Shown here piece after piece: positions 1-64,000 of a DNA stretch of 64,000 nucleotides. The stretch covers positions 62,001-126,000 of the forward strand of contig NZ_PDKN01000001.1 in assembly GCF_004116335.1 (NCBI RefSeq), written 5' to 3'. Below the pieces are notes generated by a model. The model saw only the letters and a program-made list of their open reading frames with translations. It was not told the origin of the DNA and ran no database searches. The DNA is from Candidatus Marinarcus aquaticus (GTDB lineage Bacteria; Campylobacterota; Campylobacteria; Campylobacterales; Arcobacteraceae). The position numbers were made by a program, and so were the translations under genes. Within the stretch, counting starts at the first letter, position 1. Each line of letters opens with the position of its first letter.

Positions 1-435
1 GACTTCAATCATGCGATTAGGAATTTTTACTCCAATGATTTGTTTGGTATATTTACTGATTATGGCCATATCAAATTTGATGTAATATCCCACAATAGGT
101 CGTGAACCAATAAATTCCAGCAGCTCTAAAATGGCCTCTTTGGGAGTAATGGCATTTTCCAAATCTATGGGTCTTATTTGGTGAATTTTAATCGATTCAG
201 CTGTGACATTTTTTGAAGGTTTGACAAAAACATTAAAGGTTTTTCTCATAATGATTCGATTCTCTTTGATTAACACTGCCCCAATAGAGAGAATCTCATC
301 TTTTTTAGGATTTAACCCAGTGGTTTCACAATCCAAACAGACATACTCATCTTTGGGTTCTTCCCCAAATAAGTAGAGATACTTCTTATCTTTAAGTCGT
401 GAGAGATTCCATTTTCTAAGTAGACTTTGTATCAT
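1..435 (-). CDS. DnaQ-like 3'-5' exonuclease (partial, C-terminus beyond window)
   Basis: Reverse-strand reading from the ATG at 435 stays open for 145 codons to the window edge, so only the N-terminal part is present. It reads MIQSLLRKW and then LDCETTGLNP near residue 50, the DxE motif of the DEDD exonuclease family (DNA polymerase III epsilon-like). FDMAIISKY near residue 130 is consistent with the second acidic motif. It would remove nucleotides from 3' ends. The start overlaps the stop of the DUF294 gene by one base (TAATG), so the two are translationally coupled. Exonucleases of this type often sit next to DUF294/CBS proteins and acetate-type symporters, where their role is unclear. The family is clear; the exact substrate is not. 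Confidence 0.85.
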   Translation of the reverse strand, partial: MIQSLLRKWNLSRLKDKKYLYLFGEEPKDEYVCLDCETTGLNPKKDEILSIGAVLIKENRIIMRKTFNVFVKPSKNVTAESIKIHQIRPIDLENAITPKEAILELLEFIGSRPIVGYYIKFDMAIISKYTKQIIGVKIPNRMIEV

Positions 436-2249
436 TATGAAATCTTATCAATTTTAAATGTATAGGTAATAAACTTTTTAAAGCTGTTGACAATACTGAA
501 ACTGTCTTTGAGTAAATCTCTCTCAATTTTTCCCAAAGTGTGAGTGTCAATGTTATTGTCAATCTCTTTGCCATCTTGCAGTTTAATAAGCTGAGATTTA
601 AGACGCAAAGTATTGACCACTTCAAATGCTTCAATGAGTTCATTAGCCAACTCTTCACTTAAAACCTTTTTTTGAAGTAAAATTTTAATACGTTTTACGG
701 TGGTTGTTTCTCGAATTCTCTCACGTAATGCCAAGCTACGAATCCCTTGAACGATTGGAAAAACAGCTGTTTTTTTAATATCAATGTTGTGAGACTTGGT
801 CATAAAGTTTGCAATTTTTGTTGGCGTATCAAAGGTCAATGTTGCACGTGCAAAGTAGGCCATAAAGACATCTTTGTCATGCAGTTTATTAAACAAATCA
901 TCTTTTAAATTAATCAACAACTCTTTATTTCCACCCACCGCAAACGAGTCAAAAAAAATGGCTAAGTCCATGTAGTTTTGCATATCCGGAGCTTCAATCC
1001 ATTTGGCCGTCTCTTTTTTATAATCACTGACATTTTTGCACCAAAATGGATTGGAGACCATGATGTTGCCTTCGCATGGAGGGTAACCAAAATCAAGCAA
1101 AATTTGTGTGGTTTTTTCCATGTATGGTCGATATTGTTCAACATCAACGCCATCACGTACCACCAAGGCATTGTCTTGGTCCGTTTTGATGATTTGTTCA
1201 TTTCTTCCTTCACTTCCCATTACAATAAAACAAGCATCTTTTTGAAGCTCTTCAGGAACAACGAGTTGATACAATTTTCGATAAACTTTTAAGTTTAACT
1301 GACCAATCAAGTTGGAAATATGGTGAACTTTCACCCCTTTGGCATTGAGTGTTTTAATGGTATTGATCAGATCATTGCTCGCCTCTTTGAGGTTTTCAAT
1401 GGTTTTGGCTTTTTTAATTTTTGAATCAACAACATAGGTGTGATTGGCAAAGTGTGAAAGGACATCAATTTGTTCAATAACCCCAACCATTTCTCCTTGA
1501 GAGTTTTTAACCCCAATTCGTTTAATATTTCGTTTAATTAAGACTGAAAATGCATCAAATAAATAATCGTCTTTTTGTACAGAAATCAGAGGGAAAATCG
1601 CAATCTCTTCTACAGGAATATTTAAATCTCGACCTTGAAGCAACACTTTCATCTTTAAAAGCGAATCAGTGATAATCCCATAATCACCATTCATTTTTAC
1701 AATAATGGTGGAAGTTTTGTAATTGATTGATTGTTCAATGGCATCCAAAAGTTTGGTGCCTTCCTCAACCATACACGCTTCATGGATAATAGTATCATCC
1801 ACACGTGCAATCATAAAAGAAGAGAGCTCAGAGGTGAACTCTTTGTTTTTCAGTACTTGAATTTTATTGACCAAGTTGTTTAAGAAAAAGTCTTTAAACT
1901 CTGGGTTTTGTTCAATGAGTGTTAAGAATGTTGCTTTATTCAGTTCATAACAGATCAAATCCTCATAGACTTTAAAGGTGTGTTTTGTTTGACCATAAAT
2001 GAGTGAATTGGCATCAAAAGAGTCCTCTTGATGAAAGTCCATGACCATCTCTTCTTCATTGTATTCATGTACAATGCCTTTGATGATGATAAAAAAGTTT
2101 TCAGAAATTTTTTCTGGACTCATTAAAACGGTATCTTTAGGATAGTATGCAATGTCCATGTTTTTAATACAGATATTCATCTGGTCATGGCTTAATACTT
2201 CAAAAGGGTGAATGTTGGATAAAAATGCTTCTTGATCTCGTAGACTCAT
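435..2249 (-). CDS. cNMP-binding / CBS / DUF294 nucleotidyltransferase-like signalling protein
   Basis: 604 aa. The N-terminal ~120 residues look like a cyclic-nucleotide-binding fold (FFIIIKGIVHEY, DSFDANSLIYG). Residues ~150-270 hold a pair of CBS domains. From G345 the GSEGRNEQ...TDQDN signature of the DUF294 (GlnD-related) nucleotidyltransferase domain is complete, followed by the DUF294 C-terminal helical region. Known members are thought to sense nucleotides and modify or regulate partners, but no substrate can be read from the sequence. It lies downstream of the symporter pair and overlaps the exonuclease gene, forming the usual module of this protein with an SSS transporter. A terminator-like hairpin separates it from the symporter, so it may have its own promoter or depend on read-through. 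Confidence 0.85.
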   Translation of the reverse strand: MSLRDQEAFLSNIHPFEVLSHDQMNICIKNMDIAYYPKDTVLMSPEKISENFFIIIKGIVHEYNEEEMVMDFHQEDSFDANSLIYGQTKHTFKVYEDLICYELNKATFLTLIEQNPEFKDFFLNNLVNKIQVLKNKEFTSELSSFMIARVDDTIIHEACMVEEGTKLLDAIEQSINYKTSTIIVKMNGDYGIITDSLLKMKVLLQGRDLNIPVEEIAIFPLISVQKDDYLFDAFSVLIKRNIKRIGVKNSQGEMVGVIEQIDVLSHFANHTYVVDSKIKKAKTIENLKEASNDLINTIKTLNAKGVKVHHISNLIGQLNLKVYRKLYQLVVPEELQKDACFIVMGSEGRNEQIIKTDQDNALVVRDGVDVEQYRPYMEKTTQILLDFGYPPCEGNIMVSNPFWCKNVSDYKKETAKWIEAPDMQNYMDLAIFFDSFAVGGNKELLINLKDDLFNKLHDKDVFMAYFARATLTFDTPTKIANFMTKSHNIDIKKTAVFPIVQGIRSLALRERIRETTTVKRIKILLQKKVLSEELANELIEAFEVVNTLRLKSQLIKLQDGKEIDNNIDTHTLGKIERDLLKDSFSIVNSFKKFITYTFKIDKIS

Positions 2250-2350
2250 ATAAGACCTTTGTATAGTAATGAGATACTATTTTTTATACTAAGTTTTTAG
2301 ATAAAGGTTCGCGTACAATACCTAAAGACTTAATATAAAAAATAGTACCA

Positions 2351-2376
2351 AAGGTGTCTCCGAAGAGACATACCTT
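2351..2376 (-). terminator. Rho-independent terminator after the symporter gene
   Basis: Read on the minus strand the RNA is AAGGT-AT-GTCTC-UUCG-GAGAC-ACCTT, a 10-bp stem with a 2-nt bulge and a C(UUCG)G tetraloop. A short spacer and a run of six U follow (plus-strand A run near 2337-2342). It begins 12 nt past the symporter stop. The U tract is slightly displaced from the stem, so termination may be partial. Confidence 0.65.
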
Positions 2377-2388
2377 GGCAAGTAATGC

Positions 2389-4257
2389 TTAGTGATCGTG
2401 TGCCTCACCAGCATTGTTTGGAAGTCGGATTGACTCAACTAAGTCTTGAACTTCTTGTGGTGGTTCTGGTGTCATTCGAGATACAACAAATGCTACGATT
2501 AAGTGTAACACTGTACCGATTGTACCAATACCTGTAGGAGCAATTCCTAAGAAGTAATCTGCTTTGTCTCCACCCAAGAATACGAAGTATACAATGTATC
2601 CGAATGTGAAGATAAGACCTGTTAAAATACCAGCAATCGCACCCTCTTTGTTCATTCGTTTATCAAATACCCCAAGGATAATTGTTGGGAAGAATGCCGC
2701 TGCTGCTAAACCAAATGCGAATGCAACAACTTGTGCAACGAAACCTGGAGGGTTAATTCCTAAGTAACCAGCAATACAAATAGCAACGATTGCAGAGATT
2801 CTGGCCCACATTAACTCTGATTTCTCATTTAATGTAGATTTACCCGTAGTTTTATCTTTAAAGATAACTTGACCTAATAAGTCATGTGAAATTGCAGAAG
2901 CAATTACCAGTAAAAGACCTGCTGCAGTAGAAAGTGCTGCTGCAAGACCCCCAGCTGCGATGAATGCAATTACCCAGTTAGGTAAGTTTGCAATCTCAGG
3001 GTTAGCAAGTACCATGATATCTCTATCAACATAGAGTTCGTTTTCGATTTTTCCATTGTTTTCAGCTGGAACACCATTTGTAGTTAATCTGTGTCCATCT
3101 TCTGCAACATTTTCACCATCAAATGCTGGTTTACCTTTGAATGCAGCACCAGCAGCATATTGGATTTTACCGTCACCGTTTTTATCGTTCCATGCTAATA
3201 ATCCACCGTGTTCCCAAGTTTTGAACCATCGTCCATCATTTGGAGTACCATCAGCGTGAGTTAATTCACCGTTAACGAATGCTTTATATTCAACGTTTTG
3301 TACGTTTTTAATTAAGTTAACTCTTGAGAAAGCTGCAACAGAAGAGATGGTTGTATACATAATTGCAATGAATACTAACGCCCATCCAGCAGAAACTCTT
3401 GCATCTTTTACTGTTGGAACTGTAAAGAATCTTACAATAACGTGTGGAAGACCAGCAGTACCAAGCATTAATGCTGTAGTTAACATGAACATGTTCCATA
3501 AGTTACCTGGTTGTGTATACTCTGCAAAACCTAAATCAGCAATTGATTGATCCAGTGCATGTAAGAGATAGGTTCCTTCAGGAATCGCTCGTACACCATC
3601 ATTGAATTCAAATGTAGTTTGTGCAAAAATACCTAATTGTGGTAAGAATGTATCAGTCACTTGTAATGATAAGAAAATCGCAGGAATCATGTATGCGAAA
3701 ATCATAACAACATATTGTGCAACTTGAGTATATGTAATCCCTTTCATACCACCAAGAACTGAGTAGAAGAAAACAATTGCCATACCGATGATTACACCAG
3801 TGTTAACATCAACTTGTAAGAATCTTGAAAATACGATTCCAACCCCTCTCATTTGTCCCGCAACATATGTAAATGATACGAAGATAACTGAGATAACTGC
3901 AACGGTTCTCGCAACGTCAGAATAGTATCTGTCCCCAACGAAATCAGGAACTGTAAACTTACCAAACTTTCTTAAGTAAGGAGCTAATAACATAGCAAGT
4001 AGAACGTATCCACCTGTCCATCCCATTAAATATGCACCACCATCTGAACCTTTAAAAGAGATGATACCTGCAAGTGAGATAAATGATGCCGCTGACATCC
4101 AGTCTGCCGCTGTTGCCATACCGTTTGCTACTGGGTGAACCCCTCCACCAGCTACGTAGAAATCTTTAGTTGAACCCGCTTTTGCCCAAAGTGCAATACC
4201 GATATAAATTGCAAATGAGATACCTACGAATAGGTAAATTAATGATTGTAATTCCAT
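2389..4257 (-). CDS. Sodium:solute (acetate-type) symporter, large subunit, VC_2705-like
   Basis: 622 aa polytopic membrane protein of the sodium:solute symporter (SSS) family. The N-terminus (YVAGGGVHPVANGMATAADWMSAASF) is typical of acetate/cation symporters of the ActP group. It is preceded at 13 bp by a DUF4212 small subunit, the arrangement of two-subunit VC_2705-type transporters, so it probably imports acetate or a similar short-chain acid with Na+. Residues ~318-430 form a hydrophilic insert between membrane segments that contains DKNGDGKIQ from D358, resembling an EF-hand loop but with Ala at the usual last acidic position. The family is certain; the substrate is inferred from relatives. 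Confidence 0.9.
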   Translation of the reverse strand: MELQSLIYLFVGISFAIYIGIALWAKAGSTKDFYVAGGGVHPVANGMATAADWMSAASFISLAGIISFKGSDGGAYLMGWTGGYVLLAMLLAPYLRKFGKFTVPDFVGDRYYSDVARTVAVISVIFVSFTYVAGQMRGVGIVFSRFLQVDVNTGVIIGMAIVFFYSVLGGMKGITYTQVAQYVVMIFAYMIPAIFLSLQVTDTFLPQLGIFAQTTFEFNDGVRAIPEGTYLLHALDQSIADLGFAEYTQPGNLWNMFMLTTALMLGTAGLPHVIVRFFTVPTVKDARVSAGWALVFIAIMYTTISSVAAFSRVNLIKNVQNVEYKAFVNGELTHADGTPNDGRWFKTWEHGGLLAWNDKNGDGKIQYAAGAAFKGKPAFDGENVAEDGHRLTTNGVPAENNGKIENELYVDRDIMVLANPEIANLPNWVIAFIAAGGLAAALSTAAGLLLVIASAISHDLLGQVIFKDKTTGKSTLNEKSELMWARISAIVAICIAGYLGINPPGFVAQVVAFAFGLAAAAFFPTIILGVFDKRMNKEGAIAGILTGLIFTFGYIVYFVFLGGDKADYFLGIAPTGIGTIGTVLHLIVAFVVSRMTPEPPQEVQDLVESIRLPNNAGEAHDH

Positions 4258-4269
4258 GTTTTTCCTTTC

Positions 4270-4524
4270 CTACTCGTGCACGCCATATTTTTCATCAATT
4301 GATGTCATTGCTTTAACATAAACAAAAATCAAAATAACAAAAACATAAATTGCACCTTGTTGTGCAAACCAAAATCCTAACTTAACACCTGAAATCTCAA
4401 TTGAGTTAAGTTGTTCAATAAAAATAATTCCGCAACCGAAAGAAACAACAAACCAAACTACAAGTAGTTTAAGAATCATTGCAATATTTTCTTTCCAATA
4501 AGCCTGAGCTTTTTCTGGACTCAT
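4270..4524 (-). CDS. DUF4212 symporter small subunit
   Basis: 84 aa with two predicted membrane segments (about residues 15-37 and 50-70). The motif near the N-terminus (YWKENIAMILKLLVVWF) and the size match the DUF4212 family, the small subunit found before VC_2705-type sodium:solute symporters. It is the first gene of the transporter unit, 13 bp ahead of the large subunit. The start ATG at 4524 has a good upstream ribosome site (AAAAAAGGAGAAAAG). Its role is probably assembly or stability of the large subunit; it has no known activity of its own. Confidence 0.85.
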   Translation of the reverse strand: MSPEKAQAYWKENIAMILKLLVVWFVVSFGCGIIFIEQLNSIEISGVKLGFWFAQQGAIYVFVILIFVYVKAMTSIDEKYGVHE

Positions 4525-4549
4525 CTTTTCTCCTTTTTTAGTTTATACT

Positions 4550-4582
4550 TGATAAGTCAACAAACTGTTTATTCACTTATCA
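4550..4582. promoter_or_regulatory. Inverted repeat upstream of the symporter operon (possible operator)
   Basis: TGATAAGT (4550-4557) and ACTTATCA (4575-4582) are perfect 8-bp arms 17 bp apart, 26-58 bp upstream of the DUF4212 start. The spacing puts like faces of the sites roughly two to three helical turns apart, as for a dimeric regulator. The adjacent OmpR-type regulator is the natural candidate, but this is inference. Confidence 0.35.
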
Positions 4583-4690
4583 CTAAAGTAACAAGAGAAG
4601 TATAAAGGATGTAAATAGCAATTGGGTAGCATTAACAAAATTTTTGATTTTTTTTTGATTTTTTTGAAAAATATGTGAAGAATAATTCTC

Positions 4691-4717
4691 AAAAGTGACC
4701 GTAAAATGGTCACTTTT
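4691..4717 (-). terminator. Rho-independent terminator after the response regulator
   Basis: Perfect 10-bp arms AAAAGTGACC (4691-4700) and GGTCACTTTT (4708-4717) around a 7-nt loop, starting 11 bp past the regulator stop. The last four bases of the minus-strand arm supply a short U run. It separates the two-component genes from the symporter operon. Confidence 0.75.
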
Positions 4718-4727
4718 AAGGGTTTAA

Positions 4728-5390
4728 TTAGGCAGAATAATATCTGTCAATTTTATACCCAAGTCCTCGGATATTTTTAATAAAGTCTTCTTTTAGTGAT
4801 TTTTTAAGACGCGAAATTTCAGCTCTAATGGTGGGATTATCAATGTCTTCTCCCTCCCAAACATCAATTCTGAATCGCTCAAAATCAACAATCATATTGA
4901 TATTCAGTGCTAAAATATGAATGATATCGAGCTGTTTTTTGGTCAGATTTTGTGGTTCGTTATTAAAATAGAGTGTTTTTTCTGTTTTGGAGTAAGAGTA
5001 GTTTTTTGAAAACTTCATGTGTGAGGTGTTTTTTTGTTCACTTTTGAGAATTTGATTGATTTTAATCCCCAGCTCTGCAAGGTGAAACGGTTTTTTTAAA
5101 TACTCTTTGCATCCCAGTTCATAGCCTTTTGAGATATCTTCAATATCATTTAATGCACTGATAAAAATTGTGGGGATAAAGATTTTGTTTTTATTGAGTG
5201 TTTCAAGTATCTCAAACCCATCTAAATTGGGCACATTGATATCTAAGATCAACAAATCATAATTGTTGTCAATGTTTTCTACGACACTTTGGCCGTCGGT
5301 GAAACTTGTCACTTGGTGACCAATGCTGGTTAAATACTCATTGATAGAGTTATTTAACATCAATTCATCTTCAAGAAGGAGTATTTTCAT
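4728..5390 (-). CDS. OmpR-family response regulator
   Basis: About 220 aa from the internal ATG at 5390 (MKILLLEDEL). A start 36 nt further upstream at 5426 is possible but adds a non-homologous extension. The receiver domain has the acidic pair E7-D8, phosphoacceptor D50 (LLILDINVP) and a KKPF motif. Residues ~125-220 form an OmpR-type winged helix (IRAEISRLKKSL, IRGLGYKI). It overlaps the end of the sensor kinase gene by about 20 bp, so the two are a coupled pair. The unit points at the symporter operon next door, a plausible regulatory target. Confidence 0.9.
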   Translation of the reverse strand: MKILLLEDELMLNNSINEYLTSIGHQVTSFTDGQSVVENIDNNYDLLILDINVPNLDGFEILETLNKNKIFIPTIFISALNDIEDISKGYELGCKEYLKKPFHLAELGIKINQILKSEQKNTSHMKFSKNYSYSKTEKTLYFNNEPQNLTKKQLDIIHILALNINMIVDFERFRIDVWEGEDIDNPTIRAEISRLKKSLKEDFIKNIRGLGYKIDRYYSA

Positions 5391-6957
5391 ATGTTTTAAA
5401 CCTATATGTGAATTTTGTTTCGTCATCGTGAGATTCTACGTCAATTATAACTGAATTATCATCACAAATCTCTTTGACAATTTTAAGCCCCAAACCAAAG
5501 CCTCCTTTGACTTGATTCTCTCTGTAAAACTGATTGTTGAATATTTTATTGATATCATAAATGGTTTTTGAATGTGTCTTAATTTGAAATTCGACGTATT
5601 GTGCATCCTGCAAGAGTTTGATATAAATAGGAGACTCTTTAAAAGAGTACTTAATGGCATTAGAGATGTTATTGTCAATGATACGTTGCAGTTCGGTTTC
5701 ATTAAACTCTATAACAATATCCCTTTGTATGTTTGTAACAAAAAAGAGTTGATTGGACAGAGCAATGTCATTAAAAAACTCCATACGTGACATCAAGTAT
5801 TCTGAGAAGTTGATGTGTGTTTTGGTATAAACTACTCGGTTCTTTTTAATCATGTAACTTAAATCTTCATAAATAGTGTTGATGATTTTTGAACCTGATT
5901 CAATGTTTCGTATATGAATATTATCGCTGTTTTGCATTCGAAGTAGGTCAATATTGGTTTGTATAATTGAAAGAGGGGTGTTAATTTCATGCACTGCTTT
6001 TTTTAAAAACTGTTTTTGAGCCTCTAAAATATCGGTGAGTTCTTGCGTTTTTTCATTGACTTTCTCTTCTAAGCTTTTATTTAAATCTTCCAATAAGTGT
6101 GTACGATATTTGATACTGGTCATGGCATCATTGGCATAATTTACAATGGTTCTAAACTCAGTAAACAAAATCTTATTGTGGTTAAAAGGTTTATCTTCGT
6201 TTTGAGACTCTTTAAAGTACTTTCCAATCTCTCTTACTTCATTAGCAATCAAAATGGTGGCATTTTTATAAATAAAAATGGAGTATAAAATTAGAAGAAT
6301 CGTCAGTGATGTAATTTGAAGCACATAGTTTGAGATTTTTTCATCGTATTGGTCTTGTGTTTGCCGTACAATTTGCTCAACGGTATCTAAATAGACCCCT
6401 TTCCCAATTGTCCAATTCCAAGGTTCATAAGCGATGGCATAGGAGATTTTTTTAATATCTTTTTTTCGTGCAGGTTTATACCAAAGGTACTTTATGTAAC
6501 CTCCTTCTTTTTTTTGAGAGATGTCAATGAGCTCTTTGATGACTTTGATCCCATTAGGGTCTGTAAATTCATAGAGGTTTTCTCCAATTCTCTCTTTAAC
6601 TGCAGGATAATAAACAGATGTACCATCGAACAAATAGATAAAGGTATAGTCATTGATGTTTTTAGAGGCTTTCATCTCATCTAAGGCTTTTAAAACCTCA
6701 TTTTGAATAATGACTTCACTCTTTTTGCCTTTGTATTTTTCATGATAATAACGAATAAACTGTATAGTATTAGTGATGTCCTCTTTGATGAGTATTTTTT
6801 GTTTGGTGAGATTATTTTGTTCAATCATTTTGATTTTATCTTGCAATTCAGTAAAGGCGTTGGTAATAATAATAAATGTAAAAAATGAAATCAAAACAAT
6901 AATAAAAATAATACTGTAAACAATGAGTTGATAGATACTCTTTACTTTAATCATCAA
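5371..6957 (-). CDS. Cache-domain sensor histidine kinase
   Basis: 528 aa. A membrane segment at ~12-33 is followed by an extracytoplasmic Cache-type sensor of ~170 residues (YIKYLWYKPA..., WNWTIGKGVYLD) and a second membrane segment at ~212-230. A helical linker leads to HisKA with phosphoacceptor H323 (AVHEINTPLS) and an ATPase domain with N box DNNISNAIKYS and G box GGFGLGLKIVKEI. sCache domains of this kind bind small ligands such as carboxylates, which would suit control of the neighbouring acetate-type symporter, but the ligand is not deducible. It is cotranscribed with the downstream response regulator. Confidence 0.9.
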   Translation of the reverse strand: MMIKVKSIYQLIVYSIIFIIVLISFFTFIIITNAFTELQDKIKMIEQNNLTKQKILIKEDITNTIQFIRYYHEKYKGKKSEVIIQNEVLKALDEMKASKNINDYTFIYLFDGTSVYYPAVKERIGENLYEFTDPNGIKVIKELIDISQKKEGGYIKYLWYKPARKKDIKKISYAIAYEPWNWTIGKGVYLDTVEQIVRQTQDQYDEKISNYVLQITSLTILLILYSIFIYKNATILIANEVREIGKYFKESQNEDKPFNHNKILFTEFRTIVNYANDAMTSIKYRTHLLEDLNKSLEEKVNEKTQELTDILEAQKQFLKKAVHEINTPLSIIQTNIDLLRMQNSDNIHIRNIESGSKIINTIYEDLSYMIKKNRVVYTKTHINFSEYLMSRMEFFNDIALSNQLFFVTNIQRDIVIEFNETELQRIIDNNISNAIKYSFKESPIYIKLLQDAQYVEFQIKTHSKTIYDINKIFNNQFYRENQVKGGFGLGLKIVKEICDDNSVIIDVESHDDETKFTYRFKTYENTPS

Positions 6958-7057
6958 GGGCCTTTAAAAATAGTAAGAATAAGAATAGCTTATTGTGATT
7001 AAAAAAGAGGTTATTTGATAATAAGAAAAAGGGGATTAAAAAAAAGTGTTACAAAAA

Positions 7058-7134
7058 TGGCGCGGCTGACGAGACTCGAACTCGCGACCTCCTGCGTGAC
7101 AGGCAGGCATTCTAACCAACTAAACTACAGCCGC
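7058..7134 (-). tRNA. tRNA-Asp (GTC), copy 1
   Basis: Minus-strand cloverleaf with acceptor GCGGCTG/CAGCCGC, anticodon loop CTGTCAC (anticodon GTC) and T-loop GTTCGAGTC. Discriminator G is followed by an encoded CCA. The sequence is identical to the second Asp copy at 7534-7610. It is the last gene of the array and lies 11 nt beyond the U tract of a terminator-like hairpin. Confidence 0.97.
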
Positions 7135-7145
7135 ACAAATTTTGC

Positions 7146-7169
7146 AAAAAAAAAGCGGGATCCCCGCTT
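7146..7169 (-). terminator. Terminator-like hairpin inside the tRNA array
   Basis: On the minus strand AAGCGGG-GAT-CCCGCTT is followed directly by further U, giving nine in a row (plus-strand A run 7146-7154). This is a textbook intrinsic terminator, 7 nt past tRNA-Val and 11 nt before tRNA-Asp copy 1. That gap is too short to hold a complete promoter for the Asp gene. Confidence 0.8.
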
Positions 7170-7176
7170 GCAATTA

Positions 7177-7252
7177 TGGTGGTCGATATAAGACTCGAAC
7201 TTATGACATCTACCTTGTAAGGGTAGCGCTCTACCAACTGAGCTAATCGACC
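7177..7252 (-). tRNA. tRNA-Val (TAC), copy 1
   Basis: Acceptor GGTCGAT/ATCGACC, anticodon loop CTTACAA (anticodon TAC), encoded CCA. It is identical to the copy at 7710-7785. It is the last tRNA before the internal terminator-like hairpin. Confidence 0.97.
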
Positions 7253-7337
7253 TGAAAATCGTAATTTTTCTAAACTGCTTTAGAAAAATAGATTTGAAAT
7301 CAAAGGCATTTGAAAGAACCTATACAGATTCAAAAAA

Positions 7338-7412
7338 TGGTGACCCCTAGGAGACTCGAACTCCTGTGGCATGGATGAAAACCATGAATCCTAACCGCTA
7401 GATGAAGGGGCC
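7338..7412 (-). tRNA. tRNA-Glu (TTC), copy 1
   Basis: Acceptor GGCCCCT/AGGGGTC, anticodon loop TTTTCAT (anticodon TTC), encoded CCA. It is identical to the copy at 7624-7698. An 85-nt spacer, the longest in the array, separates it from tRNA-Val copy 1. Confidence 0.97.
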
Positions 7413-7437
7413 ACGAATAAATAATGCTCAATATGAA

Positions 7438-7513
7438 TGGTGACCCGTGAAGGATTCGAACCTTCGGCCACCTCCTTAAAAGGGAGATGCTCTACCAGCT
7501 GAGCTAACGGGTC
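7438..7513 (-). tRNA. tRNA-Lys (TTT), copy 1
   Basis: Acceptor GACCCGT/ACGGGTC, anticodon loop CTTTTAA (anticodon TTT), encoded CCA. It is identical to the copy at 7845-7920. Confidence 0.97.
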
Positions 7514-7533
7514 AAATAAAAGAAAAAATTAAA

Positions 7534-7610
7534 TGGCGCGGCTGACGAGACTCGAACTCGCGACCTCCTGCGTGACAGGCAGGCATTCTAACCAACTAAA
7601 CTACAGCCGC
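7534..7610 (-). tRNA. tRNA-Asp (GTC), copy 2
   Basis: Same 77-nt sequence including CCA as 7058-7134. It lies between tRNA-Glu copy 2 (upstream in transcription) and tRNA-Lys copy 1. Confidence 0.97.
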
Positions 7611-7623
7611 ACAATTTAAAAAA

Positions 7624-7698
7624 TGGTGACCCCTAGGAGACTCGAACTCCTGTGGCATGGATGAAAACCATGAATCCTAACCGCTAGATGAAGGGGCC
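7624..7698 (-). tRNA. tRNA-Glu (TTC), copy 2
   Basis: Same 75-nt sequence as 7338-7412, anticodon TTC, encoded CCA. Only 13 nt separate it from tRNA-Asp copy 2. Confidence 0.97.
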
Positions 7699-7709
7699 AT
7701 TATTAATTA

Positions 7710-7785
7710 TGGTGGTCGATATAAGACTCGAACTTATGACATCTACCTTGTAAGGGTAGCGCTCTACCAACTGAGCTAATCGACC
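7710..7785 (-). tRNA. tRNA-Val (TAC), copy 2
   Basis: Same 76-nt sequence as 7177-7252, anticodon TAC, encoded CCA. It is the second tRNA of the transcript. Confidence 0.97.
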
Positions 7786-7844
7786 TTTTCTAAAGGGATG
7801 AAATAATAGCAAAGGTATTATTAAATCTTCTTTAAATTTTGATA

Positions 7845-7920
7845 TGGTGACCCGTGAAGGATTCGAACCTTCGGCCACCTCCTTAAAAGGGAGATGCTCT
7901 ACCAGCTGAGCTAACGGGTC
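7845..7920 (-). tRNA. tRNA-Lys (TTT), copy 2
   Basis: Same 76-nt sequence as 7438-7513, anticodon TTT, encoded CCA. It is the promoter-proximal gene of the array, 21 nt downstream of the -10 box. Confidence 0.97.
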
Positions 7921-7941
7921 GCTCTTTCAAAATGGAGTGGA

Positions 7942-7970
7942 ATTATATTAAATAATTTTTAATTTGTCAA
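7942..7970 (-). promoter_or_regulatory. Consensus sigma70 promoter of the tRNA array
   Basis: On the minus strand TTGACA (7970-7965) and TATAAT (7947-7942) are both perfect hexamers separated by exactly 17 bp, ahead of tRNA-Lys. The -35 box overlaps the last codons of pncC (stop at 7959). A full -35 consensus is uncommon in Campylobacterota and suits a strong stable-RNA promoter. Confidence 0.85.
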
Positions 7971-8465
7971 GGGTTTTTCGAGCAAATTAATTATTTTTTT
8001 TAAAGAAATTTTTGCCGTTTGAATTTGCACCTCTTTACGGTTTCCATCAAAATGGTGAACCTCTACGATTTTATGGGCATTGGGAATACTTATTCCAATC
8101 ACAACGGTTCCGACTGGTTTTTCTTGGCTTCCACCTGTTGGACCAGCCACACCACTGACTGCAATCGCCCATTGTGCCTTAAACTTAGCTTTAACTCCAT
8201 CGAGCATATCTTCAACCACTGAAACAGAAACCGCCCCATCTTTTTCAAGATTCTCTTGTTTTACTCCCAATTCACTCATTTTAACTTCATTGGAGTATGA
8301 AACGATACTGCCATTAAATACATCAGATGATCCAGAGAGTTCTGTTATCATGGATGCTATTAATCCACCCGTACACGATTCAGCAGTTGTTATTGTCTCT
8401 TTATTACTTCGTAAGATGTCTTGCAGACGTTGCATATCCTCTTGGTTGAAAATGTCATCATACAT
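7959..8465 (-). CDS. pncC: CinA C-terminal family / nicotinamide-nucleotide amidase
   Basis: 168 aa, the size of stand-alone PncC. It shows the CinA C-terminal signatures TAESCTGGLIASMITELSGSS, NGSIVSYSNEVK and AVSGVAGPTGGS. The enzyme deamidates nicotinamide mononucleotide to nicotinate mononucleotide in NAD salvage. The N-terminal domain of full-length CinA is absent, as is usual for stand-alone PncC. The 3' end carries the -35 box of the tRNA promoter. Confidence 0.88.
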   Translation of the reverse strand: MYDDIFNQEDMQRLQDILRSNKETITTAESCTGGLIASMITELSGSSDVFNGSIVSYSNEVKMSELGVKQENLEKDGAVSVSVVEDMLDGVKAKFKAQWAIAVSGVAGPTGGSQEKPVGTVVIGISIPNAHKIVEVHHFDGNRKEVQIQTAKISLKKIINLLEKPLTN

Positions 8466-8536
8466 AATGCTCTCCTCTATATATGTTCTGCAACTATTAT
8501 AATAAAAATGGGGTTAAAAAAAGGGGAAAGAGGATT

Positions 8537-8567
8537 ATATATAAGGTACGTTTTGTACCTTATATAT
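8537..8567 (-). terminator. Terminator after mqo
   Basis: Perfect 13-bp arms ATATATAAGGTAC and GTACCTTATATAT around GTTTT, six bases past the mqo stop. Minus-strand sequence continues with CCTCTTTCCCC and a U-rich tract further on. The stem is strong but the U run is displaced. Confidence 0.7.
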
Positions 8568-8573
8568 GATGTA

Positions 8574-9914
8574 TTATTCTGTTAAATCAGCTAAGAACTG
8601 TTTTTCGTCGAATTTTAGTTTTAAGTAATCACATACTTTATGAATGTCTCGTTCAGCATTTCCTAAACAAGAAGTTGCACCTGGACTTGGCGTCATATTA
8701 AAGATGATTCCATCCCCTGTGTCAATTGAAGCTTCACCCAACATCAATTTTTGTTTCTCTTTATCAAGAACTTGTGGCCGAACCCCTCCAAATCCTTTTG
8801 CGTATTCAATATCACACTCTGTTAATGAAGGAACAATTTTTTGGGCATCTTTAACAAAGAGTTTTTTATTTAACCATGGCACTTCAAATAAGAAGTTTCT
8901 AAATACATAGTTTCGAATATCTGAGTCTTTTAACAAATCCCAGAAAATTTTTACAATGTTTCCATCAAAGTTTAATGTTTTCCAGAAGTCAATGTAGGTA
9001 CCTGGTTTATATCTTTCAAGTTTTGGTAACATTAACGCAGTTGGACCAAATCGTGTTTTACCATCTAATAGAATATCTGGGTCACCATGAAGTGCAGCAA
9101 ATGGAAGTTTGTCATTTTGAACCATGTAGACTTTACCGTTTAAGAGGTGTTTGGTTGTAACGTAGAAACTTCCTGCCATTGGTAAACTTCCCATGTGTTC
9201 ACCATGACCCATTTTATGAGCCAAGTAAAGTGAGTGAGCACCTGCATTTACAACAACAAATGATGCAGAGTATTTTTCCCCTTTAGTGGTTGTAAGTTCA
9301 TATCCATCACTTGTTTTTTTGATCTCTTCAACTTCGCTGTTGAAGTAAACATCGGTTACTACATCTTCACACGCTTGAGCTTGTTTGACTAACTCTTCAG
9401 TCATTTTACCAAAGTCAACTGTTGTGTATTGATCTTTTGCACCCATTGCGACAATATTTTCAGGTCGATCACTTCCATCTGTCATTTCAACAAGTTTTGG
9501 CTCTAACTCTTTTAGTTTCTCTTTGTCCCATAACTCTAAGTAAGGGAAAAGCTCTTTAAACTCATGGTATCTTTTTGTAATAAACTCGACCTCTTTATCA
9601 CCCACACCTAAAGCCATTTTTTGGTGAGAGAACATTACTTTGTCTTGAAGACCGTATTGTAAACAGAACTTCTCAACCATTTTGGCTGTTCTTTTAGTGA
9701 TTTTTGCTTTTTCCAAAGTATAGTTTGTCTCAATATCCCCTACGTGAATTGTTTGAGAGTTGCTTGTACCTTTTGTATTTAAAGTTGCAAGAGCTTCATA
9801 TTTTTCCAACATACAAATTTTTTTAACATCGGTATATTTGGCTAACTCATAAAACAGTGCAGCACCAGAGATACCACCACCAACAATTACAACGTCATAA
9901 TTTTTATCGTTCAT
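8574..9914 (-). CDS. mqo: Malate:quinone oxidoreductase
   Basis: 446 aa from the ATG at 9914 (MNDKNYDVVIVGGGISGAA), preceded by AGGAAC. An upstream in-frame start would add 42 unrelated residues. The N-terminal Rossmann GxGxxG FAD site and the GTSNSQTIHVGDIETNY segment match the short Mqo branch found in Campylobacterota. It is a peripheral membrane flavoprotein that oxidises malate to oxaloacetate and passes electrons to the quinone pool, replacing NAD-linked malate dehydrogenase in the TCA cycle. It is a single gene with its own terminator, divergent from the zinc-ribbon gene. Confidence 0.9.
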   Translation of the reverse strand: MNDKNYDVVIVGGGISGAALFYELAKYTDVKKICMLEKYEALATLNTKGTSNSQTIHVGDIETNYTLEKAKITKRTAKMVEKFCLQYGLQDKVMFSHQKMALGVGDKEVEFITKRYHEFKELFPYLELWDKEKLKELEPKLVEMTDGSDRPENIVAMGAKDQYTTVDFGKMTEELVKQAQACEDVVTDVYFNSEVEEIKKTSDGYELTTTKGEKYSASFVVVNAGAHSLYLAHKMGHGEHMGSLPMAGSFYVTTKHLLNGKVYMVQNDKLPFAALHGDPDILLDGKTRFGPTALMLPKLERYKPGTYIDFWKTLNFDGNIVKIFWDLLKDSDIRNYVFRNFLFEVPWLNKKLFVKDAQKIVPSLTECDIEYAKGFGGVRPQVLDKEKQKLMLGEASIDTGDGIIFNMTPSPGATSCLGNAERDIHKVCDYLKLKFDEKQFLADLTE

Positions 9915-10103
9915 ATTCCCAGTTCCTATTATTTTAAATATATCCTGAAATAGTATCATAAAAAAATTATAATTCCCAAATGAAAAACTTGAAAAAAGCA
10001 ATTTTGTCCAGAGAATATTATATATAGTAACACTTTGCAAATTTATAAGAAAAACTTAACTTACATCAAACCAATTTTGCAATTATTTTTATATACTTTC
10101 AAA

Positions 10104-10280
10104 ATGTTTAACCTATTTAGAAGAAAAAAAGAGAAAAAATCCTTACAGGGAAAAATTTTTGTATGCAAGCATTGTAAACTTGTTTGTAAAGATTGTACAA
10201 CGATGTACTGTTTTTCCTGTTATGCCAAGCTTGAAAATCCCTGTCCCCGATGTGGTAAACGTAATATCGACCCAAAATAG
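10104..10280 (+). CDS. Small zinc-ribbon protein
   Basis: 58 aa from the ATG at 10104 (MFNLFRRKKEK); an earlier in-frame ATG at 10035 is less likely. A basic N-terminus is followed by paired cysteines CKHC, CKDC, CFSC and CPRC, enough for two zinc knuckles of the zinc-ribbon/rubredoxin-like kind. The C-terminal CPRCGKRN resembles ribbons used for nucleic-acid or protein contact. I do not recognise a named family. It sits between divergent mqo and ileS and ends 70 bp before ileS. Confidence 0.6.
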   Translation: MFNLFRRKKEKKSLQGKIFVCKHCKLVCKDCTTMYCFSCYAKLENPCPRCGKRNIDPK

Positions 10281-10306
10281 AATTCTAATCAAGGTTTAAC
10301 CAATAA

Positions 10307-10319
10307 TTAGATAAAATCA
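10307..10319 (+). promoter_or_regulatory. Probable ileS -10 promoter element
   Basis: TTAGATAAAATCA lies 32 bp upstream of the ileS ATG. The identical 13-mer occurs upstream of rpsB at 22633-22645, which supports a shared housekeeping -10 element. No clear -35 box is seen, as is common in this phylum. Confidence 0.45.
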
Positions 10320-10350
10320 TCCCATTTTATGTCAATAAGGTAATTAGAAA

Positions 10351-13080
10351 ATGGATTACAAAGAGAGTTTATTACTTCCTAAAACCGATTTCCCAATGAG
10401 AGGAAATTTACCCAATAACGAACCAAAGAAATATCAACTTTGGAATGAAACCAATGTTTATGAAAAAATGAAAAAAAATAGAGAAGGGGCACCTTCTTTT
10501 ACGCTGCATGATGGACCACCATATGCAAATGGTCATATTCATATTGGACATGCACTGAATAAAATTTTAAAAGATATGATTGTGAAGTATCATTACTTCA
10601 ATGGAAAATCAGTACGATTTACGCCAGGTTGGGACTGTCATGGTCTACCAATTGAGCAAAAAGTTGAAGAGAAAATTGGTGGGGCAAAGAAAAAAGAGCT
10701 TCCAAAATCAAAACTTCGAGAGCTGTGTCGAGATCACGCAACTAAATTCATTGATATCCAACGAGAAGAGTTTAAACAGTTAGGTGTGATTGCAGATTGG
10801 GACAACCCATATTTAACAATGGACTTTAAATTTGAAGCCAATATTTATAGAGAACTGTGTGCCATTGCTAAACAAGGATTGTTGGTTCAACGAAGCAAAC
10901 CTGTTTACTGGTCATGGGCTGCACAAACGGCATTGGCTGAAGCGGAAGTTGAGTATGAAGATAAAGTATCTCCATCTATTTTCGTGGCATTCAAACATGA
11001 AAGTATGGATGCCAGCATTGTTATTTGGACAACCACTCCGTGGACACTGCCAGCAAATACAGGGATTGCACTTAATCCTGAAGAGACCTATGTTCTGACA
11101 AGTGATAAATATATTGTGGCTAAAAAACTTTACAATTCATTGGTTGAAAATGGCGTGATTTCTGGAAGTGTTGAAAAAGATATTGATCCAAAAACACTTG
11201 AAAATACAAACGCAATCAATCCACTCAATGGTCGAACTTCAAAAGTGGTTTTAGGAGAGCATGTACTGATGGATTCTGGTTCAGGTGCTGTACACACAGC
11301 CCCTGGACATGGTGAGGATGACTACAAAGTCGGGTTAAAATATGACCTTGATGTCATCATGCCTGTAGATGCATACGGTAAATATGATGAAACAATTGTA
11401 CGAGAAAAACTCTTTAAAGAGACCGATAAATATTTAGGTGTGAATGTATTCCAAGCAAATGAGCCAATCTTAGAAGAGTTAGGAGAGGCACTTTTAAAAC
11501 GAGAAGACATTAAACACTCATACCCACACTGTTGGCGAACACATAAACCTATTATTTTTAGAGCAACCAAACAGTGGTTTATCTCTATTGATGATGAGTA
11601 TGGGCAAAAAAATGAAACACTCAGAAAGAACGCTTTAGAAGTAGTAGAAAACTTGAAATTCTATCCTGAGTGGGGACGAAATCGACTTAAAGCGATGCTT
11701 GAAGGGCGACCAGATTGGTGCATCTCAAGACAAAGAGATTGGGGAGTACCAATTGCTTTTTTCAGAAACAAAAAAACCGATGAAATCATTTTTGATGAAA
11801 AAGTCGTGAACTACACAGCGATGATTTTTGAACAAAAAGGGTGCGATGCATGGTATGATTTAGAAATCAGCGAACTGCTCTATCCAGGAAGTGGATACAA
11901 CCCAGAAGATTTAGAAAAAACCATGGATATTTTAGATGTATGGTTTGATTCTGGTTCAACACAAAATGCAGTTTTACGTAGCCGAAACTATGATGCAGGA
12001 ACATTCCCCGCAGATATGTATCTTGAAGGAAGTGACCAACACCGAGGTTGGTTCCAATCTTCACTTTTAACCACATTGGCTTCAAGTGAGTGTGCCCCAT
12101 TTAAATCGATTTTAACACATGGTTTTACAATGGACGAAAAAGGTGAAAAGATGTCTAAGTCAAAGGGTAATGTAATTGACCCTGCGAAAATAATGAAACA
12201 GTATGGTTCTGAAATTTTAAGATTATGGGTGGCGATGAGTGATTATCAAAATGATCAAAAAATCTCTGATAACATCTTAAAACAAAATGCGGAATTGTAT
12301 CGAAAAATCAGAAACACTGCACGTTTCCTTTTAGCAAACGTCTCAGATTTAGAAGCAATTGTAAGTGTGGATAAATTGGGTGTGTTAGACCGATGGATTT
12401 TGTCCAAAGCCAAATCAGTCTTTGATGAGATTGAAACAGCATTTGCAAACTATGAGTTCTCAAAAGGGTTGAACAAACTCAACCACTTTTTAGTCGTAGA
12501 CTTAAGTGGTATTTATATGGATATTTGTAAAGACCGATTGTATTGTGATGGCAAAAATGAGATCCACAGAACTGGTGCTCAAAGTGCAATGGCAATGATT
12601 GCTAAGAAGCTTTTCAGCACAATGGCACCAATTTTAACGTATACCATTGATGAACTGCTTGAGTATGCACCTGCTGTTATCAAAGAGAGTGCAAACGATG
12701 TCTTTGATTTGCCTGCGTATGAATTGCCAGTGGTTGAAAGTGCTTTAAATGAAGAACATTTAATTCATGCAAAAGAGAAATTCAGTGAAGCCATTGATAC
12801 ACTTAAAAAAGATAAAACCATTAAAACAACATTAGAGTTAGAGCTGTATACAAACAGTGATTCAATTCATGTATTAGAAGCAATTGAAGCTGCTGATTGG
12901 TTCTTAGTCAGTGATGTTTTAAAAACAAAGCAGAGTGAAGCTAAAGCGAGCTTTGAAGTGGATGGGTGTGAGTTTGAAGTCTACATGGCTTCAAAACACA
13001 AATGCCCAAGATGTTGGAAGTTTACAGCTTCAGAAGAAGAGACATTGTGTGAACGATGCTCGGAAGTCATTGAAAAATAG
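10351..13080 (+). CDS. ileS: Isoleucyl-tRNA synthetase
   Basis: 909 aa class I synthetase, normal bacterial length. HIGH motif in [16 protein letters not shown] (~residue 60), [10 protein letters not shown], editing-domain region ~190-390, and KMSKS in [12 protein letters not shown] (~residue 600). The C-terminal zinc finger CPRCWKF...CERC is present. It charges tRNA-Ile and hydrolyses mischarged Val. The next gene begins 2 bp after the stop, so a small membrane peptide and the NifU-like protein are probably cotranscribed. Confidence 0.97.
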
Positions 13081-13082
13081 AT

Positions 13083-13193
13083 ATGATGTTAACAGAACCA
13101 GTAAGCTTAACATTTATCTTTCAAACCATTGCTGTCATCTTAGCATGTACAGCAGCGGGTATTGTATTAGTGAAATTAAAGACAAGAAAGTAG
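13083..13193 (+). CDS. 36-aa single-pass membrane peptide
   Basis: ATG at 13083 gives MMLTEPVSLTFIFQTIAV... ending KLKTRK: a short polar start, ~20 hydrophobic residues and a basic tail, hence a likely single membrane helix with its C-terminus in the cytoplasm. It starts 2 bp after the ileS stop and ends 5 bp before the NifU-like gene, filling the gap exactly, which argues for a real gene. No family is recognised. Confidence 0.55.
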   Translation: MMLTEPVSLTFIFQTIAVILACTAAGIVLVKLKTRK

Positions 13194-13198
13194 GTATT

Positions 13199-13477
13199 AT
13201 GATTCCATTTTCAGATGAAGATTTATTGCCACCTGTGACGCATATTATTAATGATAAAATTGCACCCATGTTAGCACGTGATGGTGGTGCCATACAACTC
13301 ATAACCGTAAAAGAACAAAAGGTCTATATTCAACTTCAAGGTTCATGCGTAGGGTGTGCAGCCAGTGGGAGCACCCTTAAATATATTGTAGAAAAAGAGC
13401 TTAAAGAAGCAATCCATCCAGAACTAGAGATCATCAATGTTCCTATTGGAATGGAAGAGAAATTAGAGGAACTGTAA
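13199..13477 (+). CDS. NifU C-terminal-type Fe-S cluster scaffold protein
   Basis: 92 aa from ATG 13199. An in-frame reading extends far upstream inside ileS, but this start fits the domain. It consists of one NifU C-terminal (Nfu) domain with DGGAIQLITVKEQKVYIQLQGSC and the CxxC pair SCVGCAASGSTLK, which holds a transferable [4Fe-4S] cluster. The stop overlaps the next start (TAATG). It probably serves general Fe-S delivery; the respiratory enzymes and radical SAM protein encoded here are possible clients. Confidence 0.88.
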   Translation: MIPFSDEDLLPPVTHIINDKIAPMLARDGGAIQLITVKEQKVYIQLQGSCVGCAASGSTLKYIVEKELKEAIHPELEIINVPIGMEEKLEEL

Positions 13478-14070
13478 TGATTAATGAGAACAGACTGTTA
13501 AACGAAGCCCATGCGTACTTCTCTCAAAAAGAGTACGATAAAGCCATCTTTTTATATAGTCAACTCTGCTCGCTTTTCCCTCAAAACCAAGAGTATCCCA
13601 TGTACGCTCTTTTTTGCGATATTGCAAGTGAAGATGAGTCAAAAGGGGTCTCTTTGTTTGACTATTTTAGTGTGGTAAAAGATAAGAATATTGAAGAAGC
13701 CATTGCATATGTACATGATGTTGTAGATGCGTATGATGGTGATAATGAAAAAATGACACAAATTTTAAAAGAGATTACCAGTACAACGATAGATTCATTG
13801 GATGCCATTAAATATGAAGATTTTATGGCATTGGTTGAATCACGAGGTTCATTTCGTATTGCATTTGAAGATATCATGTTTTCAACCAAAGTTGCCATTG
13901 ATTCCAAAGAGGACTTTTTTGATTTTGTTTCAAAATTGATTGATAATGATTTTAATACCACTGCATATAGTTATTTAGATGGCTTTAATGAGTACTTTTC
14001 GTATGATCAAAAAATCGAAGAGTTGTATAAAAAATTAGAAGAGAAAAATCTTGTTTCTAAAAACCACTGA
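13477..14070 (+). CDS. TPR-like protein of unknown function
   Basis: 197 aa. The N-terminus LLNEAHAYFSQKEYDKAIFLYSQLCSLFPQN matches one tetratricopeptide repeat; the rest is acidic and helical without a recognised motif. There is no signal peptide, so it is probably cytoplasmic. It is translationally coupled to the NifU-like gene (TAATG) and overlaps the murE start by 20 bp, so the three form one unit. A scaffold or partner role is inferred only from the TPR. Confidence 0.7.
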   Translation: MINENRLLNEAHAYFSQKEYDKAIFLYSQLCSLFPQNQEYPMYALFCDIASEDESKGVSLFDYFSVVKDKNIEEAIAYVHDVVDAYDGDNEKMTQILKEITSTTIDSLDAIKYEDFMALVESRGSFRIAFEDIMFSTKVAIDSKEDFFDFVSKLIDNDFNTTAYSYLDGFNEYFSYDQKIEELYKKLEEKNLVSKNH

Positions 14071-15340
14071 TACTTCTTTTACAGATAACAGTAAAGAGGC
14101 CAATGCACAAAATGCTTTTGTTTATTCACAACAAAATGAACGTTATATAGAGGATGCTAAAAAGAGCGGTTGTACTCAATTTATTCCAAGCAGTGAACTG
14201 AAAAACCATATCGATTTATCTAATATAAAAATTGTGGGTATCACAGGTACCAATGGTAAAACAACAACCGCTGCAGCGATTTATTCACTGCTTTTGGACT
14301 TGGGCTATAAAGTTGCCTTACAAGGTACGCGAGGCTTTTTTATCAATGATGAAAGAGTTGAAGAGTACTCGTTAACCACACCCGTACAACTTACAAATTT
14401 TGCACATATTTTAGAAGCCATCCATCATGGATGTCGATATTTTGTAATGGAAGTAAGCTCTCATGCCATTGAGCAAAAACGAATTGAAGGTTTAGAGTTT
14501 GCTCTGAAAATTCACACCAATATTACTCGAGATCATTTGGATTATCACAAAACCATCGAAGAGTACATCCAAGTAAAAAACTCCTTTTTTGAAGATGATA
14601 CCCCAAAACTTATCAATAAAGATGATAAGGTCGTAAAATACAATGTGAAAAATGGCTATGCCTATTCATTGGATGAGCCATCAACGTATAAAGTACAAGC
14701 GTACTCTTTTAAAGAGGGCATGTCTGTCATGCTTCAATACTTTGAACAAACGGCAACATTTGAATCAAATATGATGGGTATTTTTAATGTTTATAATCTC
14801 ACAGCTGCGGTTGCAGCTGTGCATATTTTAACCCAAAAACCGTTACAAAGTATCTGTAATGAAATCGAAAATTTTGCAGGAGTGAGTGGACGCATGCAAA
14901 CGGTCAGTGAAAACCCTTTGGTCATCATTGATTTTGCCCATACTCCTGATGGAATGAAAAAAGTGTTAGAGAGTTTTGCGCATAAAGAGATTATTTGTGT
15001 TTTTGGGGCAGGAGGTGATCGAGACAGGGAAAAACGACCTTTAATGGGACATATAGCTGAGCTTTACAGCAAACATATTATTGTCACCAGTGATAACCCC
15101 CGTTTTGAAGACCCTGATATTATCATTGAAGATATTTTAAAAGGGATTAAAAACCAAAATAACACGATTGTAGAAATCAACCGTAAAGAGGCGATTAAAA
15201 AAGCAATTGCAATGGCGGATGAAAAAAGTGTGGTATTGGTATTAGGCAAAGGGGATGAGAGCACTCAAATTATTTATGATCAAAAACTTCCATTTTCAGA
15301 TAAACAAGTCATTGAAGAGATTTTACAACTGAACGTTTAG
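14051..15340 (+). CDS. murE: UDP-MurNAc-tripeptide synthetase (meso-DAP ligase)
   Basis: 429 aa from a TTG start at 14051 inside the preceding gene. The ATP site GITGTNGKTTTA, the TTPVQL and VSSHAIEQKRIEG segments and the DNPRFEDP signature of meso-diaminopimelate-specific MurE are all present. It adds meso-DAP to UDP-MurNAc-L-Ala-D-Glu in peptidoglycan synthesis. It is shorter than the E. coli enzyme because the N-terminal UDP-binding domain is reduced, which I recall as usual for Campylobacterota. Its 3' end overlaps the convergent gene by 4 bp. Confidence 0.93.
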   Translation: MFLKTTDTSFTDNSKEANAQNAFVYSQQNERYIEDAKKSGCTQFIPSSELKNHIDLSNIKIVGITGTNGKTTTAAAIYSLLLDLGYKVALQGTRGFFINDERVEEYSLTTPVQLTNFAHILEAIHHGCRYFVMEVSSHAIEQKRIEGLEFALKIHTNITRDHLDYHKTIEEYIQVKNSFFEDDTPKLINKDDKVVKYNVKNGYAYSLDEPSTYKVQAYSFKEGMSVMLQYFEQTATFESNMMGIFNVYNLTAAVAAVHILTQKPLQSICNEIENFAGVSGRMQTVSENPLVIIDFAHTPDGMKKVLESFAHKEIICVFGAGGDRDREKRPLMGHIAELYSKHIIVTSDNPRFEDPDIIIEDILKGIKNQNNTIVEINRKEAIKKAIAMADEKSVVLVLGKGDESTQIIYDQKLPFSDKQVIEEILQLNV

Positions 15341-16434
15341 TTGTAAGCTCGAATGACCACACCTCGATACTCTAACTCGGTTTTAAGCGTGTAGTTTTGC
15401 TCTAAGATAGAGACTTTATCTCCTAAGTTTTTTTGTATAAAAGCTTTGGCTTTTTTAACACGATCCTCCCCAAGTATATAGACATTTTTATATTTGGTGT
15501 CATTGATGACATCTTTTTCATCGACTAAATCAATGATACCAATCACTTCAAACTTTGAAGCCGATTTATGCTCTTGTAAAAAGCTGCTGATTTTATCTTG
15601 ACATATAATAGTCAGCTCGGATTCATTGGATTTTAGGTTATAACACTTGATCAACTCAAAATCTCTTTGGGGTTCTTCTACAAATGCTATTTCTTCTTTT
15701 TGAATGGCAGTTTCATCAACTTTTTTTTGAATAGGCTCTTTTAGTTCAATAGGCGCTGTAACAATTGCAACTGTTTTTGGAACTTCTGGGCTATCTTTTT
15801 GTATCACTTTTTCAATAACGGCTTCTTTTTCATTAGGCAGTGCAAGCACTTTAGAGTTATTTTGAGAGGTCTCTTGTATTGGGTGTTCTATCACTGCTTC
15901 TTGTTGGGATACTTTAATCTGAGGTTGTTGCACAGCAGGTAAAGTTGTAAGACGATTTTGTTCTTCAACTTTGGCAATGGCAGTATCCGTTGCCATATTG
16001 GATTGCTCTTGTTGTACTTCTGGAGAGGTCAAAGGTATATCTGCTTGGGCGATTTGTTCGTCATTGACTTCAACTTCTGGTCCTTTATGCGCATCAAAAG
16101 TTGGATCCTCTTCTAACATCTGTTCGTGTTCAGGCAGTTGAGGTTGCACAATCATTGCCGCAGAATCATACAGACTTTGCTCTTTTTCTTCATTTTGATA
16201 ACGTCGTTCAGGATTACTTAAATGCTCTTTAAAAAGCTCTTGAAGCGTCTCTTGGTTTTTAACAGTGAACTCTTTTTCAATGCTTTGTTTTGCAATCACA
16301 CCTGTTTGATGAGTATATGAGTAGTAAGTAATACTCACAGCACAAATAAGGAAAGTAATCAACCACAAATAGTTTTTATTGTTGATGTTTTTTGATTTTA
16401 ACTCTTTATGAACACGTTCTTCAAAACTTTCCAA
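15337..16434 (-). CDS. Membrane-anchored protein with Pro/Glu-rich linker and possible OmpA-like end
   Basis: 365 aa. A cytoplasmic start of ~22 residues, one membrane helix (LWLITFLICAVSITYYSY) and a long low-complexity linker rich in Glu, Gln, Pro and Val (about residues 70-250). The C-terminal ~105 residues contain VIGIIDLVD...ILGEDRVKKAKAFIQKNL, which resembles the spacing of OmpA-like peptidoglycan-binding domains, but the match is weak. It is the last gene of the MoxR/VWA operon, 50 bp after the VWA gene, so it may anchor that complex to the cell wall. Confidence 0.65.
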   Translation of the reverse strand: MESFEERVHKELKSKNINNKNYLWLITFLICAVSITYYSYTHQTGVIAKQSIEKEFTVKNQETLQELFKEHLSNPERRYQNEEKEQSLYDSAAMIVQPQLPEHEQMLEEDPTFDAHKGPEVEVNDEQIAQADIPLTSPEVQQEQSNMATDTAIAKVEEQNRLTTLPAVQQPQIKVSQQEAVIEHPIQETSQNNSKVLALPNEKEAVIEKVIQKDSPEVPKTVAIVTAPIELKEPIQKKVDETAIQKEEIAFVEEPQRDFELIKCYNLKSNESELTIICQDKISSFLQEHKSASKFEVIGIIDLVDEKDVINDTKYKNVYILGEDRVKKAKAFIQKNLGDKVSILEQNYTLKTELEYRGVVIRAYN

Positions 16435-16484
16435 TTGATGACCTTATTATAAGTTCCTTTATTATAACACATTAAAGGATTATT

Positions 16485-17396
16485 TTAAATTATCTCATTT
16501 TTATTTTTAAAATAAATAAAACCAATGAGTGCCATAACCGCACAAAAAAGTGGGTAGAAAAAGAGGTACTCTTTTAAGACTATTTTATTATTTTCTATTT
16601 TAGATTTTTCCAATTGGTCAATTTGTTCATAAATGGTAAGCAAATCTTTTTTACTCTTTGCCATAAATGAAGCCCCATTGGATACAGAAGCGATGTGTTT
16701 AAGAAGCAAAGGATTAAAGTCTCCAATTCCTATGGTATAAACTTTGATCTTGTGCTTTTTAAGAAGTTTTTCAATCACTTGCAGAGGAATTTGACTGGCG
16801 GTGTCTTCTCCATCGGTTAATAATACAATTACTTTAGAGTGTGCTTGTGAATGCTTAAGGATGTTCACACTGTTTGCAAGGGAGTCAATAAGCGCCGTTT
16901 TATCTCCAATAATACCAATATCCAAATAATCAATAATTTGCGCTTGCGCTTGTTTATCAAAACTTAAAGGAGATGCCATCATGACTTGGCTTCCAAATAC
17001 CACCAATGCGATGTTATCTGAGGTACGTTTTTGTATGAATTGTTTTACAATATCACGCGTGACTTGCCAACGATTCATGGTTCGGTTATTGTTGTCTAAC
17101 CCTAACTCTTTCATGGAAGCACTGGTATCCAGATTTAAAACAATATCAATCCCTTGATTTTTAATGATATGTGTATCTTCTTGAATGATGGGAGAAGCCA
17201 AAGCAATGAGGGTACATACAATGGTAATCCACTTTAAAAAAGAGGTTAAAGGGTAGTTGAGTATTCGTGATTTTTGATAGATTTGAATGTGGGGAAAGTA
17301 GTATGCAGTGAATTTTGTTTTACACAAAAAAGCACACGCAATAAAAAGCGCAATCAAGAGAAGTACATAAGGATATTCAAATTGAATGTCAAACAT
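16485..17396 (-). CDS. BatA-like VWA-domain membrane protein
   Basis: 303 aa. Two membrane helices at the N-terminus (~7-25 and ~53-70), a von Willebrand A domain with MIDAS residues DTSAS (~91-95) and LTDGEDT (~195), and a C-terminal membrane helix. This is the BatA layout of aerotolerance-type operons, where VWA proteins cooperate with MoxR ATPases. The MIDAS is complete, so metal-dependent ligand binding is likely. It overlaps the upstream gene by 8 bp. Only one VWA gene is present, whereas Bacteroides-type operons have two. Confidence 0.85.
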   Translation of the reverse strand: MFDIQFEYPYVLLLIALFIACAFLCKTKFTAYYFPHIQIYQKSRILNYPLTSFLKWITIVCTLIALASPIIQEDTHIIKNQGIDIVLNLDTSASMKELGLDNNNRTMNRWQVTRDIVKQFIQKRTSDNIALVVFGSQVMMASPLSFDKQAQAQIIDYLDIGIIGDKTALIDSLANSVNILKHSQAHSKVIVLLTDGEDTASQIPLQVIEKLLKKHKIKVYTIGIGDFNPLLLKHIASVSNGASFMAKSKKDLLTIYEQIDQLEKSKIENNKIVLKEYLFFYPLFCAVMALIGFIYFKNKNEII

Positions 17397-17775
17397 CTAA
17401 TTCATCCATAAAGGTTTCCAGTCTTATCAAGGTCGTTCTAGAAAATGGGGGCACCTCTTTTTTATATTTATACATTTCAAGCTCTTCAAGTAAGAGCAAA
17501 AAAAACTTCTTTTCATGATCGGTTTGTATGAGTTTCCACCCACATTGCGTAATCACATAAGCGCTCTTTTTAGAATCATTTAAGTCAATGTTTTTTAATA
17601 GGGTATAGTAGTGTTGTCGTTCACTGTTTTTTTTGTAAATTAAGAAAGAATAGATTAAATAAGCAATCAATCCAAGCACCAAAATCGCCATAGTAACAAG
17701 TGCAATAAAAGCATACAAAGATAGGTCGGGTACTGAAACCAAAGGTTTGATGTCGTATAAGTTTAGCTCTTTCAT
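17389..17775 (-). CDS. DUF4381-like membrane protein of the MoxR/VWA operon
   Basis: 128 aa. An ~20-residue periplasmic start (LYDIKPLVSVPDLSLY), one membrane helix (~22-47) and a cytoplasmic helical tail. Position and layout match the DUF4381 proteins found between DUF58 and VWA genes. It overlaps both neighbours (8 bp and 4 bp), so strict translational coupling is likely. It has no catalytic motif and is presumed structural within the complex. Confidence 0.7.
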   Translation of the reverse strand: MKELNLYDIKPLVSVPDLSLYAFIALVTMAILVLGLIAYLIYSFLIYKKNSERQHYYTLLKNIDLNDSKKSAYVITQCGWKLIQTDHEKKFFLLLLEELEMYKYKKEVPPFSRTTLIRLETFMDELDV

Positions 17776-18617
17776 GCGTGCAGTAATCCTATGAGTTTTG
17801 AAATAGGGTTTTCATGGGTATATATTTTTGTAAATTTGATACCACTTTTTTGAAGCTTTGTAAAAAGCTCATGGTCTGCTTTTTTAATTTGAGCTTGATA
17901 CGAAGCAATCAAAGAAGGAGAGATTGAACCTTCAAATGCTCGGTAATTATTGGAATCAATTAAGTGAACATTACCTAACTCAATTGGTTTTTCTTCATAT
18001 TTATCTCGCAAAATAATCACACACACTTCATGCTTACGATTTAAAAGTTTTAAATCCAAATCATTGCACTCTATAAAATCGCCAATTAAAAAGAGAATAG
18101 AACGCTTTTTTATCTGACTCACTAAAGTTGTTTGTAAAGCAGCATAGTCAATACTCTTTCCAAGACAAGCGTAGTTGAAAAACTGCTCACTCATGGTTTT
18201 AACAGCGGATATTTTTTTGGTTTTTTGTGTATTGATGTGTAAAGTACTGTTATAAACAAATGATGTAAATGGGTCATTTTGTTTGATGCTCGAGTAGCCT
18301 AAAATAGCAGCAATCTCTGTTAGCAACTCTTGTTTGAGTCGTTGTGAGCCAAAAAAGATTGAACCACTCATGAGGGCGGTGATGACTATGTTCAGCTCTT
18401 TTTGTGCATGGAAGAGTTTGACATAGGGCTTTTGCATCTTTGCACTGATGACCCAGTCAATGTTTTTTACATCTTCTCCATATTCATACTCTCTTAATTC
18501 ACAAAAGTCATACCCTTCTCCTTTTAAAATAGAGGCATTGTCTCCAGGTATTTCACTGAAGACTTGCCGTTTGGTCTGTATGAGGATCTTTTTAAGACGT
18601 TGTGAATCGTATTGCAT
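17772..18617 (-). CDS. DUF58 protein of the MoxR/VWA operon
   Basis: 281 aa soluble protein with the DUF58 signature GEGYDFCELREYEYGEDVKNIDWVISAKMQKPYVK (residues ~30-65). A VWA-like fold follows, with IFFLIGDF-type strands and no complete MIDAS. DUF58 proteins are constant companions of MoxR AAA+ ATPases. Coupled to moxR by a 1-bp overlap and to the DUF4381-like gene by 4 bp. Function within the complex is not established. Confidence 0.85.
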   Translation of the reverse strand: MQYDSQRLKKILIQTKRQVFSEIPGDNASILKGEGYDFCELREYEYGEDVKNIDWVISAKMQKPYVKLFHAQKELNIVITALMSGSIFFGSQRLKQELLTEIAAILGYSSIKQNDPFTSFVYNSTLHINTQKTKKISAVKTMSEQFFNYACLGKSIDYAALQTTLVSQIKKRSILFLIGDFIECNDLDLKLLNRKHEVCVIILRDKYEEKPIELGNVHLIDSNNYRAFEGSISPSLIASYQAQIKKADHELFTKLQKSGIKFTKIYTHENPISKLIGLLHA

Positions 18618-19567
18618 TATGGTACAGGAATGGTTTGTAAAATGGTATCAATGATTTTATCTGTGGAGACATTCATCGCTTCAGCTTCATAACTTAAGAT
18701 AATACGGTGTCGTAGTACATCTTTTATCACCAAGGCAATGTCTACAGGTGTAACAAACTCATTGCCACGAATAAAAGCTTTGGCTTTAACGGCCTTAAAC
18801 ATGTCAATCGTTGCACGAGGACTCGCACCAAATTGTATTTGTTCTTTTAACTGCGCTAATCCATACTTCTCTGGTTCTCTGGTTGCAAAAATAATATCTA
18901 AGATGTAACTCTCTAACTCTTTGTCCATGTGAACTTTTTGAACTTCATTTTGAAGCAGTTGTAACTCTTCATGTGTCAACACAGCATTGATGGGTTCAAA
19001 ACTGTTTTGTGAAGCTTTTGTTGCGATAAGGTGTTCCTCTTCTTTGGTATTATAGCCAACCACAATTTTAAACATAAAACGATCCAGTTGTGCTTCAGGA
19101 AGAGCATATGCTCCCTCTTGTTCAATGGGGTTTTGAGTGGCTAAAACTAAAAAAGGTTCTTGGATTTTAAAACTCTCTTCAGCGATAGTGGCTTGTTTTT
19201 CTTGCATCACTTCTAAAAGCGCTGATTGGACCTTTGCAGGGGCGCGGTTGATTTCATCGGCTAAAAGTAAGTTGGTGAAGATGGGTCCTTTTTTAATTGA
19301 AAATTCGGTGGTTTTCATGTTATATATTTGAGCACCTATAATGTCACTTGGGATTAAATCGGGTGTGAATTGTACTCGTTTAAACTCCAAAGCTAATGCA
19401 TTGGCCAAGGCTTTGACTGTGGTGGTTTTTGCAAGTCCTGGTACCCCTTCAAGTAAAACGTGACCTGAGCTTAACAGACCAATTAAAAGGGCATCGATCA
19501 TCGCTTCTTGACCAATAATGGCTTTTGATATCTCTTCTTTGATGGCTTGAATTTTGTGTTGAGGCAT
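18617..19567 (-). CDS. MoxR-family AAA+ ATPase
   Basis: 316 aa. Walker A GVPGLAKTTTVKALA (~residues 40-55), Walker B LLADEINRAPAKVQSALLEVMQE, sensor 1 LATQNPIEQEGAYALPEAQLDRF and the MoxR C-terminal lid (FGASPRATIDM). MoxR proteins act as chaperone-like ATPases that load cofactors or assemble complexes with VWA proteins. It is the first gene of a five-gene operon reading 19567 to 15337, transcribed divergently from cetB. Confidence 0.92.
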   Translation of the reverse strand: MPQHKIQAIKEEISKAIIGQEAMIDALLIGLLSSGHVLLEGVPGLAKTTTVKALANALALEFKRVQFTPDLIPSDIIGAQIYNMKTTEFSIKKGPIFTNLLLADEINRAPAKVQSALLEVMQEKQATIAEESFKIQEPFLVLATQNPIEQEGAYALPEAQLDRFMFKIVVGYNTKEEEHLIATKASQNSFEPINAVLTHEELQLLQNEVQKVHMDKELESYILDIIFATREPEKYGLAQLKEQIQFGASPRATIDMFKAVKAKAFIRGNEFVTPVDIALVIKDVLRHRIILSYEAEAMNVSTDKIIDTILQTIPVP

Positions 19568-19720
19568 TGAATGATCCTTAAAATATTATGCGATTGTAAC
19601 AAAAAATGGATAAATTATTATTTATTTTATCAAATGCTATTTTAATGTAACATTTATATGATATTATTAGTTATTATTATGATTAACATTGGGTATATTA
19701 ATACATTTCAGGAGGGTTAA

Positions 19721-20236
19721 ATGAGCGCGATTCCTACAGAAAATGAAATAGTCATGAAAGAGAATGATTTTATCGTATCAAAAACAAATCCAAGTGGTGT
19801 CATTACTTATTGTAATGAGATTTTTATGGAGATGGCAGGTTACAGAGAAGAAGAACTTATTGGACGAAACCATAACATTATACGTCATCCGCATATGCCA
19901 AAAGCAGCATTTAAACTGGCGTGGGAACTGATTCAAGAAGGTAAAGAATTTTTTGGTTTTGTGAAAAATGCGACCAAACTGGGGGCTTATTATTGGGTAT
20001 TTGCCAATATTACGCCTGATTATGATGAACAAAGAAATATCATAGGGTACACTTCTGTGCGACGTAAACCTAAAGCCCAAGCTCTTGAAATTATTGTCCC
20101 TTTATATCAAAAGATGCTTGAAATTGAACGAAACCAAGGAATAAAAGCCTCATATGAATATTTATTAAATGTTTTAGAAGAGAATAATACAACATACAAT
20201 GCTTTGATACTCTCCTTGCAAGGAGAACACGTATGA
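19721..20236 (+). CDS. cetB: CetB-like Aer-type PAS redox sensor
   Basis: 171 aa cytoplasmic protein that is essentially one PAS domain (residues ~15-115) of the Aer type: SGVITYCNEIFMEMAGY, GRNHNIIRHPHMPKAAF, AYYWVFANITP. Aer binds FAD through the RHPDMP segment; here R55 and H56 are kept but His58 replaces the usual Asp. In Campylobacter CetB relays redox state to the transducer CetA for energy taxis, and the partner is encoded next with a 4-bp overlap. The ribosome site AGGAGGG is strong. The C-terminal helices may contact CetA. Confidence 0.85.
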   Translation: MSAIPTENEIVMKENDFIVSKTNPSGVITYCNEIFMEMAGYREEELIGRNHNIIRHPHMPKAAFKLAWELIQEGKEFFGFVKNATKLGAYYWVFANITPDYDEQRNIIGYTSVRRKPKAQALEIIVPLYQKMLEIERNQGIKASYEYLLNVLEENNTTYNALILSLQGEHV

Positions 20237-21636
20237 ATCTTTTTGCAAAAATGAAGCTCTTTTTTTTTGTGATTTTTGCATTCAATCTTATGGCTGCTCT
20301 TTCTTTTATTAATCAAACCTCGTATGCAAAAATAATGATTATTATCGCTGTTCTTCTCTCCTTTGTTCTTTTTTTAGCGGCTTGGTTTTTTATGGCCGTA
20401 TATAAAAAAGAGTTGCTTAAAACCAATGATGCACTTTTAAAAGTGGCCAATGGAAATCTTTATTATCGTGTGACCAATATTGATAAAGCCAATGTTAATT
20501 TAGCCAAAATCAGTTGGAACATCAATAACTTATTGGATCAAGTGGAGGCGTTCAGTCGAGATATCTCCTCTTCACTTCAAGGAATTGCGCAAGGCAATAT
20601 GAACAGAAAGATGTTTCCTTCTGGACTTCATGGGGATTTTGTGCGTGTCAGTGATGAAATCAATGATGCACTCAATGTCATTGCTGTTGCACAAAGCAAA
20701 GATGAGTTTATTCAGAAGATGATTTTAACGTTGAACTCGTATACCAAAGGGGATTATCGACCTAAAATTAAACTTGATGGTATGCAAGAAGATATCATTG
20801 AACTTGCACTGGGTATTAATACCTTAGGTGAAGCGCTTTCAGAACTCTCACGAGTCAATTATGAAAATGGATTGATGCTCAAAGAGGGCTCTTCAAAGCT
20901 GTCACACAACGTCGAGAGTATTACCATGGCAACAAAAACACAAGCACAGTCGCTTGAAGAGACTTCTAGTGCGATTGAAGAGATCACACAAAGTATGAAA
21001 GAGAGTAATAAAAATACCATGCAAATGGCCGATTATGCAGATGAACTCACCCAATCAGCTAATGAAGGCGAAAATTTGGCCAATAAAACAACCAAAGCGA
21101 TGGATGAGATCAATGATGAGGTTTCTATGATTAATGAAGCCATTACTGTCATTGATCAAATTGCATTTCAAACCAATATTCTATCACTTAATGCTGCAGT
21201 GGAAGCTGCAACTGCGGGAGAATCTGGGAAAGGGTTTGCGGTTGTAGCTCAAGAGGTTCGAAACCTAGCAACACGAAGTTCACAAGCAGCTAAAGAGATT
21301 AAAGATTTAGTTGAGAGTGCCAATATTAAAGCAGATGAAGGTAAAGGCATTGCCGCTCAAATGATTCAAGGGTACGGTAAACTCAATGGGAATATTAATT
21401 TAACCATGAATCTTTTAAAGAGTGTGAGTCACTCAAGTAAAGAGCAAGAGCGAGCCATTTTACAAATCAATGAAGCCATTACGATTTTAGATAGAAATAC
21501 ACAAGAGAGTGCATCCATTGCACTGCAAACCAACACCATTGCAAAAGAGTCCAATGATATTGCCATTGAGATTGTGGAACAAGCCAATAAAGAGTTTGAT
21601 GGAAAAGAGGAGATACAAAAAAAGTATCTCTCTTAA
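20233..21636 (+). CDS. cetA: CetA-like methyl-accepting chemotaxis protein
   Basis: 467 aa. Two membrane helices (~7-26 and ~33-55) with almost no periplasmic loop, so it cannot sense an external ligand itself. A HAMP region follows, then a signalling domain with the conserved hairpin tip QTNILSLNAAVEAATAGESGKGFAVVAQEVRNLATRS (around residues 313-350). The layout is that of CetA, which receives redox input from CetB and signals to CheA/CheW. ATGA overlap with cetB. It lacks the C-terminal receptor-methylase tether pentapeptide. Confidence 0.85.
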   Translation: MNLFAKMKLFFFVIFAFNLMAALSFINQTSYAKIMIIIAVLLSFVLFLAAWFFMAVYKKELLKTNDALLKVANGNLYYRVTNIDKANVNLAKISWNINNLLDQVEAFSRDISSSLQGIAQGNMNRKMFPSGLHGDFVRVSDEINDALNVIAVAQSKDEFIQKMILTLNSYTKGDYRPKIKLDGMQEDIIELALGINTLGEALSELSRVNYENGLMLKEGSSKLSHNVESITMATKTQAQSLEETSSAIEEITQSMKESNKNTMQMADYADELTQSANEGENLANKTTKAMDEINDEVSMINEAITVIDQIAFQTNILSLNAAVEAATAGESGKGFAVVAQEVRNLATRSSQAAKEIKDLVESANIKADEGKGIAAQMIQGYGKLNGNINLTMNLLKSVSHSSKEQERAILQINEAITILDRNTQESASIALQTNTIAKESNDIAIEIVEQANKEFDGKEEIQKKYLS

Positions 21637-21654
21637 ACAAGATTCATTCAAAAG

Positions 21655-22545
21655 TTATTTAAAAAAACTCTTGAGTGCTTCGATGACTTCCTTTGGTCTC
21701 TCTTCTGGCAGAAAATGACCACACTTTAAACTGTGACCTTCAACACTGTGTGCATACATTTCCCACACTCTTAATACATCATAGGTTTTATGGATAAACC
21801 CTTTTTCTCCCCACAGTACGAGCAGTGGCGTTGTAAGTTTTCGATTTCGGTCTTTTTCATCATCACACATATCAATGCTTGCCGCAGCACGGTAATCTTC
21901 ACACGTAGCATGAATACTCTTAGCATCAAAACACTCTATGTACTCTTTTACAGCCTCTTTATCAAACTTATTTTCAAAAGCAACTTCTTTATCGCTCCAA
22001 CGTTTGAGTTTCTCTGTTAAATAGTAAGCGGGATTTGCACCAATGAGTCTCTCAGGTAAATTATCTGGCTGTATTAAAAAGAACCAATGATAGTAACCCG
22101 TTGCAAAAGCTTGGTTGGTGTGTTCAAACATATGGTATGTTGGCGCAATGTCCATGACACAAGCTTTTAAAATATGTTGAGAATACTCCAAACACAAACG
22201 GTGTGTGACTCTGGCACCACGGTCGTGACCTGCTACAAAAAACTCATCAAAACCCAAACTATTCATAAGGTGTATCATATCTTTTGCCATGTTTTTTTTA
22301 GAGTAGTTTTCGTGGGTCTCATTGCCTTTGGGTTTTGAACTTTGTCCATAACCTCGTAAATCGGGGCAAACAATATAATACTCTTTACTTAACTCATTGG
22401 CAACTTTGTGCCACATCACATGTGTTTGTGGATAACCATGGATGAGTAAAAGAGGTTTTGCTTCTTTGTTGCCACCATGAACAAAGTTGATGCTAATATC
22501 ATCAAAGGTTTTTTTATCTTGCTTGAATTGAGTATTAAAGAGCAT
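21655..22545 (-). CDS. Haloacetate (fluoroacetate) dehalogenase-like alpha/beta hydrolase
   Basis: 296 aa, normal for the family. The nucleophile elbow is GHDRGAR (D108, with R109 and R112), followed by D132, H153-W154 in YYHWFFL, Y218 and H277. These match in order and spacing the catalytic and halide-pocket residues I recall for fluoroacetate dehalogenases (Asp, two Arg, Asp, His-Trp, Tyr, His). HGYPQ (36-40) gives the oxyanion region. The expected reaction is hydrolysis of a 2-haloacid to glycolate and halide, though epoxide hydrolase activity is possible. Convergent with cetA; cytoplasmic; single gene. Confidence 0.8.
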   Translation of the reverse strand: MLFNTQFKQDKKTFDDISINFVHGGNKEAKPLLLIHGYPQTHVMWHKVANELSKEYYIVCPDLRGYGQSSKPKGNETHENYSKKNMAKDMIHLMNSLGFDEFFVAGHDRGARVTHRLCLEYSQHILKACVMDIAPTYHMFEHTNQAFATGYYHWFFLIQPDNLPERLIGANPAYYLTEKLKRWSDKEVAFENKFDKEAVKEYIECFDAKSIHATCEDYRAAASIDMCDDEKDRNRKLTTPLLVLWGEKGFIHKTYDVLRVWEMYAHSVEGHSLKCGHFLPEERPKEVIEALKSFFK

Positions 22546-22632
22546 GAGTAATCCTTTTTTTAATTCTATCCAAAAAATTTAAATAGTGAAATGTGGAGTA
22601 AAATGTACGCTTCAAGAAAAATTAAAGTTAAC

Positions 22633-22645
22633 TTAGATAAAATCA
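22633..22645 (+). promoter_or_regulatory. Probable rpsB -10 promoter element
   Basis: TTAGATAAAATCA is identical to the element before ileS. It would start transcription around 22650, just ahead of the structured leader and ~120 nt before the rpsB start codon. Confidence 0.45.
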
Positions 22646-22665
22646 CGGTTCTATTTTTATAGAAA

Positions 22666-22740
22666 CCTCACATGTGTCAATCCTGGTATGGGTTGTGACA
22701 AGCGTTCGCTTGGCATTAAGGGACACAGAGGCAAAACCCA
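22666..22740 (+). ncRNA. Structured rpsB leader, three-way junction (candidate S2 autoregulatory RNA)
   Basis: P1 pairs CCTC (22666-22669) with GAGG (22728-22731) and TGTGTC (22673-22678) with GACACA (22722-22727), leaving a 3-nt bulge on one side. P2 pairs AATCC (22679-22683) with GGGTT (22690-22694). P3 is CAAGC (22699-22703) / GCTTG (22708-22712) with a GTTC loop. TGGGTT (22689-22694) can instead pair with AACCCA (22735-22740), so P2 and a downstream helix are mutually exclusive. The element lies between the likely promoter and the rpsB ribosome site (AAGGAG, 22757-22762). Ribosomal-protein operons are commonly self-regulated through such leaders. Confidence 0.6.
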
Positions 22741-22769
22741 AAACACAATAAATTCAAGGAGAATTACTC

Positions 22770-23573
22770 ATGGTTACAATGAAAGACCTATTAGAGTGTG
22801 GTGTACACTTCGGACACCAAACAAGACGATGGAATCCAAAAATGAAAAAATTCATTTTCGGTGTAAGAAAGAATATTTATATTATTGACTTACAAAAAAC
22901 TTTAAGATACTTCAGATATACATATACTGTAGTTAGAGACAATGCTGCTCAAGGGCAAACAATGATGTTTGTTGGAACAAAAAAACAAGCAAGTCAAGCA
23001 GTTAAAGATGCAGCGATTTCTTGTGGTATGCCATACGTTAACCACAGATGGTTAGGTGGTATGTTAACTAACTATGGAACAATTAAAAAATCAATTAGAA
23101 AATTAGAAATTATTAAAAAAATGAGAGAAGAGGGGCAATTAGACCTTTTAACTAAAAAAGAAGCATTAATGCTTACAAGAAAAGAAGAGAAATTAGAGCT
23201 TTATCTTGGTGGTATTAAAGAGATGAACAAATTACCAGATATGATGTTCGTTCTTGACGCAGTTAAAGAGAAAATTGCTATTAATGAAGCAAGAAGATTA
23301 GGAATCAAAGTTATCGCACCATTAGATACAAACTGTGACCCTGATGTTGTTGATTACCCAATTCCAGGAAACGATGATGCTATTCGATCTATTCAACTGT
23401 TTTGTACTGAAATGGCTGAAGCTATGAACGAAGGTAAAGCAGCATACGCAGAAGAGAATGGTGAAGAAGTAGTTGAACCTGTAACTGAAGAAGAAACGGC
23501 AGAAGTTGTAGCTGAAGCAGTTGCTGAAGGTGAAGCAGAAGTAGCAACAGAAGAAACTACAGAGGAAGCGTAA
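22770..23573 (+). CDS. rpsB: 30S ribosomal protein S2
   Basis: 267 aa. The N-terminus [31 protein letters not shown] and the [12 protein letters not shown] segment are S2 signatures. The conserved core ends near residue 225. The last ~40 residues are a strongly acidic Glu/Ala/Val tail, longer than in E. coli. The start follows AAGGAG and a structured leader. It is cotranscribed with tsf, 2 bp away. Confidence 0.97.
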
Positions 23574-23575
23574 TT

Positions 23576-24628
23576 ATGGCAGGTGCAACTCCAAAACTGA
23601 TTAAAGAACTAAGAGAGAAAACGGGTGCAGGTATGCTTGATTGCAAAAATGCACTTAATGAGACTGAAGGTGATTTAGAAAAAGCGATTCAAGCCTTAAG
23701 AGAAGCGGGTTTAAGTAAAGCTGCTAAAAAAGCTGGAAACGTTGCTGCTGAAGGTCTTATTTCTATTTTAGTTAGTGATGACAACAAAACCGCAACGATG
23801 ACTGAGATTAACTCTCAAACGGACTTCGTTGCAAAAAATGACAACTTCATTAAATTAACTCAAGACATCACTGCACACGTTCAAGCAACAGGTGCAGCTG
23901 AGACTGAAGAGTTAAAGAAAACAACTATCAACGGTCAAAACTTTGAAGAGTTTTTAAATGAAAAAATTGCAACAATCGGTGAAAACATTGTTGCTAGAAA
24001 AATGGTTACTTTATCAACTGATACAGGTGTTATCAACGGTTACGTTCACGCAACTGGAAAAGTTGGAGTTTTATTAGCTGCAACTTGTGATGAAGCTGCT
24101 AAAGAGAAAGCAATTCCATTATTAAAAAACATTGCAATGCACGCATCTGCAATGAAACCAGTGGTTATTTCTTATGAAAACTTAGACCCAGAATTCGTTG
24201 AAGCTGAAAACAGAGCAATCGTTGCTGAGATTGAAGCTGAGAATGATGAGTTAGCAAGATTAGGAAAACCACTTAAAAAAATCCCTGCATTTGTTTCTAA
24301 ATCTCAATTAACAATGGAAGCTTTAGAGCAAGCAGAAGAAGAGTTTAAAAAAGAGTTACAAGCTTCAGGTAAACCAGAGAAAATCTGGGACAAAATCTTA
24401 CCAGGTCAAATGGAAAGATTTGTTCAAGACAACACTGAGTTAGACAGAAGATTGGCACTTCTTTCTCAAAGTTATGTAATGGATGACAAGTTAACTGTTG
24501 AGCAAGCAATTGCTGAAGTTGACAAATCAATTCAAATCGTTGAATATGTACGATTTGAACTTGGTGAAGGAATCGAGAAAAAAGAAGAAGATTTCGCAGC
24601 TGAAGTTGCTGCACAAATGGGTAAATAA
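23576..24628 (+). CDS. tsf: Elongation factor Ts
   Basis: 350 aa. The N-terminal UBA-like region LIKELREKTGAGMLDCKNALNETEGDLEKA and the core TDFVAKN motif identify EF-Ts, the nucleotide-exchange factor of EF-Tu. It is longer than the E. coli protein, mainly through a helical stretch around residues 215-285, which I recall as usual for this phylum. A terminator follows 27 bp after the stop. Confidence 0.97.
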   Translation: MAGATPKLIKELREKTGAGMLDCKNALNETEGDLEKAIQALREAGLSKAAKKAGNVAAEGLISILVSDDNKTATMTEINSQTDFVAKNDNFIKLTQDITAHVQATGAAETEELKKTTINGQNFEEFLNEKIATIGENIVARKMVTLSTDTGVINGYVHATGKVGVLLAATCDEAAKEKAIPLLKNIAMHASAMKPVVISYENLDPEFVEAENRAIVAEIEAENDELARLGKPLKKIPAFVSKSQLTMEALEQAEEEFKKELQASGKPEKIWDKILPGQMERFVQDNTELDRRLALLSQSYVMDDKLTVEQAIAEVDKSIQIVEYVRFELGEGIEKKEEDFAAEVAAQMGK

Positions 24629-24655
24629 TTAAAAAACTTTAATTTCTTATCCCAA

Positions 24656-24686
24656 AATAGACAGAAGTAAATCTTCTGTTTATTTT
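24656..24686 (+). terminator. Terminator after rpsB-tsf
   Basis: AATAGACAGAAG (24656-24667) pairs with CTTCTGTTTATT (24673-24684), one G-U wobble in 12 bp, around TAAAT. The 3' arm and following bases are U-rich. Confidence 0.65.
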
Positions 24687-24691
24687 AAACA

Positions 24692-24708
24692 TTGTACAAT
24701 ATGTACAA
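24692..24708. promoter_or_regulatory. Palindrome before the LolD-type ATPase gene
   Basis: TTGTAC (24692-24697), AATAT, GTACAA (24703-24708): a perfect 6-bp inverted repeat, 17 bp overall, ending 17 bp ahead of the TTG start. It may be an operator or part of a second promoter region after the tsf terminator. Confidence 0.3.
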
Positions 24709-24725
24709 AAAAGACTGGAGACATA

Positions 24726-25382
24726 TTGAGCACCCACCAGCCTCTACTACAAGCAAAAAATATCTCACATAAATTTGATTATCCTCTTTTTAATAACGTC
24801 GATATTGAATTAAATACTGCCCAAAGCATTGCCATCATTGGTGCCAGTGGCAGTGGAAAATCTACGCTTTTAAATCTTTTGTCTTCTTTATTGAAACCCC
24901 ATGAAGGAGAGGTAATTTATAATGACACATCCCTATATGAGTTGAAAAAAAGAGAACTTTTGAAGATAAGACGAGATGATTTTGGTATAATCTTTCAAGC
25001 ACACTATTTGTTCAGAGGTTTTTCTGCACAAGAGAATTTAGAAGTAGCCAGTCTTTTAAGTGGCAATGCAATCAATAATGAGCTTTTAAAAGAGCTTAAT
25101 ATTGATTTCGTTCTGCATCAAGGAGTCGGAGAGTTAAGTGGAGGGCAACAACAGCGTCTCTCCATTGCACGTGTTTTAACCAAACAGCCTAAAGTTATAT
25201 TCGCTGATGAACCCACGGGGAACTTGGATAAAGCAACCGCTTCAGATGTTATTCGAAATCTATTTTATTATATTAAAAACAATCAAGCAGGAATGATTAT
25301 TGTAACACATGAAAATGATATTGCAATGCAGTGTGATAAGGTTTACGAATTGGTTGATTTGGAACTTAAGGTTATAAAATGA
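24726..25382 (+). CDS. LolD/FtsE-type ABC transporter ATPase
   Basis: 218 aa from a TTG start preceded by GGAG. Walker A GASGSGKS (~residues 39-46), Q-loop FQAHYLF, signature LSGGQQQR and Walker B VIFADEPTGNLD are all intact. The sequence groups with the LolD/MacB/FtsE ATPases that drive membrane-embedded permeases on lipoproteins or other substrates. No permease gene adjoins it. I recall the same order tsf - ABC ATPase - acidic protein - gmk in C. jejuni (around Cj1181c-Cj1177c), where this ATPase is also alone apart from fliR. Confidence 0.85.
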   Translation: MSTHQPLLQAKNISHKFDYPLFNNVDIELNTAQSIAIIGASGSGKSTLLNLLSSLLKPHEGEVIYNDTSLYELKKRELLKIRRDDFGIIFQAHYLFRGFSAQENLEVASLLSGNAINNELLKELNIDFVLHQGVGELSGGQQQRLSIARVLTKQPKVIFADEPTGNLDKATASDVIRNLFYYIKNNQAGMIIVTHENDIAMQCDKVYELVDLELKVIK

Positions 25383-26161
25383 GACTACTTTTAATTAGCA
25401 ATACGCCAATTATTATTAAGATATTCACTCTGATTTGTCAAAAACTTGAAATCAGTTTGAGTGTACAAAAAGACAACAATGTTGATGAAAAATTTGACTT
25501 AATCATCATTGACAATGAATTTGTGGATGATAAGTTTAATATCATTAAACAGTTTACAAAAAAGATTGGTGCCATTGTTGCTGAAGAGTTGCCTTTTGAT
25601 AAATCGCGTGATTTTTTAGTTCCACGACCATTTTTGCCCAATGAATTGCAAGAGATTTTAAAAGAACAAATTGCCTTGATACATGAAGAAGCAGAACAAG
25701 AGAAAAAAGAGTCAATGAGACTTACATCTGCCCAAGAAACCGATGAAGCAACCAGTTATTTAAACTCACTGGCAGATGATATTGCACATGATATTGACGA
25801 TGAAAGTGATGAATCGATTGTGACTTTGGCTTCATTAAAAAATGGTGGTGTTTTGGACATGGGAGAGTTGGGAAAAATCAAAAACCTGCTTGACGTTGAA
25901 CCTCCAACTGAACATGAAATTGAGATGGATGAAGATGATTGGCATGATCTTTCAGATATCATCGATAAAGCCCTAGATGAAGTGAAAGATTATGAGTTTG
26001 ATTTGAGTGGCGAACAAGACAGATACATCACTTTGGTACTGAATAAATTCACCATGGATGAACTCAAACCATTGTTACTTAAATTGGATCAAAACTCCAT
26101 TGATACGCTTACATCGGGAGATACCATAAATTTAAAGCTAAAACTAAAGGAAACTAATTGA
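25379..26161 (+). CDS. Highly acidic protein with receiver-like N-terminus
   Basis: 260 aa, ATGA overlap with the ATPase gene and 4-bp overlap with gmk. Residues 1-100 have the strand/helix rhythm of a response-regulator receiver (LLLISNTP, FDLIIIDNEF, VPRPFLPNELQEIL in place of the KPF loop) but lack the acidic pair after strand 1. Residues ~105-260 are very rich in Asp and Glu. Position matches the gene named 'highly acidic protein' between the ABC ATPase and gmk in C. jejuni. The receiver resemblance is my inference; no function is known. Confidence 0.75.
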   Translation: MRLLLISNTPIIIKIFTLICQKLEISLSVQKDNNVDEKFDLIIIDNEFVDDKFNIIKQFTKKIGAIVAEELPFDKSRDFLVPRPFLPNELQEILKEQIALIHEEAEQEKKESMRLTSAQETDEATSYLNSLADDIAHDIDDESDESIVTLASLKNGGVLDMGELGKIKNLLDVEPPTEHEIEMDEDDWHDLSDIIDKALDEVKDYEFDLSGEQDRYITLVLNKFTMDELKPLLLKLDQNSIDTLTSGDTINLKLKLKETN

Positions 26162-26778
26162 TAGAGCAAAAAAAGGGAGCCATTCTTATTTTATCTGGAC
26201 CAAGTGGATGTGGAAAATCAACACTTCTCAAAGAGGTTTATAAAGATATTGATGACTACTACTTCTCTATTTCTACCACCACACGAGAGATGCGTGTGGG
26301 AGAAGAACATGGAGTGGATTACTACTTTGTCTCTAAAGAGGAGTTTGAAAAAGATATCAGTGAAGGAAACTTTTTAGAGTATGCCAATGTACATGGAAAC
26401 TATTACGGAACCTCTTTAAAACCGATTATGAAAGCTTTGCATGAAGGCAAGCTGGTCATTTTTGATATTGACGTTCAAGGGCATAAAATTGTATGTAAAA
26501 AACTCAATGAAGTGATTACATCTGTCTTTATAACAACCCCTTCACTCAAAGTGTTAGAGACTCGATTAAAAAATAGACAAACTGACAGCATTGAAGTGAT
26601 TGAAAAACGAATCCTTAATGCAAAAGAGGAGATTAAATCGTTTTCGAAGTATGATTATTTGATCATCAATGATGATTTAAAAGAGGCATCAAAACAGCTC
26701 GTTTCTATTGCTCATGCAGCTCGAGTAAAAAGTAAAATCTCAGAAGAATCAATTATAGAAGATTGGTTGAGTAATTAG
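26158..26778 (+). CDS. gmk: Guanylate kinase
   Basis: 206 aa from a TTG start (TTGA overlap). P-loop LSGPSGCGKSTLL (~residues 12-24), STTTREMRVGEEHGVDYYFVS for GMP binding, and IFDIDVQGHK. It converts GMP to GDP using ATP. The length is standard. It ends the cotranscribed ABC ATPase - acidic protein - gmk unit; the next gene is convergent, 7 bp away. Confidence 0.95.
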   Translation: MIEQKKGAILILSGPSGCGKSTLLKEVYKDIDDYYFSISTTTREMRVGEEHGVDYYFVSKEEFEKDISEGNFLEYANVHGNYYGTSLKPIMKALHEGKLVIFDIDVQGHKIVCKKLNEVITSVFITTPSLKVLETRLKNRQTDSIEVIEKRILNAKEEIKSFSKYDYLIINDDLKEASKQLVSIAHAARVKSKISEESIIEDWLSN

Positions 26779-26785
26779 TTACGAG

Positions 26786-28399
26786 TTAAATCTCTTCGTA
26801 ACTAATTGGTTTATCAAAGTAGTATCCTTGGCAGTAGTCAATGCCAATTTCTTTGACTTTATTGTAAATCTCTTCGCTTGAAACAAACTCTGCAACGGTA
26901 TTAAATCCAAACTCTTTAGAGAATCGTGAAATGGTATTGACAATGATTTGTTGATTTTGCTTTTTATCGATATCACGTATGAGTGAACCATCGATTTTAA
27001 CAAAGTCAATGTTTAAGTTTGTCAGCATGTTAAAGTTGGAGTATCCTGCACCAAAGTCATCCACTCCAATCATACAGCCATATTTTTTTACATCTTTGAT
27101 AAAGTCAATAACGGCATTAAAATCATCAATTTGTTCACTCTCTAAAATTTCAAACTCCAACATAGAAGTGTGTTCTTGATTGTTTTCAAGCAGTTGCATC
27201 ACCTTTTGTCGGGTTTTAATACTGATAATATCATCAAAAGAGATATTCACAGCCACTCTTTTTTGTTTTGCTTTAATGAGCTCGAAGGCTTCAGTGAGCA
27301 TCACGATGATAATTTTGGGGTAGAGCTTTGCTTTTTTTGCAATATCCAAAAAGAGCATGGGAGAAACAGCACTGCCATCTTCATCTATGTATCGTAAAAG
27401 CGCTTCATATTTATAAACGGTTTGTGTTTGTGAGTTTACAATGGGTTGATAATAAGCACGGAATTTGCTCTCTTTAAGGGCATTTTTAATCTTTTTTACC
27501 CATTTGATGTTCTCTTCAATATCTTCTTGAATATTAAATGAATCGTCATAGACCATCACTTGTTCAAGTTTATTTTTTGCATACGTAATAACTCGTTGCG
27601 TAAATTTATAAGCATCCGCTCCCGTTGCAATACCAATGGTGACGTTAATATCAATTTCATGCTCTGCAATTTGAATGGAGTTGGCTTCAATATCATGAGC
27701 AAATTCAATGCACATATTTCTAAAATCATCCAATTGTATCGAGGTATCTTGAGTGACGACTCCAAATTTATCGGCTTCAATACGATAGATTTTATAAATG
27801 GTACTTGAAAACATACTTTTAAGTTGAAGAGCAAATTGCACCAAAAGTTCATCCCCATTGCTCTCTCCATAAAGGTCGTTGATATTTGAGAACTTGTCAA
27901 TGTTTACAAGTGCCATCAGGGTGTCGTTGTTATCGGTGATATCTTTTTTGAGTTTGTTACGGTTTGGTAAATTGGTCAGTTTGTCAATGTATAAATCTTT
28001 TAATTCATGGTAAAGCAGTGATTGTCCCATGATTTGAAGCAGTTTTTTCATATCAATGGGTTTTAAAATATATTTATCAACGCCAATATCAATTGCTTCT
28101 AAAAGATACTCTGTATTTGAAAATGCGGTGGTTACAATGATAGGAATATTGGGGTTAATCTCTTTGATTTTTTTAATCATCTCAAGCCCATTCATGTTTG
28201 GCATATTGACATCAGTGATGATTAAGTCAATTTGGTCTTGATATTTTTCAAAAAGCTCTAAGCCTTCTAATCCATCTTTTGCGACGTATTGCTTTTTTGT
28301 AAACCCCACAAGGATGTTTAACGTTATCTCTCTTAATGCTTCTTCATCTTCTGCATAAAGAATAGTAATATTTTTTAAGATTGAAATATTATTGACCAT
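26786..28399 (-). CDS. REC-GGDEF-EAL response regulator, probable c-di-GMP phosphodiesterase
   Basis: 537 aa. Receiver at ~8-125 with LIITDVNMPNMNG phosphoacceptor and KPID loop. The GGDEF domain (~135-290) is degenerate: GESNGDEL replaces GGDEF, so cyclase activity is unlikely. The EAL domain (~300-535) keeps EALLRY, NIS, EILESE, DDFGAGYS, KIDGSLI and AEFV, so phosphodiesterase activity is plausible. It has no membrane segment and no adjacent kinase. Single gene, convergent with gmk. Confidence 0.88.
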   Translation of the reverse strand: MVNNISILKNITILYAEDEEALREITLNILVGFTKKQYVAKDGLEGLELFEKYQDQIDLIITDVNMPNMNGLEMIKKIKEINPNIPIIVTTAFSNTEYLLEAIDIGVDKYILKPIDMKKLLQIMGQSLLYHELKDLYIDKLTNLPNRNKLKKDITDNNDTLMALVNIDKFSNINDLYGESNGDELLVQFALQLKSMFSSTIYKIYRIEADKFGVVTQDTSIQLDDFRNMCIEFAHDIEANSIQIAEHEIDINVTIGIATGADAYKFTQRVITYAKNKLEQVMVYDDSFNIQEDIEENIKWVKKIKNALKESKFRAYYQPIVNSQTQTVYKYEALLRYIDEDGSAVSPMLFLDIAKKAKLYPKIIIVMLTEAFELIKAKQKRVAVNISFDDIISIKTRQKVMQLLENNQEHTSMLEFEILESEQIDDFNAVIDFIKDVKKYGCMIGVDDFGAGYSNFNMLTNLNIDFVKIDGSLIRDIDKKQNQQIIVNTISRFSKEFGFNTVAEFVSSEEIYNKVKEIGIDYCQGYYFDKPISYEEI

Positions 28400-28456
28400 T
28401 CACTCTGACTCCCAAAATATAATACCAATTAAATCCGTACTTTATTCGGTATAGGG

Positions 28457-28462
28457 TATAAT
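28457..28462 (+). promoter_or_regulatory. TATAAT -10 box before the small ORF and ccoI
   Basis: A perfect TATAAT within GGTATAATACC, 25 bp ahead of the 48-aa ORF. The same 10-mer TATAATACCA also occurs 39 bp upstream at 28418, in the divergent promoter region. Confidence 0.5.
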
Positions 28463-28487
28463 ACCATAATTTGTTAAAAGAGAAATT

Positions 28488-28634
28488 ATGAGAGCGTTTT
28501 TCGTACTGAATATTGGTGCTACTTTCAACAAAAAGTATAATCAAGTGACAGATTCTTTAAAAGTACCACAAAAGAGTGATGCCATTGGAGAGATTTTGAC
28601 TCAGGCATACAAAAATAATCTGAATGTTAACTAA
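28488..28634 (+). CDS. 48-aa protein of unknown function ahead of ccoI
   Basis: ATG at 28488 gives MRAFFVLNIGATFNKKYN... ending KNNLNVN. It is soluble and slightly basic, with no cysteine. A TATAAT box lies 25 bp upstream and an AAAAGAGAAA ribosome-site-like stretch precedes the ATG. It ends 25 bp before ccoI, so it probably leads the cbb3-maturation transcript. No family is recognised and it is below usual annotation cut-offs. Confidence 0.5.
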   Translation: MRAFFVLNIGATFNKKYNQVTDSLKVPQKSDAIGEILTQAYKNNLNVN

Positions 28635-28659
28635 AAAATTGAATTAAAGGTGTGTTTGA

Positions 28660-31095
28660 GTGTCAGAAGTAAAGTGTAATCACTGTCATCTCAGTTTTGA
28701 TGCTTCAGTGATGATAGAAGAGGGAGATTTACGTTTTTGTTGTAAAGGGTGTCAAGGAGTTTATCACTTGTTGCAAGAGGATGGCTTGGACTCTTTTTAT
28801 GATAAACTAGGAAATAAAACCATTGCACCACCCATACAAGTGGACAGTGATGTCTCTAAATTTGACTTTGAGAGCTATCAAAAACGATTTGTACAAACGC
28901 TGCCTAATGGGCTTAAGAAGATTGACTTGATTATTGAAGGAATACATTGTGCAGCGTGTGTTTGGTTAAATGAAAAGATTTTATACGATACTGAAGGTAT
29001 TGTCGAAGCCAATATCAACTTTACCAATAATAAAGCCAAATTGACTTGGGACGATGATAAGATCAAACTTTCACAAATCATTGAACGTATTCGAAGTGTT
29101 GGGTACGATGCGTATGCTTATGATTCGGCGATTGCGGATGAGAAAGCAAGTCAAGCGAAACGTGATTATTTTATTCGAATGATGGTGGCTGTGTTTGCAA
29201 CGGTTAATATCATGATGCTCTCGGTTGCAAAATACACAGGATTTTTTACAGGCATTGATGATGAGATAAAAAACCTCATTCATATGGGAGAGTTTGTTTT
29301 AAGCACGCCCGTTCTGTTTTATTCGGGTTGGATATTTTTTAAAGGTGCCTATTTTGGTCTGAAGAACAAAATAGTGAACATGGATTTGCTTGTCAGTGCA
29401 GGCGCCACACTGTCGTATATTTACTCCATATATATTTTGTTGGGCGGAAAAGGGGAGACCTATTTTGACTCAGTAACCATGATCATTACGTTTGTACTTG
29501 TGGGGAAATATTTAGAAGTTTTAGGTAAAAAAAGTGCCGTTGATACACTGGATAAAATTAAAAGCCAACTCCCTTTAGAAACAGTGATTGTAAAAGAGGG
29601 TGCACGAAGCGTTGTTGCTTTGGATGAGATAGAAGTTGATGACATCATTGAATTAAAACCGGGTGAAAAAGCGTGTGTGGACGGAACTTTGTTAAGTTCG
29701 AATGCTACTTTTGATGAATCAAGCATGAGTGGTGAGTCTGAACTGGTGTATAAAAAAATGGGCGATAAAGTTTTCAGTGGTACGGTCAATTCAGATACCC
29801 TGATTCAGTACAGAGCTACTACTGACTTTGCAAATTCAACATTAAACTCTATTGTGACACTTTTAGAGGACTCACTTAGCTCAAAACCACAAATTGAGTA
29901 TACGGCTAATGAGATGTCTAAAAAGTTTTCATTGTCTATTTTAACACTTTCGGTGTTGACTTTTTTAGTGTGGTATTTCTTTGGTATTAAGTTTGGTTTT
30001 GTGGCAGAAAATGCCAATAATTTTGAACAAGCCTTTATTGTAGGAATCTCAGTGATTGTTATTGCGTGTCCATGTGCTTTAGCCTTGGCAACACCCATTG
30101 CCAGTTTGGTCGGGATTTCGCAACTGGCCAGCAGAGGTTTATTGTTTAAAGAAGCGAAATTTATTGAAACCATTGCCAAAGCCAATAAAGTGGTTTTGGA
30201 TAAAACGGGTACTTTAACCAATGGAAAACTGAGCATTAAAAAAACACGTATTTTAGATGATAATATCTATAAATTAAATTTGTTATATTCACTGCTTTGT
30301 GCTTCCAATCACCCTATCAGTCAATCAGTGAAAAGTTATATCAAACAACATTATCCCAATGTCGAACATAAAGAGTTGTCTGAAGTGCACTCGGTGCATG
30401 CCAAAGGAATGAAAGCAATCTATAAAAATGTTCAGAATAAGGAGTTTGAACTCTTAGGTGGGAACGTCGAACTTATGCGTGAAAATAATATTCACTATAA
30501 ATTTGATTCACATAACAGTGTCTATTTATTTGCGATTAATAAGCGTATCATTGCTACATTTGAACTCAAAGATGAACTGAAAAGAGATGCCAAAGAGTTT
30601 GTATCTTTTATTCAACAAAGCGGTCGAGAAGTGGTGATGCTTACAGGTGATAATGAGCAAGTTGCTTCAAAAGTGGCACAAAAACTTAACATTAAAAGTT
30701 ATAAAAGTGGCATTGACCCTATAGGAAAAGCCAATTATATTAAAGAGCTCAAAGCAAAAGGTGATATTGTGGTCATGGCAGGAGATGGTGTGAATGATGC
30801 TGTGGCACTGAGCAGTTGTGATGTAGCGATTGCTATGGGTAATGGTGCGGATATCTCTATTGGAGTATCAGATATTGTACTTTTAAATAACAACTTGCAT
30901 GCTTTAAAAGAGGCCTTTGAAATCTCTGAACGTACGTTTAAATTTATCAAACAGAATTTGGGTATCTCTTTGGTGTATAATATCATCACCATACCATTAG
31001 CCATGTTTGGATTTGTCATACCGTTGGTTGCAGCACTCTCTATGAGTTTGAGTTCACTGTTGGTTGTGGGGAATTCAATGAGAATTAAAAAATAG
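28660..31095 (+). CDS. ccoI: Copper-translocating P-type ATPase for cbb3 oxidase maturation
   Basis: 811 aa from a GTG start. The N-terminal cysteine cluster CNHCHLSFD...CCKGCQGVYHLL is characteristic of CcoI and is followed by an HMA domain with GIHCAACVWLN. The P1B core has membrane CPCALALATP, phosphorylation site DKTGTLTNG, SNHPIS and GDGVNDA hinge. It moves Cu+ out of the cytoplasm to supply the binuclear centre of cbb3-type cytochrome oxidase. ccoS follows 8 bp later, which confirms the assignment. The cco structural genes are not in the window. Confidence 0.92.
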   Translation: MSEVKCNHCHLSFDASVMIEEGDLRFCCKGCQGVYHLLQEDGLDSFYDKLGNKTIAPPIQVDSDVSKFDFESYQKRFVQTLPNGLKKIDLIIEGIHCAACVWLNEKILYDTEGIVEANINFTNNKAKLTWDDDKIKLSQIIERIRSVGYDAYAYDSAIADEKASQAKRDYFIRMMVAVFATVNIMMLSVAKYTGFFTGIDDEIKNLIHMGEFVLSTPVLFYSGWIFFKGAYFGLKNKIVNMDLLVSAGATLSYIYSIYILLGGKGETYFDSVTMIITFVLVGKYLEVLGKKSAVDTLDKIKSQLPLETVIVKEGARSVVALDEIEVDDIIELKPGEKACVDGTLLSSNATFDESSMSGESELVYKKMGDKVFSGTVNSDTLIQYRATTDFANSTLNSIVTLLEDSLSSKPQIEYTANEMSKKFSLSILTLSVLTFLVWYFFGIKFGFVAENANNFEQAFIVGISVIVIACPCALALATPIASLVGISQLASRGLLFKEAKFIETIAKANKVVLDKTGTLTNGKLSIKKTRILDDNIYKLNLLYSLLCASNHPISQSVKSYIKQHYPNVEHKELSEVHSVHAKGMKAIYKNVQNKEFELLGGNVELMRENNIHYKFDSHNSVYLFAINKRIIATFELKDELKRDAKEFVSFIQQSGREVVMLTGDNEQVASKVAQKLNIKSYKSGIDPIGKANYIKELKAKGDIVVMAGDGVNDAVALSSCDVAIAMGNGADISIGVSDIVLLNNNLHALKEAFEISERTFKFIKQNLGISLVYNIITIPLAMFGFVIPLVAALSMSLSSLLVVGNSMRIKK

Positions 31096-31103
31096 GATAG
31101 AAA

Positions 31104-31328
31104 ATGAATGATGTATTAACAATGATGTTGGTTGTGGGACTGTTGATCAGTTTCTCTGTTTTGGCTGTGTTTGTGTGGGGAGCAAAAAGTGGACAGTTTG
31201 ATGACAGTCGAAAAATGATGGATGGATTACTGTTTGATTCTGAAGAGGATTTAAACGATGCAATCAGTCGTGAAAAAAAAAGAGAAGCTTCAATAAAAGA
31301 TAAAGAGAGTGAAACTAAGAGCGAGTAA
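31104..31328 (+). CDS. ccoS: cbb3-type oxidase assembly protein CcoS
   Basis: 74 aa. One N-terminal membrane helix (~5-27) followed by the conserved WGAKSGQFDDSRKMMDGLLFDSEED segment and a charged tail. Size, motif and position directly after ccoI identify CcoS, needed for cofactor insertion into cbb3 oxidase. Confidence 0.92.
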   Translation: MNDVLTMMLVVGLLISFSVLAVFVWGAKSGQFDDSRKMMDGLLFDSEEDLNDAISREKKREASIKDKESETKSE

Positions 31329-31340
31329 AACTCACTCTTA
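31316..31340. terminator. Possible shared terminator between ccoS and cytochrome c genes
   Basis: TAAGAGCGAGT (31316-31326) and ACTCACTCTTA (31330-31340) pair with one mismatch around AAA, overlapping the ccoS stop and ending 4 bp before the convergent cytochrome gene. U runs are poor on both strands, so strength is uncertain. Confidence 0.4.
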
Positions 31341-31344
31341 TAAA

Positions 31345-31623
31345 TTAAAACTTAGAGATTTGTTGAGCTAAGTCTTTGATGTCAGCATCTGAAAGTCTTG
31401 CAACTTGACCTTTCATAACACCTTTCATAGGTCCACCGTATGAACCATCTTTGTAACCGTGTAATGCTGCTTCAATTTTATCTGCAGACCATCCTTTGAT
31501 AATTTGCGATTTACCTAATGCCGCTTTCTCAGCTGTTGCTCCATGACATGTTGCGCATGGTGCGAAACTTGCAGCCATTAAAGCAGCTGCACCAACTAAT
31601 GTTCCTAAAACAATTTTTTTCAT
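31345..31623 (-). CDS. Class I cytochrome c (c553-like), copy A
   Basis: 92 aa. Sec signal peptide of ~18 residues (MKKIVLGTLVGAAALMAASFA), heme motif CATCH right after it, and a likely axial Met in YGGPMKGVMKGQ. It is a small periplasmic electron carrier, probably between the bc1 complex and cbb3 oxidase or other periplasmic acceptors. It is closely similar to the gene 194 bp upstream, clearly a tandem duplicate. Ribosome site AAGGAG. The two copies have separate upstream regions. Confidence 0.92.
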   Translation of the reverse strand: MKKIVLGTLVGAAALMAASFAPCATCHGATAEKAALGKSQIIKGWSADKIEAALHGYKDGSYGGPMKGVMKGQVARLSDADIKDLAQQISKF

Positions 31624-31746
31624 GTGAGGTCTCCTTATTTTTGACGTGAAAATTTTATCAACTTTTTCTTGTTTTTAACTTATGATTTTTATTTATACAA
31701 ATAAGGGTTATTTCGCTTAAGATTTGCCAGATTTTGAGGTAAAAAA

Positions 31747-31772
31747 AAGGAAAGGAGTGAATTCCTTTCCTT
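31747..31772 (-). terminator. Terminator after cytochrome c copy B
   Basis: Perfect 10-bp arms AAGGAAAGGA (31747-31756) and TCCTTTCCTT (31763-31772) around GTGAAT. On the minus strand the 3' arm runs into further U (plus-strand A run 31741-31748). It isolates the two cytochrome genes into separate transcripts. Confidence 0.8.
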
Positions 31773-31817
31773 AACACATTACTTTAGTTCGCGGTTAAAG
31801 TAGTGGTGTTGTCTAAA

Positions 31818-32096
31818 TTAGAATTTAGAAATTTGATCAGCTAAAGCTTTGATGTCAGCATCAGAAAGTTTAGCAACTTGACCTTTCATAACACCTTTCA
31901 TAGGTCCACCGTATGAACCATCTTTGTAGCCGTGTAATGCCGCTTCAAGTTTATCTGCAGACCAACCTTTAATGATTTGAGATTTACCTAATGCAGCTTT
32001 CTCACCGTTAGCTCCATGACATGCTGCACATGGTGCATAGTTTGCTGCCATTAAAGATGCAGCCGCTAAAAGCGTTCCAAAAATGATTTTCTTCAT
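31818..32096 (-). CDS. Class I cytochrome c (c553-like), copy B
   Basis: 92 aa, the same length as copy A and nearly collinear: signal peptide, heme motif CAACH, KAALGKSQIIKGWSADK, YGGPMKGVMKGQ. Differences cluster in the signal peptide and around the heme site (PCAACHGANGEK here, PCATCHGATAEK in copy A). It has its own leader of ~180 bp and a strong terminator. Function as for copy A. Confidence 0.92.
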   Translation of the reverse strand: MKKIIFGTLLAAASLMAANYAPCAACHGANGEKAALGKSQIIKGWSADKLEAALHGYKDGSYGGPMKGVMKGQVAKLSDADIKALADQISKF

Positions 32097-32245
32097 TTAA
32101 TCTCCTCCAATATTTTTGAACTAATAATGTTATCTAATTAAAGTTTAATATAGCTTATAGAAAAGGCAAAAATTTAAAAAAATTCTACTGTTTTGTGACA
32201 AAAAAAGAAAAATAGTGGAATTGGCTTTTAAGCAAGTAGACTATA

Positions 32246-32262
32246 AAATAGTTTAACTATTT
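32246..32262. promoter_or_regulatory. 17-bp palindrome at the head of the hemH / AmmeMemoRadiSam operon
   Basis: AAATAGTT-T-AACTATTT, perfect 8-bp arms. It overlaps a TATAAA -10-like box at 32243-32248 and ends 13 bp before the first start codon. A repressor bound here would block the promoter. Alternatively the RNA forms a weak hairpin. Confidence 0.4.
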
Positions 32263-32275
32263 ATGAGGATTTTAG

Positions 32276-32875
32276 GTGAACAGTGTTTTAAGTATCGAGT
32301 CATTGACCTTTGGTTACACAAAAGAACAACTCATTTATGATGATTTTAATCTTTCACTTAATAAAGGGGAAGTCAAAGCCATAGTAGGACCAAGTGGGTG
32401 TGGTAAAACAACGCTGTTTGAACTGATTACCAATAATTTATTACCACAAAGCGGAAGTATTTCTGTATCAAAGGTGAGTTCAATTTATCAAGATCCGTAC
32501 AGTTCGTTTCATCCAACATATACTATTTATGAACAAATCAATGATGTGGTTGATGATATGAGTGAATTAAGCAGTCTGTTAAAAGAGTTGCATTTAGAAG
32601 AGTCGTTGATTGATAAAAAACCTCATGAACTCAGTGGGGGACAACTTCAACGATGTTCTATTTTAAGGGCATTGTTGATGAAACCTGATGTGCTGCTTGT
32701 AGATGAGCCCACATCGGCTTTGGATAACGTGATAGCCTTAGAAGTGATGCAGCTGTTGATGAAGTTTTTGCATAAATGTGGTATTCTTTTAATAACACAC
32801 GATATGTTTTTAGCCCAATGGTGCAGTGATACAATTATTGATTTGAATGAACATAGGAATAACAATGCAGAGTAA
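32276..32875 (+). CDS. Orphan ABC transporter ATPase (oligopeptide/nickel type)
   Basis: 199 aa from a GTG start. Walker A GPSGCGKTTLFE (~38-49), Q-loop SSIYQDPYSSFHPTYTI typical of DppF/NikE ATPases, signature LSGGQLQRCSILRALL and Walker B LLVDEPTSALD. It is shorter than DppF because the C-terminal extension is missing. No permease or binding protein lies nearby. It is the first gene of the long operon and its end overlaps hemH by 11 bp. Confidence 0.8.
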   Translation: MNSVLSIESLTFGYTKEQLIYDDFNLSLNKGEVKAIVGPSGCGKTTLFELITNNLLPQSGSISVSKVSSIYQDPYSSFHPTYTIYEQINDVVDDMSELSSLLKELHLEESLIDKKPHELSGGQLQRCSILRALLMKPDVLLVDEPTSALDNVIALEVMQLLMKFLHKCGILLITHDMFLAQWCSDTIIDLNEHRNNNAE

Positions 32876-33794
32876 ATATAAGAAGGCTTTGGTTTTATTG
32901 AATATGGGAGGCCCTCGAAACAAAGAGGAGCTTGAACTTTTTTTACGTAATATGTTTAACGATAAAAATATTTTGACCATGAAGAGCGATTTGTTGCGTT
33001 CAATGATTGCTTCATTGATAGTCTACTCAAGAAAAAACAGTGCTTGGGAGAATTATGAAGCCATTGGTGGAGAATCTCCAATCAATGGCTTAACACAACA
33101 ACTCATTGATAAATTGCAATCCCAACTTCCTGAAACTTATGTCACCCAAGCGATGCGTTATACGCCCCCTTTTGCAGCTAAATGTGTAGAACAAATTAAA
33201 CAACAAGGTATTGAAGAGGTCACACTTTTACCTCTGTATCCACAATACTCAACAACCACCACAAAATCAAGTGTGGAAGATTTTGTTGAGCGTGCGAATA
33301 ATCAATTTAAACTTAAGGTCATTGAACCTTTTTATGAAAACCAAACTTATAATCAAGCCATTATAGAAAGTATCAAAAAACAAATCAACAGTTCAAATGA
33401 TTATAATTTGATTTTTTCAGCACATGGTTTGCCACAAAAAATAGTGGACAAAGGGGACCCTTATGAGAAAGAAGTTAAAGCTCATGTGGCTCTTTTATCT
33501 CAACTTTTACAACAAGAGGGATACTCTTTTGAATCCATTAATTTAGCATACCAATCCAAAGTGGGACCACTTAAGTGGTTGGAACCATCATTAGAGAGTA
33601 TGCTTGAGAAGTTTAAAGACAAAAAAGTATTGATTTATCCCATTGCCTTTATTATTGATAACTCTGAAACTGACTTTGAATTGGCCATTGAGTATAAAGA
33701 AGTAGCTGAAGATTTGGGTATTAAAGAGTACAAAGTCTGCCCTTGCGTGAATGACAGCGACCTATTTATTGAGGCAATCAAAGAGCTAATATGA
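32865..33794 (+). CDS. hemH: Ferrochelatase
   Basis: 309 aa from the ATG at 32865, preceded by AGGA; an in-frame start 18 nt earlier is less well placed. LVLLNMGGP at the N-terminus, YTPPFA, LLPLYPQYSTTTT and the catalytic FSAHGLP His are family signatures, as is the late PIAFIIDNSETDFEL. It inserts Fe2+ into protoporphyrin IX to make heme. It overlaps the ATPase gene upstream and the AMMECR1 gene downstream (ATGA). Confidence 0.93.
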   Translation: MQSKYKKALVLLNMGGPRNKEELELFLRNMFNDKNILTMKSDLLRSMIASLIVYSRKNSAWENYEAIGGESPINGLTQQLIDKLQSQLPETYVTQAMRYTPPFAAKCVEQIKQQGIEEVTLLPLYPQYSTTTTKSSVEDFVERANNQFKLKVIEPFYENQTYNQAIIESIKKQINSSNDYNLIFSAHGLPQKIVDKGDPYEKEVKAHVALLSQLLQQEGYSFESINLAYQSKVGPLKWLEPSLESMLEKFKDKKVLIYPIAFIIDNSETDFELAIEYKEVAEDLGIKEYKVCPCVNDSDLFIEAIKELI

Positions 33795-34348
33795 GTAACG
33801 AAACATTTGAGCAGGTTTTATTACACATAGCACGAAAAAGCATTAAAAGCTGTTTGGATGAAAAGAGCGAAGTTGATGAAGCACAATACTTCAAAGAGTA
33901 TCCTCAACTTCAAGAGAAAAAAGCAACCTTTGTAACACTGTATCTCAATGGAAATTTACGAGGTTGCATTGGCTCTTTGGTTGCAAGCAGAACACTGTTT
34001 GAAGATATTGTGTCTAATGCTAAAGCGGCTGCTTTTGGTGACCCAAGATTTGAAAAGCTCACTGTACAAGAGTTTGAACACATTGATATAGAGCTTTCTA
34101 TTTTGAGTGAACCTCAAGCTTTAGCCTATGATAGTGTGGAAGAGTTAAAGTCAAAAGTTAAGATAGGACAACATGGAGTTGTTTTAAAATATAAAAATCA
34201 TCAAGCGACATTCTTGCCACAAGTATGGGAACAGTTGAATAGTTTTGAACTCTTTTTTGAACACTTGTGTTTAAAAGCAGGATTAGGAAAAAACTGTCTG
34301 ATATTCAAACCAGAGATTTACCTTTATACGGTTACAAAGTTGAAATAA
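33791..34348 (+). CDS. AMMECR1-domain protein (AmmeMemoRadiSam system A)
   Basis: 185 aa. The invariant LRGCIGSL motif (~residues 56-63) and the FGDPRFEKLT segment define the AMMECR1 family. It is one of three proteins (AMMECR1, MEMO, radical SAM) that recur together in bacteria and archaea. The biochemical role is not established to my knowledge. ATGA overlap with hemH. The other two members follow after an inserted HD-GYP gene. Confidence 0.88.
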   Translation: MSNETFEQVLLHIARKSIKSCLDEKSEVDEAQYFKEYPQLQEKKATFVTLYLNGNLRGCIGSLVASRTLFEDIVSNAKAAAFGDPRFEKLTVQEFEHIDIELSILSEPQALAYDSVEELKSKVKIGQHGVVLKYKNHQATFLPQVWEQLNSFELFFEHLCLKAGLGKNCLIFKPEIYLYTVTKLK

Positions 34349-34358
34349 GGTTTTATGT

Positions 34359-36191
34359 ATGTTGGAAAAAAGTCAAATAGCAAAAAAAGAGATAACTCTT
34401 TTATATGTAGAAGATGAAGAATTTATTCGAAATGAACTCACCTCCGTCTTTGAAATGATTGCACACAAGGTAATTGTGGCAACTGATGGTCAAGAGGGAT
34501 TTGAAGCGTTTAAAAAAAATGACGTAGATTTGATTATTACTGACATTAATATGCCCAATATGAATGGGTTTGAGATGTTAAAAGCCATTCGTGAAATCAG
34601 AAGTGATGTTCCAGCAATCATTCTTTCTGCGTACAGTCAATCAGATTTTATTCGAAAAGCCAATGAAATTGATTCTATTAATGAATATTTGATCAAACCT
34701 GTAGATATTTCACTGCTTTTAAATAAAATCAATAAAATCATTCAAAAAGTAGAAGCCAAGCGGGCACATAAAGAGTTGGTCAAACTGCTTGAACAGTATA
34801 AACTGGCAGTTGACAGCAGTTCAATTGTATCAAAAACCGATTCTAAGGGTATTATTACGTATGTCAATGATGTTTTTTGTGAAATCTCTGGTTATAGTAA
34901 AAAAGAACTTCTGGGTAAAAATCATAATATTCTACGTCATCCTGACATGCCAAAAGAGACATTTAAAGAGTTGTGGACGACGATTAAAACTGAGAAAAAA
35001 CTCTGGCAAGGAAAGATAAAAAATCGGACCAAAGAGGGTGGATATTATATTGTAGAAGCCACTATTGTACCTATTTTAAACGAAGAGGGTGAGGTGCAAG
35101 AGTATATTGCCATGCGTTATGACATCACGGAGCTTGAAGCCTATAAAGAGTTACTTGAAGGTCAAGTAGCCACTTCACAAGACTCCTTACAAAGTAAAGT
35201 GCATACCATTAAAGAGTATGAAAAAATCATGGATTTAAGCATGGGGCAAATTCGTATTGCGTTAAATGGAGATATTTTATTTATAAATGAGCAGATGCAA
35301 ACTATTTTACAAATGAGACAAGATCAAGCGGTACAAACAACATTTAATGAACTGTTTGAAAAAGAATCTTTTGATGACATTACAACTCAAATTAAAAAAG
35401 AGGACTTTTTTAAAGGCACCATTAAAGGAACAAACAAGCAAGGCGAAAAGTTTTTTTTAGATATGACGCTTCGAGCTATTCACAGTTTAGATGGTATTAC
35501 AACACAATATTTAGGAATGGCAAAAGACATTACGCCCACTATTTTATTGCATCAAGAGATTGAAGATACTCAAAAAGATGTGATTTTCTCTTTAGGTACC
35601 ATTGGAGAAGCTCGAAGTAAAGAGACAGGGAACCACGTAAAACGTGTGGCAGAGTACTCATATTTGTTGGCTAAAAAACTCAATTTAAGTGAAGCAGAGG
35701 CACAACTTATTCGAATGGCTTCACCGATGCATGATATTGGGAAAGTGGGTATTCCCGATGCCATTTTAAATAAACCGGGGAAACTCACGGCTGAAGAGTG
35801 GAACCTCATGCAAACACACGCCACGATTGGGTATGAGATGTTGAAAAACTCCAATCGAGAAATTCTTAAAGCTTCAGCAGTGGTCGCGCATGAGCATCAC
35901 GAAAAATGGAATGGGAAAGGGTATCCCAGAGGTCTTAAAGCCGAAGAAATTCATATCTTTGGACGAATCACTGCCGTAGCAGATGTCTTTGATGCATTAG
36001 GAAGTGACCGCTGTTATAAAAAAGCGTGGCCTTTAGAGAAAATTTTAAGGATGTTTGAAGAGGAAAAAGCTGAACACTTTGATCCTAAAGTTATTGAGGT
36101 CTTTTTTGATAATCTGGATGAATTTTTAGCCATACGTGATACGTATAATGACGAATATGTTGATGAAGAAGAGCTTGAGGCTTTAAGATAG
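34359..36191 (+). CDS. REC-PAS-PAS-HD-GYP regulator, probable c-di-GMP phosphodiesterase
   Basis: 610 aa. Receiver at ~12-130 (LIITDINMPNMNG). First PAS ~150-260 is of the Aer type (GKNHNILRHPDMPKETF, with the RHPDMP flavin segment intact). A second PAS-like region spans ~290-400. The C-terminal HD-GYP domain has H458-D459 (MHDIGK), EHHEKWNGKGYPRG and ITAVADVFDAL, all intact, so c-di-GMP hydrolysis is expected. It sits between AMMECR1 (10 bp) and the radical SAM gene (4 bp), an unusual position suggesting shared control or function. Confidence 0.88.
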   Translation: MLEKSQIAKKEITLLYVEDEEFIRNELTSVFEMIAHKVIVATDGQEGFEAFKKNDVDLIITDINMPNMNGFEMLKAIREIRSDVPAIILSAYSQSDFIRKANEIDSINEYLIKPVDISLLLNKINKIIQKVEAKRAHKELVKLLEQYKLAVDSSSIVSKTDSKGIITYVNDVFCEISGYSKKELLGKNHNILRHPDMPKETFKELWTTIKTEKKLWQGKIKNRTKEGGYYIVEATIVPILNEEGEVQEYIAMRYDITELEAYKELLEGQVATSQDSLQSKVHTIKEYEKIMDLSMGQIRIALNGDILFINEQMQTILQMRQDQAVQTTFNELFEKESFDDITTQIKKEDFFKGTIKGTNKQGEKFFLDMTLRAIHSLDGITTQYLGMAKDITPTILLHQEIEDTQKDVIFSLGTIGEARSKETGNHVKRVAEYSYLLAKKLNLSEAEAQLIRMASPMHDIGKVGIPDAILNKPGKLTAEEWNLMQTHATIGYEMLKNSNREILKASAVVAHEHHEKWNGKGYPRGLKAEEIHIFGRITAVADVFDALGSDRCYKKAWPLEKILRMFEEEKAEHFDPKVIEVFFDNLDEFLAIRDTYNDEYVDEEELEALR

Positions 36192-36195
36192 TGTC

Positions 36196-37185
36196 ATGAA
36201 TTATTATGAAGAAGTCAACGGAAAACTTGTCTGTCTTCTTTGTAATCACTATTGCCAATTAAAAAAAAAACAAACGGGTTTGTGTGGGGTGAATAAAAAT
36301 ACTGGAGATAAAATTGAGTGTTTGGTGTATGGATATATTGCAGCCTTAAATATTGACCCCATAGAGAAAAAGCCACTCTATCACTTTTTACCGGCAAGCA
36401 GATCGCTTTCTTTGGGAACAGTAGGGTGTAATTTTAAGTGTGCCTTTTGCCAAAACTGGGGCATCTCACAAGAAAAAGAGATCAATAAAGAACAGTATAT
36501 TCCACCTCGTTATATTGTTGATCTAGCACTTTCTCATCACTGTCAATCAATTTCATATACGTACAATGAACCTACGATATTTTATCCCTATGCCAAAGAG
36601 ATTGCAAAGTTGGCACACGAAGAAGGTCTTAAAAATGTGTTTGTCAGTAATGGGTTTGAAAGTTTAGAAGTGGTCAATGACATGGCAGGTTTGATTGATG
36701 CTGTGAATATTGATTTAAAAACTTTTAATGAAAATTATTATAAAAAGTTAGGTGGAAGTTTAGACATTGTTTTAAGAAATTTGGAACTTTTTAAAGAGAA
36801 AAATATCTGGACAGAAGTGACGACACTTATTGTACCAACTAAAAATGATACGCCTGAAGAGTTGGAATCCCTTGCGCGATTTATTAAAGAAAAAGTGGGA
36901 GAAACAACACCTTGGCATATCAGTGCTTTTCATCCCGATTATAAAGAGAAAAAGTTGCCTCCCACTTCGTTTGAATCGTTGAATAAAGCGTATGAAATTG
37001 GTAAAAAAGTAGGTTTAAAGTATGTTTATCGCGGCAATGTTTCTGTCAATAATGACACCTTGTGTTCACACTGTCAAAATGTGTTGATACAAAGAGAACG
37101 TATGCAAGTAGTACAAAACCATCTAAAAAATGGTCAATGCCAAGTTTGCGGTAAGCCATTGGAAGGAGTTTATAATGAAACATAG
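36196..37185 (+). CDS. AmmeMemoRadiSam system radical SAM enzyme
   Basis: 329 aa, related to pyruvate formate-lyase-activating enzymes. The cluster motif CNFKCAFC (C-x3-C-x2-C) lies around residues 80-87 (LGTVGCNFKCAFCQNWG). Extra cysteines occur at the N-terminus (CLLCNHYC, GLCGVN) and C-terminus (CSHC, CQVC), probably for zinc or further clusters. AdoMet-derived radical chemistry is certain by family; the substrate is unknown. It overlaps the MEMO gene by 11 bp. Confidence 0.9.
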   Translation: MNYYEEVNGKLVCLLCNHYCQLKKKQTGLCGVNKNTGDKIECLVYGYIAALNIDPIEKKPLYHFLPASRSLSLGTVGCNFKCAFCQNWGISQEKEINKEQYIPPRYIVDLALSHHCQSISYTYNEPTIFYPYAKEIAKLAHEEGLKNVFVSNGFESLEVVNDMAGLIDAVNIDLKTFNENYYKKLGGSLDIVLRNLELFKEKNIWTEVTTLIVPTKNDTPEELESLARFIKEKVGETTPWHISAFHPDYKEKKLPPTSFESLNKAYEIGKKVGLKYVYRGNVSVNNDTLCSHCQNVLIQRERMQVVQNHLKNGQCQVCGKPLEGVYNET

Positions 37186-37972
37186 AAAAGCGAGTTTTTC
37201 AGGAAGTTTTTATCCCAACAGTGCCAAAGAGATTGAAAAAATGATTGTGCAAATGCGTGTAAGTAATGAGACACAAACAGACATGCATGATATTAAAGCG
37301 ATGATTGCGCCACATGCGGGGTATATTTACAGTGGGTATACCGCCAATAAAGCATACAGTTTGGTGCAAGAACACAACGTGCATCCTAAACGTATTGTGG
37401 TCATTGGTCCATCTCATCGTATCTATTTAAAGGGGGCCAGTATTGCCTTGTATGATGATTATGAGACCCCTTTAGGAGATATCAGTATTGATTATGAGTT
37501 CTCTGCAAAACTCAAAGAGCAGTTTGATGAACTCTCTTTTAACCCATTGGCACACAGTGAGCACTCGACTGAAACGCAGATGCCTTTTATTAAAACCTAT
37601 TTTCCTAATACGCAAGTTGTAGAGATTGTGTATGGGGATATTTCAGTAGAGAGCTTGTGTGATATCATCAGAGAAATTATGGTACAATCGCACACTTTTA
37701 TTGTCATCAGTACAGACTTAAGCCATTTTCATACTCAAGAAGAGGCCAACATCTTAGATGCACAGTTTTTAAAAGCGATTGAAACAATGGATATTGAAGC
37801 ACTTGAAACAAAGTGTGAAGCCTGTGGTATTACAGGGGTTGAGGCATTGATTCAATGGGCAAAAGAGAATAAGTTACAAACACAAGTATTGGATTATCGA
37901 ACCAGTATGAATACCAACCACGATGCTTCTAAAGTGGTGGGATACACATCAGCAATCATTGGAGAGAGATAG
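37175..37972 (+). CDS. MEMO-family protein (AmmeMemoRadiSam system B)
   Basis: 265 aa from ATG 37175, preceded by AGGAG. An in-frame start 45 nt upstream would lie inside the radical SAM gene without homology. The MEMO metal-site residues are in place: H47 (APHAGY), H81 (GPSHR) and C217 (ACGITG), with H184/H186 in DLSHFH. Human MEMO1 is reported as a metal-binding redox protein of the same fold as ring-opening dioxygenases. It closes the trio; the YdcF-like gene follows with no gap. Confidence 0.9.
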   Translation: MKHRKASFSGSFYPNSAKEIEKMIVQMRVSNETQTDMHDIKAMIAPHAGYIYSGYTANKAYSLVQEHNVHPKRIVVIGPSHRIYLKGASIALYDDYETPLGDISIDYEFSAKLKEQFDELSFNPLAHSEHSTETQMPFIKTYFPNTQVVEIVYGDISVESLCDIIREIMVQSHTFIVISTDLSHFHTQEEANILDAQFLKAIETMDIEALETKCEACGITGVEALIQWAKENKLQTQVLDYRTSMNTNHDASKVVGYTSAIIGER

Positions 37973-38695
37973 ATGGCATTTACATTAAAAAAAGTCATTT
38001 CATTTTTTTTAATGCCATTATCGATTATTGCGATACTTTTTTTTATAGGGTTGTATTTTTTTTGGACAAGAAGATATAACAAAGCCAATGTGGTTTTAGT
38101 CACTACATTTTTACTGTTTTTACTCGTTGGGTTTGCACCACTTTCCAATATGTTGGTCAAACCTTTAGAGAATCGTTATCATACAGTAGAGACCTATGAT
38201 GAAAATATTGAGTATATTTTACTGTTGGGTGGAAACTTTAAAACGAGAGGCGATGAAGCGCTTCGTTTGTATCATCAACATGAAGATATTAAAATTATTA
38301 CTTCAGGGTATGGAGGATACAATCCCATCAGTGATGCAAAAAGTGCGGCACTTAAGCTGATGGATGTGGGTATTCCAAAAGAGGACATCTTGGTTGAAGA
38401 AAAGAGTCAAGATACGCATGAAGAAGCTTTAATGATGAAGCAATATGTTCAAGACCGACCTTTTTATTTGGTCACCTCTGCACTTCATATGCCAAGAGCC
38501 ATGTTGCTTTTTGAACAAGAAGGTTTAAAGCCCATTGCAGCACCCACGGATTTTATCCAAGTGCAACATTTAGGGATGTTAAAACTTTTCAATGCTAACA
38601 ATATACTTATCACGCAAAGAGCAATGCATGAGTATATTGGTATCGTATATACCCAGATAAAAGAGGGTATTAAAACATTAAAAGGGTTTTTATAA
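37973..38695 (+). CDS. YdcF/ElyC-like DUF218 membrane protein
   Basis: 240 aa. Two membrane helices near the N-terminus (~12-32 and ~38-57) and a DUF218 domain: YILLLGGNF, IITSGYGG, VEEKSQDTHEEALMM, YLVTSALHMPRA. This is the ElyC/SanA/YdcF family, linked in other bacteria to envelope and lipid-carrier homeostasis. It abuts both neighbours without gap, so it is part of the operon. Specific role unknown. Confidence 0.82.
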   Translation: MAFTLKKVISFFLMPLSIIAILFFIGLYFFWTRRYNKANVVLVTTFLLFLLVGFAPLSNMLVKPLENRYHTVETYDENIEYILLLGGNFKTRGDEALRLYHQHEDIKIITSGYGGYNPISDAKSAALKLMDVGIPKEDILVEEKSQDTHEEALMMKQYVQDRPFYLVTSALHMPRAMLLFEQEGLKPIAAPTDFIQVQHLGMLKLFNANNILITQRAMHEYIGIVYTQIKEGIKTLKGFL

Positions 38696-39454
38696 TTGAG
38701 TCATTATATTGAGATAAAAAATTTATCATACTCTTATGACCAATCACAAAATGTGATTGAGAACATTAATTTAGATATTGAACCAAGTGATTTTTTGGCC
38801 ATCATTGGTCCCAATGGTGGAGGAAAATCGACATTATTAAAACTGATTTTAGGATTATTAAAACCTAAAACAGGACAAATAAAACTCAATGTCAAACGTG
38901 AAAGTATTGGTTATGTTCCTCAAAACACCAATTTAAATGTGAACTTTCCAATTACTGCATTAGAAGTCGTATTGATGGGACACATCGGTTCTAAAAGACC
39001 TCTTTTAGGTTACAGCAAAGAGGAAGTAGAGTGTGCCATGCATTCGCTTAAACAAGTAGGTATGCATGAGTTTGCACAAAAGAAGATTGGGGATTTATCA
39101 GGTGGTCAACGGCAACGTGTCTTTATTGCACGTGCATTGTGTGCACACCCTAAAATCATACTCTTAGATGAACCCACTGCAAGTATTGATGTCAAAGGGC
39201 AACAAGCCATTTATGATTTACTCAAAGAGTTGAGTAACAACATTGCGATTGTGGTGGTCAGCCATGATATCTCTGTATTGTTACATTATGCAAAAAACGT
39301 GGCGCACATCAATAAGAGTTTGGTCTATCACCCTTTAAATGAGATGCAAGAGAGTATTCCCAAAGAGGGGCATTTGTGTGAAGTGGAGCTTTTATCTGCG
39401 TTGGGTAATCACCATGTGTGTGGATGCAGTCATGAAAAAGGGGAGTCATGTTAG
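38696..39454 (+). CDS. znuC: Zinc/manganese-type ABC transporter ATPase
   Basis: 252 aa from a TTG start directly after the previous stop. Walker A GPNGGGKSTLLK, LSGGQRQRVFIARAL and LLDEPTASID are intact. The metal-transporter group is shown by NFPITALEVVLMGH and by the partner permease. The C-terminus HHVCGCSHEKGESC is rich in His and Cys and could bind the transported metal. It overlaps the permease gene by 7 bp. No periplasmic binding protein gene is present in the window. Confidence 0.85.
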   Translation: MSHYIEIKNLSYSYDQSQNVIENINLDIEPSDFLAIIGPNGGGKSTLLKLILGLLKPKTGQIKLNVKRESIGYVPQNTNLNVNFPITALEVVLMGHIGSKRPLLGYSKEEVECAMHSLKQVGMHEFAQKKIGDLSGGQRQRVFIARALCAHPKIILLDEPTASIDVKGQQAIYDLLKELSNNIAIVVVSHDISVLLHYAKNVAHINKSLVYHPLNEMQESIPKEGHLCEVELLSALGNHHVCGCSHEKGESC

Positions 39455-40245
39455 AGGCATTGCAATTTGAGTTTATGCAAAATGCACTGTTAGCAGGAAT
39501 ATTAATCTCCATTGCTGTAGGCATCATTGGGTCCCTAGTAGTAGTGAATAAAATCACCTTTTTAGCAGGTGGGATTGCTCACAGTTCGTATGGAGGAATA
39601 GGTATTGCTATTTTTTTAGGTATTCCTGTTTTATTTGGTGCAACCGTATTTGCTGTTATAACAGCTATGATCATTTCATATTTGACCATACAAAACCGAA
39701 GTCGTATGGACTCTATCATTGGTATTATGTGGGCAGCTGGTATGGCCATAGGTATTATTTTTGTAGATTTAACGCCAGGGTATAATGTGGATTTGATGAG
39801 TTATCTTTTTGGCTCAATCATTGCAGTACCACAAGGCGATATTATCTACATGGGGATACTTAATGTGGTTATTATAGCCGTGGTACTATTTTACTACAGA
39901 GAGTTCTTGGCCATTTCTTATGACAGAGAGTTTGCAAAATTACGAGGAATAAATGTAGAGTTTTTCTATACACTGCTTTTAGTGTTGGCCAGTTTAACGG
40001 TTGTTGCAGCTATAAAAGTGGTGGGACTTATTTTGGTCATTGCTCTATTAACCATACCCACTTACTTAGCTGAGATGTTTGCCAAGCGACTCTCTATGAT
40101 GATGATTTTAAGTTCAGTGATGGCCTTGATATTTACAATGTCGGGTCTGTTTGTATCGTACCGTTTTGATATCAGTTCAGGTGCCAGTATTATCATGGTT
40201 GCAATCGTTGCTTTAGTTGTAATTAAATTATTTAAAAAAGAGTAA
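39448..40245 (+). CDS. znuB: Zinc/manganese-type ABC transporter permease
   Basis: 265 aa with about eight membrane helices. The family motif GGIAHSSYGGIGIAIFLGIPV (~40-60) and the coupling region around FAKLRGINVEFFY are seen; KVVGLILVIALLTIPT is typical of ABC-3 metal permeases. It pairs with the ATPase to import Zn2+ or Mn2+. The cognate binding protein must be encoded elsewhere. Confidence 0.87.
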   Translation: MLEALQFEFMQNALLAGILISIAVGIIGSLVVVNKITFLAGGIAHSSYGGIGIAIFLGIPVLFGATVFAVITAMIISYLTIQNRSRMDSIIGIMWAAGMAIGIIFVDLTPGYNVDLMSYLFGSIIAVPQGDIIYMGILNVVIIAVVLFYYREFLAISYDREFAKLRGINVEFFYTLLLVLASLTVVAAIKVVGLILVIALLTIPTYLAEMFAKRLSMMMILSSVMALIFTMSGLFVSYRFDISSGASIIMVAIVALVVIKLFKKE

Positions 40246-40247
40246 AA

Positions 40248-41093
40248 ATGAATGAATATATAAAGTTGGGGGAAATGAACCAACTTAAAATTGACCGTGT
40301 AAGTGAACCAGGCGTTTACTTAGTGAGTCAAACCCAAGATGAATCGGTTTTATTACCCAATGCCTATATTACATCTAAGATGCAAATAGGGGATATTTTA
40401 GAGGTTTTTATTTATACCGATTCAGAAGACCGTTTGGTTGCCACAACTCAAACGCCTTATGTTAAAAAAGATGAATTTGCACTTTTAGAAGTCGTAGACA
40501 GCTCAAAGTTTGGTGCATTTATGGACATGGGATTGTCCAAAGATCTGCTGGTGCCTAAAAACAGACAAAAAACACCTTTTAAAGTAGGCGAAAAACGTTT
40601 TGTGCGTGTCATTGAAGATGAAAAAACCAATCGACTCATTGGTGTAGAGAAGTTCGCCTCTTTTTTAAAAAAAGCCACAGGTCTATTTGAAGTCAATGAT
40701 GAGGTTGAAATTTTGCTTTTTGCTAAAACTCCATTAGGGTTTAAAGTGGTTGTGAATAACAACTATGAAGGTATGATTTTTCATAATGAGATTTTTGAAA
40801 TGGTACATGTGGGAGATAAAAGAAAAGCTTATATTAAAAATGTCAGAGAAGATGGGAAACTTGATATTGCTTTACAACAAATTGGTTCAAAAAGTAACGA
40901 TGATGCACAAAATAAAATATTATCTTATCTTGAACAAAATAGTGGTTTCATGGAGTTTACATCAAAAAGCGATGCCGAAGATATTAAAAAAACGTTTGGT
41001 TTGAGCAAGAAAAATTTTAAAGCTTCATTGACAAAACTGCTGTCACTAGATAGAATTGAAAATGTACAAAATGGTGTGAAACTTAAGAAGTGA
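40248..41093 (+). CDS. CvfB-like S1-domain RNA-binding protein
   Basis: 281 aa. A series of S1-type OB folds: residues ~5-65, ~70-135 (KFGAFMDMGLSKDLLVP) and ~150-215 (GFKVVVNNNYEGMIFHNEIF), then a winged-helix-like C-terminus (KKTFGLSKKNFKASLTKLL). The order S1-S1-S1-WH matches CvfB/YitL. Such proteins affect virulence-gene and RNA expression in Gram-positives. Last gene of the long operon, 2 bp after znuB. Confidence 0.82.
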   Translation: MNEYIKLGEMNQLKIDRVSEPGVYLVSQTQDESVLLPNAYITSKMQIGDILEVFIYTDSEDRLVATTQTPYVKKDEFALLEVVDSSKFGAFMDMGLSKDLLVPKNRQKTPFKVGEKRFVRVIEDEKTNRLIGVEKFASFLKKATGLFEVNDEVEILLFAKTPLGFKVVVNNNYEGMIFHNEIFEMVHVGDKRKAYIKNVREDGKLDIALQQIGSKSNDDAQNKILSYLEQNSGFMEFTSKSDAEDIKKTFGLSKKNFKASLTKLLSLDRIENVQNGVKLKK

Positions 41094-41115
41094 AATAATT
41101 CATTTGTACTTTTTT

Positions 41116-41142
41116 GAATTAAGATAAATTTTATCCTAATTC
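41116..41142. promoter_or_regulatory. 27-bp palindrome in the tpx promoter (Fur/PerR-like operator candidate)
   Basis: GAATTAAGATAAA-T-TTTATCCTAATTC: 13-bp arms with one mismatch. It ends 2 bp upstream of a perfect TATAAT box (41145-41150), so it overlaps the -35/spacer region. The AT-rich GATAAA...TTTATC core resembles Fur-family (Fur/PerR) sites. Confidence 0.5.
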
Positions 41143-41144
41143 AT

Positions 41145-41150
41145 TATAAT
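41145..41150 (+). promoter_or_regulatory. TATAAT -10 box of tpx
   Basis: Perfect hexamer 33 bp ahead of the tpx start codon, adjacent to the palindrome. Transcription would begin near 41157. Confidence 0.6.
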
Positions 41151-41183
41151 TTTGAACTTTAATCTTAAACACAAGGAAAAATT

Positions 41184-41720
41184 ATGGCAACAACTAAGTT
41201 AAAAGGTAATGTTGTAAATTTAGCAGGAACTGAAGTTAACGTTGGTGATAAAGCACCAGTAGTTAAAGTAGTAGCGCAAGACTTATCTGAAGTACAAATT
41301 GGTGGAGAACAAGGAAAAGCACAAATCGTTGTGGTTGTACCTTCATTAGACACACCAGTATGTGCAGCTGAAACAAGAAAGTTCAACGAAGAGGCTGCTA
41401 AAGTTGAAAATGCTGAAGTGGTAGTAGTTTCAATGGACTTACCTTTTGCAATGGGGAGATTCTGTACAACAGAAGGAATTGAAAACTTAAAAGTTGGATC
41501 AGACTTTAGAAATAAAGATTTAGCCAATGCATATGGTGTTTTAATTGCGGATGGACCATTATCAGGTGTTACTTGTAGAGCAATCTTTGTTATCAATGCA
41601 AGCGGTGTTGTAACATATAAAGAGATTTGCCCAGAAATCACTGAAGAACCAAACTATGATGAAGCATTAGCAGCCATTAAATCTGCAACTTCTACTTCTT
41701 GTTGTGGGACTTGTCAATAA
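41184..41720 (+). CDS. tpx: Thiol peroxidase
   Basis: 178 aa. Peroxidatic C60 in SLDTPVCAAETRKF and resolving C94 in FAMGRFCTTEG match atypical 2-Cys Tpx, with R127-region TCRAIFVI. It reduces hydrogen and alkyl peroxides using thioredoxin. The C-terminus carries an extra SCCGTCQ tail with three cysteines not needed for the standard cycle. Single gene with its own promoter and operator-like palindrome, followed by a terminator hairpin. Confidence 0.93.
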   Translation: MATTKLKGNVVNLAGTEVNVGDKAPVVKVVAQDLSEVQIGGEQGKAQIVVVVPSLDTPVCAAETRKFNEEAAKVENAEVVVVSMDLPFAMGRFCTTEGIENLKVGSDFRNKDLANAYGVLIADGPLSGVTCRAIFVINASGVVTYKEICPEITEEPNYDEALAAIKSATSTSCCGTCQ

Positions 41721-41753
41721 TCAATTTTTTATATCTATAAAAAAGATACAATA

Positions 41754-41800
41754 CTCCTAAGATTTAAACCAGTTTAAATGGTTTGCTTAGGAGTTTTTTT
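41754..41800 (+). terminator. Terminator-like hairpin that contains the ribosome site of the NnrS gene
   Basis: CTCCTAAG (41754-41761) pairs with CTTAGGAG (41786-41793), and AAACCA (41766-41771) with TGGTTT (41779-41784). Seven U (41794-41800) follow, then the NnrS ATG at 41801. The 3' arm holds the AGGAG ribosome site. A second nested palindrome, ATTTAAAC-CA-GTTTAAAT, occupies 41762-41779. It can act as tpx terminator, as attenuator of the next gene, or both. Confidence 0.7.
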
Positions 41801-43006
41801 ATGTTTAAAAATTGGTATCAAAAATTCAGTGCTCAACCACATCAACCTTTTTTTACCTCAGGTATTATTCTTTTTATTCTTTTTTTAGGATTACTTTTTG
41901 GTGTTTATAACGGCACAGTTACCGTTACAAGTGATGTATTAACTTTTCATGCATACGCTTTTATTTTTGTTATATTTTCACAATTCTTTTTGGGTTTCTT
42001 GTTTGTGGTATTTCCACGTTTTTTAATGCAAGCCAATATTGCCCCCAAACGGTATATGACACAATTTATATTTTATGGTTTAGGAAGTATTCTGTTTTTT
42101 GTAGGACTTTTACTCTCTAAACCTTTATATTTGGTTGGTATGTTTGTATTAATTTTAACTCAAACTGCAAGTTTTATTGTCCTTTATAGAACTTATAAAA
42201 ATTCATTAATGAAAGAGAAGTATGATGCAAAATGGGTCTTAGTAGGATACGTATCAGGACTGATTTCACATGCAGTTTTTATTCTTTCACAGTTTTCTTT
42301 TGAATATGCTACAAAGATAGAACATCTCACAATTGTTTCAGGCTTTTATCTCTATTTATTTGTGGTTGTTTTTACCATTTCGCAACGAATGGTTCCTTTT
42401 TTTACTTCCATGAAAGTTGTTGGATATAGCATCAATAAATCCAAATATTTAATGGAAAAAGTGTATGGTTTATTGGTGTTTAAAGTACTCTTGATTACAC
42501 TCGACCAACCTTCATTATATTTGCTTGCTGATTTTCCTTTATTGATACTGTTTGTGTATGAATTGTACAGATGGAAATTACCACTGTTTAAAGTGAGTGC
42601 AATTATGTGGGTGCTTTTCATCTCTTTATATTGGATACCTGTGGGATTTTTGATTGCGTGTGTGCAAGATGTGGCTTATTTGATGAACAGCACGTTTGTG
42701 TTTGAACAAGCATCACTGCATGCATTTGCTGTGGGCTATTTTGTAACTGTACTTATTGGTTTTGGTACACGTGTTGTTTTAGGACACTCTGGACAAACCC
42801 CACATGCAGACAGATGGGCTGTTGCAATGTTTATCTTTATTCAAGCCGTTGTATTGGTTCGTTTGTGGGCGAGTATTTCAATCAACTTTGAAGCGGATTA
42901 TATTTTTTGGATCAATCACAGTGCTCTTTTACTTATCATTGGATTGCTTGCTTGGAGTGTGAAATATCTGCGTATCTTAATTAAAGGACATACTCCTGAA
43001 CACTAA
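41801..43006 (+). CDS. NnrS-family multi-pass membrane protein
   Basis: 401 aa from the ATG at 41801; a TTG start at 41783 inside the hairpin is also in frame. About 12 membrane helices. The N-terminus KFSAQPHQPFFTSGI, the TFHAYAFIFVIFSQFFLGFLF-type helix and late GFGTRVVLGHSGQ are NnrS signatures. NnrS proteins are heme/copper membrane proteins that protect against nitric-oxide stress. Its ribosome site lies in a hairpin immediately upstream. Confidence 0.82.
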   Translation: MFKNWYQKFSAQPHQPFFTSGIILFILFLGLLFGVYNGTVTVTSDVLTFHAYAFIFVIFSQFFLGFLFVVFPRFLMQANIAPKRYMTQFIFYGLGSILFFVGLLLSKPLYLVGMFVLILTQTASFIVLYRTYKNSLMKEKYDAKWVLVGYVSGLISHAVFILSQFSFEYATKIEHLTIVSGFYLYLFVVVFTISQRMVPFFTSMKVVGYSINKSKYLMEKVYGLLVFKVLLITLDQPSLYLLADFPLLILFVYELYRWKLPLFKVSAIMWVLFISLYWIPVGFLIACVQDVAYLMNSTFVFEQASLHAFAVGYFVTVLIGFGTRVVLGHSGQTPHADRWAVAMFIFIQAVVLVRLWASISINFEADYIFWINHSALLLIIGLLAWSVKYLRILIKGHTPEH

Positions 43007-43013
43007 ACAAAGA

Positions 43014-43056
43014 CTTTACACTTTTTGAATATACTTAAAGTATCAAAAGTGTAAAG
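43014..43056 (+). promoter_or_regulatory. Hairpin overlapping the msrP ribosome site
   Basis: CTTTACACTTTT (43014-43025) and AAAAGTGTAAAG (43045-43056) are perfect 12-bp arms; inside, ATACTT-A-AAGTAT (43031-43043) extends the stem. The ribosome site AAAGGAG (43053-43059) begins within the 3' arm. No U run follows, so it is not a standard terminator. Confidence 0.6.
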
Positions 43057-43064
43057 GAGTTGTT

Positions 43065-44003
43065 ATGAGACCTTTAAATGAAAACGATGTGACTGCTGAA
43101 GAACTCTTTGTTAATCGAAGAAAGTTTTTAAAACTGGGAGCAGCTGGTTTGGTTGCAAACAGTGCAGTCATGGATTTGTTAGCAAAAGAGTTTATGCCAA
43201 AAGCCAATTTGCAGTATGTTAAAGACAGTAACCCTGAACAGTTGGTTTTAAACAGTTTTGAACAAATCACCTCATACAACAACTTTTATGAGTTTACCAC
43301 TTCAAAAGAGGGGGTGAAATATCTTGCTCATACACTTAAAACTGACCCTTGGAGCATTGAAATTGATGGTTTGGTGGAAAAACCGTTTGTCATTGATGTA
43401 CAAGATTTAATCAAAAAATACACACTTCAAGAACGTATTTACAGATTCAGATGTGTGGAAGGGTGGTCCATGGTGGTACCGTGGGTAGGATTTGAACTCT
43501 CACAACTCATTAAAGATGTCAAAGTGCTCTCAAAAGCAAAATATATCCGATTTGAAACCAAGTATGATGATGAAATGTTCCCTGACCAAAGTCGAGGTCT
43601 GTTTGCGGCATTGGATTATCCGTATGCGGAAGGTTTACGTTTGGATGAAGCGATGAATCCTTTGAGTTTGATGGCCGTTGGACTCTATGGTAAAACGTTA
43701 GAGAATCAAAACGGAGCACCGCTTCGCTTGGTGGTGCCTTGGAAGTATGGTTTTAAATCGATTAAATCCATTTCTAAAATCAGTTTTGTAGAGAAAGAGC
43801 CACTCAATTCTTGGCAAAAATCAAACCCCAATGAGTATGGCTTTTTTGCCAATGTGAATCCTGAAGTAGACCATCCACGGTGGAGTCAAAAAAGAGAGCG
43901 GGTATTGGGACAGCTCTTTAAACAACGAACATTGATGTTCAATGGCTATGAAAAAGAGGTGGCACACCTGTATAAAAACATGGATTTAACAAGGTATTTC
44001 TGA
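43065..44003 (+). CDS. msrP: Periplasmic methionine sulfoxide reductase, molybdopterin subunit
   Basis: 312 aa. A Tat-type twin-arginine signal NRRKFLKLGAAGLVANSAV (RR at 18-19) exports the folded protein. The molybdopterin ligand C130 lies in YRFRCVEGWSMVVPW and is followed by the sulfite-oxidase-fold core (PLRLVVPWKYGFKSIKSI). MsrP reduces methionine sulfoxide in periplasmic proteins with electrons from the quinone pool through MsrQ, which follows with a TGATG overlap. Confidence 0.93.
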   Translation: MRPLNENDVTAEELFVNRRKFLKLGAAGLVANSAVMDLLAKEFMPKANLQYVKDSNPEQLVLNSFEQITSYNNFYEFTTSKEGVKYLAHTLKTDPWSIEIDGLVEKPFVIDVQDLIKKYTLQERIYRFRCVEGWSMVVPWVGFELSQLIKDVKVLSKAKYIRFETKYDDEMFPDQSRGLFAALDYPYAEGLRLDEAMNPLSLMAVGLYGKTLENQNGAPLRLVVPWKYGFKSIKSISKISFVEKEPLNSWQKSNPNEYGFFANVNPEVDHPRWSQKRERVLGQLFKQRTLMFNGYEKEVAHLYKNMDLTRYF

Positions 44004-44542
44004 TGCGTTGGCTTCTGTTTATAGGGTTACTTTTACCGGCACTCATAACTTCTTGGCAAGTCTTTTTTGCTCAAAATATCACAGACCCTATAAAATATAT
44101 CTATACGGTAACGGGAACAACCTCTATCATACTTTTGTTTGCAACAACCACACTTTCTCTTATTAAAAACAGAGTCAACCTCATAACTTATCGTCGACAA
44201 ATTGGACTATTTGGATTTTTTTATGCCTTACTTCATTTTTTAAATTTTTTAATTTTTGATATGCAGTTGGATATTGTGTTTGCGTTTGAAGAGACCTTGG
44301 ATAAACCCTTTATCTATTTGGGAATGGTAGCTTTTTTAATCTTACTATTTATGGCAAGTACTTCAACTAAAAAACTCTTTGCTAAATATAATAAATATCA
44401 TAAAGCCTTGTATGTGGCGTTGATACTTGTTACCGTTCATTTTGTTATGGCGCAAAAATCATTGAATATGGCACAATACTTCTATTTGGTGCTCATTGGA
44501 TTCATCCTCTTTTTTAAGTTTAAACAACGTCTTCATTTTTGA
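44003..44542 (+). CDS. msrQ: Heme-binding membrane subunit MsrQ
   Basis: 179 aa with five to six membrane helices. Conserved YRRQIGLFGFFYALLHFLNF and KYHKALYVALILVTVHFVMAQK carry the His residues that bind b-type heme in this ferric-reductase-like family. It passes electrons to MsrP. Coupled to msrP by a 1-nt TGATG overlap. Confidence 0.9.
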   Translation: MRWLLFIGLLLPALITSWQVFFAQNITDPIKYIYTVTGTTSIILLFATTTLSLIKNRVNLITYRRQIGLFGFFYALLHFLNFLIFDMQLDIVFAFEETLDKPFIYLGMVAFLILLFMASTSTKKLFAKYNKYHKALYVALILVTVHFVMAQKSLNMAQYFYLVLIGFILFFKFKQRLHF

Positions 44543-44617
44543 TTGGTTTATACCAAATGAAATGAGAAGTGTGCTACCATTGCACAATGAAAATACCATG
44601 TAGAAAAATCAAACTTT

Positions 44618-46666
44618 ATGCCTCTATCTAATCTGAACGAAGAACAACTCCAAGCAGCCACGTGTAAAAGTGGTTATAATCTTATTATTGCCAGTGCCGG
44701 TACAGGAAAAACATCCACCATTGTAGGACGAATCGCAAATTTAATTCACTCTGGAGTAAAACCCAATGAAATTTTACTCTTAACTTTTACTAATAAAGCA
44801 GCTTCAGAGATGATACAGCGAGTGGCAAAATTTTTTGGAAAAGAGATTGCCAAAGAGATTATGGCAGGAACCTTTCACTCGGTCTCTTATAAATTGTTAA
44901 AGCAGTTAGAAGCCAATATCACTCTTAAACAACCCAATGAGCTAAAGACACTCTTTAAATCGCTTTATGAAAAACGTGTTTTTTATAACAGAGACGATGA
45001 AGCCAACCCATATGATGGGGGCTATTTGTATGAGCTTTACTCTCTGTTTTTAAACTCAACACATAATGAAACTTTTGGAGAGTGGATTATCTCAAAAAAT
45101 GCTTCTCATGAGATTTATACGCCCATTTATGAGGACGTGGTTTTAGAGTTTAATGAACTTAAAAAGAAGTATGGCTATGCCAATTTTGATGATTTGTTGA
45201 CCATCATGCTTGAAACCTTGGAGACCAATAACTTTGAGTTTAAAGAGATTTTAGTGGATGAGTACCAAGACACCAATCCATTGCAAGGTCGACTGCTTGA
45301 AGGGTTTAAACCAAAATCTTTGTTCTGTGTGGGAGATTATGACCAAAGTATCTATGCTTTTAATGGTTCAGATATAGGGATTATCTCTACGTTTGCCAAA
45401 CGGTATGATGATGCGACTGTTTTTACGTTGCGTAAAAACTATCGTTCGACCAAACCGATTTTAGATTTGGCCACAAAAGTGATTGAGTTTAATGAACGTG
45501 TCTATGAAAAGAAACTTGAAGTAGTACGAAATGAGTTTGAGCACAAGCCAAAACTGTTGGCATTTAATGAACTCTTTGAGCAGTATGAGTATATCTCAAA
45601 GCTGATTTCTCAAAGTCAAACTCCACACAATGAGATTGCCATCATTTTTAGAAACAACTCCAGTGCCGATGGAATTGAAGCCAATTTACGAGAGTATGGC
45701 ATTGCTTCCAAACGAAAAGGAGGACACTCTTTCTTTGATTCATTGGAAGTGAAGTTTGTACTTGACTTGATGATGTTGTTGGTTAATCACAACGATATGA
45801 TGAGTGTGATACATATTTTAGAGTATGGAAAAGGGATTGGTAAAGCCATTGCCAAAGATATCTTTGATGCGCTTATTAAATTGGGAGATGGCAACCTGTT
45901 TCAAGGGCTATTTGCACCCAATAAGGATATCAATAATCCGTATGTGAGTAATAAAACTAAAAATATCCAGTTAGGTCTGTTTGATGACTTTGTGGAATTA
46001 GGAAGTGTCTCTAAATTTGCCCACAGTGGATTTGATGAAGCCTTTTTAGGAAACCCATTGTTAAAACACCCTAAGTTAAGTAAAGAGGGGGGAGAGTTTA
46101 TCTATGAGTTTTATAAAATCATTAAAGAGTTACGACGAGTTAAAAACCCGAATTCTATCATTGAACACATCATCAAATCCCAACTGTTTGCAATGTTGCG
46201 TGAAAATTTAAGCACCAAACGAGCCACGCAAAAAGATGGTAGCATCAATGAAACGGCCAAACTCTCTGCCAAAACCAAAATTGACAGAAAAACACAACTT
46301 TTAAAAACTTTGGCGTATCACTACACAGAGTTATCGAAGTTTATCAATGCAATGATTTTAGGTGGCAGTGAGATGAGTGAAGGGGATGGCGTCAATCTTT
46401 TAAGTGTACATGCCAGCAAAGGTTTGGAGTTTAAAGAGGTTTATGTTATTGATTTAATGGATGGGCGATTTCCTAACCGAAAGCTTATGAGTAAAGGCGG
46501 ATCGCTAGAAGAAGAGCGACGACTTTTCTATGTAGCAGTGACTCGTGCAAAAGATATCTTGTATCTCAGTTATGCAAAATATGATCGTATCAAAAAACTT
46601 GATTTTATTCATTCGCCATTTTTAAAAGAGGCGGGCTTAATTAAAGATGATGTTTCACAAGAGTAA
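44618..46666 (+). CDS. UvrD/Rep-family ATP-dependent DNA helicase
   Basis: 682 aa SF1A helicase. Motif I ASAGTGKTSTIVGRI (~residues 27-41), motif Ia LTFTNKAASEM, motif II LVDEYQDTN, motif III GDYDQSIYAFNGS, motif IV LRKNYRS and motif VI LFYVAVTRAKD are complete. It is a 3'-5' helicase of the PcrA/UvrD/Rep group for repair or restart. Which of these it is cannot be settled here. It starts 75 bp after msrQ with its own ATG. Confidence 0.9.
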   Translation: MPLSNLNEEQLQAATCKSGYNLIIASAGTGKTSTIVGRIANLIHSGVKPNEILLLTFTNKAASEMIQRVAKFFGKEIAKEIMAGTFHSVSYKLLKQLEANITLKQPNELKTLFKSLYEKRVFYNRDDEANPYDGGYLYELYSLFLNSTHNETFGEWIISKNASHEIYTPIYEDVVLEFNELKKKYGYANFDDLLTIMLETLETNNFEFKEILVDEYQDTNPLQGRLLEGFKPKSLFCVGDYDQSIYAFNGSDIGIISTFAKRYDDATVFTLRKNYRSTKPILDLATKVIEFNERVYEKKLEVVRNEFEHKPKLLAFNELFEQYEYISKLISQSQTPHNEIAIIFRNNSSADGIEANLREYGIASKRKGGHSFFDSLEVKFVLDLMMLLVNHNDMMSVIHILEYGKGIGKAIAKDIFDALIKLGDGNLFQGLFAPNKDINNPYVSNKTKNIQLGLFDDFVELGSVSKFAHSGFDEAFLGNPLLKHPKLSKEGGEFIYEFYKIIKELRRVKNPNSIIEHIIKSQLFAMLRENLSTKRATQKDGSINETAKLSAKTKIDRKTQLLKTLAYHYTELSKFINAMILGGSEMSEGDGVNLLSVHASKGLEFKEVYVIDLMDGRFPNRKLMSKGGSLEEERRLFYVAVTRAKDILYLSYAKYDRIKKLDFIHSPFLKEAGLIKDDVSQE

Positions 46667-46704
46667 AAAAATCACTGCACTTCCGTCTTTGAAAAATACT
46701 TAAA

Positions 46705-48150
46705 TCAGTATAAATCGCACCAAAGGGCGGTTTGATTGATACGGCTTCGAACCAAGTTTTTCCCAGAGTGTTTTGCACTGTAAAGCAGTTCGTCTGCATT
46801 TTTTAATATTTCATCAATATTATGAGATAGGCTGTTGTCATTCAGACCAAAACTGGCCGTGAATTTCAAACGGTGACCGCATTTGAGCTTTATCTCTAAA
46901 TTGGCGACCATCTTACGAAGATTTTCAACTTTTTTATTGGCATCATCAAGTTGGGTATTAGGGAAAACAATTGCAAACTCTTCTCCTCCTAAACGACCAA
47001 AAATATCATCTTCACCGATTTCATCTTTTATCATAGATGCAAAAGCAACCAAGACTTTATCTCCAATGTTATGACCATATTTATCGTTGATTTGTTTAAA
47101 GTTATCAATATCTATCATGACTAAAGAAACACTGCTTTTATCTTCTAAAGCTTGTTTGAGTACCTTTTCTGACTCTATGAAAAAGCTTCGTCGGTTGTGC
47201 GTTTTGGTTAACGGATCACTGTACGCTAAATAGTGTAACTGTTCATTTGATTTTTTTACTTTTTTAAGCAGCCCTTCAAGTTGTTTGGTGCGTTTTTCAA
47301 CTTTACTTTCAAGTATTTTTTTATCTTTTTGAAGCACACGTCGATAGAGCATTTGAGTTTTATAAATGATGTATAAAATCACTGCTAAAAAAAGCCCCAT
47401 GATGGCATTGACAATTTGAATGGTTTTTTCACCTTCATTGACAAATTTACGGGGATTGATGGTTTTGATACTGAACAAATACTCATCATGATGATTATAA
47501 AAAGAGATGTTATTGATGATTTGCCGAGCTTCTAATGAAGTTTGAACAAAAATATTTTCTATGAGTCGAGTCGATAATTTGAGTGTTGTTTGAGTAATGT
47601 GTTCATGTGTAATATTGAGTTGCGCAAAATCTTCAGAGAGTTTTTGCAAAGAGTTGTTATTGAGGTTTTTCCCTAAATAGATAAATGCAGTGGGATTGAG
47701 TTGTTTTTTAATCAGATAAAAAATACGATTTTTATAGGTGTAAATGTCAGCAGTATAACTTTGGTGTTTAAATAGTTCTATAAGATCATTTTCAAAAGGA
47801 GTTTGGTTTTCAATTAGAGGAATGATTTCATCATTATTGTAGTTATAACGTGAAAAAACAGTGCCATCTTTGATGTTTTTATAAACAATAAAATCCAATC
47901 CTATCATCCCAATTTCACTGATGGTCGCGATGTTAAAGCCACTATAGATAAATGTATTTGCAACTTTGTCTATTTGTTGAATTTCAGTGTTTATGTGTGT
48001 GAGTAGGTTGTTGATATGTTTTTCGTTTTGGATGCTCTCAATGGTATGATAATTGGTTAAAAAAAAATTTTGGCTCAGACAGTAAAATAGTATAACGCAA
48101 AGAATCAATGAACCAAAAAAGATAGAACGACTGTTAAAAAATCTCTTCAT
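46705..48150 (-). CDS. Membrane-bound GGDEF diguanylate cyclase
   Basis: 481 aa. Two membrane helices (~12-30 and ~247-265) flank a ~215-residue periplasmic sensor region related to CHASE4/Cache-type folds (uncertain). A coiled-coil linker (~275-305) leads to GGDEF with LGGEEF and intact DPLTKTHNRR and DIDNFKQIND. The inhibitory RxxD site is absent (GEDD at that position), so no feedback is expected. It should make c-di-GMP. Convergent with the helicase gene, divergent from valS. Confidence 0.88.
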   Translation of the reverse strand: MKRFFNSRSIFFGSLILCVILFYCLSQNFFLTNYHTIESIQNEKHINNLLTHINTEIQQIDKVANTFIYSGFNIATISEIGMIGLDFIVYKNIKDGTVFSRYNYNNDEIIPLIENQTPFENDLIELFKHQSYTADIYTYKNRIFYLIKKQLNPTAFIYLGKNLNNNSLQKLSEDFAQLNITHEHITQTTLKLSTRLIENIFVQTSLEARQIINNISFYNHHDEYLFSIKTINPRKFVNEGEKTIQIVNAIMGLFLAVILYIIYKTQMLYRRVLQKDKKILESKVEKRTKQLEGLLKKVKKSNEQLHYLAYSDPLTKTHNRRSFFIESEKVLKQALEDKSSVSLVMIDIDNFKQINDKYGHNIGDKVLVAFASMIKDEIGEDDIFGRLGGEEFAIVFPNTQLDDANKKVENLRKMVANLEIKLKCGHRLKFTASFGLNDNSLSHNIDEILKNADELLYSAKHSGKNLVRSRINQTALWCDLY

Positions 48151-48277
48151 TTGTGTTACCTATTTAAAGTGCTTAACATTATAACAAAAACTTATTAAAA
48201 AATGTCATATTATAGTCACAAAAGTTAAAAAATTATATAATTTTGGCTGTACTATTAAAACATAATACTTTTTTCGA

Positions 48278-48283
48278 TATAAT
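48278..48283 (+). promoter_or_regulatory. TATAAT -10 box of valS
   Basis: Perfect hexamer in TTTCGATATAATCGCG, 29 bp ahead of the valS start codon. No convincing -35 box. The 160-bp gap before valS otherwise holds only AT-rich sequence. Confidence 0.5.
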
Positions 48284-48312
48284 CGCGAATATTTATGCAA
48301 ACAGGAAAATAA

Positions 48313-50931
48313 ATGAGTGAAAAATACGAACCGTCAAAAATAGAAGACAAATTTTATAAAATATGGGAAGAGCGAGGTTATTTTGAGATTGATGGAAACC
48401 AATCAATTCAAGAGAAAGATAAAAACTTTGCAATTATGATGCCTCCTCCAAATGTAACGGGAAGTCTTCATATTGGGCATGCTTTGACATTTACACTTCA
48501 AGATATTATTACACGATACAAACGAATGGATGGGTACAAAACCTTATGGCAACCAGGAACAGACCACGCAGGTATTGCAACGCAAAACGTGGTAGAAAAA
48601 CAACTTTTAGCTGAAGGTACAGCAAAAGAAGCATTAGGACGAGAGAAGTTTTTAGAGCGAGTTTGGAAATGGAAAGAGTACTCTGGTGGTACCATTGTTC
48701 ATCAAATGAGAAAACTGGGAGTTACTCCAGCTTGGTCGCGTGAGCGATTTACCATGGATGATGGATTAAAAGAGGCTGTTAAAGAGGCGTTTGTTCATCT
48801 TTATAATGAAGGTATGATTGTACAAAATAATTATATGGTAAACTGGTGTACACACGATGGTGCGCTGTCTGATATTGAAGTAGAACACGATGAATTAAAT
48901 GGTAAATTTTATCACATGAATTACCACTTTGCCGATGGTAGTGGTCATGTAACAGTGGCAACAACCAGACCTGAAACTTACTTTGGCGATACTGCCATCA
49001 TGGTGCACCCTCAAGATGAGCGATATAAAAATATCGTAGGAAAAGAGGTTGTTTTACCATTAACAGACAGAAAGATTAAAATCATTACAGATGAGCACGT
49101 TGACATGGAGTTTGGAACGGGAGTTGTTAAAGTAACACCAGCACACGACCAAAACGACTACGAAGTAGGAAAACGACACGACTTAGAGTTCATCACTTGT
49201 TTTGATGAAAAAGGGATTTTAAATGACTATTGTGGAGAGTTTGCAGGATTAGAGCGATTGGAAGCGAGAAAACCAATCGTTGAAAAACTTGAAGATGAAG
49301 GGTTTATTGTAAAAATCGAAGAGCACGTTCACCAAGTAGGGCATTGTTACCGATGTAAAAACATTGTAGAGCCATATATCTCTAAACAGTGGTTTGTACG
49401 AAAAGAGGTTGCGGCTAAATCAATTGAAAAGACCTATGCAGGGGAAGCAAAGTTTCATCCAAGTCACTGGTTAAACTCATACCGAGCATGGATGGATGAA
49501 CTAAGAGATTGGTGTATTTCACGACAGTTATGGTGGGGACACCGAATTCCAGTATTTTACTGTGAGGATTGTGACCATCAATGGGCTGATAAAGCAGATG
49601 AACCAGCAGCTTGTCCAAAATGTGCAAGTAAAAACTTCATTCAAGACCCCGACGTACTTGATACGTGGTTCTCTTCTGCATTGTGGGCATTTTCACCATT
49701 GGGTTGGGGAAACAATGGTCAAATGCAAGGCACATTTACGCCTGAAGATTTAAAAGATTTCTATCCTAATTCACTTTTGATTACTGGGTTTGACATCATG
49801 TTCTTCTGGGTTGCAAGAATGATGATGATGGGTGAACATTTCCAAGGCCAATTGCCATTTAAAGATATTTATATGCATGCACTCGTTCGAGATGAGCACG
49901 GGGCAAAAATGTCAAAATCAAAAGGAAACGTCATTGATCCATTGGATATGGTTGAAGAGCACAGTGCCGATATTATCCGATTTACACTTGCGTATTTAGC
50001 AATACAAGGTCGAGATATTAAACTGGGTGCAAAAAACTTAGAGCAGTTCAGAAACTTTACCAATAAATTGTACAACGCATCAAACTTCTTACAACTCAAT
50101 GTTGATACGTTTCCTGACTTAAAAGATATTGAGATTAAAACACCACTGGGGCTTTACATGCAAAGTAAACTCAGTGATGCATTGGATGAAGTACGAAATA
50201 CGTTAGAAGCGTACAAATTCAATGAAGCAGCAAGTACATTATATAAATTTGTATGGAATGATTTCTGTGACTGGGGAATTGAGTATGCCAAAGCTTCAAA
50301 AGAATCAGTGCTTGAATTGGGAGCTATCTTTAAAGAGACACTGAAAATGGTATCGCCGTTTATGCCATTTATCTCTGATTACTTATATCATAAATTAAGT
50401 GGTACGACTTTAGAAGAGGGAGATTCCTTGATGATTATGAACTTTCCTAAAGATGTTGCTAAAAATGAAAAAATTGAAGCAGATTTTGCCATTATTGAAG
50501 AAGCAATTACTGCCATAAGACGAGCAAAAGTTGTGATTGATATGGGGAATTCAAGAATTGCAAAAGCGTATATTAAACTTGATAAAACAATTGATACCCA
50601 AATGGCAAAACCTTTTATTCAAAAACTGGCAAAAGTTGAAAACGTTGAGTTTGTTGATGCAAAAATTGAGAATTCAGTAACAGATGTAAGTGATAATTTA
50701 GAAGTCTATATTCCAACGGCTGAAATTGATATGAGTGCCATTGTTGATAAATTAAGTAAACAAAAAGAGAAAACTCAAAAAGAGTTTGATAAACTTAATG
50801 GTATGCTTTCTAATGAACGTTTTGTTGCAAATGCTCCTGATCATGTTGTGGCCGAAAACAGACAAGCACTTGAAGAAGTAAAAACAAAATTAGAAAAAAT
50901 TGAGAATGAGTTACGCTCTTTAGGAGTGTAG
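48313..50931 (+). CDS. valS: Valyl-tRNA synthetase
   Basis: 872 aa. HIGH in PPNVTGSLHIGHALTFT (~45), editing domain ~190-340, zinc-type CEDC...CPKC insert around 415-440, KMSKS in [14 protein letters not shown] (~530), and the C-terminal coiled coil (KLSKQKEKTQKEFDKLNGML...) that defines ValRS. It charges tRNA-Val and edits Thr. The lipoprotein gene follows after 14 bp. Confidence 0.97.
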   Translation: MSEKYEPSKIEDKFYKIWEERGYFEIDGNQSIQEKDKNFAIMMPPPNVTGSLHIGHALTFTLQDIITRYKRMDGYKTLWQPGTDHAGIATQNVVEKQLLAEGTAKEALGREKFLERVWKWKEYSGGTIVHQMRKLGVTPAWSRERFTMDDGLKEAVKEAFVHLYNEGMIVQNNYMVNWCTHDGALSDIEVEHDELNGKFYHMNYHFADGSGHVTVATTRPETYFGDTAIMVHPQDERYKNIVGKEVVLPLTDRKIKIITDEHVDMEFGTGVVKVTPAHDQNDYEVGKRHDLEFITCFDEKGILNDYCGEFAGLERLEARKPIVEKLEDEGFIVKIEEHVHQVGHCYRCKNIVEPYISKQWFVRKEVAAKSIEKTYAGEAKFHPSHWLNSYRAWMDELRDWCISRQLWWGHRIPVFYCEDCDHQWADKADEPAACPKCASKNFIQDPDVLDTWFSSALWAFSPLGWGNNGQMQGTFTPEDLKDFYPNSLLITGFDIMFFWVARMMMMGEHFQGQLPFKDIYMHALVRDEHGAKMSKSKGNVIDPLDMVEEHSADIIRFTLAYLAIQGRDIKLGAKNLEQFRNFTNKLYNASNFLQLNVDTFPDLKDIEIKTPLGLYMQSKLSDALDEVRNTLEAYKFNEAASTLYKFVWNDFCDWGIEYAKASKESVLELGAIFKETLKMVSPFMPFISDYLYHKLSGTTLEEGDSLMIMNFPKDVAKNEKIEADFAIIEEAITAIRRAKVVIDMGNSRIAKAYIKLDKTIDTQMAKPFIQKLAKVENVEFVDAKIENSVTDVSDNLEVYIPTAEIDMSAIVDKLSKQKEKTQKEFDKLNGMLSNERFVANAPDHVVAENRQALEEVKTKLEKIENELRSLGV

Positions 50932-50945
50932 CTTTACCAAAAGGG

Positions 50946-51725
50946 GTGAGCGTGGTATTATTAAAACAGATTATTTTTGCAGGTTTACTCATATCACTCT
51001 TCGGTGGTTGTTACTCTACAACCCAAGATCGAGTTGAAAAGTTGTTGCAAACTGATGCAGCCAATATCATTAAAAATGACTATAAAAATGTGGTTAAACA
51101 ACTTGTTACTTTTAAAGATAAGTTGGATAAACGAAATCCTAAAGCTTACAATAAAACCAATGCCCCTATCATCTACACACAACTGGATAACTTACAAAAT
51201 ACTTTTAATTTAAAGTATGCCAATAACGATTTGGTTAAATACAAAGAGTATCTGCAAATTGCATTTTCGAAATCTGCAGTAGAATATCGAAATGATTATT
51301 TGGTCTTAGGCTTATATAAACTCATTTATGATGCGTATGATATTGAAGATGGGCATCAAATTACAGCATTGAGTTATGATGAAGAGAAACTTCAACGACT
51401 CTATCAAAACTTACAGATTTTAAAATGGAAAATCAAAACAGACCGTGATTTAAATAATGATTATCTCTTTTTAACGTGGCAAAATAATTGGCAAATCGAG
51501 TTGGAACAAAAACTTAAAAAAGGTCAAGAACCAACCTATGAAGATTTAAAGAATTTGAAATTCATAAAAGATCAAAAAGAGTCGCTTTTTTCTTCTTCAA
51601 ATACCTCTTTTGAAGTGTTGTTGACCATCATGAGTCAGCGAGTCCAAAACTCTCTTGAAACCATGGGTGTCGAACCAATTGATTTGGGGATTGAAGCCGT
51701 TAAATCAGTCTTTTTATTCCTTTAA
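50946..51725 (+). CDS. Putative lipoprotein of unknown function
   Basis: 259 aa from GTG at 50946; GTG at 50952 (MVLLKQIIF) fits the ribosome site AAGGGG better. The signal IIFAGLLISLFGGC ends in a lipobox Leu-Phe-Gly-Gly-Cys, so a lipidated Cys ~20 residues in. The mature protein is helical and charged, with many Asn, Lys and Tyr and no recognised domain. It is probably cotranscribed with valS and overlaps the convergent HD-GYP gene by 4 bp. Confidence 0.7.
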   Translation: MSVVLLKQIIFAGLLISLFGGCYSTTQDRVEKLLQTDAANIIKNDYKNVVKQLVTFKDKLDKRNPKAYNKTNAPIIYTQLDNLQNTFNLKYANNDLVKYKEYLQIAFSKSAVEYRNDYLVLGLYKLIYDAYDIEDGHQITALSYDEEKLQRLYQNLQILKWKIKTDRDLNNDYLFLTWQNNWQIELEQKLKKGQEPTYEDLKNLKFIKDQKESLFSSSNTSFEVLLTIMSQRVQNSLETMGVEPIDLGIEAVKSVFLFL

Positions 51726-52717
51726 TGCTCAACTAAAAGTGCACCATCTTGGTCTTGTTTATAGTGACATCCCATAAAGGTGATGAACTTTTTAAGAGTC
51801 TCTGTACACAGATGGTGGTTCATTTGTGTACACATGATTTTAAACGCATCAAATGATGTCATTCTGTCTTTGTATGTTCTTCGTGTTGTTAATGCATTAA
51901 AGACATCACACACTGCAATTATTTTGGCCAGTTTATCAATTTCGTTTTCTGTTAATCCTTTGGGATAACCTGAACCATCGCACTTTTCATGATGCTGTTC
52001 AATGAGCAAAAGTATACGTTCATTGTTCTCACCATTTTGGGTTAAAATATCCACGCTATAAGTGGGATGCTGCTTTATGATTTCAAACTCTTCAGGGGTT
52101 AATGTTCCATTTTTAGTGATGATTTCATGTGGGATATTCTTTTTGCCAATATCATGAAGCATAGCAGCTTTTCCTAATGTGTTTAACTCATCAAGTTCCA
52201 GTTGTAAATAGGAGCCAAATCCCAAAGCATAGGTTGCAACATCAATACAATGAGTATAGGTATAGTAATCAAATGAAGTGACTTTAAGCATCGAGTACAT
52301 GGCATTTCTGTCTGTGAGCATCAACTTTATAGAGTTATTGACTAAGGTGTTTATTTTGGAGAGATTCTCACTGTTTACATCGCTGCTAAAAAGTTCATGC
52401 ATGGTCACTGATGCAATCTCTTTGATAAAAGAGGCTTTGACATCCATGTTGATTTTATCATCATCAAGGATATCCGTGATATGGTGTTGAATAAAAGTAT
52501 AATATTTGAGTTTATCCTCACTTTTAATATAGAAGTTTGAGTCTACTTCATCCACACAAAAACATTGATTGACCATAGACAGAGGCGTCTCTTTTTGAAC
52601 TAAAATTGAGAAAATTTTTTCATCCACTTGTCGGTAGATATTGTAAGGGTACTTCTCGCCATTTTTTAATGTCTCTATTGCAATTTTTGTAAAGTGCGAG
52701 TAATGATTCTTCTCCAT
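51722..52717 (-). CDS. HD-GYP domain protein, probable c-di-GMP phosphodiesterase
   Basis: 331 aa cytoplasmic protein. The N-terminal ~145 residues are an unrecognised sensor-like region (DUF3391-like position). The HD-GYP domain spans ~148-320 with H188-D189 in MLHDIGKK, EQHHEKCDGSGYPKG and IIAVCDVFNALTTRRTYK, all intact. It is expected to hydrolyse c-di-GMP. Single gene on the minus strand. Confidence 0.87.
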   Translation of the reverse strand: MEKNHYSHFTKIAIETLKNGEKYPYNIYRQVDEKIFSILVQKETPLSMVNQCFCVDEVDSNFYIKSEDKLKYYTFIQHHITDILDDDKINMDVKASFIKEIASVTMHELFSSDVNSENLSKINTLVNNSIKLMLTDRNAMYSMLKVTSFDYYTYTHCIDVATYALGFGSYLQLELDELNTLGKAAMLHDIGKKNIPHEIITKNGTLTPEEFEIIKQHPTYSVDILTQNGENNERILLLIEQHHEKCDGSGYPKGLTENEIDKLAKIIAVCDVFNALTTRRTYKDRMTSFDAFKIMCTQMNHHLCTETLKKFITFMGCHYKQDQDGALLVEH

Positions 52718-52869
52718 GTTGCTCCATCATTTTTTAGGCTTGTCAATTATTATAATATAATCAACTATGACAAGAAGGAGGATTACATGACATTTTTGAG
52801 ATAATTAAAAATTTTTAGAAGTTGTTTATGAAAAGTAACATAAAAAAAATAGGCAGATGAAGTGGTGTG

Positions 52870-52893
52870 CCTTAGGAATCAGATTCCTAAAGG
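52870..52893 (-). terminator. Hairpin spanning the stop codon of the rhodanese gene
   Basis: CCTTAGGAATC (52870-52880) and GATTCCTAAAGG (52882-52893) pair with one bulged A. The TGA stop codon (52881-52879) falls in the middle of the palindrome. No U run follows, so termination strength is doubtful. Confidence 0.4.
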
Positions 52894-54069
52894 CTCATTT
52901 GGCTCAATAGAGCAATTGTTCTTGTCATCACATTTAATCATGGCATCCAAATAAAATACTCTGTGAATATCTTTGTACTTCAAATCTTCAGCCAACATTC
53001 CCCATGCTTCCATGGCTCGTGTTCCTGTACCACAATAAAATACAATCTCTCCCTCTTTAGGCAGTGCTGCAAGAAGTTCTTCAGGTGTCATCTTTTCTGC
53101 ATTGATATTAATGGCACCTTTGATGTGGCCATTATTAAACTCATCAACGCCTTTAACATCTACTAAAGTAACGGTTTTTGGAAATGATTTATAGTTTTCA
53201 ACAAACCATTTTCCATCAACTGTTCCTGTATCTTCCCCTTTTTTTAAGAACGTCTCAACGGCTTTAACTGCAACCTCTTTTTTCTTGATCATGCCTGTTG
53301 CAGTAGTAGGAAGTTGCGCTTTTTTCCATGATGGAAAACCAGAAGCTAAAACTTTAACATTTTTATATCCCATCATAATAAGATAGTTGGCAATATTGTG
53401 AGATTTGGCACACTCATATCCACCACAAAACGTAACAATAGTAGTCGTCATACTTGCAGGCATGTACCCTGTGAACTCTTTGAACTTAGTGTCAGGTACA
53501 CTCAATGCTCCAATAATAGTTGACTGTACAAATTTGCTGTAAGGACGTGCGTCGATAAACAGAGCAGACTGTTTTTCATGCAGTGCTGCAGCTACACTTA
53601 TTTCAATTTCTGAATAGCTTTTTTTACTCCATTGAGGCATTCCCGCAGGATAGATTTTGATATTTGTATACCCTTTATCCATCAACATTTTTGCTAACTT
53701 TGGACTCTTGACACACTCATAACCACCACAATAGATAATCAACTCTTTAGAAGTATCAATACCTTTCATAGCTGCTTCATACATGGTATCAAACTTGGTA
53801 TCGGGAAGGGAGATGGCACTTGGGATGTGTCCCATTTCATATTTCTTTTCAGGTCGAGCATCAATAATGATTGCTTTAGCTGAAGCACGTGTTCCTTTGG
53901 AAACGGCTTTTTGAACATAATCAAAATCAACAACCGTTAAATCATACTTTTTAACCAACTCTTTCACTTTTTGTGAAGCATGGGTATTAAAACTTTTAAC
54001 GGCATTTGCATTGGCTGTAAAAGCACACACTGACACAATCGTCAGTAATATAAATATCAGTTTTTTCAT
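52879..54069 (-). CDS. Secreted triple-rhodanese sulfurtransferase
   Basis: 396 aa. A Sec signal of ~22 residues (MKKLIFILLTIVSVCAFTANA) precedes three rhodanese-like domains at about 40-150, 160-265 and 285-385. Active loops are IIYCGGYEC, VTFCGGYEC and VFYCGTGTR, so each domain has its cysteine. Such enzymes transfer sulfane sulfur between thiols in the periplasm. The C-terminus DDKNNCSIEPNEP is hydrophilic. It lies downstream of the RND permease and may be cotranscribed (54-bp gap). Confidence 0.85.
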   Translation of the reverse strand: MKKLIFILLTIVSVCAFTANANAVKSFNTHASQKVKELVKKYDLTVVDFDYVQKAVSKGTRASAKAIIIDARPEKKYEMGHIPSAISLPDTKFDTMYEAAMKGIDTSKELIIYCGGYECVKSPKLAKMLMDKGYTNIKIYPAGMPQWSKKSYSEIEISVAAALHEKQSALFIDARPYSKFVQSTIIGALSVPDTKFKEFTGYMPASMTTTIVTFCGGYECAKSHNIANYLIMMGYKNVKVLASGFPSWKKAQLPTTATGMIKKKEVAVKAVETFLKKGEDTGTVDGKWFVENYKSFPKTVTLVDVKGVDEFNNGHIKGAININAEKMTPEELLAALPKEGEIVFYCGTGTRAMEAWGMLAEDLKYKDIHRVFYLDAMIKCDDKNNCSIEPNEPLGI

Positions 54070-54123
54070 CTTGCTCTCCTTATACTATGTATCGTATTTA
54101 TTATAAGATAAAAAGATTAAAAA

Positions 54124-57100
54124 TTAATACTTATTCTTATTTCTTAAATTATGTGTGAGCGTATATAACACAGGCAGATAGATTAAGTTTAATACTGTCC
54201 CCCATGCCAAACCAAATCCAAGGGCAATGGCAATGGGTTGGAAAATGGCTGCTTGTCCTGTTGGAAAAAAGATTAAAGAACTCATACCAATAAGTGTGGT
54301 TACTGTGGTGATGATAATGGGTCTGAAACGTTTAGTTGCACGTGCAAAAATTTGTTCCATGTTGTCTGCTTTTTTCAAATAGGTCATCATAATAATACCA
54401 TCATTAATCACAACGCCTGCAAGACCCAAAGCTCCAATCATGGATGGCATTGAAAGGTTAAGTCCCATGATTTGATGGCCTAAAAGCACCCCTAAAATAG
54501 AGAAAGGAATCACACTCATGACAATAAACGTATCTGTAAATGAGTTAAATAAATAGAGCATGGCAATCATGATAAGAACAATGGCCAATGCTGAAGCATA
54601 CAACATGTCATGTCGCAATTCCGCTTTTTTTTCTGCTTCTCCTTTAAAGGTGAGTTTAATGCCATTTTGACGAATTTTTTCAAAGAGTGGTTCGAGTTTT
54701 TGAATTACTTCTGTAGAGGTGATAATATCAGGGTTCACATTGGCAAAGACATAGAAGTTTTTAATCCCTTCATCTTTTAGGAGTTGTTCAAATGCACGAA
54801 TGGTTTTAAACTCTACTACTTCTTCAAGAGTGACAAAAGTACCATCACTTAAAGGGATTGAAGTGGTTTTAAAACTTTCAAAATTGTCTTTGCTTTGTGA
54901 TTGGATTTTAATGTCAAGCATCTCTTTATCATCAAAGGAGACCCCTTTTTTCTTCAAAAGATACAAGTTTGAAAGATATGAACCTATAAAAGATTCACTT
55001 AATCCCAACTGTTCCCCATAGGAGTTGACTTTGATTTTAATCTCATCAATACCAAACTTCAGTGAGTTTGAAGCGGATTTGACCCCATTTATTTCTTCTA
55101 TTGCGTGTTGTAACTCTTCCACTGCTTTGATGGCTTTTTGATTATCAGATGTTACAACTCCGATTTTAATATCGGCTTTAATAGGTCCCACTCGTCGTTC
55201 AAGAACAGCTAATTCATCTAAATTGAACTTTTCTTTATACTCATTGTCTTGCAAAAATTTTTTAAGTTTATTTGCCACTTCATCAGATGTGATGGTTCGT
55301 ATTCGTCCTTCATCATCATAATAAAAACTCAAATAAGGGGTGACATATTTATCTAAAAAGTTAATGGCTTTTAGTTTTTGTAACTCCACTGTCATGTACA
55401 TTGCGTACGGGAAGTTTTCAGTATTATCGCCCACATCTCGTCGGTATCCTGCCACAGAGTCAATGCTTCGTATAAAAAACTCCTCTTTATGTTGTATCAT
55501 ATCTTTTTCAATGGATTGAACAATCGCAAAAGATTGCTCTAAAGTAGTATTGGCATTGGCTTTGAGAGTGATACGTACATTGGTTGCATCAAATTTAGGG
55601 AACATTTGAAAACGTGAGTTTGCTACAAAAAGAACCGTTAAAATAGGTACAAGCACAATAAAAAGTGAAATAAAAGTCTTTTTGTAGTGCATAAAAAAGT
55701 GAATGATTTTATTGTATATTTCGTTGGCTTTTTCCCAGGAAGTAACTTTGTCTCCATTTTTAAGCATGTGTGCAGCATGTATGGGAAGAAAAATAAAGGA
55801 TTCAATTAAAGAAGCCACCACCAATGCACTCAACGCAATGGGAATAAGCTTCATGATTTCTCCCATGGTTCCACTGATCATTAAAATTGGTAAAAATGAG
55901 AACAGCGTTGTCAAGGAAGCAATGGTAACGGGTTTGACCATCTCTCTTGCACCCATATAGGCTGCCTCTTTAGGAGAGTGTCCCTCTTCAATGTGTTGTT
56001 GGATATTTTCACTGACAACAATCGCATCATCCACAACAATACCAATGGCAATAAGCACACCCACTAAAGAGATCATGTTGATGGTGTATCCAGAAAGATA
56101 CATATACACTGCAGCAATGACAAATGAAGTGGGAATACCAATAGCAATAATCGCAGACATTCGAATGTTGATTAAAAGTGCCACTAAAATAGTAATCATG
56201 ATGATTCCTAAAAGAATATTAGATGCCACAATGTTTAATCGGTCTGTGATACGTTCACTGTCATCATCAGCTATAGTAATATCAATATTGGGGTATTTTT
56301 GTTTGAGTTCGGGAAGCAGTTGTTTAATTGATTGAGCGATTTTAATAGCGTCACCCGTTTCAGACTGCTCCACAGCAAGAGAAAGTGCATTTTCACCATT
56401 AAATGAGTACAGGGTTGAGGAGTCTTCATACCGTTTTGAAATGGTTGCAATATCTCTTACATAAACGGTAGCATCCCCAATTCTTATGAGTGTGTTCCCA
56501 AAATCTTTGGCGTTTTTAGCACCATTATAGGTTGAAAGATAGTAGTGTTTTGTTGGGTCTTCAATCTTACCAATAGGAAAAATATAAGAAAGCGTTGAAA
56601 TGGCATCAAAAACAGAGCTTTTACTCAATCCTAAAGCATCGATTTTTTTCTCATCTAAAAGTACTTCAAAATATTTGTCTGAATCCCCATAAATAGTAAT
56701 ATCATTGATACCATTAATACCCATGATTTGACTTTTGAGTGCATCTGCAATGGGTTTTAACTCATCGGTGGTGTATTTTCTTGAAGTTAAAGAGAGATCA
56801 ATCAAAGCTCGGCCTCGATCAAGTACATTAACGCTTGGTTCATCCATGTCTGAAGGCAAATCAGATTTGACCAACGTGATGATGTCTTTTATTTTATCCG
56901 CTTCTTCATATTTGAGTTCATTGGGTTTGAGTTCCAATACAATTGTAAATCTTCCCGGACTAATAACGGTGGTCATTGTATCAATACTGTCAAGGTTTTT
57001 TAGGTCATCTTCTATTTCAGTGACTGCCATTTTATCTAAAATATCAACCGATGAACCATTATATGAACCTTTAATGGAGATCATATCAAGTTCAAAGCTG

Positions 57101-57219
57101 GGAAAAATCTCTTTAGGGGTATTGGAGTATGACCATATTCCAATGGAGAAAATTAATACAAACAAAGTGTAGTTTACTCTGGTATTGTTTATAAAAAAAT
57201 TGAGAACTTTATCAAACAT
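54124..57219 (-). CDS. RND-family efflux permease
   Basis: 1031 aa with 12 expected membrane helices and two large periplasmic loops, the AcrB/HAE1 layout. The proton-relay pair is seen in GIVVDDAIVVSENIQ (TM4), and NDGIIMMTYLKKAD near the end corresponds to TM10. The family usually works with a periplasmic adaptor and outer-membrane channel, but neither gene is adjacent. The upstream gap holds a 19-bp palindrome. Substrate unknown. Confidence 0.9.
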   Translation of the reverse strand: MFDKVLNFFINNTRVNYTLFVLIFSIGIWSYSNTPKEIFPSFELDMISIKGSYNGSSVDILDKMAVTEIEDDLKNLDSIDTMTTVISPGRFTIVLELKPNELKYEEADKIKDIITLVKSDLPSDMDEPSVNVLDRGRALIDLSLTSRKYTTDELKPIADALKSQIMGINGINDITIYGDSDKYFEVLLDEKKIDALGLSKSSVFDAISTLSYIFPIGKIEDPTKHYYLSTYNGAKNAKDFGNTLIRIGDATVYVRDIATISKRYEDSSTLYSFNGENALSLAVEQSETGDAIKIAQSIKQLLPELKQKYPNIDITIADDDSERITDRLNIVASNILLGIIMITILVALLINIRMSAIIAIGIPTSFVIAAVYMYLSGYTINMISLVGVLIAIGIVVDDAIVVSENIQQHIEEGHSPKEAAYMGAREMVKPVTIASLTTLFSFLPILMISGTMGEIMKLIPIALSALVVASLIESFIFLPIHAAHMLKNGDKVTSWEKANEIYNKIIHFFMHYKKTFISLFIVLVPILTVLFVANSRFQMFPKFDATNVRITLKANANTTLEQSFAIVQSIEKDMIQHKEEFFIRSIDSVAGYRRDVGDNTENFPYAMYMTVELQKLKAINFLDKYVTPYLSFYYDDEGRIRTITSDEVANKLKKFLQDNEYKEKFNLDELAVLERRVGPIKADIKIGVVTSDNQKAIKAVEELQHAIEEINGVKSASNSLKFGIDEIKIKVNSYGEQLGLSESFIGSYLSNLYLLKKKGVSFDDKEMLDIKIQSQSKDNFESFKTTSIPLSDGTFVTLEEVVEFKTIRAFEQLLKDEGIKNFYVFANVNPDIITSTEVIQKLEPLFEKIRQNGIKLTFKGEAEKKAELRHDMLYASALAIVLIMIAMLYLFNSFTDTFIVMSVIPFSILGVLLGHQIMGLNLSMPSMIGALGLAGVVINDGIIMMTYLKKADNMEQIFARATKRFRPIIITTVTTLIGMSSLIFFPTGQAAIFQPIAIALGFGLAWGTVLNLIYLPVLYTLTHNLRNKNKY

Positions 57220-57260
57220 TCCTAGCCTTTTAAAAATAACATAGGATTATAATATAGCTT

Positions 57261-57279
57261 TATTAACATTATGTTAATA
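57261..57279. promoter_or_regulatory. 19-bp palindrome upstream of the RND permease
   Basis: TATTAACAT-T-ATGTTAATA, perfect 9-bp arms. It ends 42 bp before the permease start and lies just upstream of a TATAAT-like box (minus strand, near 57247-57256), hence over the -35 region. Position and form fit a TetR- or MarR-type repressor site. Confidence 0.5.
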
Positions 57280-57338
57280 ATGAGCCTTATAATGGGAGAA
57301 ATTATACAATATTTATTGTATGGTCATCCCAAAATAAG

Positions 57339-58181
57339 TTAAATGATTTTTGTAATAAGTGTATCAGTGGGTGCAAACTCCAATAAATCAAAAGGGAAGA
57401 AACTGAAATGACCCGTAATATGCAGTGAAATGAGGTCACTGTTGGTTTCTAAGGCATATTTTGAAAGCGACTCCACTTCAAGTGCATCTTGTTTGATAAG
57501 AAGGTCAATTCTGTTTTTATCTACATCAAGGGATTCATAAAAGTTATACGTGTTATTAATCGCACACGTATTGACTTCTTTTTGATACTCTAAGATCTCT
57601 TTTTGATCCACCCCATAAAAGTGCAGACGCCGTTCATAAGGCAAAGAGTAACTGTGCAGTAACTCTAAGTTTGCATTGGGCATGAGTTTGTGTACTGCAT
57701 GAATGTTTTTTTGTGAAGCCTCACTTAAATCTGTTGGAATCAATATATTTTCAAATTTGAGTTTCTTACCGTGTGTTTTGATAATCAAACAAGGCACTTC
57801 CACACTGTTAACAATCGATTTGATGTTTGAACCAAGCAGTTGTTTTAAAGCATCTCCTCTCTCCCCTGAACTTCCTAAAATCACTAAAGAAGCACCAAGT
57901 GAATCAACATAACTCTTAATCCCGTCATCTAAAGAGAGGTACTCTTTGGGTATGTGAAATTGCTCTTTTGTAATGTGTGGGAAAACCATTTGAAGTTCAC
58001 TAAAAGAGTGCGCATAAATTGTATCATACCCTTTGAGTGTTTTAGCAAAAAAACGCTCCTCTAAAATATGTACAATGTGCACAACATATTTATGAGTTTG
58101 AGCAAACTCCAAAGCTTGATGAATCACATCAAAACTGTTTGTTGAAAAATCTGTCCCTACAATAATAGTCTCTTTCATCAT
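57339..58181 (-). CDS. Tandem universal stress protein (UspA x2)
   Basis: 280 aa made of two UspA folds (~4-140 and ~145-280). The first shows IIVGTDFSTNS and VILGSSGERGDALKQLLGSN; the second NILIPTDLSEAS. The G-2x-G-9x-G/S ATP-binding motif is partly kept in the first domain only. It is cotranscribed with the upstream Kef-type transporter gene (6-bp gap), suggesting a cytoplasmic regulator of that channel. Confidence 0.85.
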   Translation of the reverse strand: MMKETIIVGTDFSTNSFDVIHQALEFAQTHKYVVHIVHILEERFFAKTLKGYDTIYAHSFSELQMVFPHITKEQFHIPKEYLSLDDGIKSYVDSLGASLVILGSSGERGDALKQLLGSNIKSIVNSVEVPCLIIKTHGKKLKFENILIPTDLSEASQKNIHAVHKLMPNANLELLHSYSLPYERRLHFYGVDQKEILEYQKEVNTCAINNTYNFYESLDVDKNRIDLLIKQDALEVESLSKYALETNSDLISLHITGHFSFFPFDLLEFAPTDTLITKII

Positions 58182-58187
58182 GGACCT

Positions 58188-59795
58188 TTACTCTTGCGTT
58201 GGTGTTTGAGCAATGAGTTTACACACGCTGCTGCTTGCTAATTCATTTTCAATAACAATATGATCAATGCCCAATTCATTTAAGATGCTCTTTTCATTGC
58301 TGTTGTGGATTTTTACAATGATTTTTTTCAATGAGACATATTTATGCAAAATGGTGCAGACGTTATAGAGCTTTTTGGGATTGTCAATGGCGACAATGAC
58401 ATATGCTGCATTTTGAATTTGCACGTTTTTTAAAATCTCTTTGTTGGTGGCATTGCCAAAAATAACAGATTCATTCTCTTTTTTAGCTCTTTGGTAGGTC
58501 TCTAAGTTGTTTTCAATGGCAACATATAAACAATCATTCTCTTTGAGATTATGTGCGATGTTTCGACCAAACTCACCAAAACCTAAAATAACCACATGAT
58601 TTTTAAGCACCGATGACTCAATATTGTGTTCATTTTCATCGGGATGAGGCACAAATTTATCCGTGATATTGGAAAGGTTTTTAAGAATGATGGGAGTGAG
58701 AATCATACTTAAAACAATTGTTATAATCATGATTTGTCCATAGGGTGGACCGATTAAATCATACGAACGTGCCAACTCTAATAAAGCCAGAGAGAATTCA
58801 CCCACTTGCACCAAACTCAATGCGGTTTTAATACTCACACGTTTACTCTCATTGAGGTGAATGATAAAATAAATAATGACAAATTTTAAAATCACCACAC
58901 CCACTAAAAGGGCTAAAACAATGTGGATATACGAAGCAATGATATCAAACTTAATTTGCATTCCTACGGTGATAAAAAATATACCCAAGAGTAAATCTCT
59001 AAATGGAATCAAGTCAGCTTCTGCTTGATGTTTATATTTTGTTTCAGCAATCAACATCCCTGCAATAAATGCTCCAAGAGAGTAAGAGAAGCCTAATGCG
59101 TGTGCTAAGTATGAAGCCCCCATTGCTAGAAACAAAATAGTTCCTACAAAGAGCTCATCGGAGTTTGTTTTAACAATTTGATTAAAAAAGGGTTCCAAAA
59201 AGTATCGACCAATCAACCATAAAAAGAGCAATAAAAAGGTTGCACTTAAAAACATTCGAATCAAAAGTGAATCAATTTGTGCATCAGAGTTACTCATAAA
59301 ACCAATGATCAATAAAATAGGAATCACAGCAATATCTTGCATGATGAGTATCCCCAAACTTCGTTGACCGTACCGTTTATTAATTTCACCTGTTTCATTA
59401 AATGTTTTTAAAACAATGGCTGTTGAAGACAGAGCAATGGCTAAAGCAATAATAAATGAAACTTGTTGTTCAATACCAAAAATATAGTGACTCATGGCAT
59501 AAACGATTGACGCCGTGATCACAATTTGAAGTGTACCTGTAAGGAACACTTCATTTTTCATCTTTTTAAGATGTTCAATGGAGAACTCTAAACCAATGGT
59601 GAACATAAGAAATACGACTCCAAACTCAGCAATCTCTTTGAGTTCGTGATTATTGACTGCATCATGCAGGTCAAAAACATAAGCAATGATCGTTCCTGTT
59701 AAAATATATCCAATAATAGTAGGAAGGTGAGCTTTTTTTAAAATAATGTTTAAGACCAATGCAGTGAAAATTGTAAATACAATAATTGAAAGCAT
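58188..59795 (-). CDS. Kef-type cation:proton antiporter (CPA2) with TrkA-N domain
   Basis: 535 aa. About 12 membrane helices (residues 1-380) of the sodium/hydrogen exchanger fold with SSTAIVLKTF and GAFIAGMLIAET, then a TrkA-N nucleotide-binding domain (VVILGFGEFGRNIAHNL, ~residue 412 on). KefB/C-type proteins release K+ under electrophile stress; here ion and trigger are unproven. The UspA gene follows directly. Confidence 0.88.
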   Translation of the reverse strand: MLSIIVFTIFTALVLNIILKKAHLPTIIGYILTGTIIAYVFDLHDAVNNHELKEIAEFGVVFLMFTIGLEFSIEHLKKMKNEVFLTGTLQIVITASIVYAMSHYIFGIEQQVSFIIALAIALSSTAIVLKTFNETGEINKRYGQRSLGILIMQDIAVIPILLIIGFMSNSDAQIDSLLIRMFLSATFLLLFLWLIGRYFLEPFFNQIVKTNSDELFVGTILFLAMGASYLAHALGFSYSLGAFIAGMLIAETKYKHQAEADLIPFRDLLLGIFFITVGMQIKFDIIASYIHIVLALLVGVVILKFVIIYFIIHLNESKRVSIKTALSLVQVGEFSLALLELARSYDLIGPPYGQIMIITIVLSMILTPIILKNLSNITDKFVPHPDENEHNIESSVLKNHVVILGFGEFGRNIAHNLKENDCLYVAIENNLETYQRAKKENESVIFGNATNKEILKNVQIQNAAYVIVAIDNPKKLYNVCTILHKYVSLKKIIVKIHNSNEKSILNELGIDHIVIENELASSSVCKLIAQTPTQE

Positions 59796-59883
59796 TTGGA
59801 AAATCCTGTATAAATAAAATGTTGCGAATTATAACATAAACATTATTATTTTAATGGAAAGGGGGAAAGGGCACGAAGCAAGC

Positions 59884-62097
59884 TTATCGGCTTGCTCCAT
59901 AGATGTTCAGTTGGCTTACTTTTTCAAAGTCTTCATCCTCTTTGACATTCTCTGCAAAGACTTTGATATTGATCAGTGTTGAGAGCTCTTGCATCGCTTC
60001 AACAAAACCTTGTTTACTGCTGTCGTTGGCAATACCATTGGTATAATCTCTTGCCAATCGAATGTAATCGAGGTTATACTCTTTGATGTTATCAAGTGGA
60101 ATAAACTTGGTCTCAAATCGTTTGATGATAATTTTCGCTCCACTGTCATGTATCGCTTTTGAGAATGTTTTGAATTTATTCTCATCTTTTGCAACCCCAT
60201 AAGCGGTAATTGAAAATACCAATTGAGAAGCAACATTCGCATTTGCATGAATGGTTGAAAGTAACCAACTGATAAAGACACTGTTCTCAATGGAATCAAG
60301 CGATAAGTTGATTGAAATTTCATGTGCAATTTGGTTTTTGTTGATATAATCAATCACTTTTTTAACGACTGCTTTATCAAAGTCGATGACTTTTTCATAC
60401 TTTTCAGCAATGGAGATAAACGTACCAATAGGGATAGAATCGCCATTTTTATCTTTGGCTTGTGTGAAGGCTTCTTGCATTACAAGCGTACCTTTTTTCT
60501 CTCCATTTAAGATATGCGCATCTCCAATATATCCCACTTCAAATTTACCATGGTCAATGATGTCATAAATGAGTTCTCGCCACTCTTCCATGTCTCGGGT
60601 TAAATCACTCTCATCTCGGATATAGGCTTCGTTGGGACCAATTTGTTTGGCCAATTGATACGCCTCATTCGCTGCATCCAAAATACCATATGTGGTACCA
60701 ATAGGGTTAAATGGCGTTGCTCCAACATGTGCTACGCCATCTTTACCCAATTCAACTCCGAGTTTTTCAAACTCCTTTTTAAAGTGTTCAACGAGTTGTG
60801 TGGCTCGTTCATGTGAAAACTCTTTGGCAATTACAGCAAACTCTGAACCATAAAAACGATATGCAGAGACATTTTTACAAAAATCAGATTTGCACGTATC
60901 TAAAATATTGGCAAAACTTTTAATAAAATGATTCACCTCTTTAGAGGAGTGTTTATTGGCATACGAAGCCAAGTCATCAATTTTTATGGTTAAGATGTAT
61001 CCATATGATTTTGCCATAAACATCTTTTTCATATCGGTTTCAAACGTCTGTTTGAGTTGCAATCCTGTGAGGTTATCCACAGATAATTGTTTGGTGATAT
61101 TAGCAAGATTGTTGTTCAGCTTAGAGATAATGGATTCAATTTTTGTGGACATATCATTCATGGCAATGGCAACATTTTTAATCTCTGTGGTCCACGGCAA
61201 GTTTTTAATCACCCCAAAATTCCCTTTGGCAATATTTTGTGCCAGTTTTTCAATGTTTTTAAGCGGTTGCAGAATAAATCGTAAAAACAGCACCAACAGA
61301 GCAATAGAGACTAAAAAAGCTACGATGGCATAATAAATGGCGCCTTTGGCTTGTTCATAAAGTTTGGCATACGCTTCACCTGCATTGGCACTGACATAAA
61401 TAACAGCAGCTTTGTTCCATCCATCACTGATCTCACTGCTTGTCTCTTTTAATTCAATGGGGATAAGGTTAATAAACCATTGAGGCACATACTCAAACTT
61501 TTCTTCACGTGTCTGTTTGACTAAAACCTTATCAAATTCAAACTCGACATTTTCTGTGAGGCTTGTTGTATCGTTTGTGAGCGTCACTTCAATGGGAAAA
61601 TGACCTCCATTAAGATACGCTTGTGACGGTACAAAAATATAACTTTTTACACTGTTTGTTGTATTGGTGTTGTCGAGTTCTTCATTTTCTAAAGCCGCCA
61701 ATTCATTTAATAATTCCGCATCATCATTCTGTTGTTTAATTTGTCCATATTTTGGATCAATCGTTATGGCTTGAACATACCAAGTACCATCATTTTTACC
61801 CACTTTATTAAGCAGTTGGGTGGTGGTAAAGGAAAAGTTAATGTCTTCGAGTCGAATCTCTTTATAAAAGCCACGATTGGCAATCGCTTTGATGATGGTT
61901 TCAATTTCTGGGTCTTGTTTATCTTGCATAAATGTTTTCAACGTCATCCCAAGCGATGTTGCCGTATCTTGAGCTTTTGTGATGGATTCACTCTGTAAAT
62001 AGGCTTTGGTGTTGGTAACACTGATGATAAAATTTCCCGTAAATATCATAAAGAATATCAACGAGATGATGATATAGAGTTGTTTCGACAAAGACAT
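59884..62097 (-). CDS. LapD-like c-di-GMP receptor (degenerate GGDEF-EAL)
   Basis: 737 aa from ATG 62097 (MSLSKQLYIIISL), preceded by AAGGAA; an upstream start adds 14 residues that overlap lapG. The N-terminal helix and periplasmic LapD/MoxY-type domain (~25-255) are followed by a second helix, HAMP, GGDEF (~335-500) and EAL (~505-735). The GGDEF site reads FYGSEF and the EAL motif QEAF, so both enzymes are inactive, as in LapD, which binds c-di-GMP and sequesters LapG. lapG lies 14 bp upstream. Confidence 0.85.
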   Translation of the reverse strand: MSLSKQLYIIISLIFFMIFTGNFIISVTNTKAYLQSESITKAQDTATSLGMTLKTFMQDKQDPEIETIIKAIANRGFYKEIRLEDINFSFTTTQLLNKVGKNDGTWYVQAITIDPKYGQIKQQNDDAELLNELAALENEELDNTNTTNSVKSYIFVPSQAYLNGGHFPIEVTLTNDTTSLTENVEFEFDKVLVKQTREEKFEYVPQWFINLIPIELKETSSEISDGWNKAAVIYVSANAGEAYAKLYEQAKGAIYYAIVAFLVSIALLVLFLRFILQPLKNIEKLAQNIAKGNFGVIKNLPWTTEIKNVAIAMNDMSTKIESIISKLNNNLANITKQLSVDNLTGLQLKQTFETDMKKMFMAKSYGYILTIKIDDLASYANKHSSKEVNHFIKSFANILDTCKSDFCKNVSAYRFYGSEFAVIAKEFSHERATQLVEHFKKEFEKLGVELGKDGVAHVGATPFNPIGTTYGILDAANEAYQLAKQIGPNEAYIRDESDLTRDMEEWRELIYDIIDHGKFEVGYIGDAHILNGEKKGTLVMQEAFTQAKDKNGDSIPIGTFISIAEKYEKVIDFDKAVVKKVIDYINKNQIAHEISINLSLDSIENSVFISWLLSTIHANANVASQLVFSITAYGVAKDENKFKTFSKAIHDSGAKIIIKRFETKFIPLDNIKEYNLDYIRLARDYTNGIANDSSKQGFVEAMQELSTLINIKVFAENVKEDEDFEKVSQLNIYGASR

Positions 62098-62111
62098 TGT
62101 TTTTCCTTTTA

Positions 62112-62759
62112 TTAAATTCGAGACATTAAGTCTTTCCAAGATTTTAAATTATTACTGCCGACGCGTTCGTCGCCTTTTCCTTTTGTTTGTGCTTTCCATA
62201 ATCCTTCGGCATTAAAACTGTAAACAGGTTTCAAATCGGGACGTTTACTGGCGACTTGCAGACGTTTGTCAACATTGTCTAAAACAATTGGAATCGAGTT
62301 GGGTTTGTGATAATAGGTCAATACCATATGTGCTTGTTCATATTGTGTTCGAGCTTGAGATAACTTAACATAGGTAATACGTAACTTCTCATCCGGTACA
62401 CCCAATTTGCGCAGTGTAAAATATTTTGCAATGGCGTAATCTTCACAGTCACCAGCACCTGTACCCATAAACTCAAAAGGAGTCGCCCAATAATCGTTTT
62501 GACCCCAATGTTTACTGTCCAGACTGTAGCGAATTTTATTGAAGAAGTCATTGACATCTTTGAGTTGATGCAAGATGTTTTTTGTTTTGGCTTCTTCAAT
62601 CATATTGTCCCACAATAAAAGGCGTTGCACTGCTTGTGCATCGTATTTACTCTTATATTTTTCAAATGTTGATTGAGAGATATTTTTGGGGACAGTTGCA
62701 ATGGTTATTGTTAAAAAAGCAACAGTGAGAAGAAGAAAAGTTCTTACAAGTTTTTGCAT
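62112..62759 (-). CDS. LapG-like periplasmic cysteine protease
   Basis: 215 aa. Signal peptide of ~22 residues (MQKLVRTFLLLTVAFLTITIATV). Transglutaminase-like cysteine protease (BTLCP) triad C105 (GAGDCEDYA), H144 (AHMVLTYY) and D161 (IPIVLDNVD). In Pseudomonas LapG cleaves the N-terminus of a large surface adhesin unless LapD holds it under high c-di-GMP. Partner LapD follows 14 bp downstream. No adhesin gene is in the window. Confidence 0.88.
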   Translation of the reverse strand: MQKLVRTFLLLTVAFLTITIATVPKNISQSTFEKYKSKYDAQAVQRLLLWDNMIEEAKTKNILHQLKDVNDFFNKIRYSLDSKHWGQNDYWATPFEFMGTGAGDCEDYAIAKYFTLRKLGVPDEKLRITYVKLSQARTQYEQAHMVLTYYHKPNSIPIVLDNVDKRLQVASKRPDLKPVYSFNAEGLWKAQTKGKGDERVGSNNLKSWKDLMSRI

Positions 62760-62819
62760 ACAATAACCTAGTGTAGAGTGTGATTACGCATAAGCATAAT
62801 CACCTATTCTAACACAAAG

Positions 62820-64000
62820 TTATTTTAAAACCTCTTCAATTTTTGAAGGCGAGGTTTCATTTTCGTCATATTTTACAATCAGAAGGTTTTCTGTTTCATT
62901 AATATACCACTCTTCAATGCCATAAAAGTCATGAAGTGCAGGTGTTTTTTCTTGATTGATGGTGTCTAAATGAATATAGGCAACACGTTTTTTCATTGGG
63001 TTGGGCATAGAAAAAATCAATAATAACCATAAAAAACAGACCACAGCAATCGAAGTTACAATGGCACTCATCGAAGTTTGTGCATAAAACATTCCTCCAA
63101 GAAGTCCACCTAAGAAGGTTCCTAAATATCCAAAGGCATTGAAAATTCCCAAAACAAATCCACGTTGGTGCACTTTTGCAAACTTTGAGGCCAGTGATTG
63201 CATGATAGGTTCGTGCATATTAAACCCAGTAAAGAATATAATTACACCAATGACAAACAGAAGGTCGTCTTGACCAAATCCAATGATTAAATATGAAAGG
63301 GCAAAGAAGACAATACCAATAATCAGCACCTCTTTAAACTTTCCATATTTTTCAGCCATAATGGCTGCTGGTGCCATTGCCAATACTCCAAAAATCATGG
63401 CAGGGATATAGACTTTATAAAGCTCTTTCATCTCCCAGTTAAACTCTTTTAAAAGTACCATTGGAATAATCATAAAAGCAAACGTCATCAACCCTTTTTG
63501 TAAAAAGTTAGTGATGTTCATTTTAACCAAGTTGGAGTTTTTCAGTACATTAAAAATATTCAGTTTTGTAGAGTATGTATGTGTGATTACAGGTGGATTT
63601 GGTACTTTTTTAACAATCAAATAAATTGAAAAAACAGCTAAGAATGCCGTAATCCAAAAAAGAACTTCAACTCCCGCATACGCACCGATGGTTGGTCCAA
63701 AAAGCATAGAAAGTGCAAAACTTCCTGCAATACTCGCACCCATAAAGGACATCGCTTTTGGGCGTTGTTCCTCTTTAACCAAGTCACTGATCATGGCAGT
63801 GACGACTGCACCAATGGCTCCAGCACCTTGTAAGAATCGACCCAACATGAGTGAAAAAATATCTACAGACAAGGCACAAATAATTGAACCAATTGCAAAA
63901 AGCAACAGACCCATAATAATAGTACCTTTACGTCCCAGTTTATCGCTTAAAATACCAAAAGGGATTTGAAAAAGCATTTGAGTTAATGCATATCCTCCAA
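62820..64000 (-). CDS. MFS transporter (partial, N-terminus beyond window)
   Basis: The reading frame stays open past the ATG at 63977 to the window end (…GGYALTQMLFQIPFG), so the true start lies outside and TM1 is missing. The loop SDKLGRKGTIIMG is the MFS motif A after TM2; FLQGAGAIGAVVTAMISD follows. About 11 helices remain, then a soluble C-terminal extension of ~55 residues (VAYIHLDTINQE...) that may resemble a small ferredoxin-like fold. Drug or metabolite efflux is likely by family; substrate unknown. Confidence 0.88.
   Translation of the reverse strand, partial: GGYALTQMLFQIPFGILSDKLGRKGTIIMGLLLFAIGSIICALSVDIFSLMLGRFLQGAGAIGAVVTAMISDLVKEEQRPKAMSFMGASIAGSFALSMLFGPTIGAYAGVEVLFWITAFLAVFSIYLIVKKVPNPPVITHTYSTKLNIFNVLKNSNLVKMNITNFLQKGLMTFAFMIIPMVLLKEFNWEMKELYKVYIPAMIFGVLAMAPAAIMAEKYGKFKEVLIIGIVFFALSYLIIGFGQDDLLFVIGVIIFFTGFNMHEPIMQSLASKFAKVHQRGFVLGIFNAFGYLGTFLGGLLGGMFYAQTSMSAIVTSIAVVCFLWLLLIFSMPNPMKKRVAYIHLDTINQEKTPALHDFYGIEEWYINETENLLIVKYDENETSPSKIEEVLK

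Follow-up and report, generated by a model that had tools for sequence, protein, structure and literature searches.

The rpsB motif is a structured RNA in which a helix (P1) is capped by a junction with variable helices P2 and P3, while the J2/3 segment forms a pseudoknot with a 3' extension of P1 (Meyer et al. 2009, BMC Genomics 10:268, PMC2704228). It has been described from most Alpha- and Gammaproteobacteria and 'a few Epsilon-', and P2 is absent from most of its versions in Gammaproteobacteria, Cyanobacteria and Firmicutes (PMC2704228). The name rpsB RNA is reused in PMC6429828. In Escherichia coli, excess uS2, aided by bS1, binds the rpsB leader and represses rpsB-tsf translation, with the rpsB ribosome-binding site lying outside of the S2 operator, as outlined in an excerpt of PMC10931766, citing Aseev et al. 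2008 for the repression. The Rfam E. coli model for this leader is t44 (RF00127). Among other ribosomal protein leaders, the excerpted text of Eckert and Weinberg (2020, PMC7247131) has a Bacteroidia L13-operon leader as its sole rpsB entry, and within that excerpt there is no mention of uS2, Campylobacter or Epsilonproteobacteria.

The window, which is the entire 64,000-nucleotide stretch of Candidatus Marinarcus DNA that was analysed, carries an rpsB leader at positions 22666-22740, and direct reading of these positions returned the letters given in an earlier, sequence-only reading of this DNA. The closing stem with a three-nucleotide bulge claimed there is present in the sequence (CCUC/GAGG, bulge ACA, UGUGUC/GACACA), as is the complementarity of TGGGTT to AACCCA (Table 1). 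Its placement of the element between a promoter and the ribosome site of rpsB is likewise plausible, with a -10 element recognised by eye on one side and a Shine-Dalgarno sequence, 15 nt from the end of the pseudoknot, on the other. From TAAAAT as the -10, we infer a transcription start near 22650; a sigma-70 consensus scan returned no plus-strand promoter. The order of rpsB and tsf is that of the E. coli rpsB-tsf operon. An upstream open reading frame (66 aa) starting from the ATG at 22688 was dismissed as a chance occurrence, its ATG not being kept in the alignment of relatives. The minimum free energy fold of the leader in the window shows P1, P2 and P3 as drawn in the sequence-only reading, with an energy that barely beats those of shuffled sequences (z -1.32; 16/200 shuffles equally good). 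As energy alone proves nothing here, the structure was tested by comparison.

Table 1. Coordinates of the rpsB leader elements and downstream genes in the analysed window of Candidatus Marinarcus
Feature	Position	Strand	Remarks
Probable -10 element TAAAAT	22638-22643	+	By eye; AGATAAAATCACG 26-29 nt upstream of the motif in several relatives
Outer P1, 5' strand CCUC	22666-22669	+	Partner 22728-22731; weakly conserved as a helix
Bulge ACA (3 nt), within the conserved CACA block	22670-22672	+	C5, C7 and A8 at least 90 % conserved (alignment)
P1, 5' strand UGUGUC	22673-22678	+	Partner GACACA 22722-22727; covariation
AAUCC block (P2 5' strand of the sequence-only reading)	22679-22683	+	Sequence conserved; pairing not conserved
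J2/3 segment UGGGUU (pseudoknot 5' strand)	22689-22694	+	Partner 22735-22740; covariation
P3 hairpin GUG A CAAGC GUUC GCUUG G CAU	22695-22716	+	Covariation
P1, 3' strand GACACA	22722-22727	+	Covariation
GAGG (conserved block and outer P1 3' strand)	22728-22731	+	Columns with 90 % conservation or more
AACCCA, 3' strand of the pseudoknot, located past P1 in its 3' extension	22735-22740	+	Covariation
rpsB Shine-Dalgarno AAGGAG	22756-22761	+	Sequence; outside the structure
rpsB, ribosomal protein S2 (267 aa)	22770-23573	+	Start codon 22770; relatives in 99/100 genomes
tsf, elongation factor Ts	23576-24628	+	2 nt past rpsB; identified from its sequence, without database search

The comparative set was drawn from the rpsB upstream regions of related genomes (rpsB found in 99/100), from which sixty-eight Campylobacterota leaders were aligned using MAFFT. 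Compensatory changes occur in all six pairs of the inner P1 helix (99.8 % of cells paired) and in all six tested pairs of P3 (91.3 % paired). The covariation score of the structure as a whole is 0.482, versus 0.205 when shuffled (0/500 as high), and slid registers reach 0.199 at most. The covariation of P1 and P3 and the fixed location ahead of rpsB bear out the proposal of a structured, cis-acting rpsB leader. In the outer CCUC/GAGG helix 86.3 % of cells are paired, with the outermost pair broken in 22/68 leaders; the CACA and GGAGG blocks are conserved in sequence across the leaders, while the outer helix is less consistent. A lengthened P1, in which AAUCC pairs with GAUGG (P1b), was paired in 50 %, barely above shuffles, and was not adopted.

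Where the spacer varies, MAFFT shifts the 3' strand of the pseudoknot and the alignment undercounts this helix, and a placement-free count was therefore used. The best 5-bp match was taken between J2/3 and the 14 nt past GAGG, and the left strands were redealt among genomes as the control. A perfect match is found in 48/59 distinct leaders, whereas redealt left strands give 19 on average and 30 at most (1000 shuffles). The two strands covary, with seven kinds of pairing distinguished (GGGTT/AACCC, AGGTT/AACCT, TGGTT/AACCA, GGGCT/AGCCC, GAGTT/AACTC, GGCTT/AAGCC and GGTTT/AAACC). Compensatory changes are present in the inner pairs, the outermost pair is loose (kept in 15/24 changed cases), and leaders with CGGTT fall short of five pairs. 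As judged from these sequences, the TGGGTT/AACCCA pairing, which had been described as a competing helix, is the pseudoknot of the published rpsB motif.

The hairpin P2 (22679-22683 with 22690-22694) fares differently, with one compensatory cell across its five pairs. Among the thirty leaders which depart from GGGTT, all five pseudoknot pairs are kept in twenty-one and all P2 pairs in one. AATCC thus fails to follow GGGTT while the pseudoknot partner does follow, which indicates that selection maintains the pseudoknot and that P2 is at most transient. The compensatory changes that were to support all three stems are found in P1 and P3 and, beyond that one cell, not in P2; of the two inner hairpins claimed, P3 stands, and the three-way junction drawn with P2 is a pairing not kept in evolution. 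The sequence-only reading had further proposed a switch, with P2 and UGGGUU/AACCCA being mutually exclusive and S2 or the order of folding selecting between them to control rpsB. Both pairings have GGGUU in common, P2 is part of the minimum free energy fold and, being upstream, could form first during transcription, and many leaders could form it when G-U pairs are allowed (90.6 % of cells). However, two mutually exclusive helices that are both conserved were not found, the supposed competitor being the conserved pseudoknot itself and the only one of the two helices to be maintained. Furthermore, the pseudoknot duplex is the stabler in 68/68 leaders (mean -6.2 vs -0.8 kcal/mol, loop costs left out), and the Shine-Dalgarno sequence is covered in neither state. 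Such a switch is considered improbable. The same low probability attaches to a kinetic version, in which a transient AAUCC/GGGUU hairpin would form first and be displaced by the pseudoknot, with S2 capturing the pseudoknotted form, a type of switch undescribed for an S2 leader. Located in the rpsB leader, with a covarying P1, the pseudoknot and P3, and with P2 short or absent, the element has the make-up of the rpsB motif (PMC2704228), and the suggestion that its shape is new for Campylobacterota does not hold.

A covariance model of P1 and P3 alone (R1), built from Campylobacterota leaders, matches 256/298 genomes of the phylum, nearly always once per genome (among the genomes listed, two matches occur only in G265). 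The match lies ahead of rpsB in 76/79 fetched rpsB loci, while the three loci lacking it comprise one in which just 74 bases precede the gene (L157) and two with a diverged version (L183 and L189). On the sequences compared, the S2 leader appears to be nearly universal in Campylobacterota. Loss of the leader in L002, L007 and L009 was considered and rejected, as the motif is present and has been moved upstream by an inserted element. In five Arcobacteraceae loci (L025, L045, L046, L051 and L066) an insert that is tens of bases long, and in many cases a hairpin, is found between the P1 and pseudoknot 3' strands.

The leaders of one family (f16) are mostly without an R1 match, and L183 and L189, which carry the same kind of leader, are titled Sulfurimonas. 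The leader sequence differs (CAAAAACCGGTGCAG ... AACCGG), with the plan of stem and pseudoknot unchanged (L192-L210, L183, L189). The pseudoknot strands match perfectly in 13/16 (0/2000 shuffles as high), and the P1 arms pair with their own partners at a mean of -11.4 kcal/mol versus -7.2 kcal/mol with exchanged partners (lowest shuffle -9.5). No Rfam match was obtained in these Sulfurimonas-type rpsB leaders. Two loci within the family (L211 and L193) retain the usual version, and the divergence thus looks like replacement or drift inside one family.

A separate 5'-leader element of ~137 nt forms a dispersed family in Arcobacteraceae, occurring in 29/80 genomes with up to 26 copies each. The Marinarcus genome (G000) has six, including copies outside the window at C5:117628-117763, C8:4364-4494, C4:206013-206143 and C12:38278-38406, and related loci are L007:2268-2401, L217-L236 and L237-L266. 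The element consists of a hairpin (GAACAACTCGTTGTTC), CUUUAGG, a second long hairpin and then GGUCCCUUU...AAAGGA; a third hairpin pairs with the Shine-Dalgarno sequence, and an alternative GGUCCC/GGGAC pairing overlaps this third hairpin. Compensatory changes were observed in 15/24 predicted pairs (13 copies). The start codons of many unrelated genes, named by eye as sufC, hypA, ispH, mnmA, aroQ, folA and others, follow at a near-constant distance. No Rfam match was found for the element, which may be a regulatory RNA not described before or else a mobile repeat of leaders. Unnamed motifs confined to Arcobacter are mentioned in PMC6429828. In L002, L007 and L009 (and, by spacing, L112 and L125) a copy separates the S2 leader motif from the rpsB start codon, and those leaders therefore carry two structured RNAs in tandem; the copy at L007, where read, is without the third hairpin. 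Elsewhere in the window, the Rfam scores of eight tRNA genes (7061-7920, minus strand) repeat in pairs, which suggests that a four-tRNA block was recently duplicated.

The only match of RF00127 in the Marinarcus genome is the rpsB leader, at 22 bits versus a gathering threshold of 44, and across the phylum 16/150 genomes have a match, with 0/150 above that threshold. Conversely, the best R1 match in a 1.2-kb E. coli rpsB region is the t44 leader, with a modest score (18.4 bits; E 8e-4). The alignment of R1 to E. coli lines up the CACA, P1, GGAGGC and AACCCC blocks, and the E. coli leader carries GUGGAGGC where that of Candidatus Marinarcus has GAGG. Given the sub-threshold scores, the connection with E. 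coli is based on common architecture and conserved blocks, and annotation misses the rpsB leader in Campylobacterota. From its sequence, the leader is filed as an S2 leader of the rpsB motif, and by Rfam's own rule not as a member of RF00127.

We consider it highly probable that the leader is the Campylobacterota version of the rpsB motif, the autoregulatory S2 leader best known from E. coli t44, and by analogy with t44 it is very likely to be read by S2. P1 with its CACA bulge, P3 and the UGGGUU/AACCCA pseudoknot would fold into a compact RNA upstream of the rpsB Shine-Dalgarno sequence. Once S2 production exceeds that of 30S subunits, the free protein, probably with the help of S1, would bind this RNA as in E. 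coli, and the bound protein would repress translation of rpsB and, by coupling, of tsf. The Marinarcus genome encodes an S1-domain protein (557 codons; at least five S1 repeats). No terminator-like site was found in the rpsB leader, which favours translational control, and transcription attenuation was rejected on this ground. The lack of such a site also speaks against a separate small RNA, as does the location of the element directly ahead of rpsB wherever checked. That reading derives from the old E. coli name t44/tff, with tff annotated as 'putative small RNA T44' over the rpsB leader and RF00127 typed as sRNA, and is barely conceivable here. Direct evidence for S2 binding or regulation was not found for any member of the Campylobacterota, and two Campylobacter transcriptome papers contained nothing on rpsB. 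This shortage of regulatory data would also accord with a structured but unregulated leader, serving only in mRNA protection or in setting a constant level of translation, and the conservation of P1 and P3 would suit a stability element. However, the conserved unpaired CACA, AAUCCU and GGAGG blocks and the pseudoknot resemble a protein site, and in E. coli the corresponding RNA serves as an S2 operator, leaving an unregulated leader with a very slight chance of being correct.

The leader read as an S2 regulatory element is thus real, conserved and functional-looking, and belongs to an already known kind. What is new is its near-universal spread in Campylobacterota, its corrected structure, in which a pseudoknot, and not the arm of a switch, accounts for the conserved long-range pairing, and the diverged version of family f16. 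At its curated threshold the Rfam model misses a leader that is near-universal in this phylum, and the covariance-supported leader alignment provides a basis for a better model. The Sulfurimonas-type family, in which the stem and pseudoknot are kept and the sequence has changed, is a natural system for testing which features S2 reads.

As an autoregulatory ribosomal protein leader class, the element is comparable to the leaders treated in the excerpted text of PMC7247131. With the E. coli S2 operator (t44, RF00127) it shares the gene and position, the CACA block, a P1 adjoining GGAGGC, a downstream AACCC and a Shine-Dalgarno sequence and ribosome-binding site outside of the structure, while the stretch enclosed by the P1 strands has another sequence and, in most Campylobacterota, a shorter length. 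The features in common with the rpsB motif (PMC2704228) are the location in the rpsB leader, the long P1 and a pseudoknot of ~5 pairs between J2/3 and the 3' extension. However, P2 as a conserved helix is effectively absent from the Campylobacterota leaders, and in place of 'a few Epsilon-' the motif is here near-universal in the phylum.
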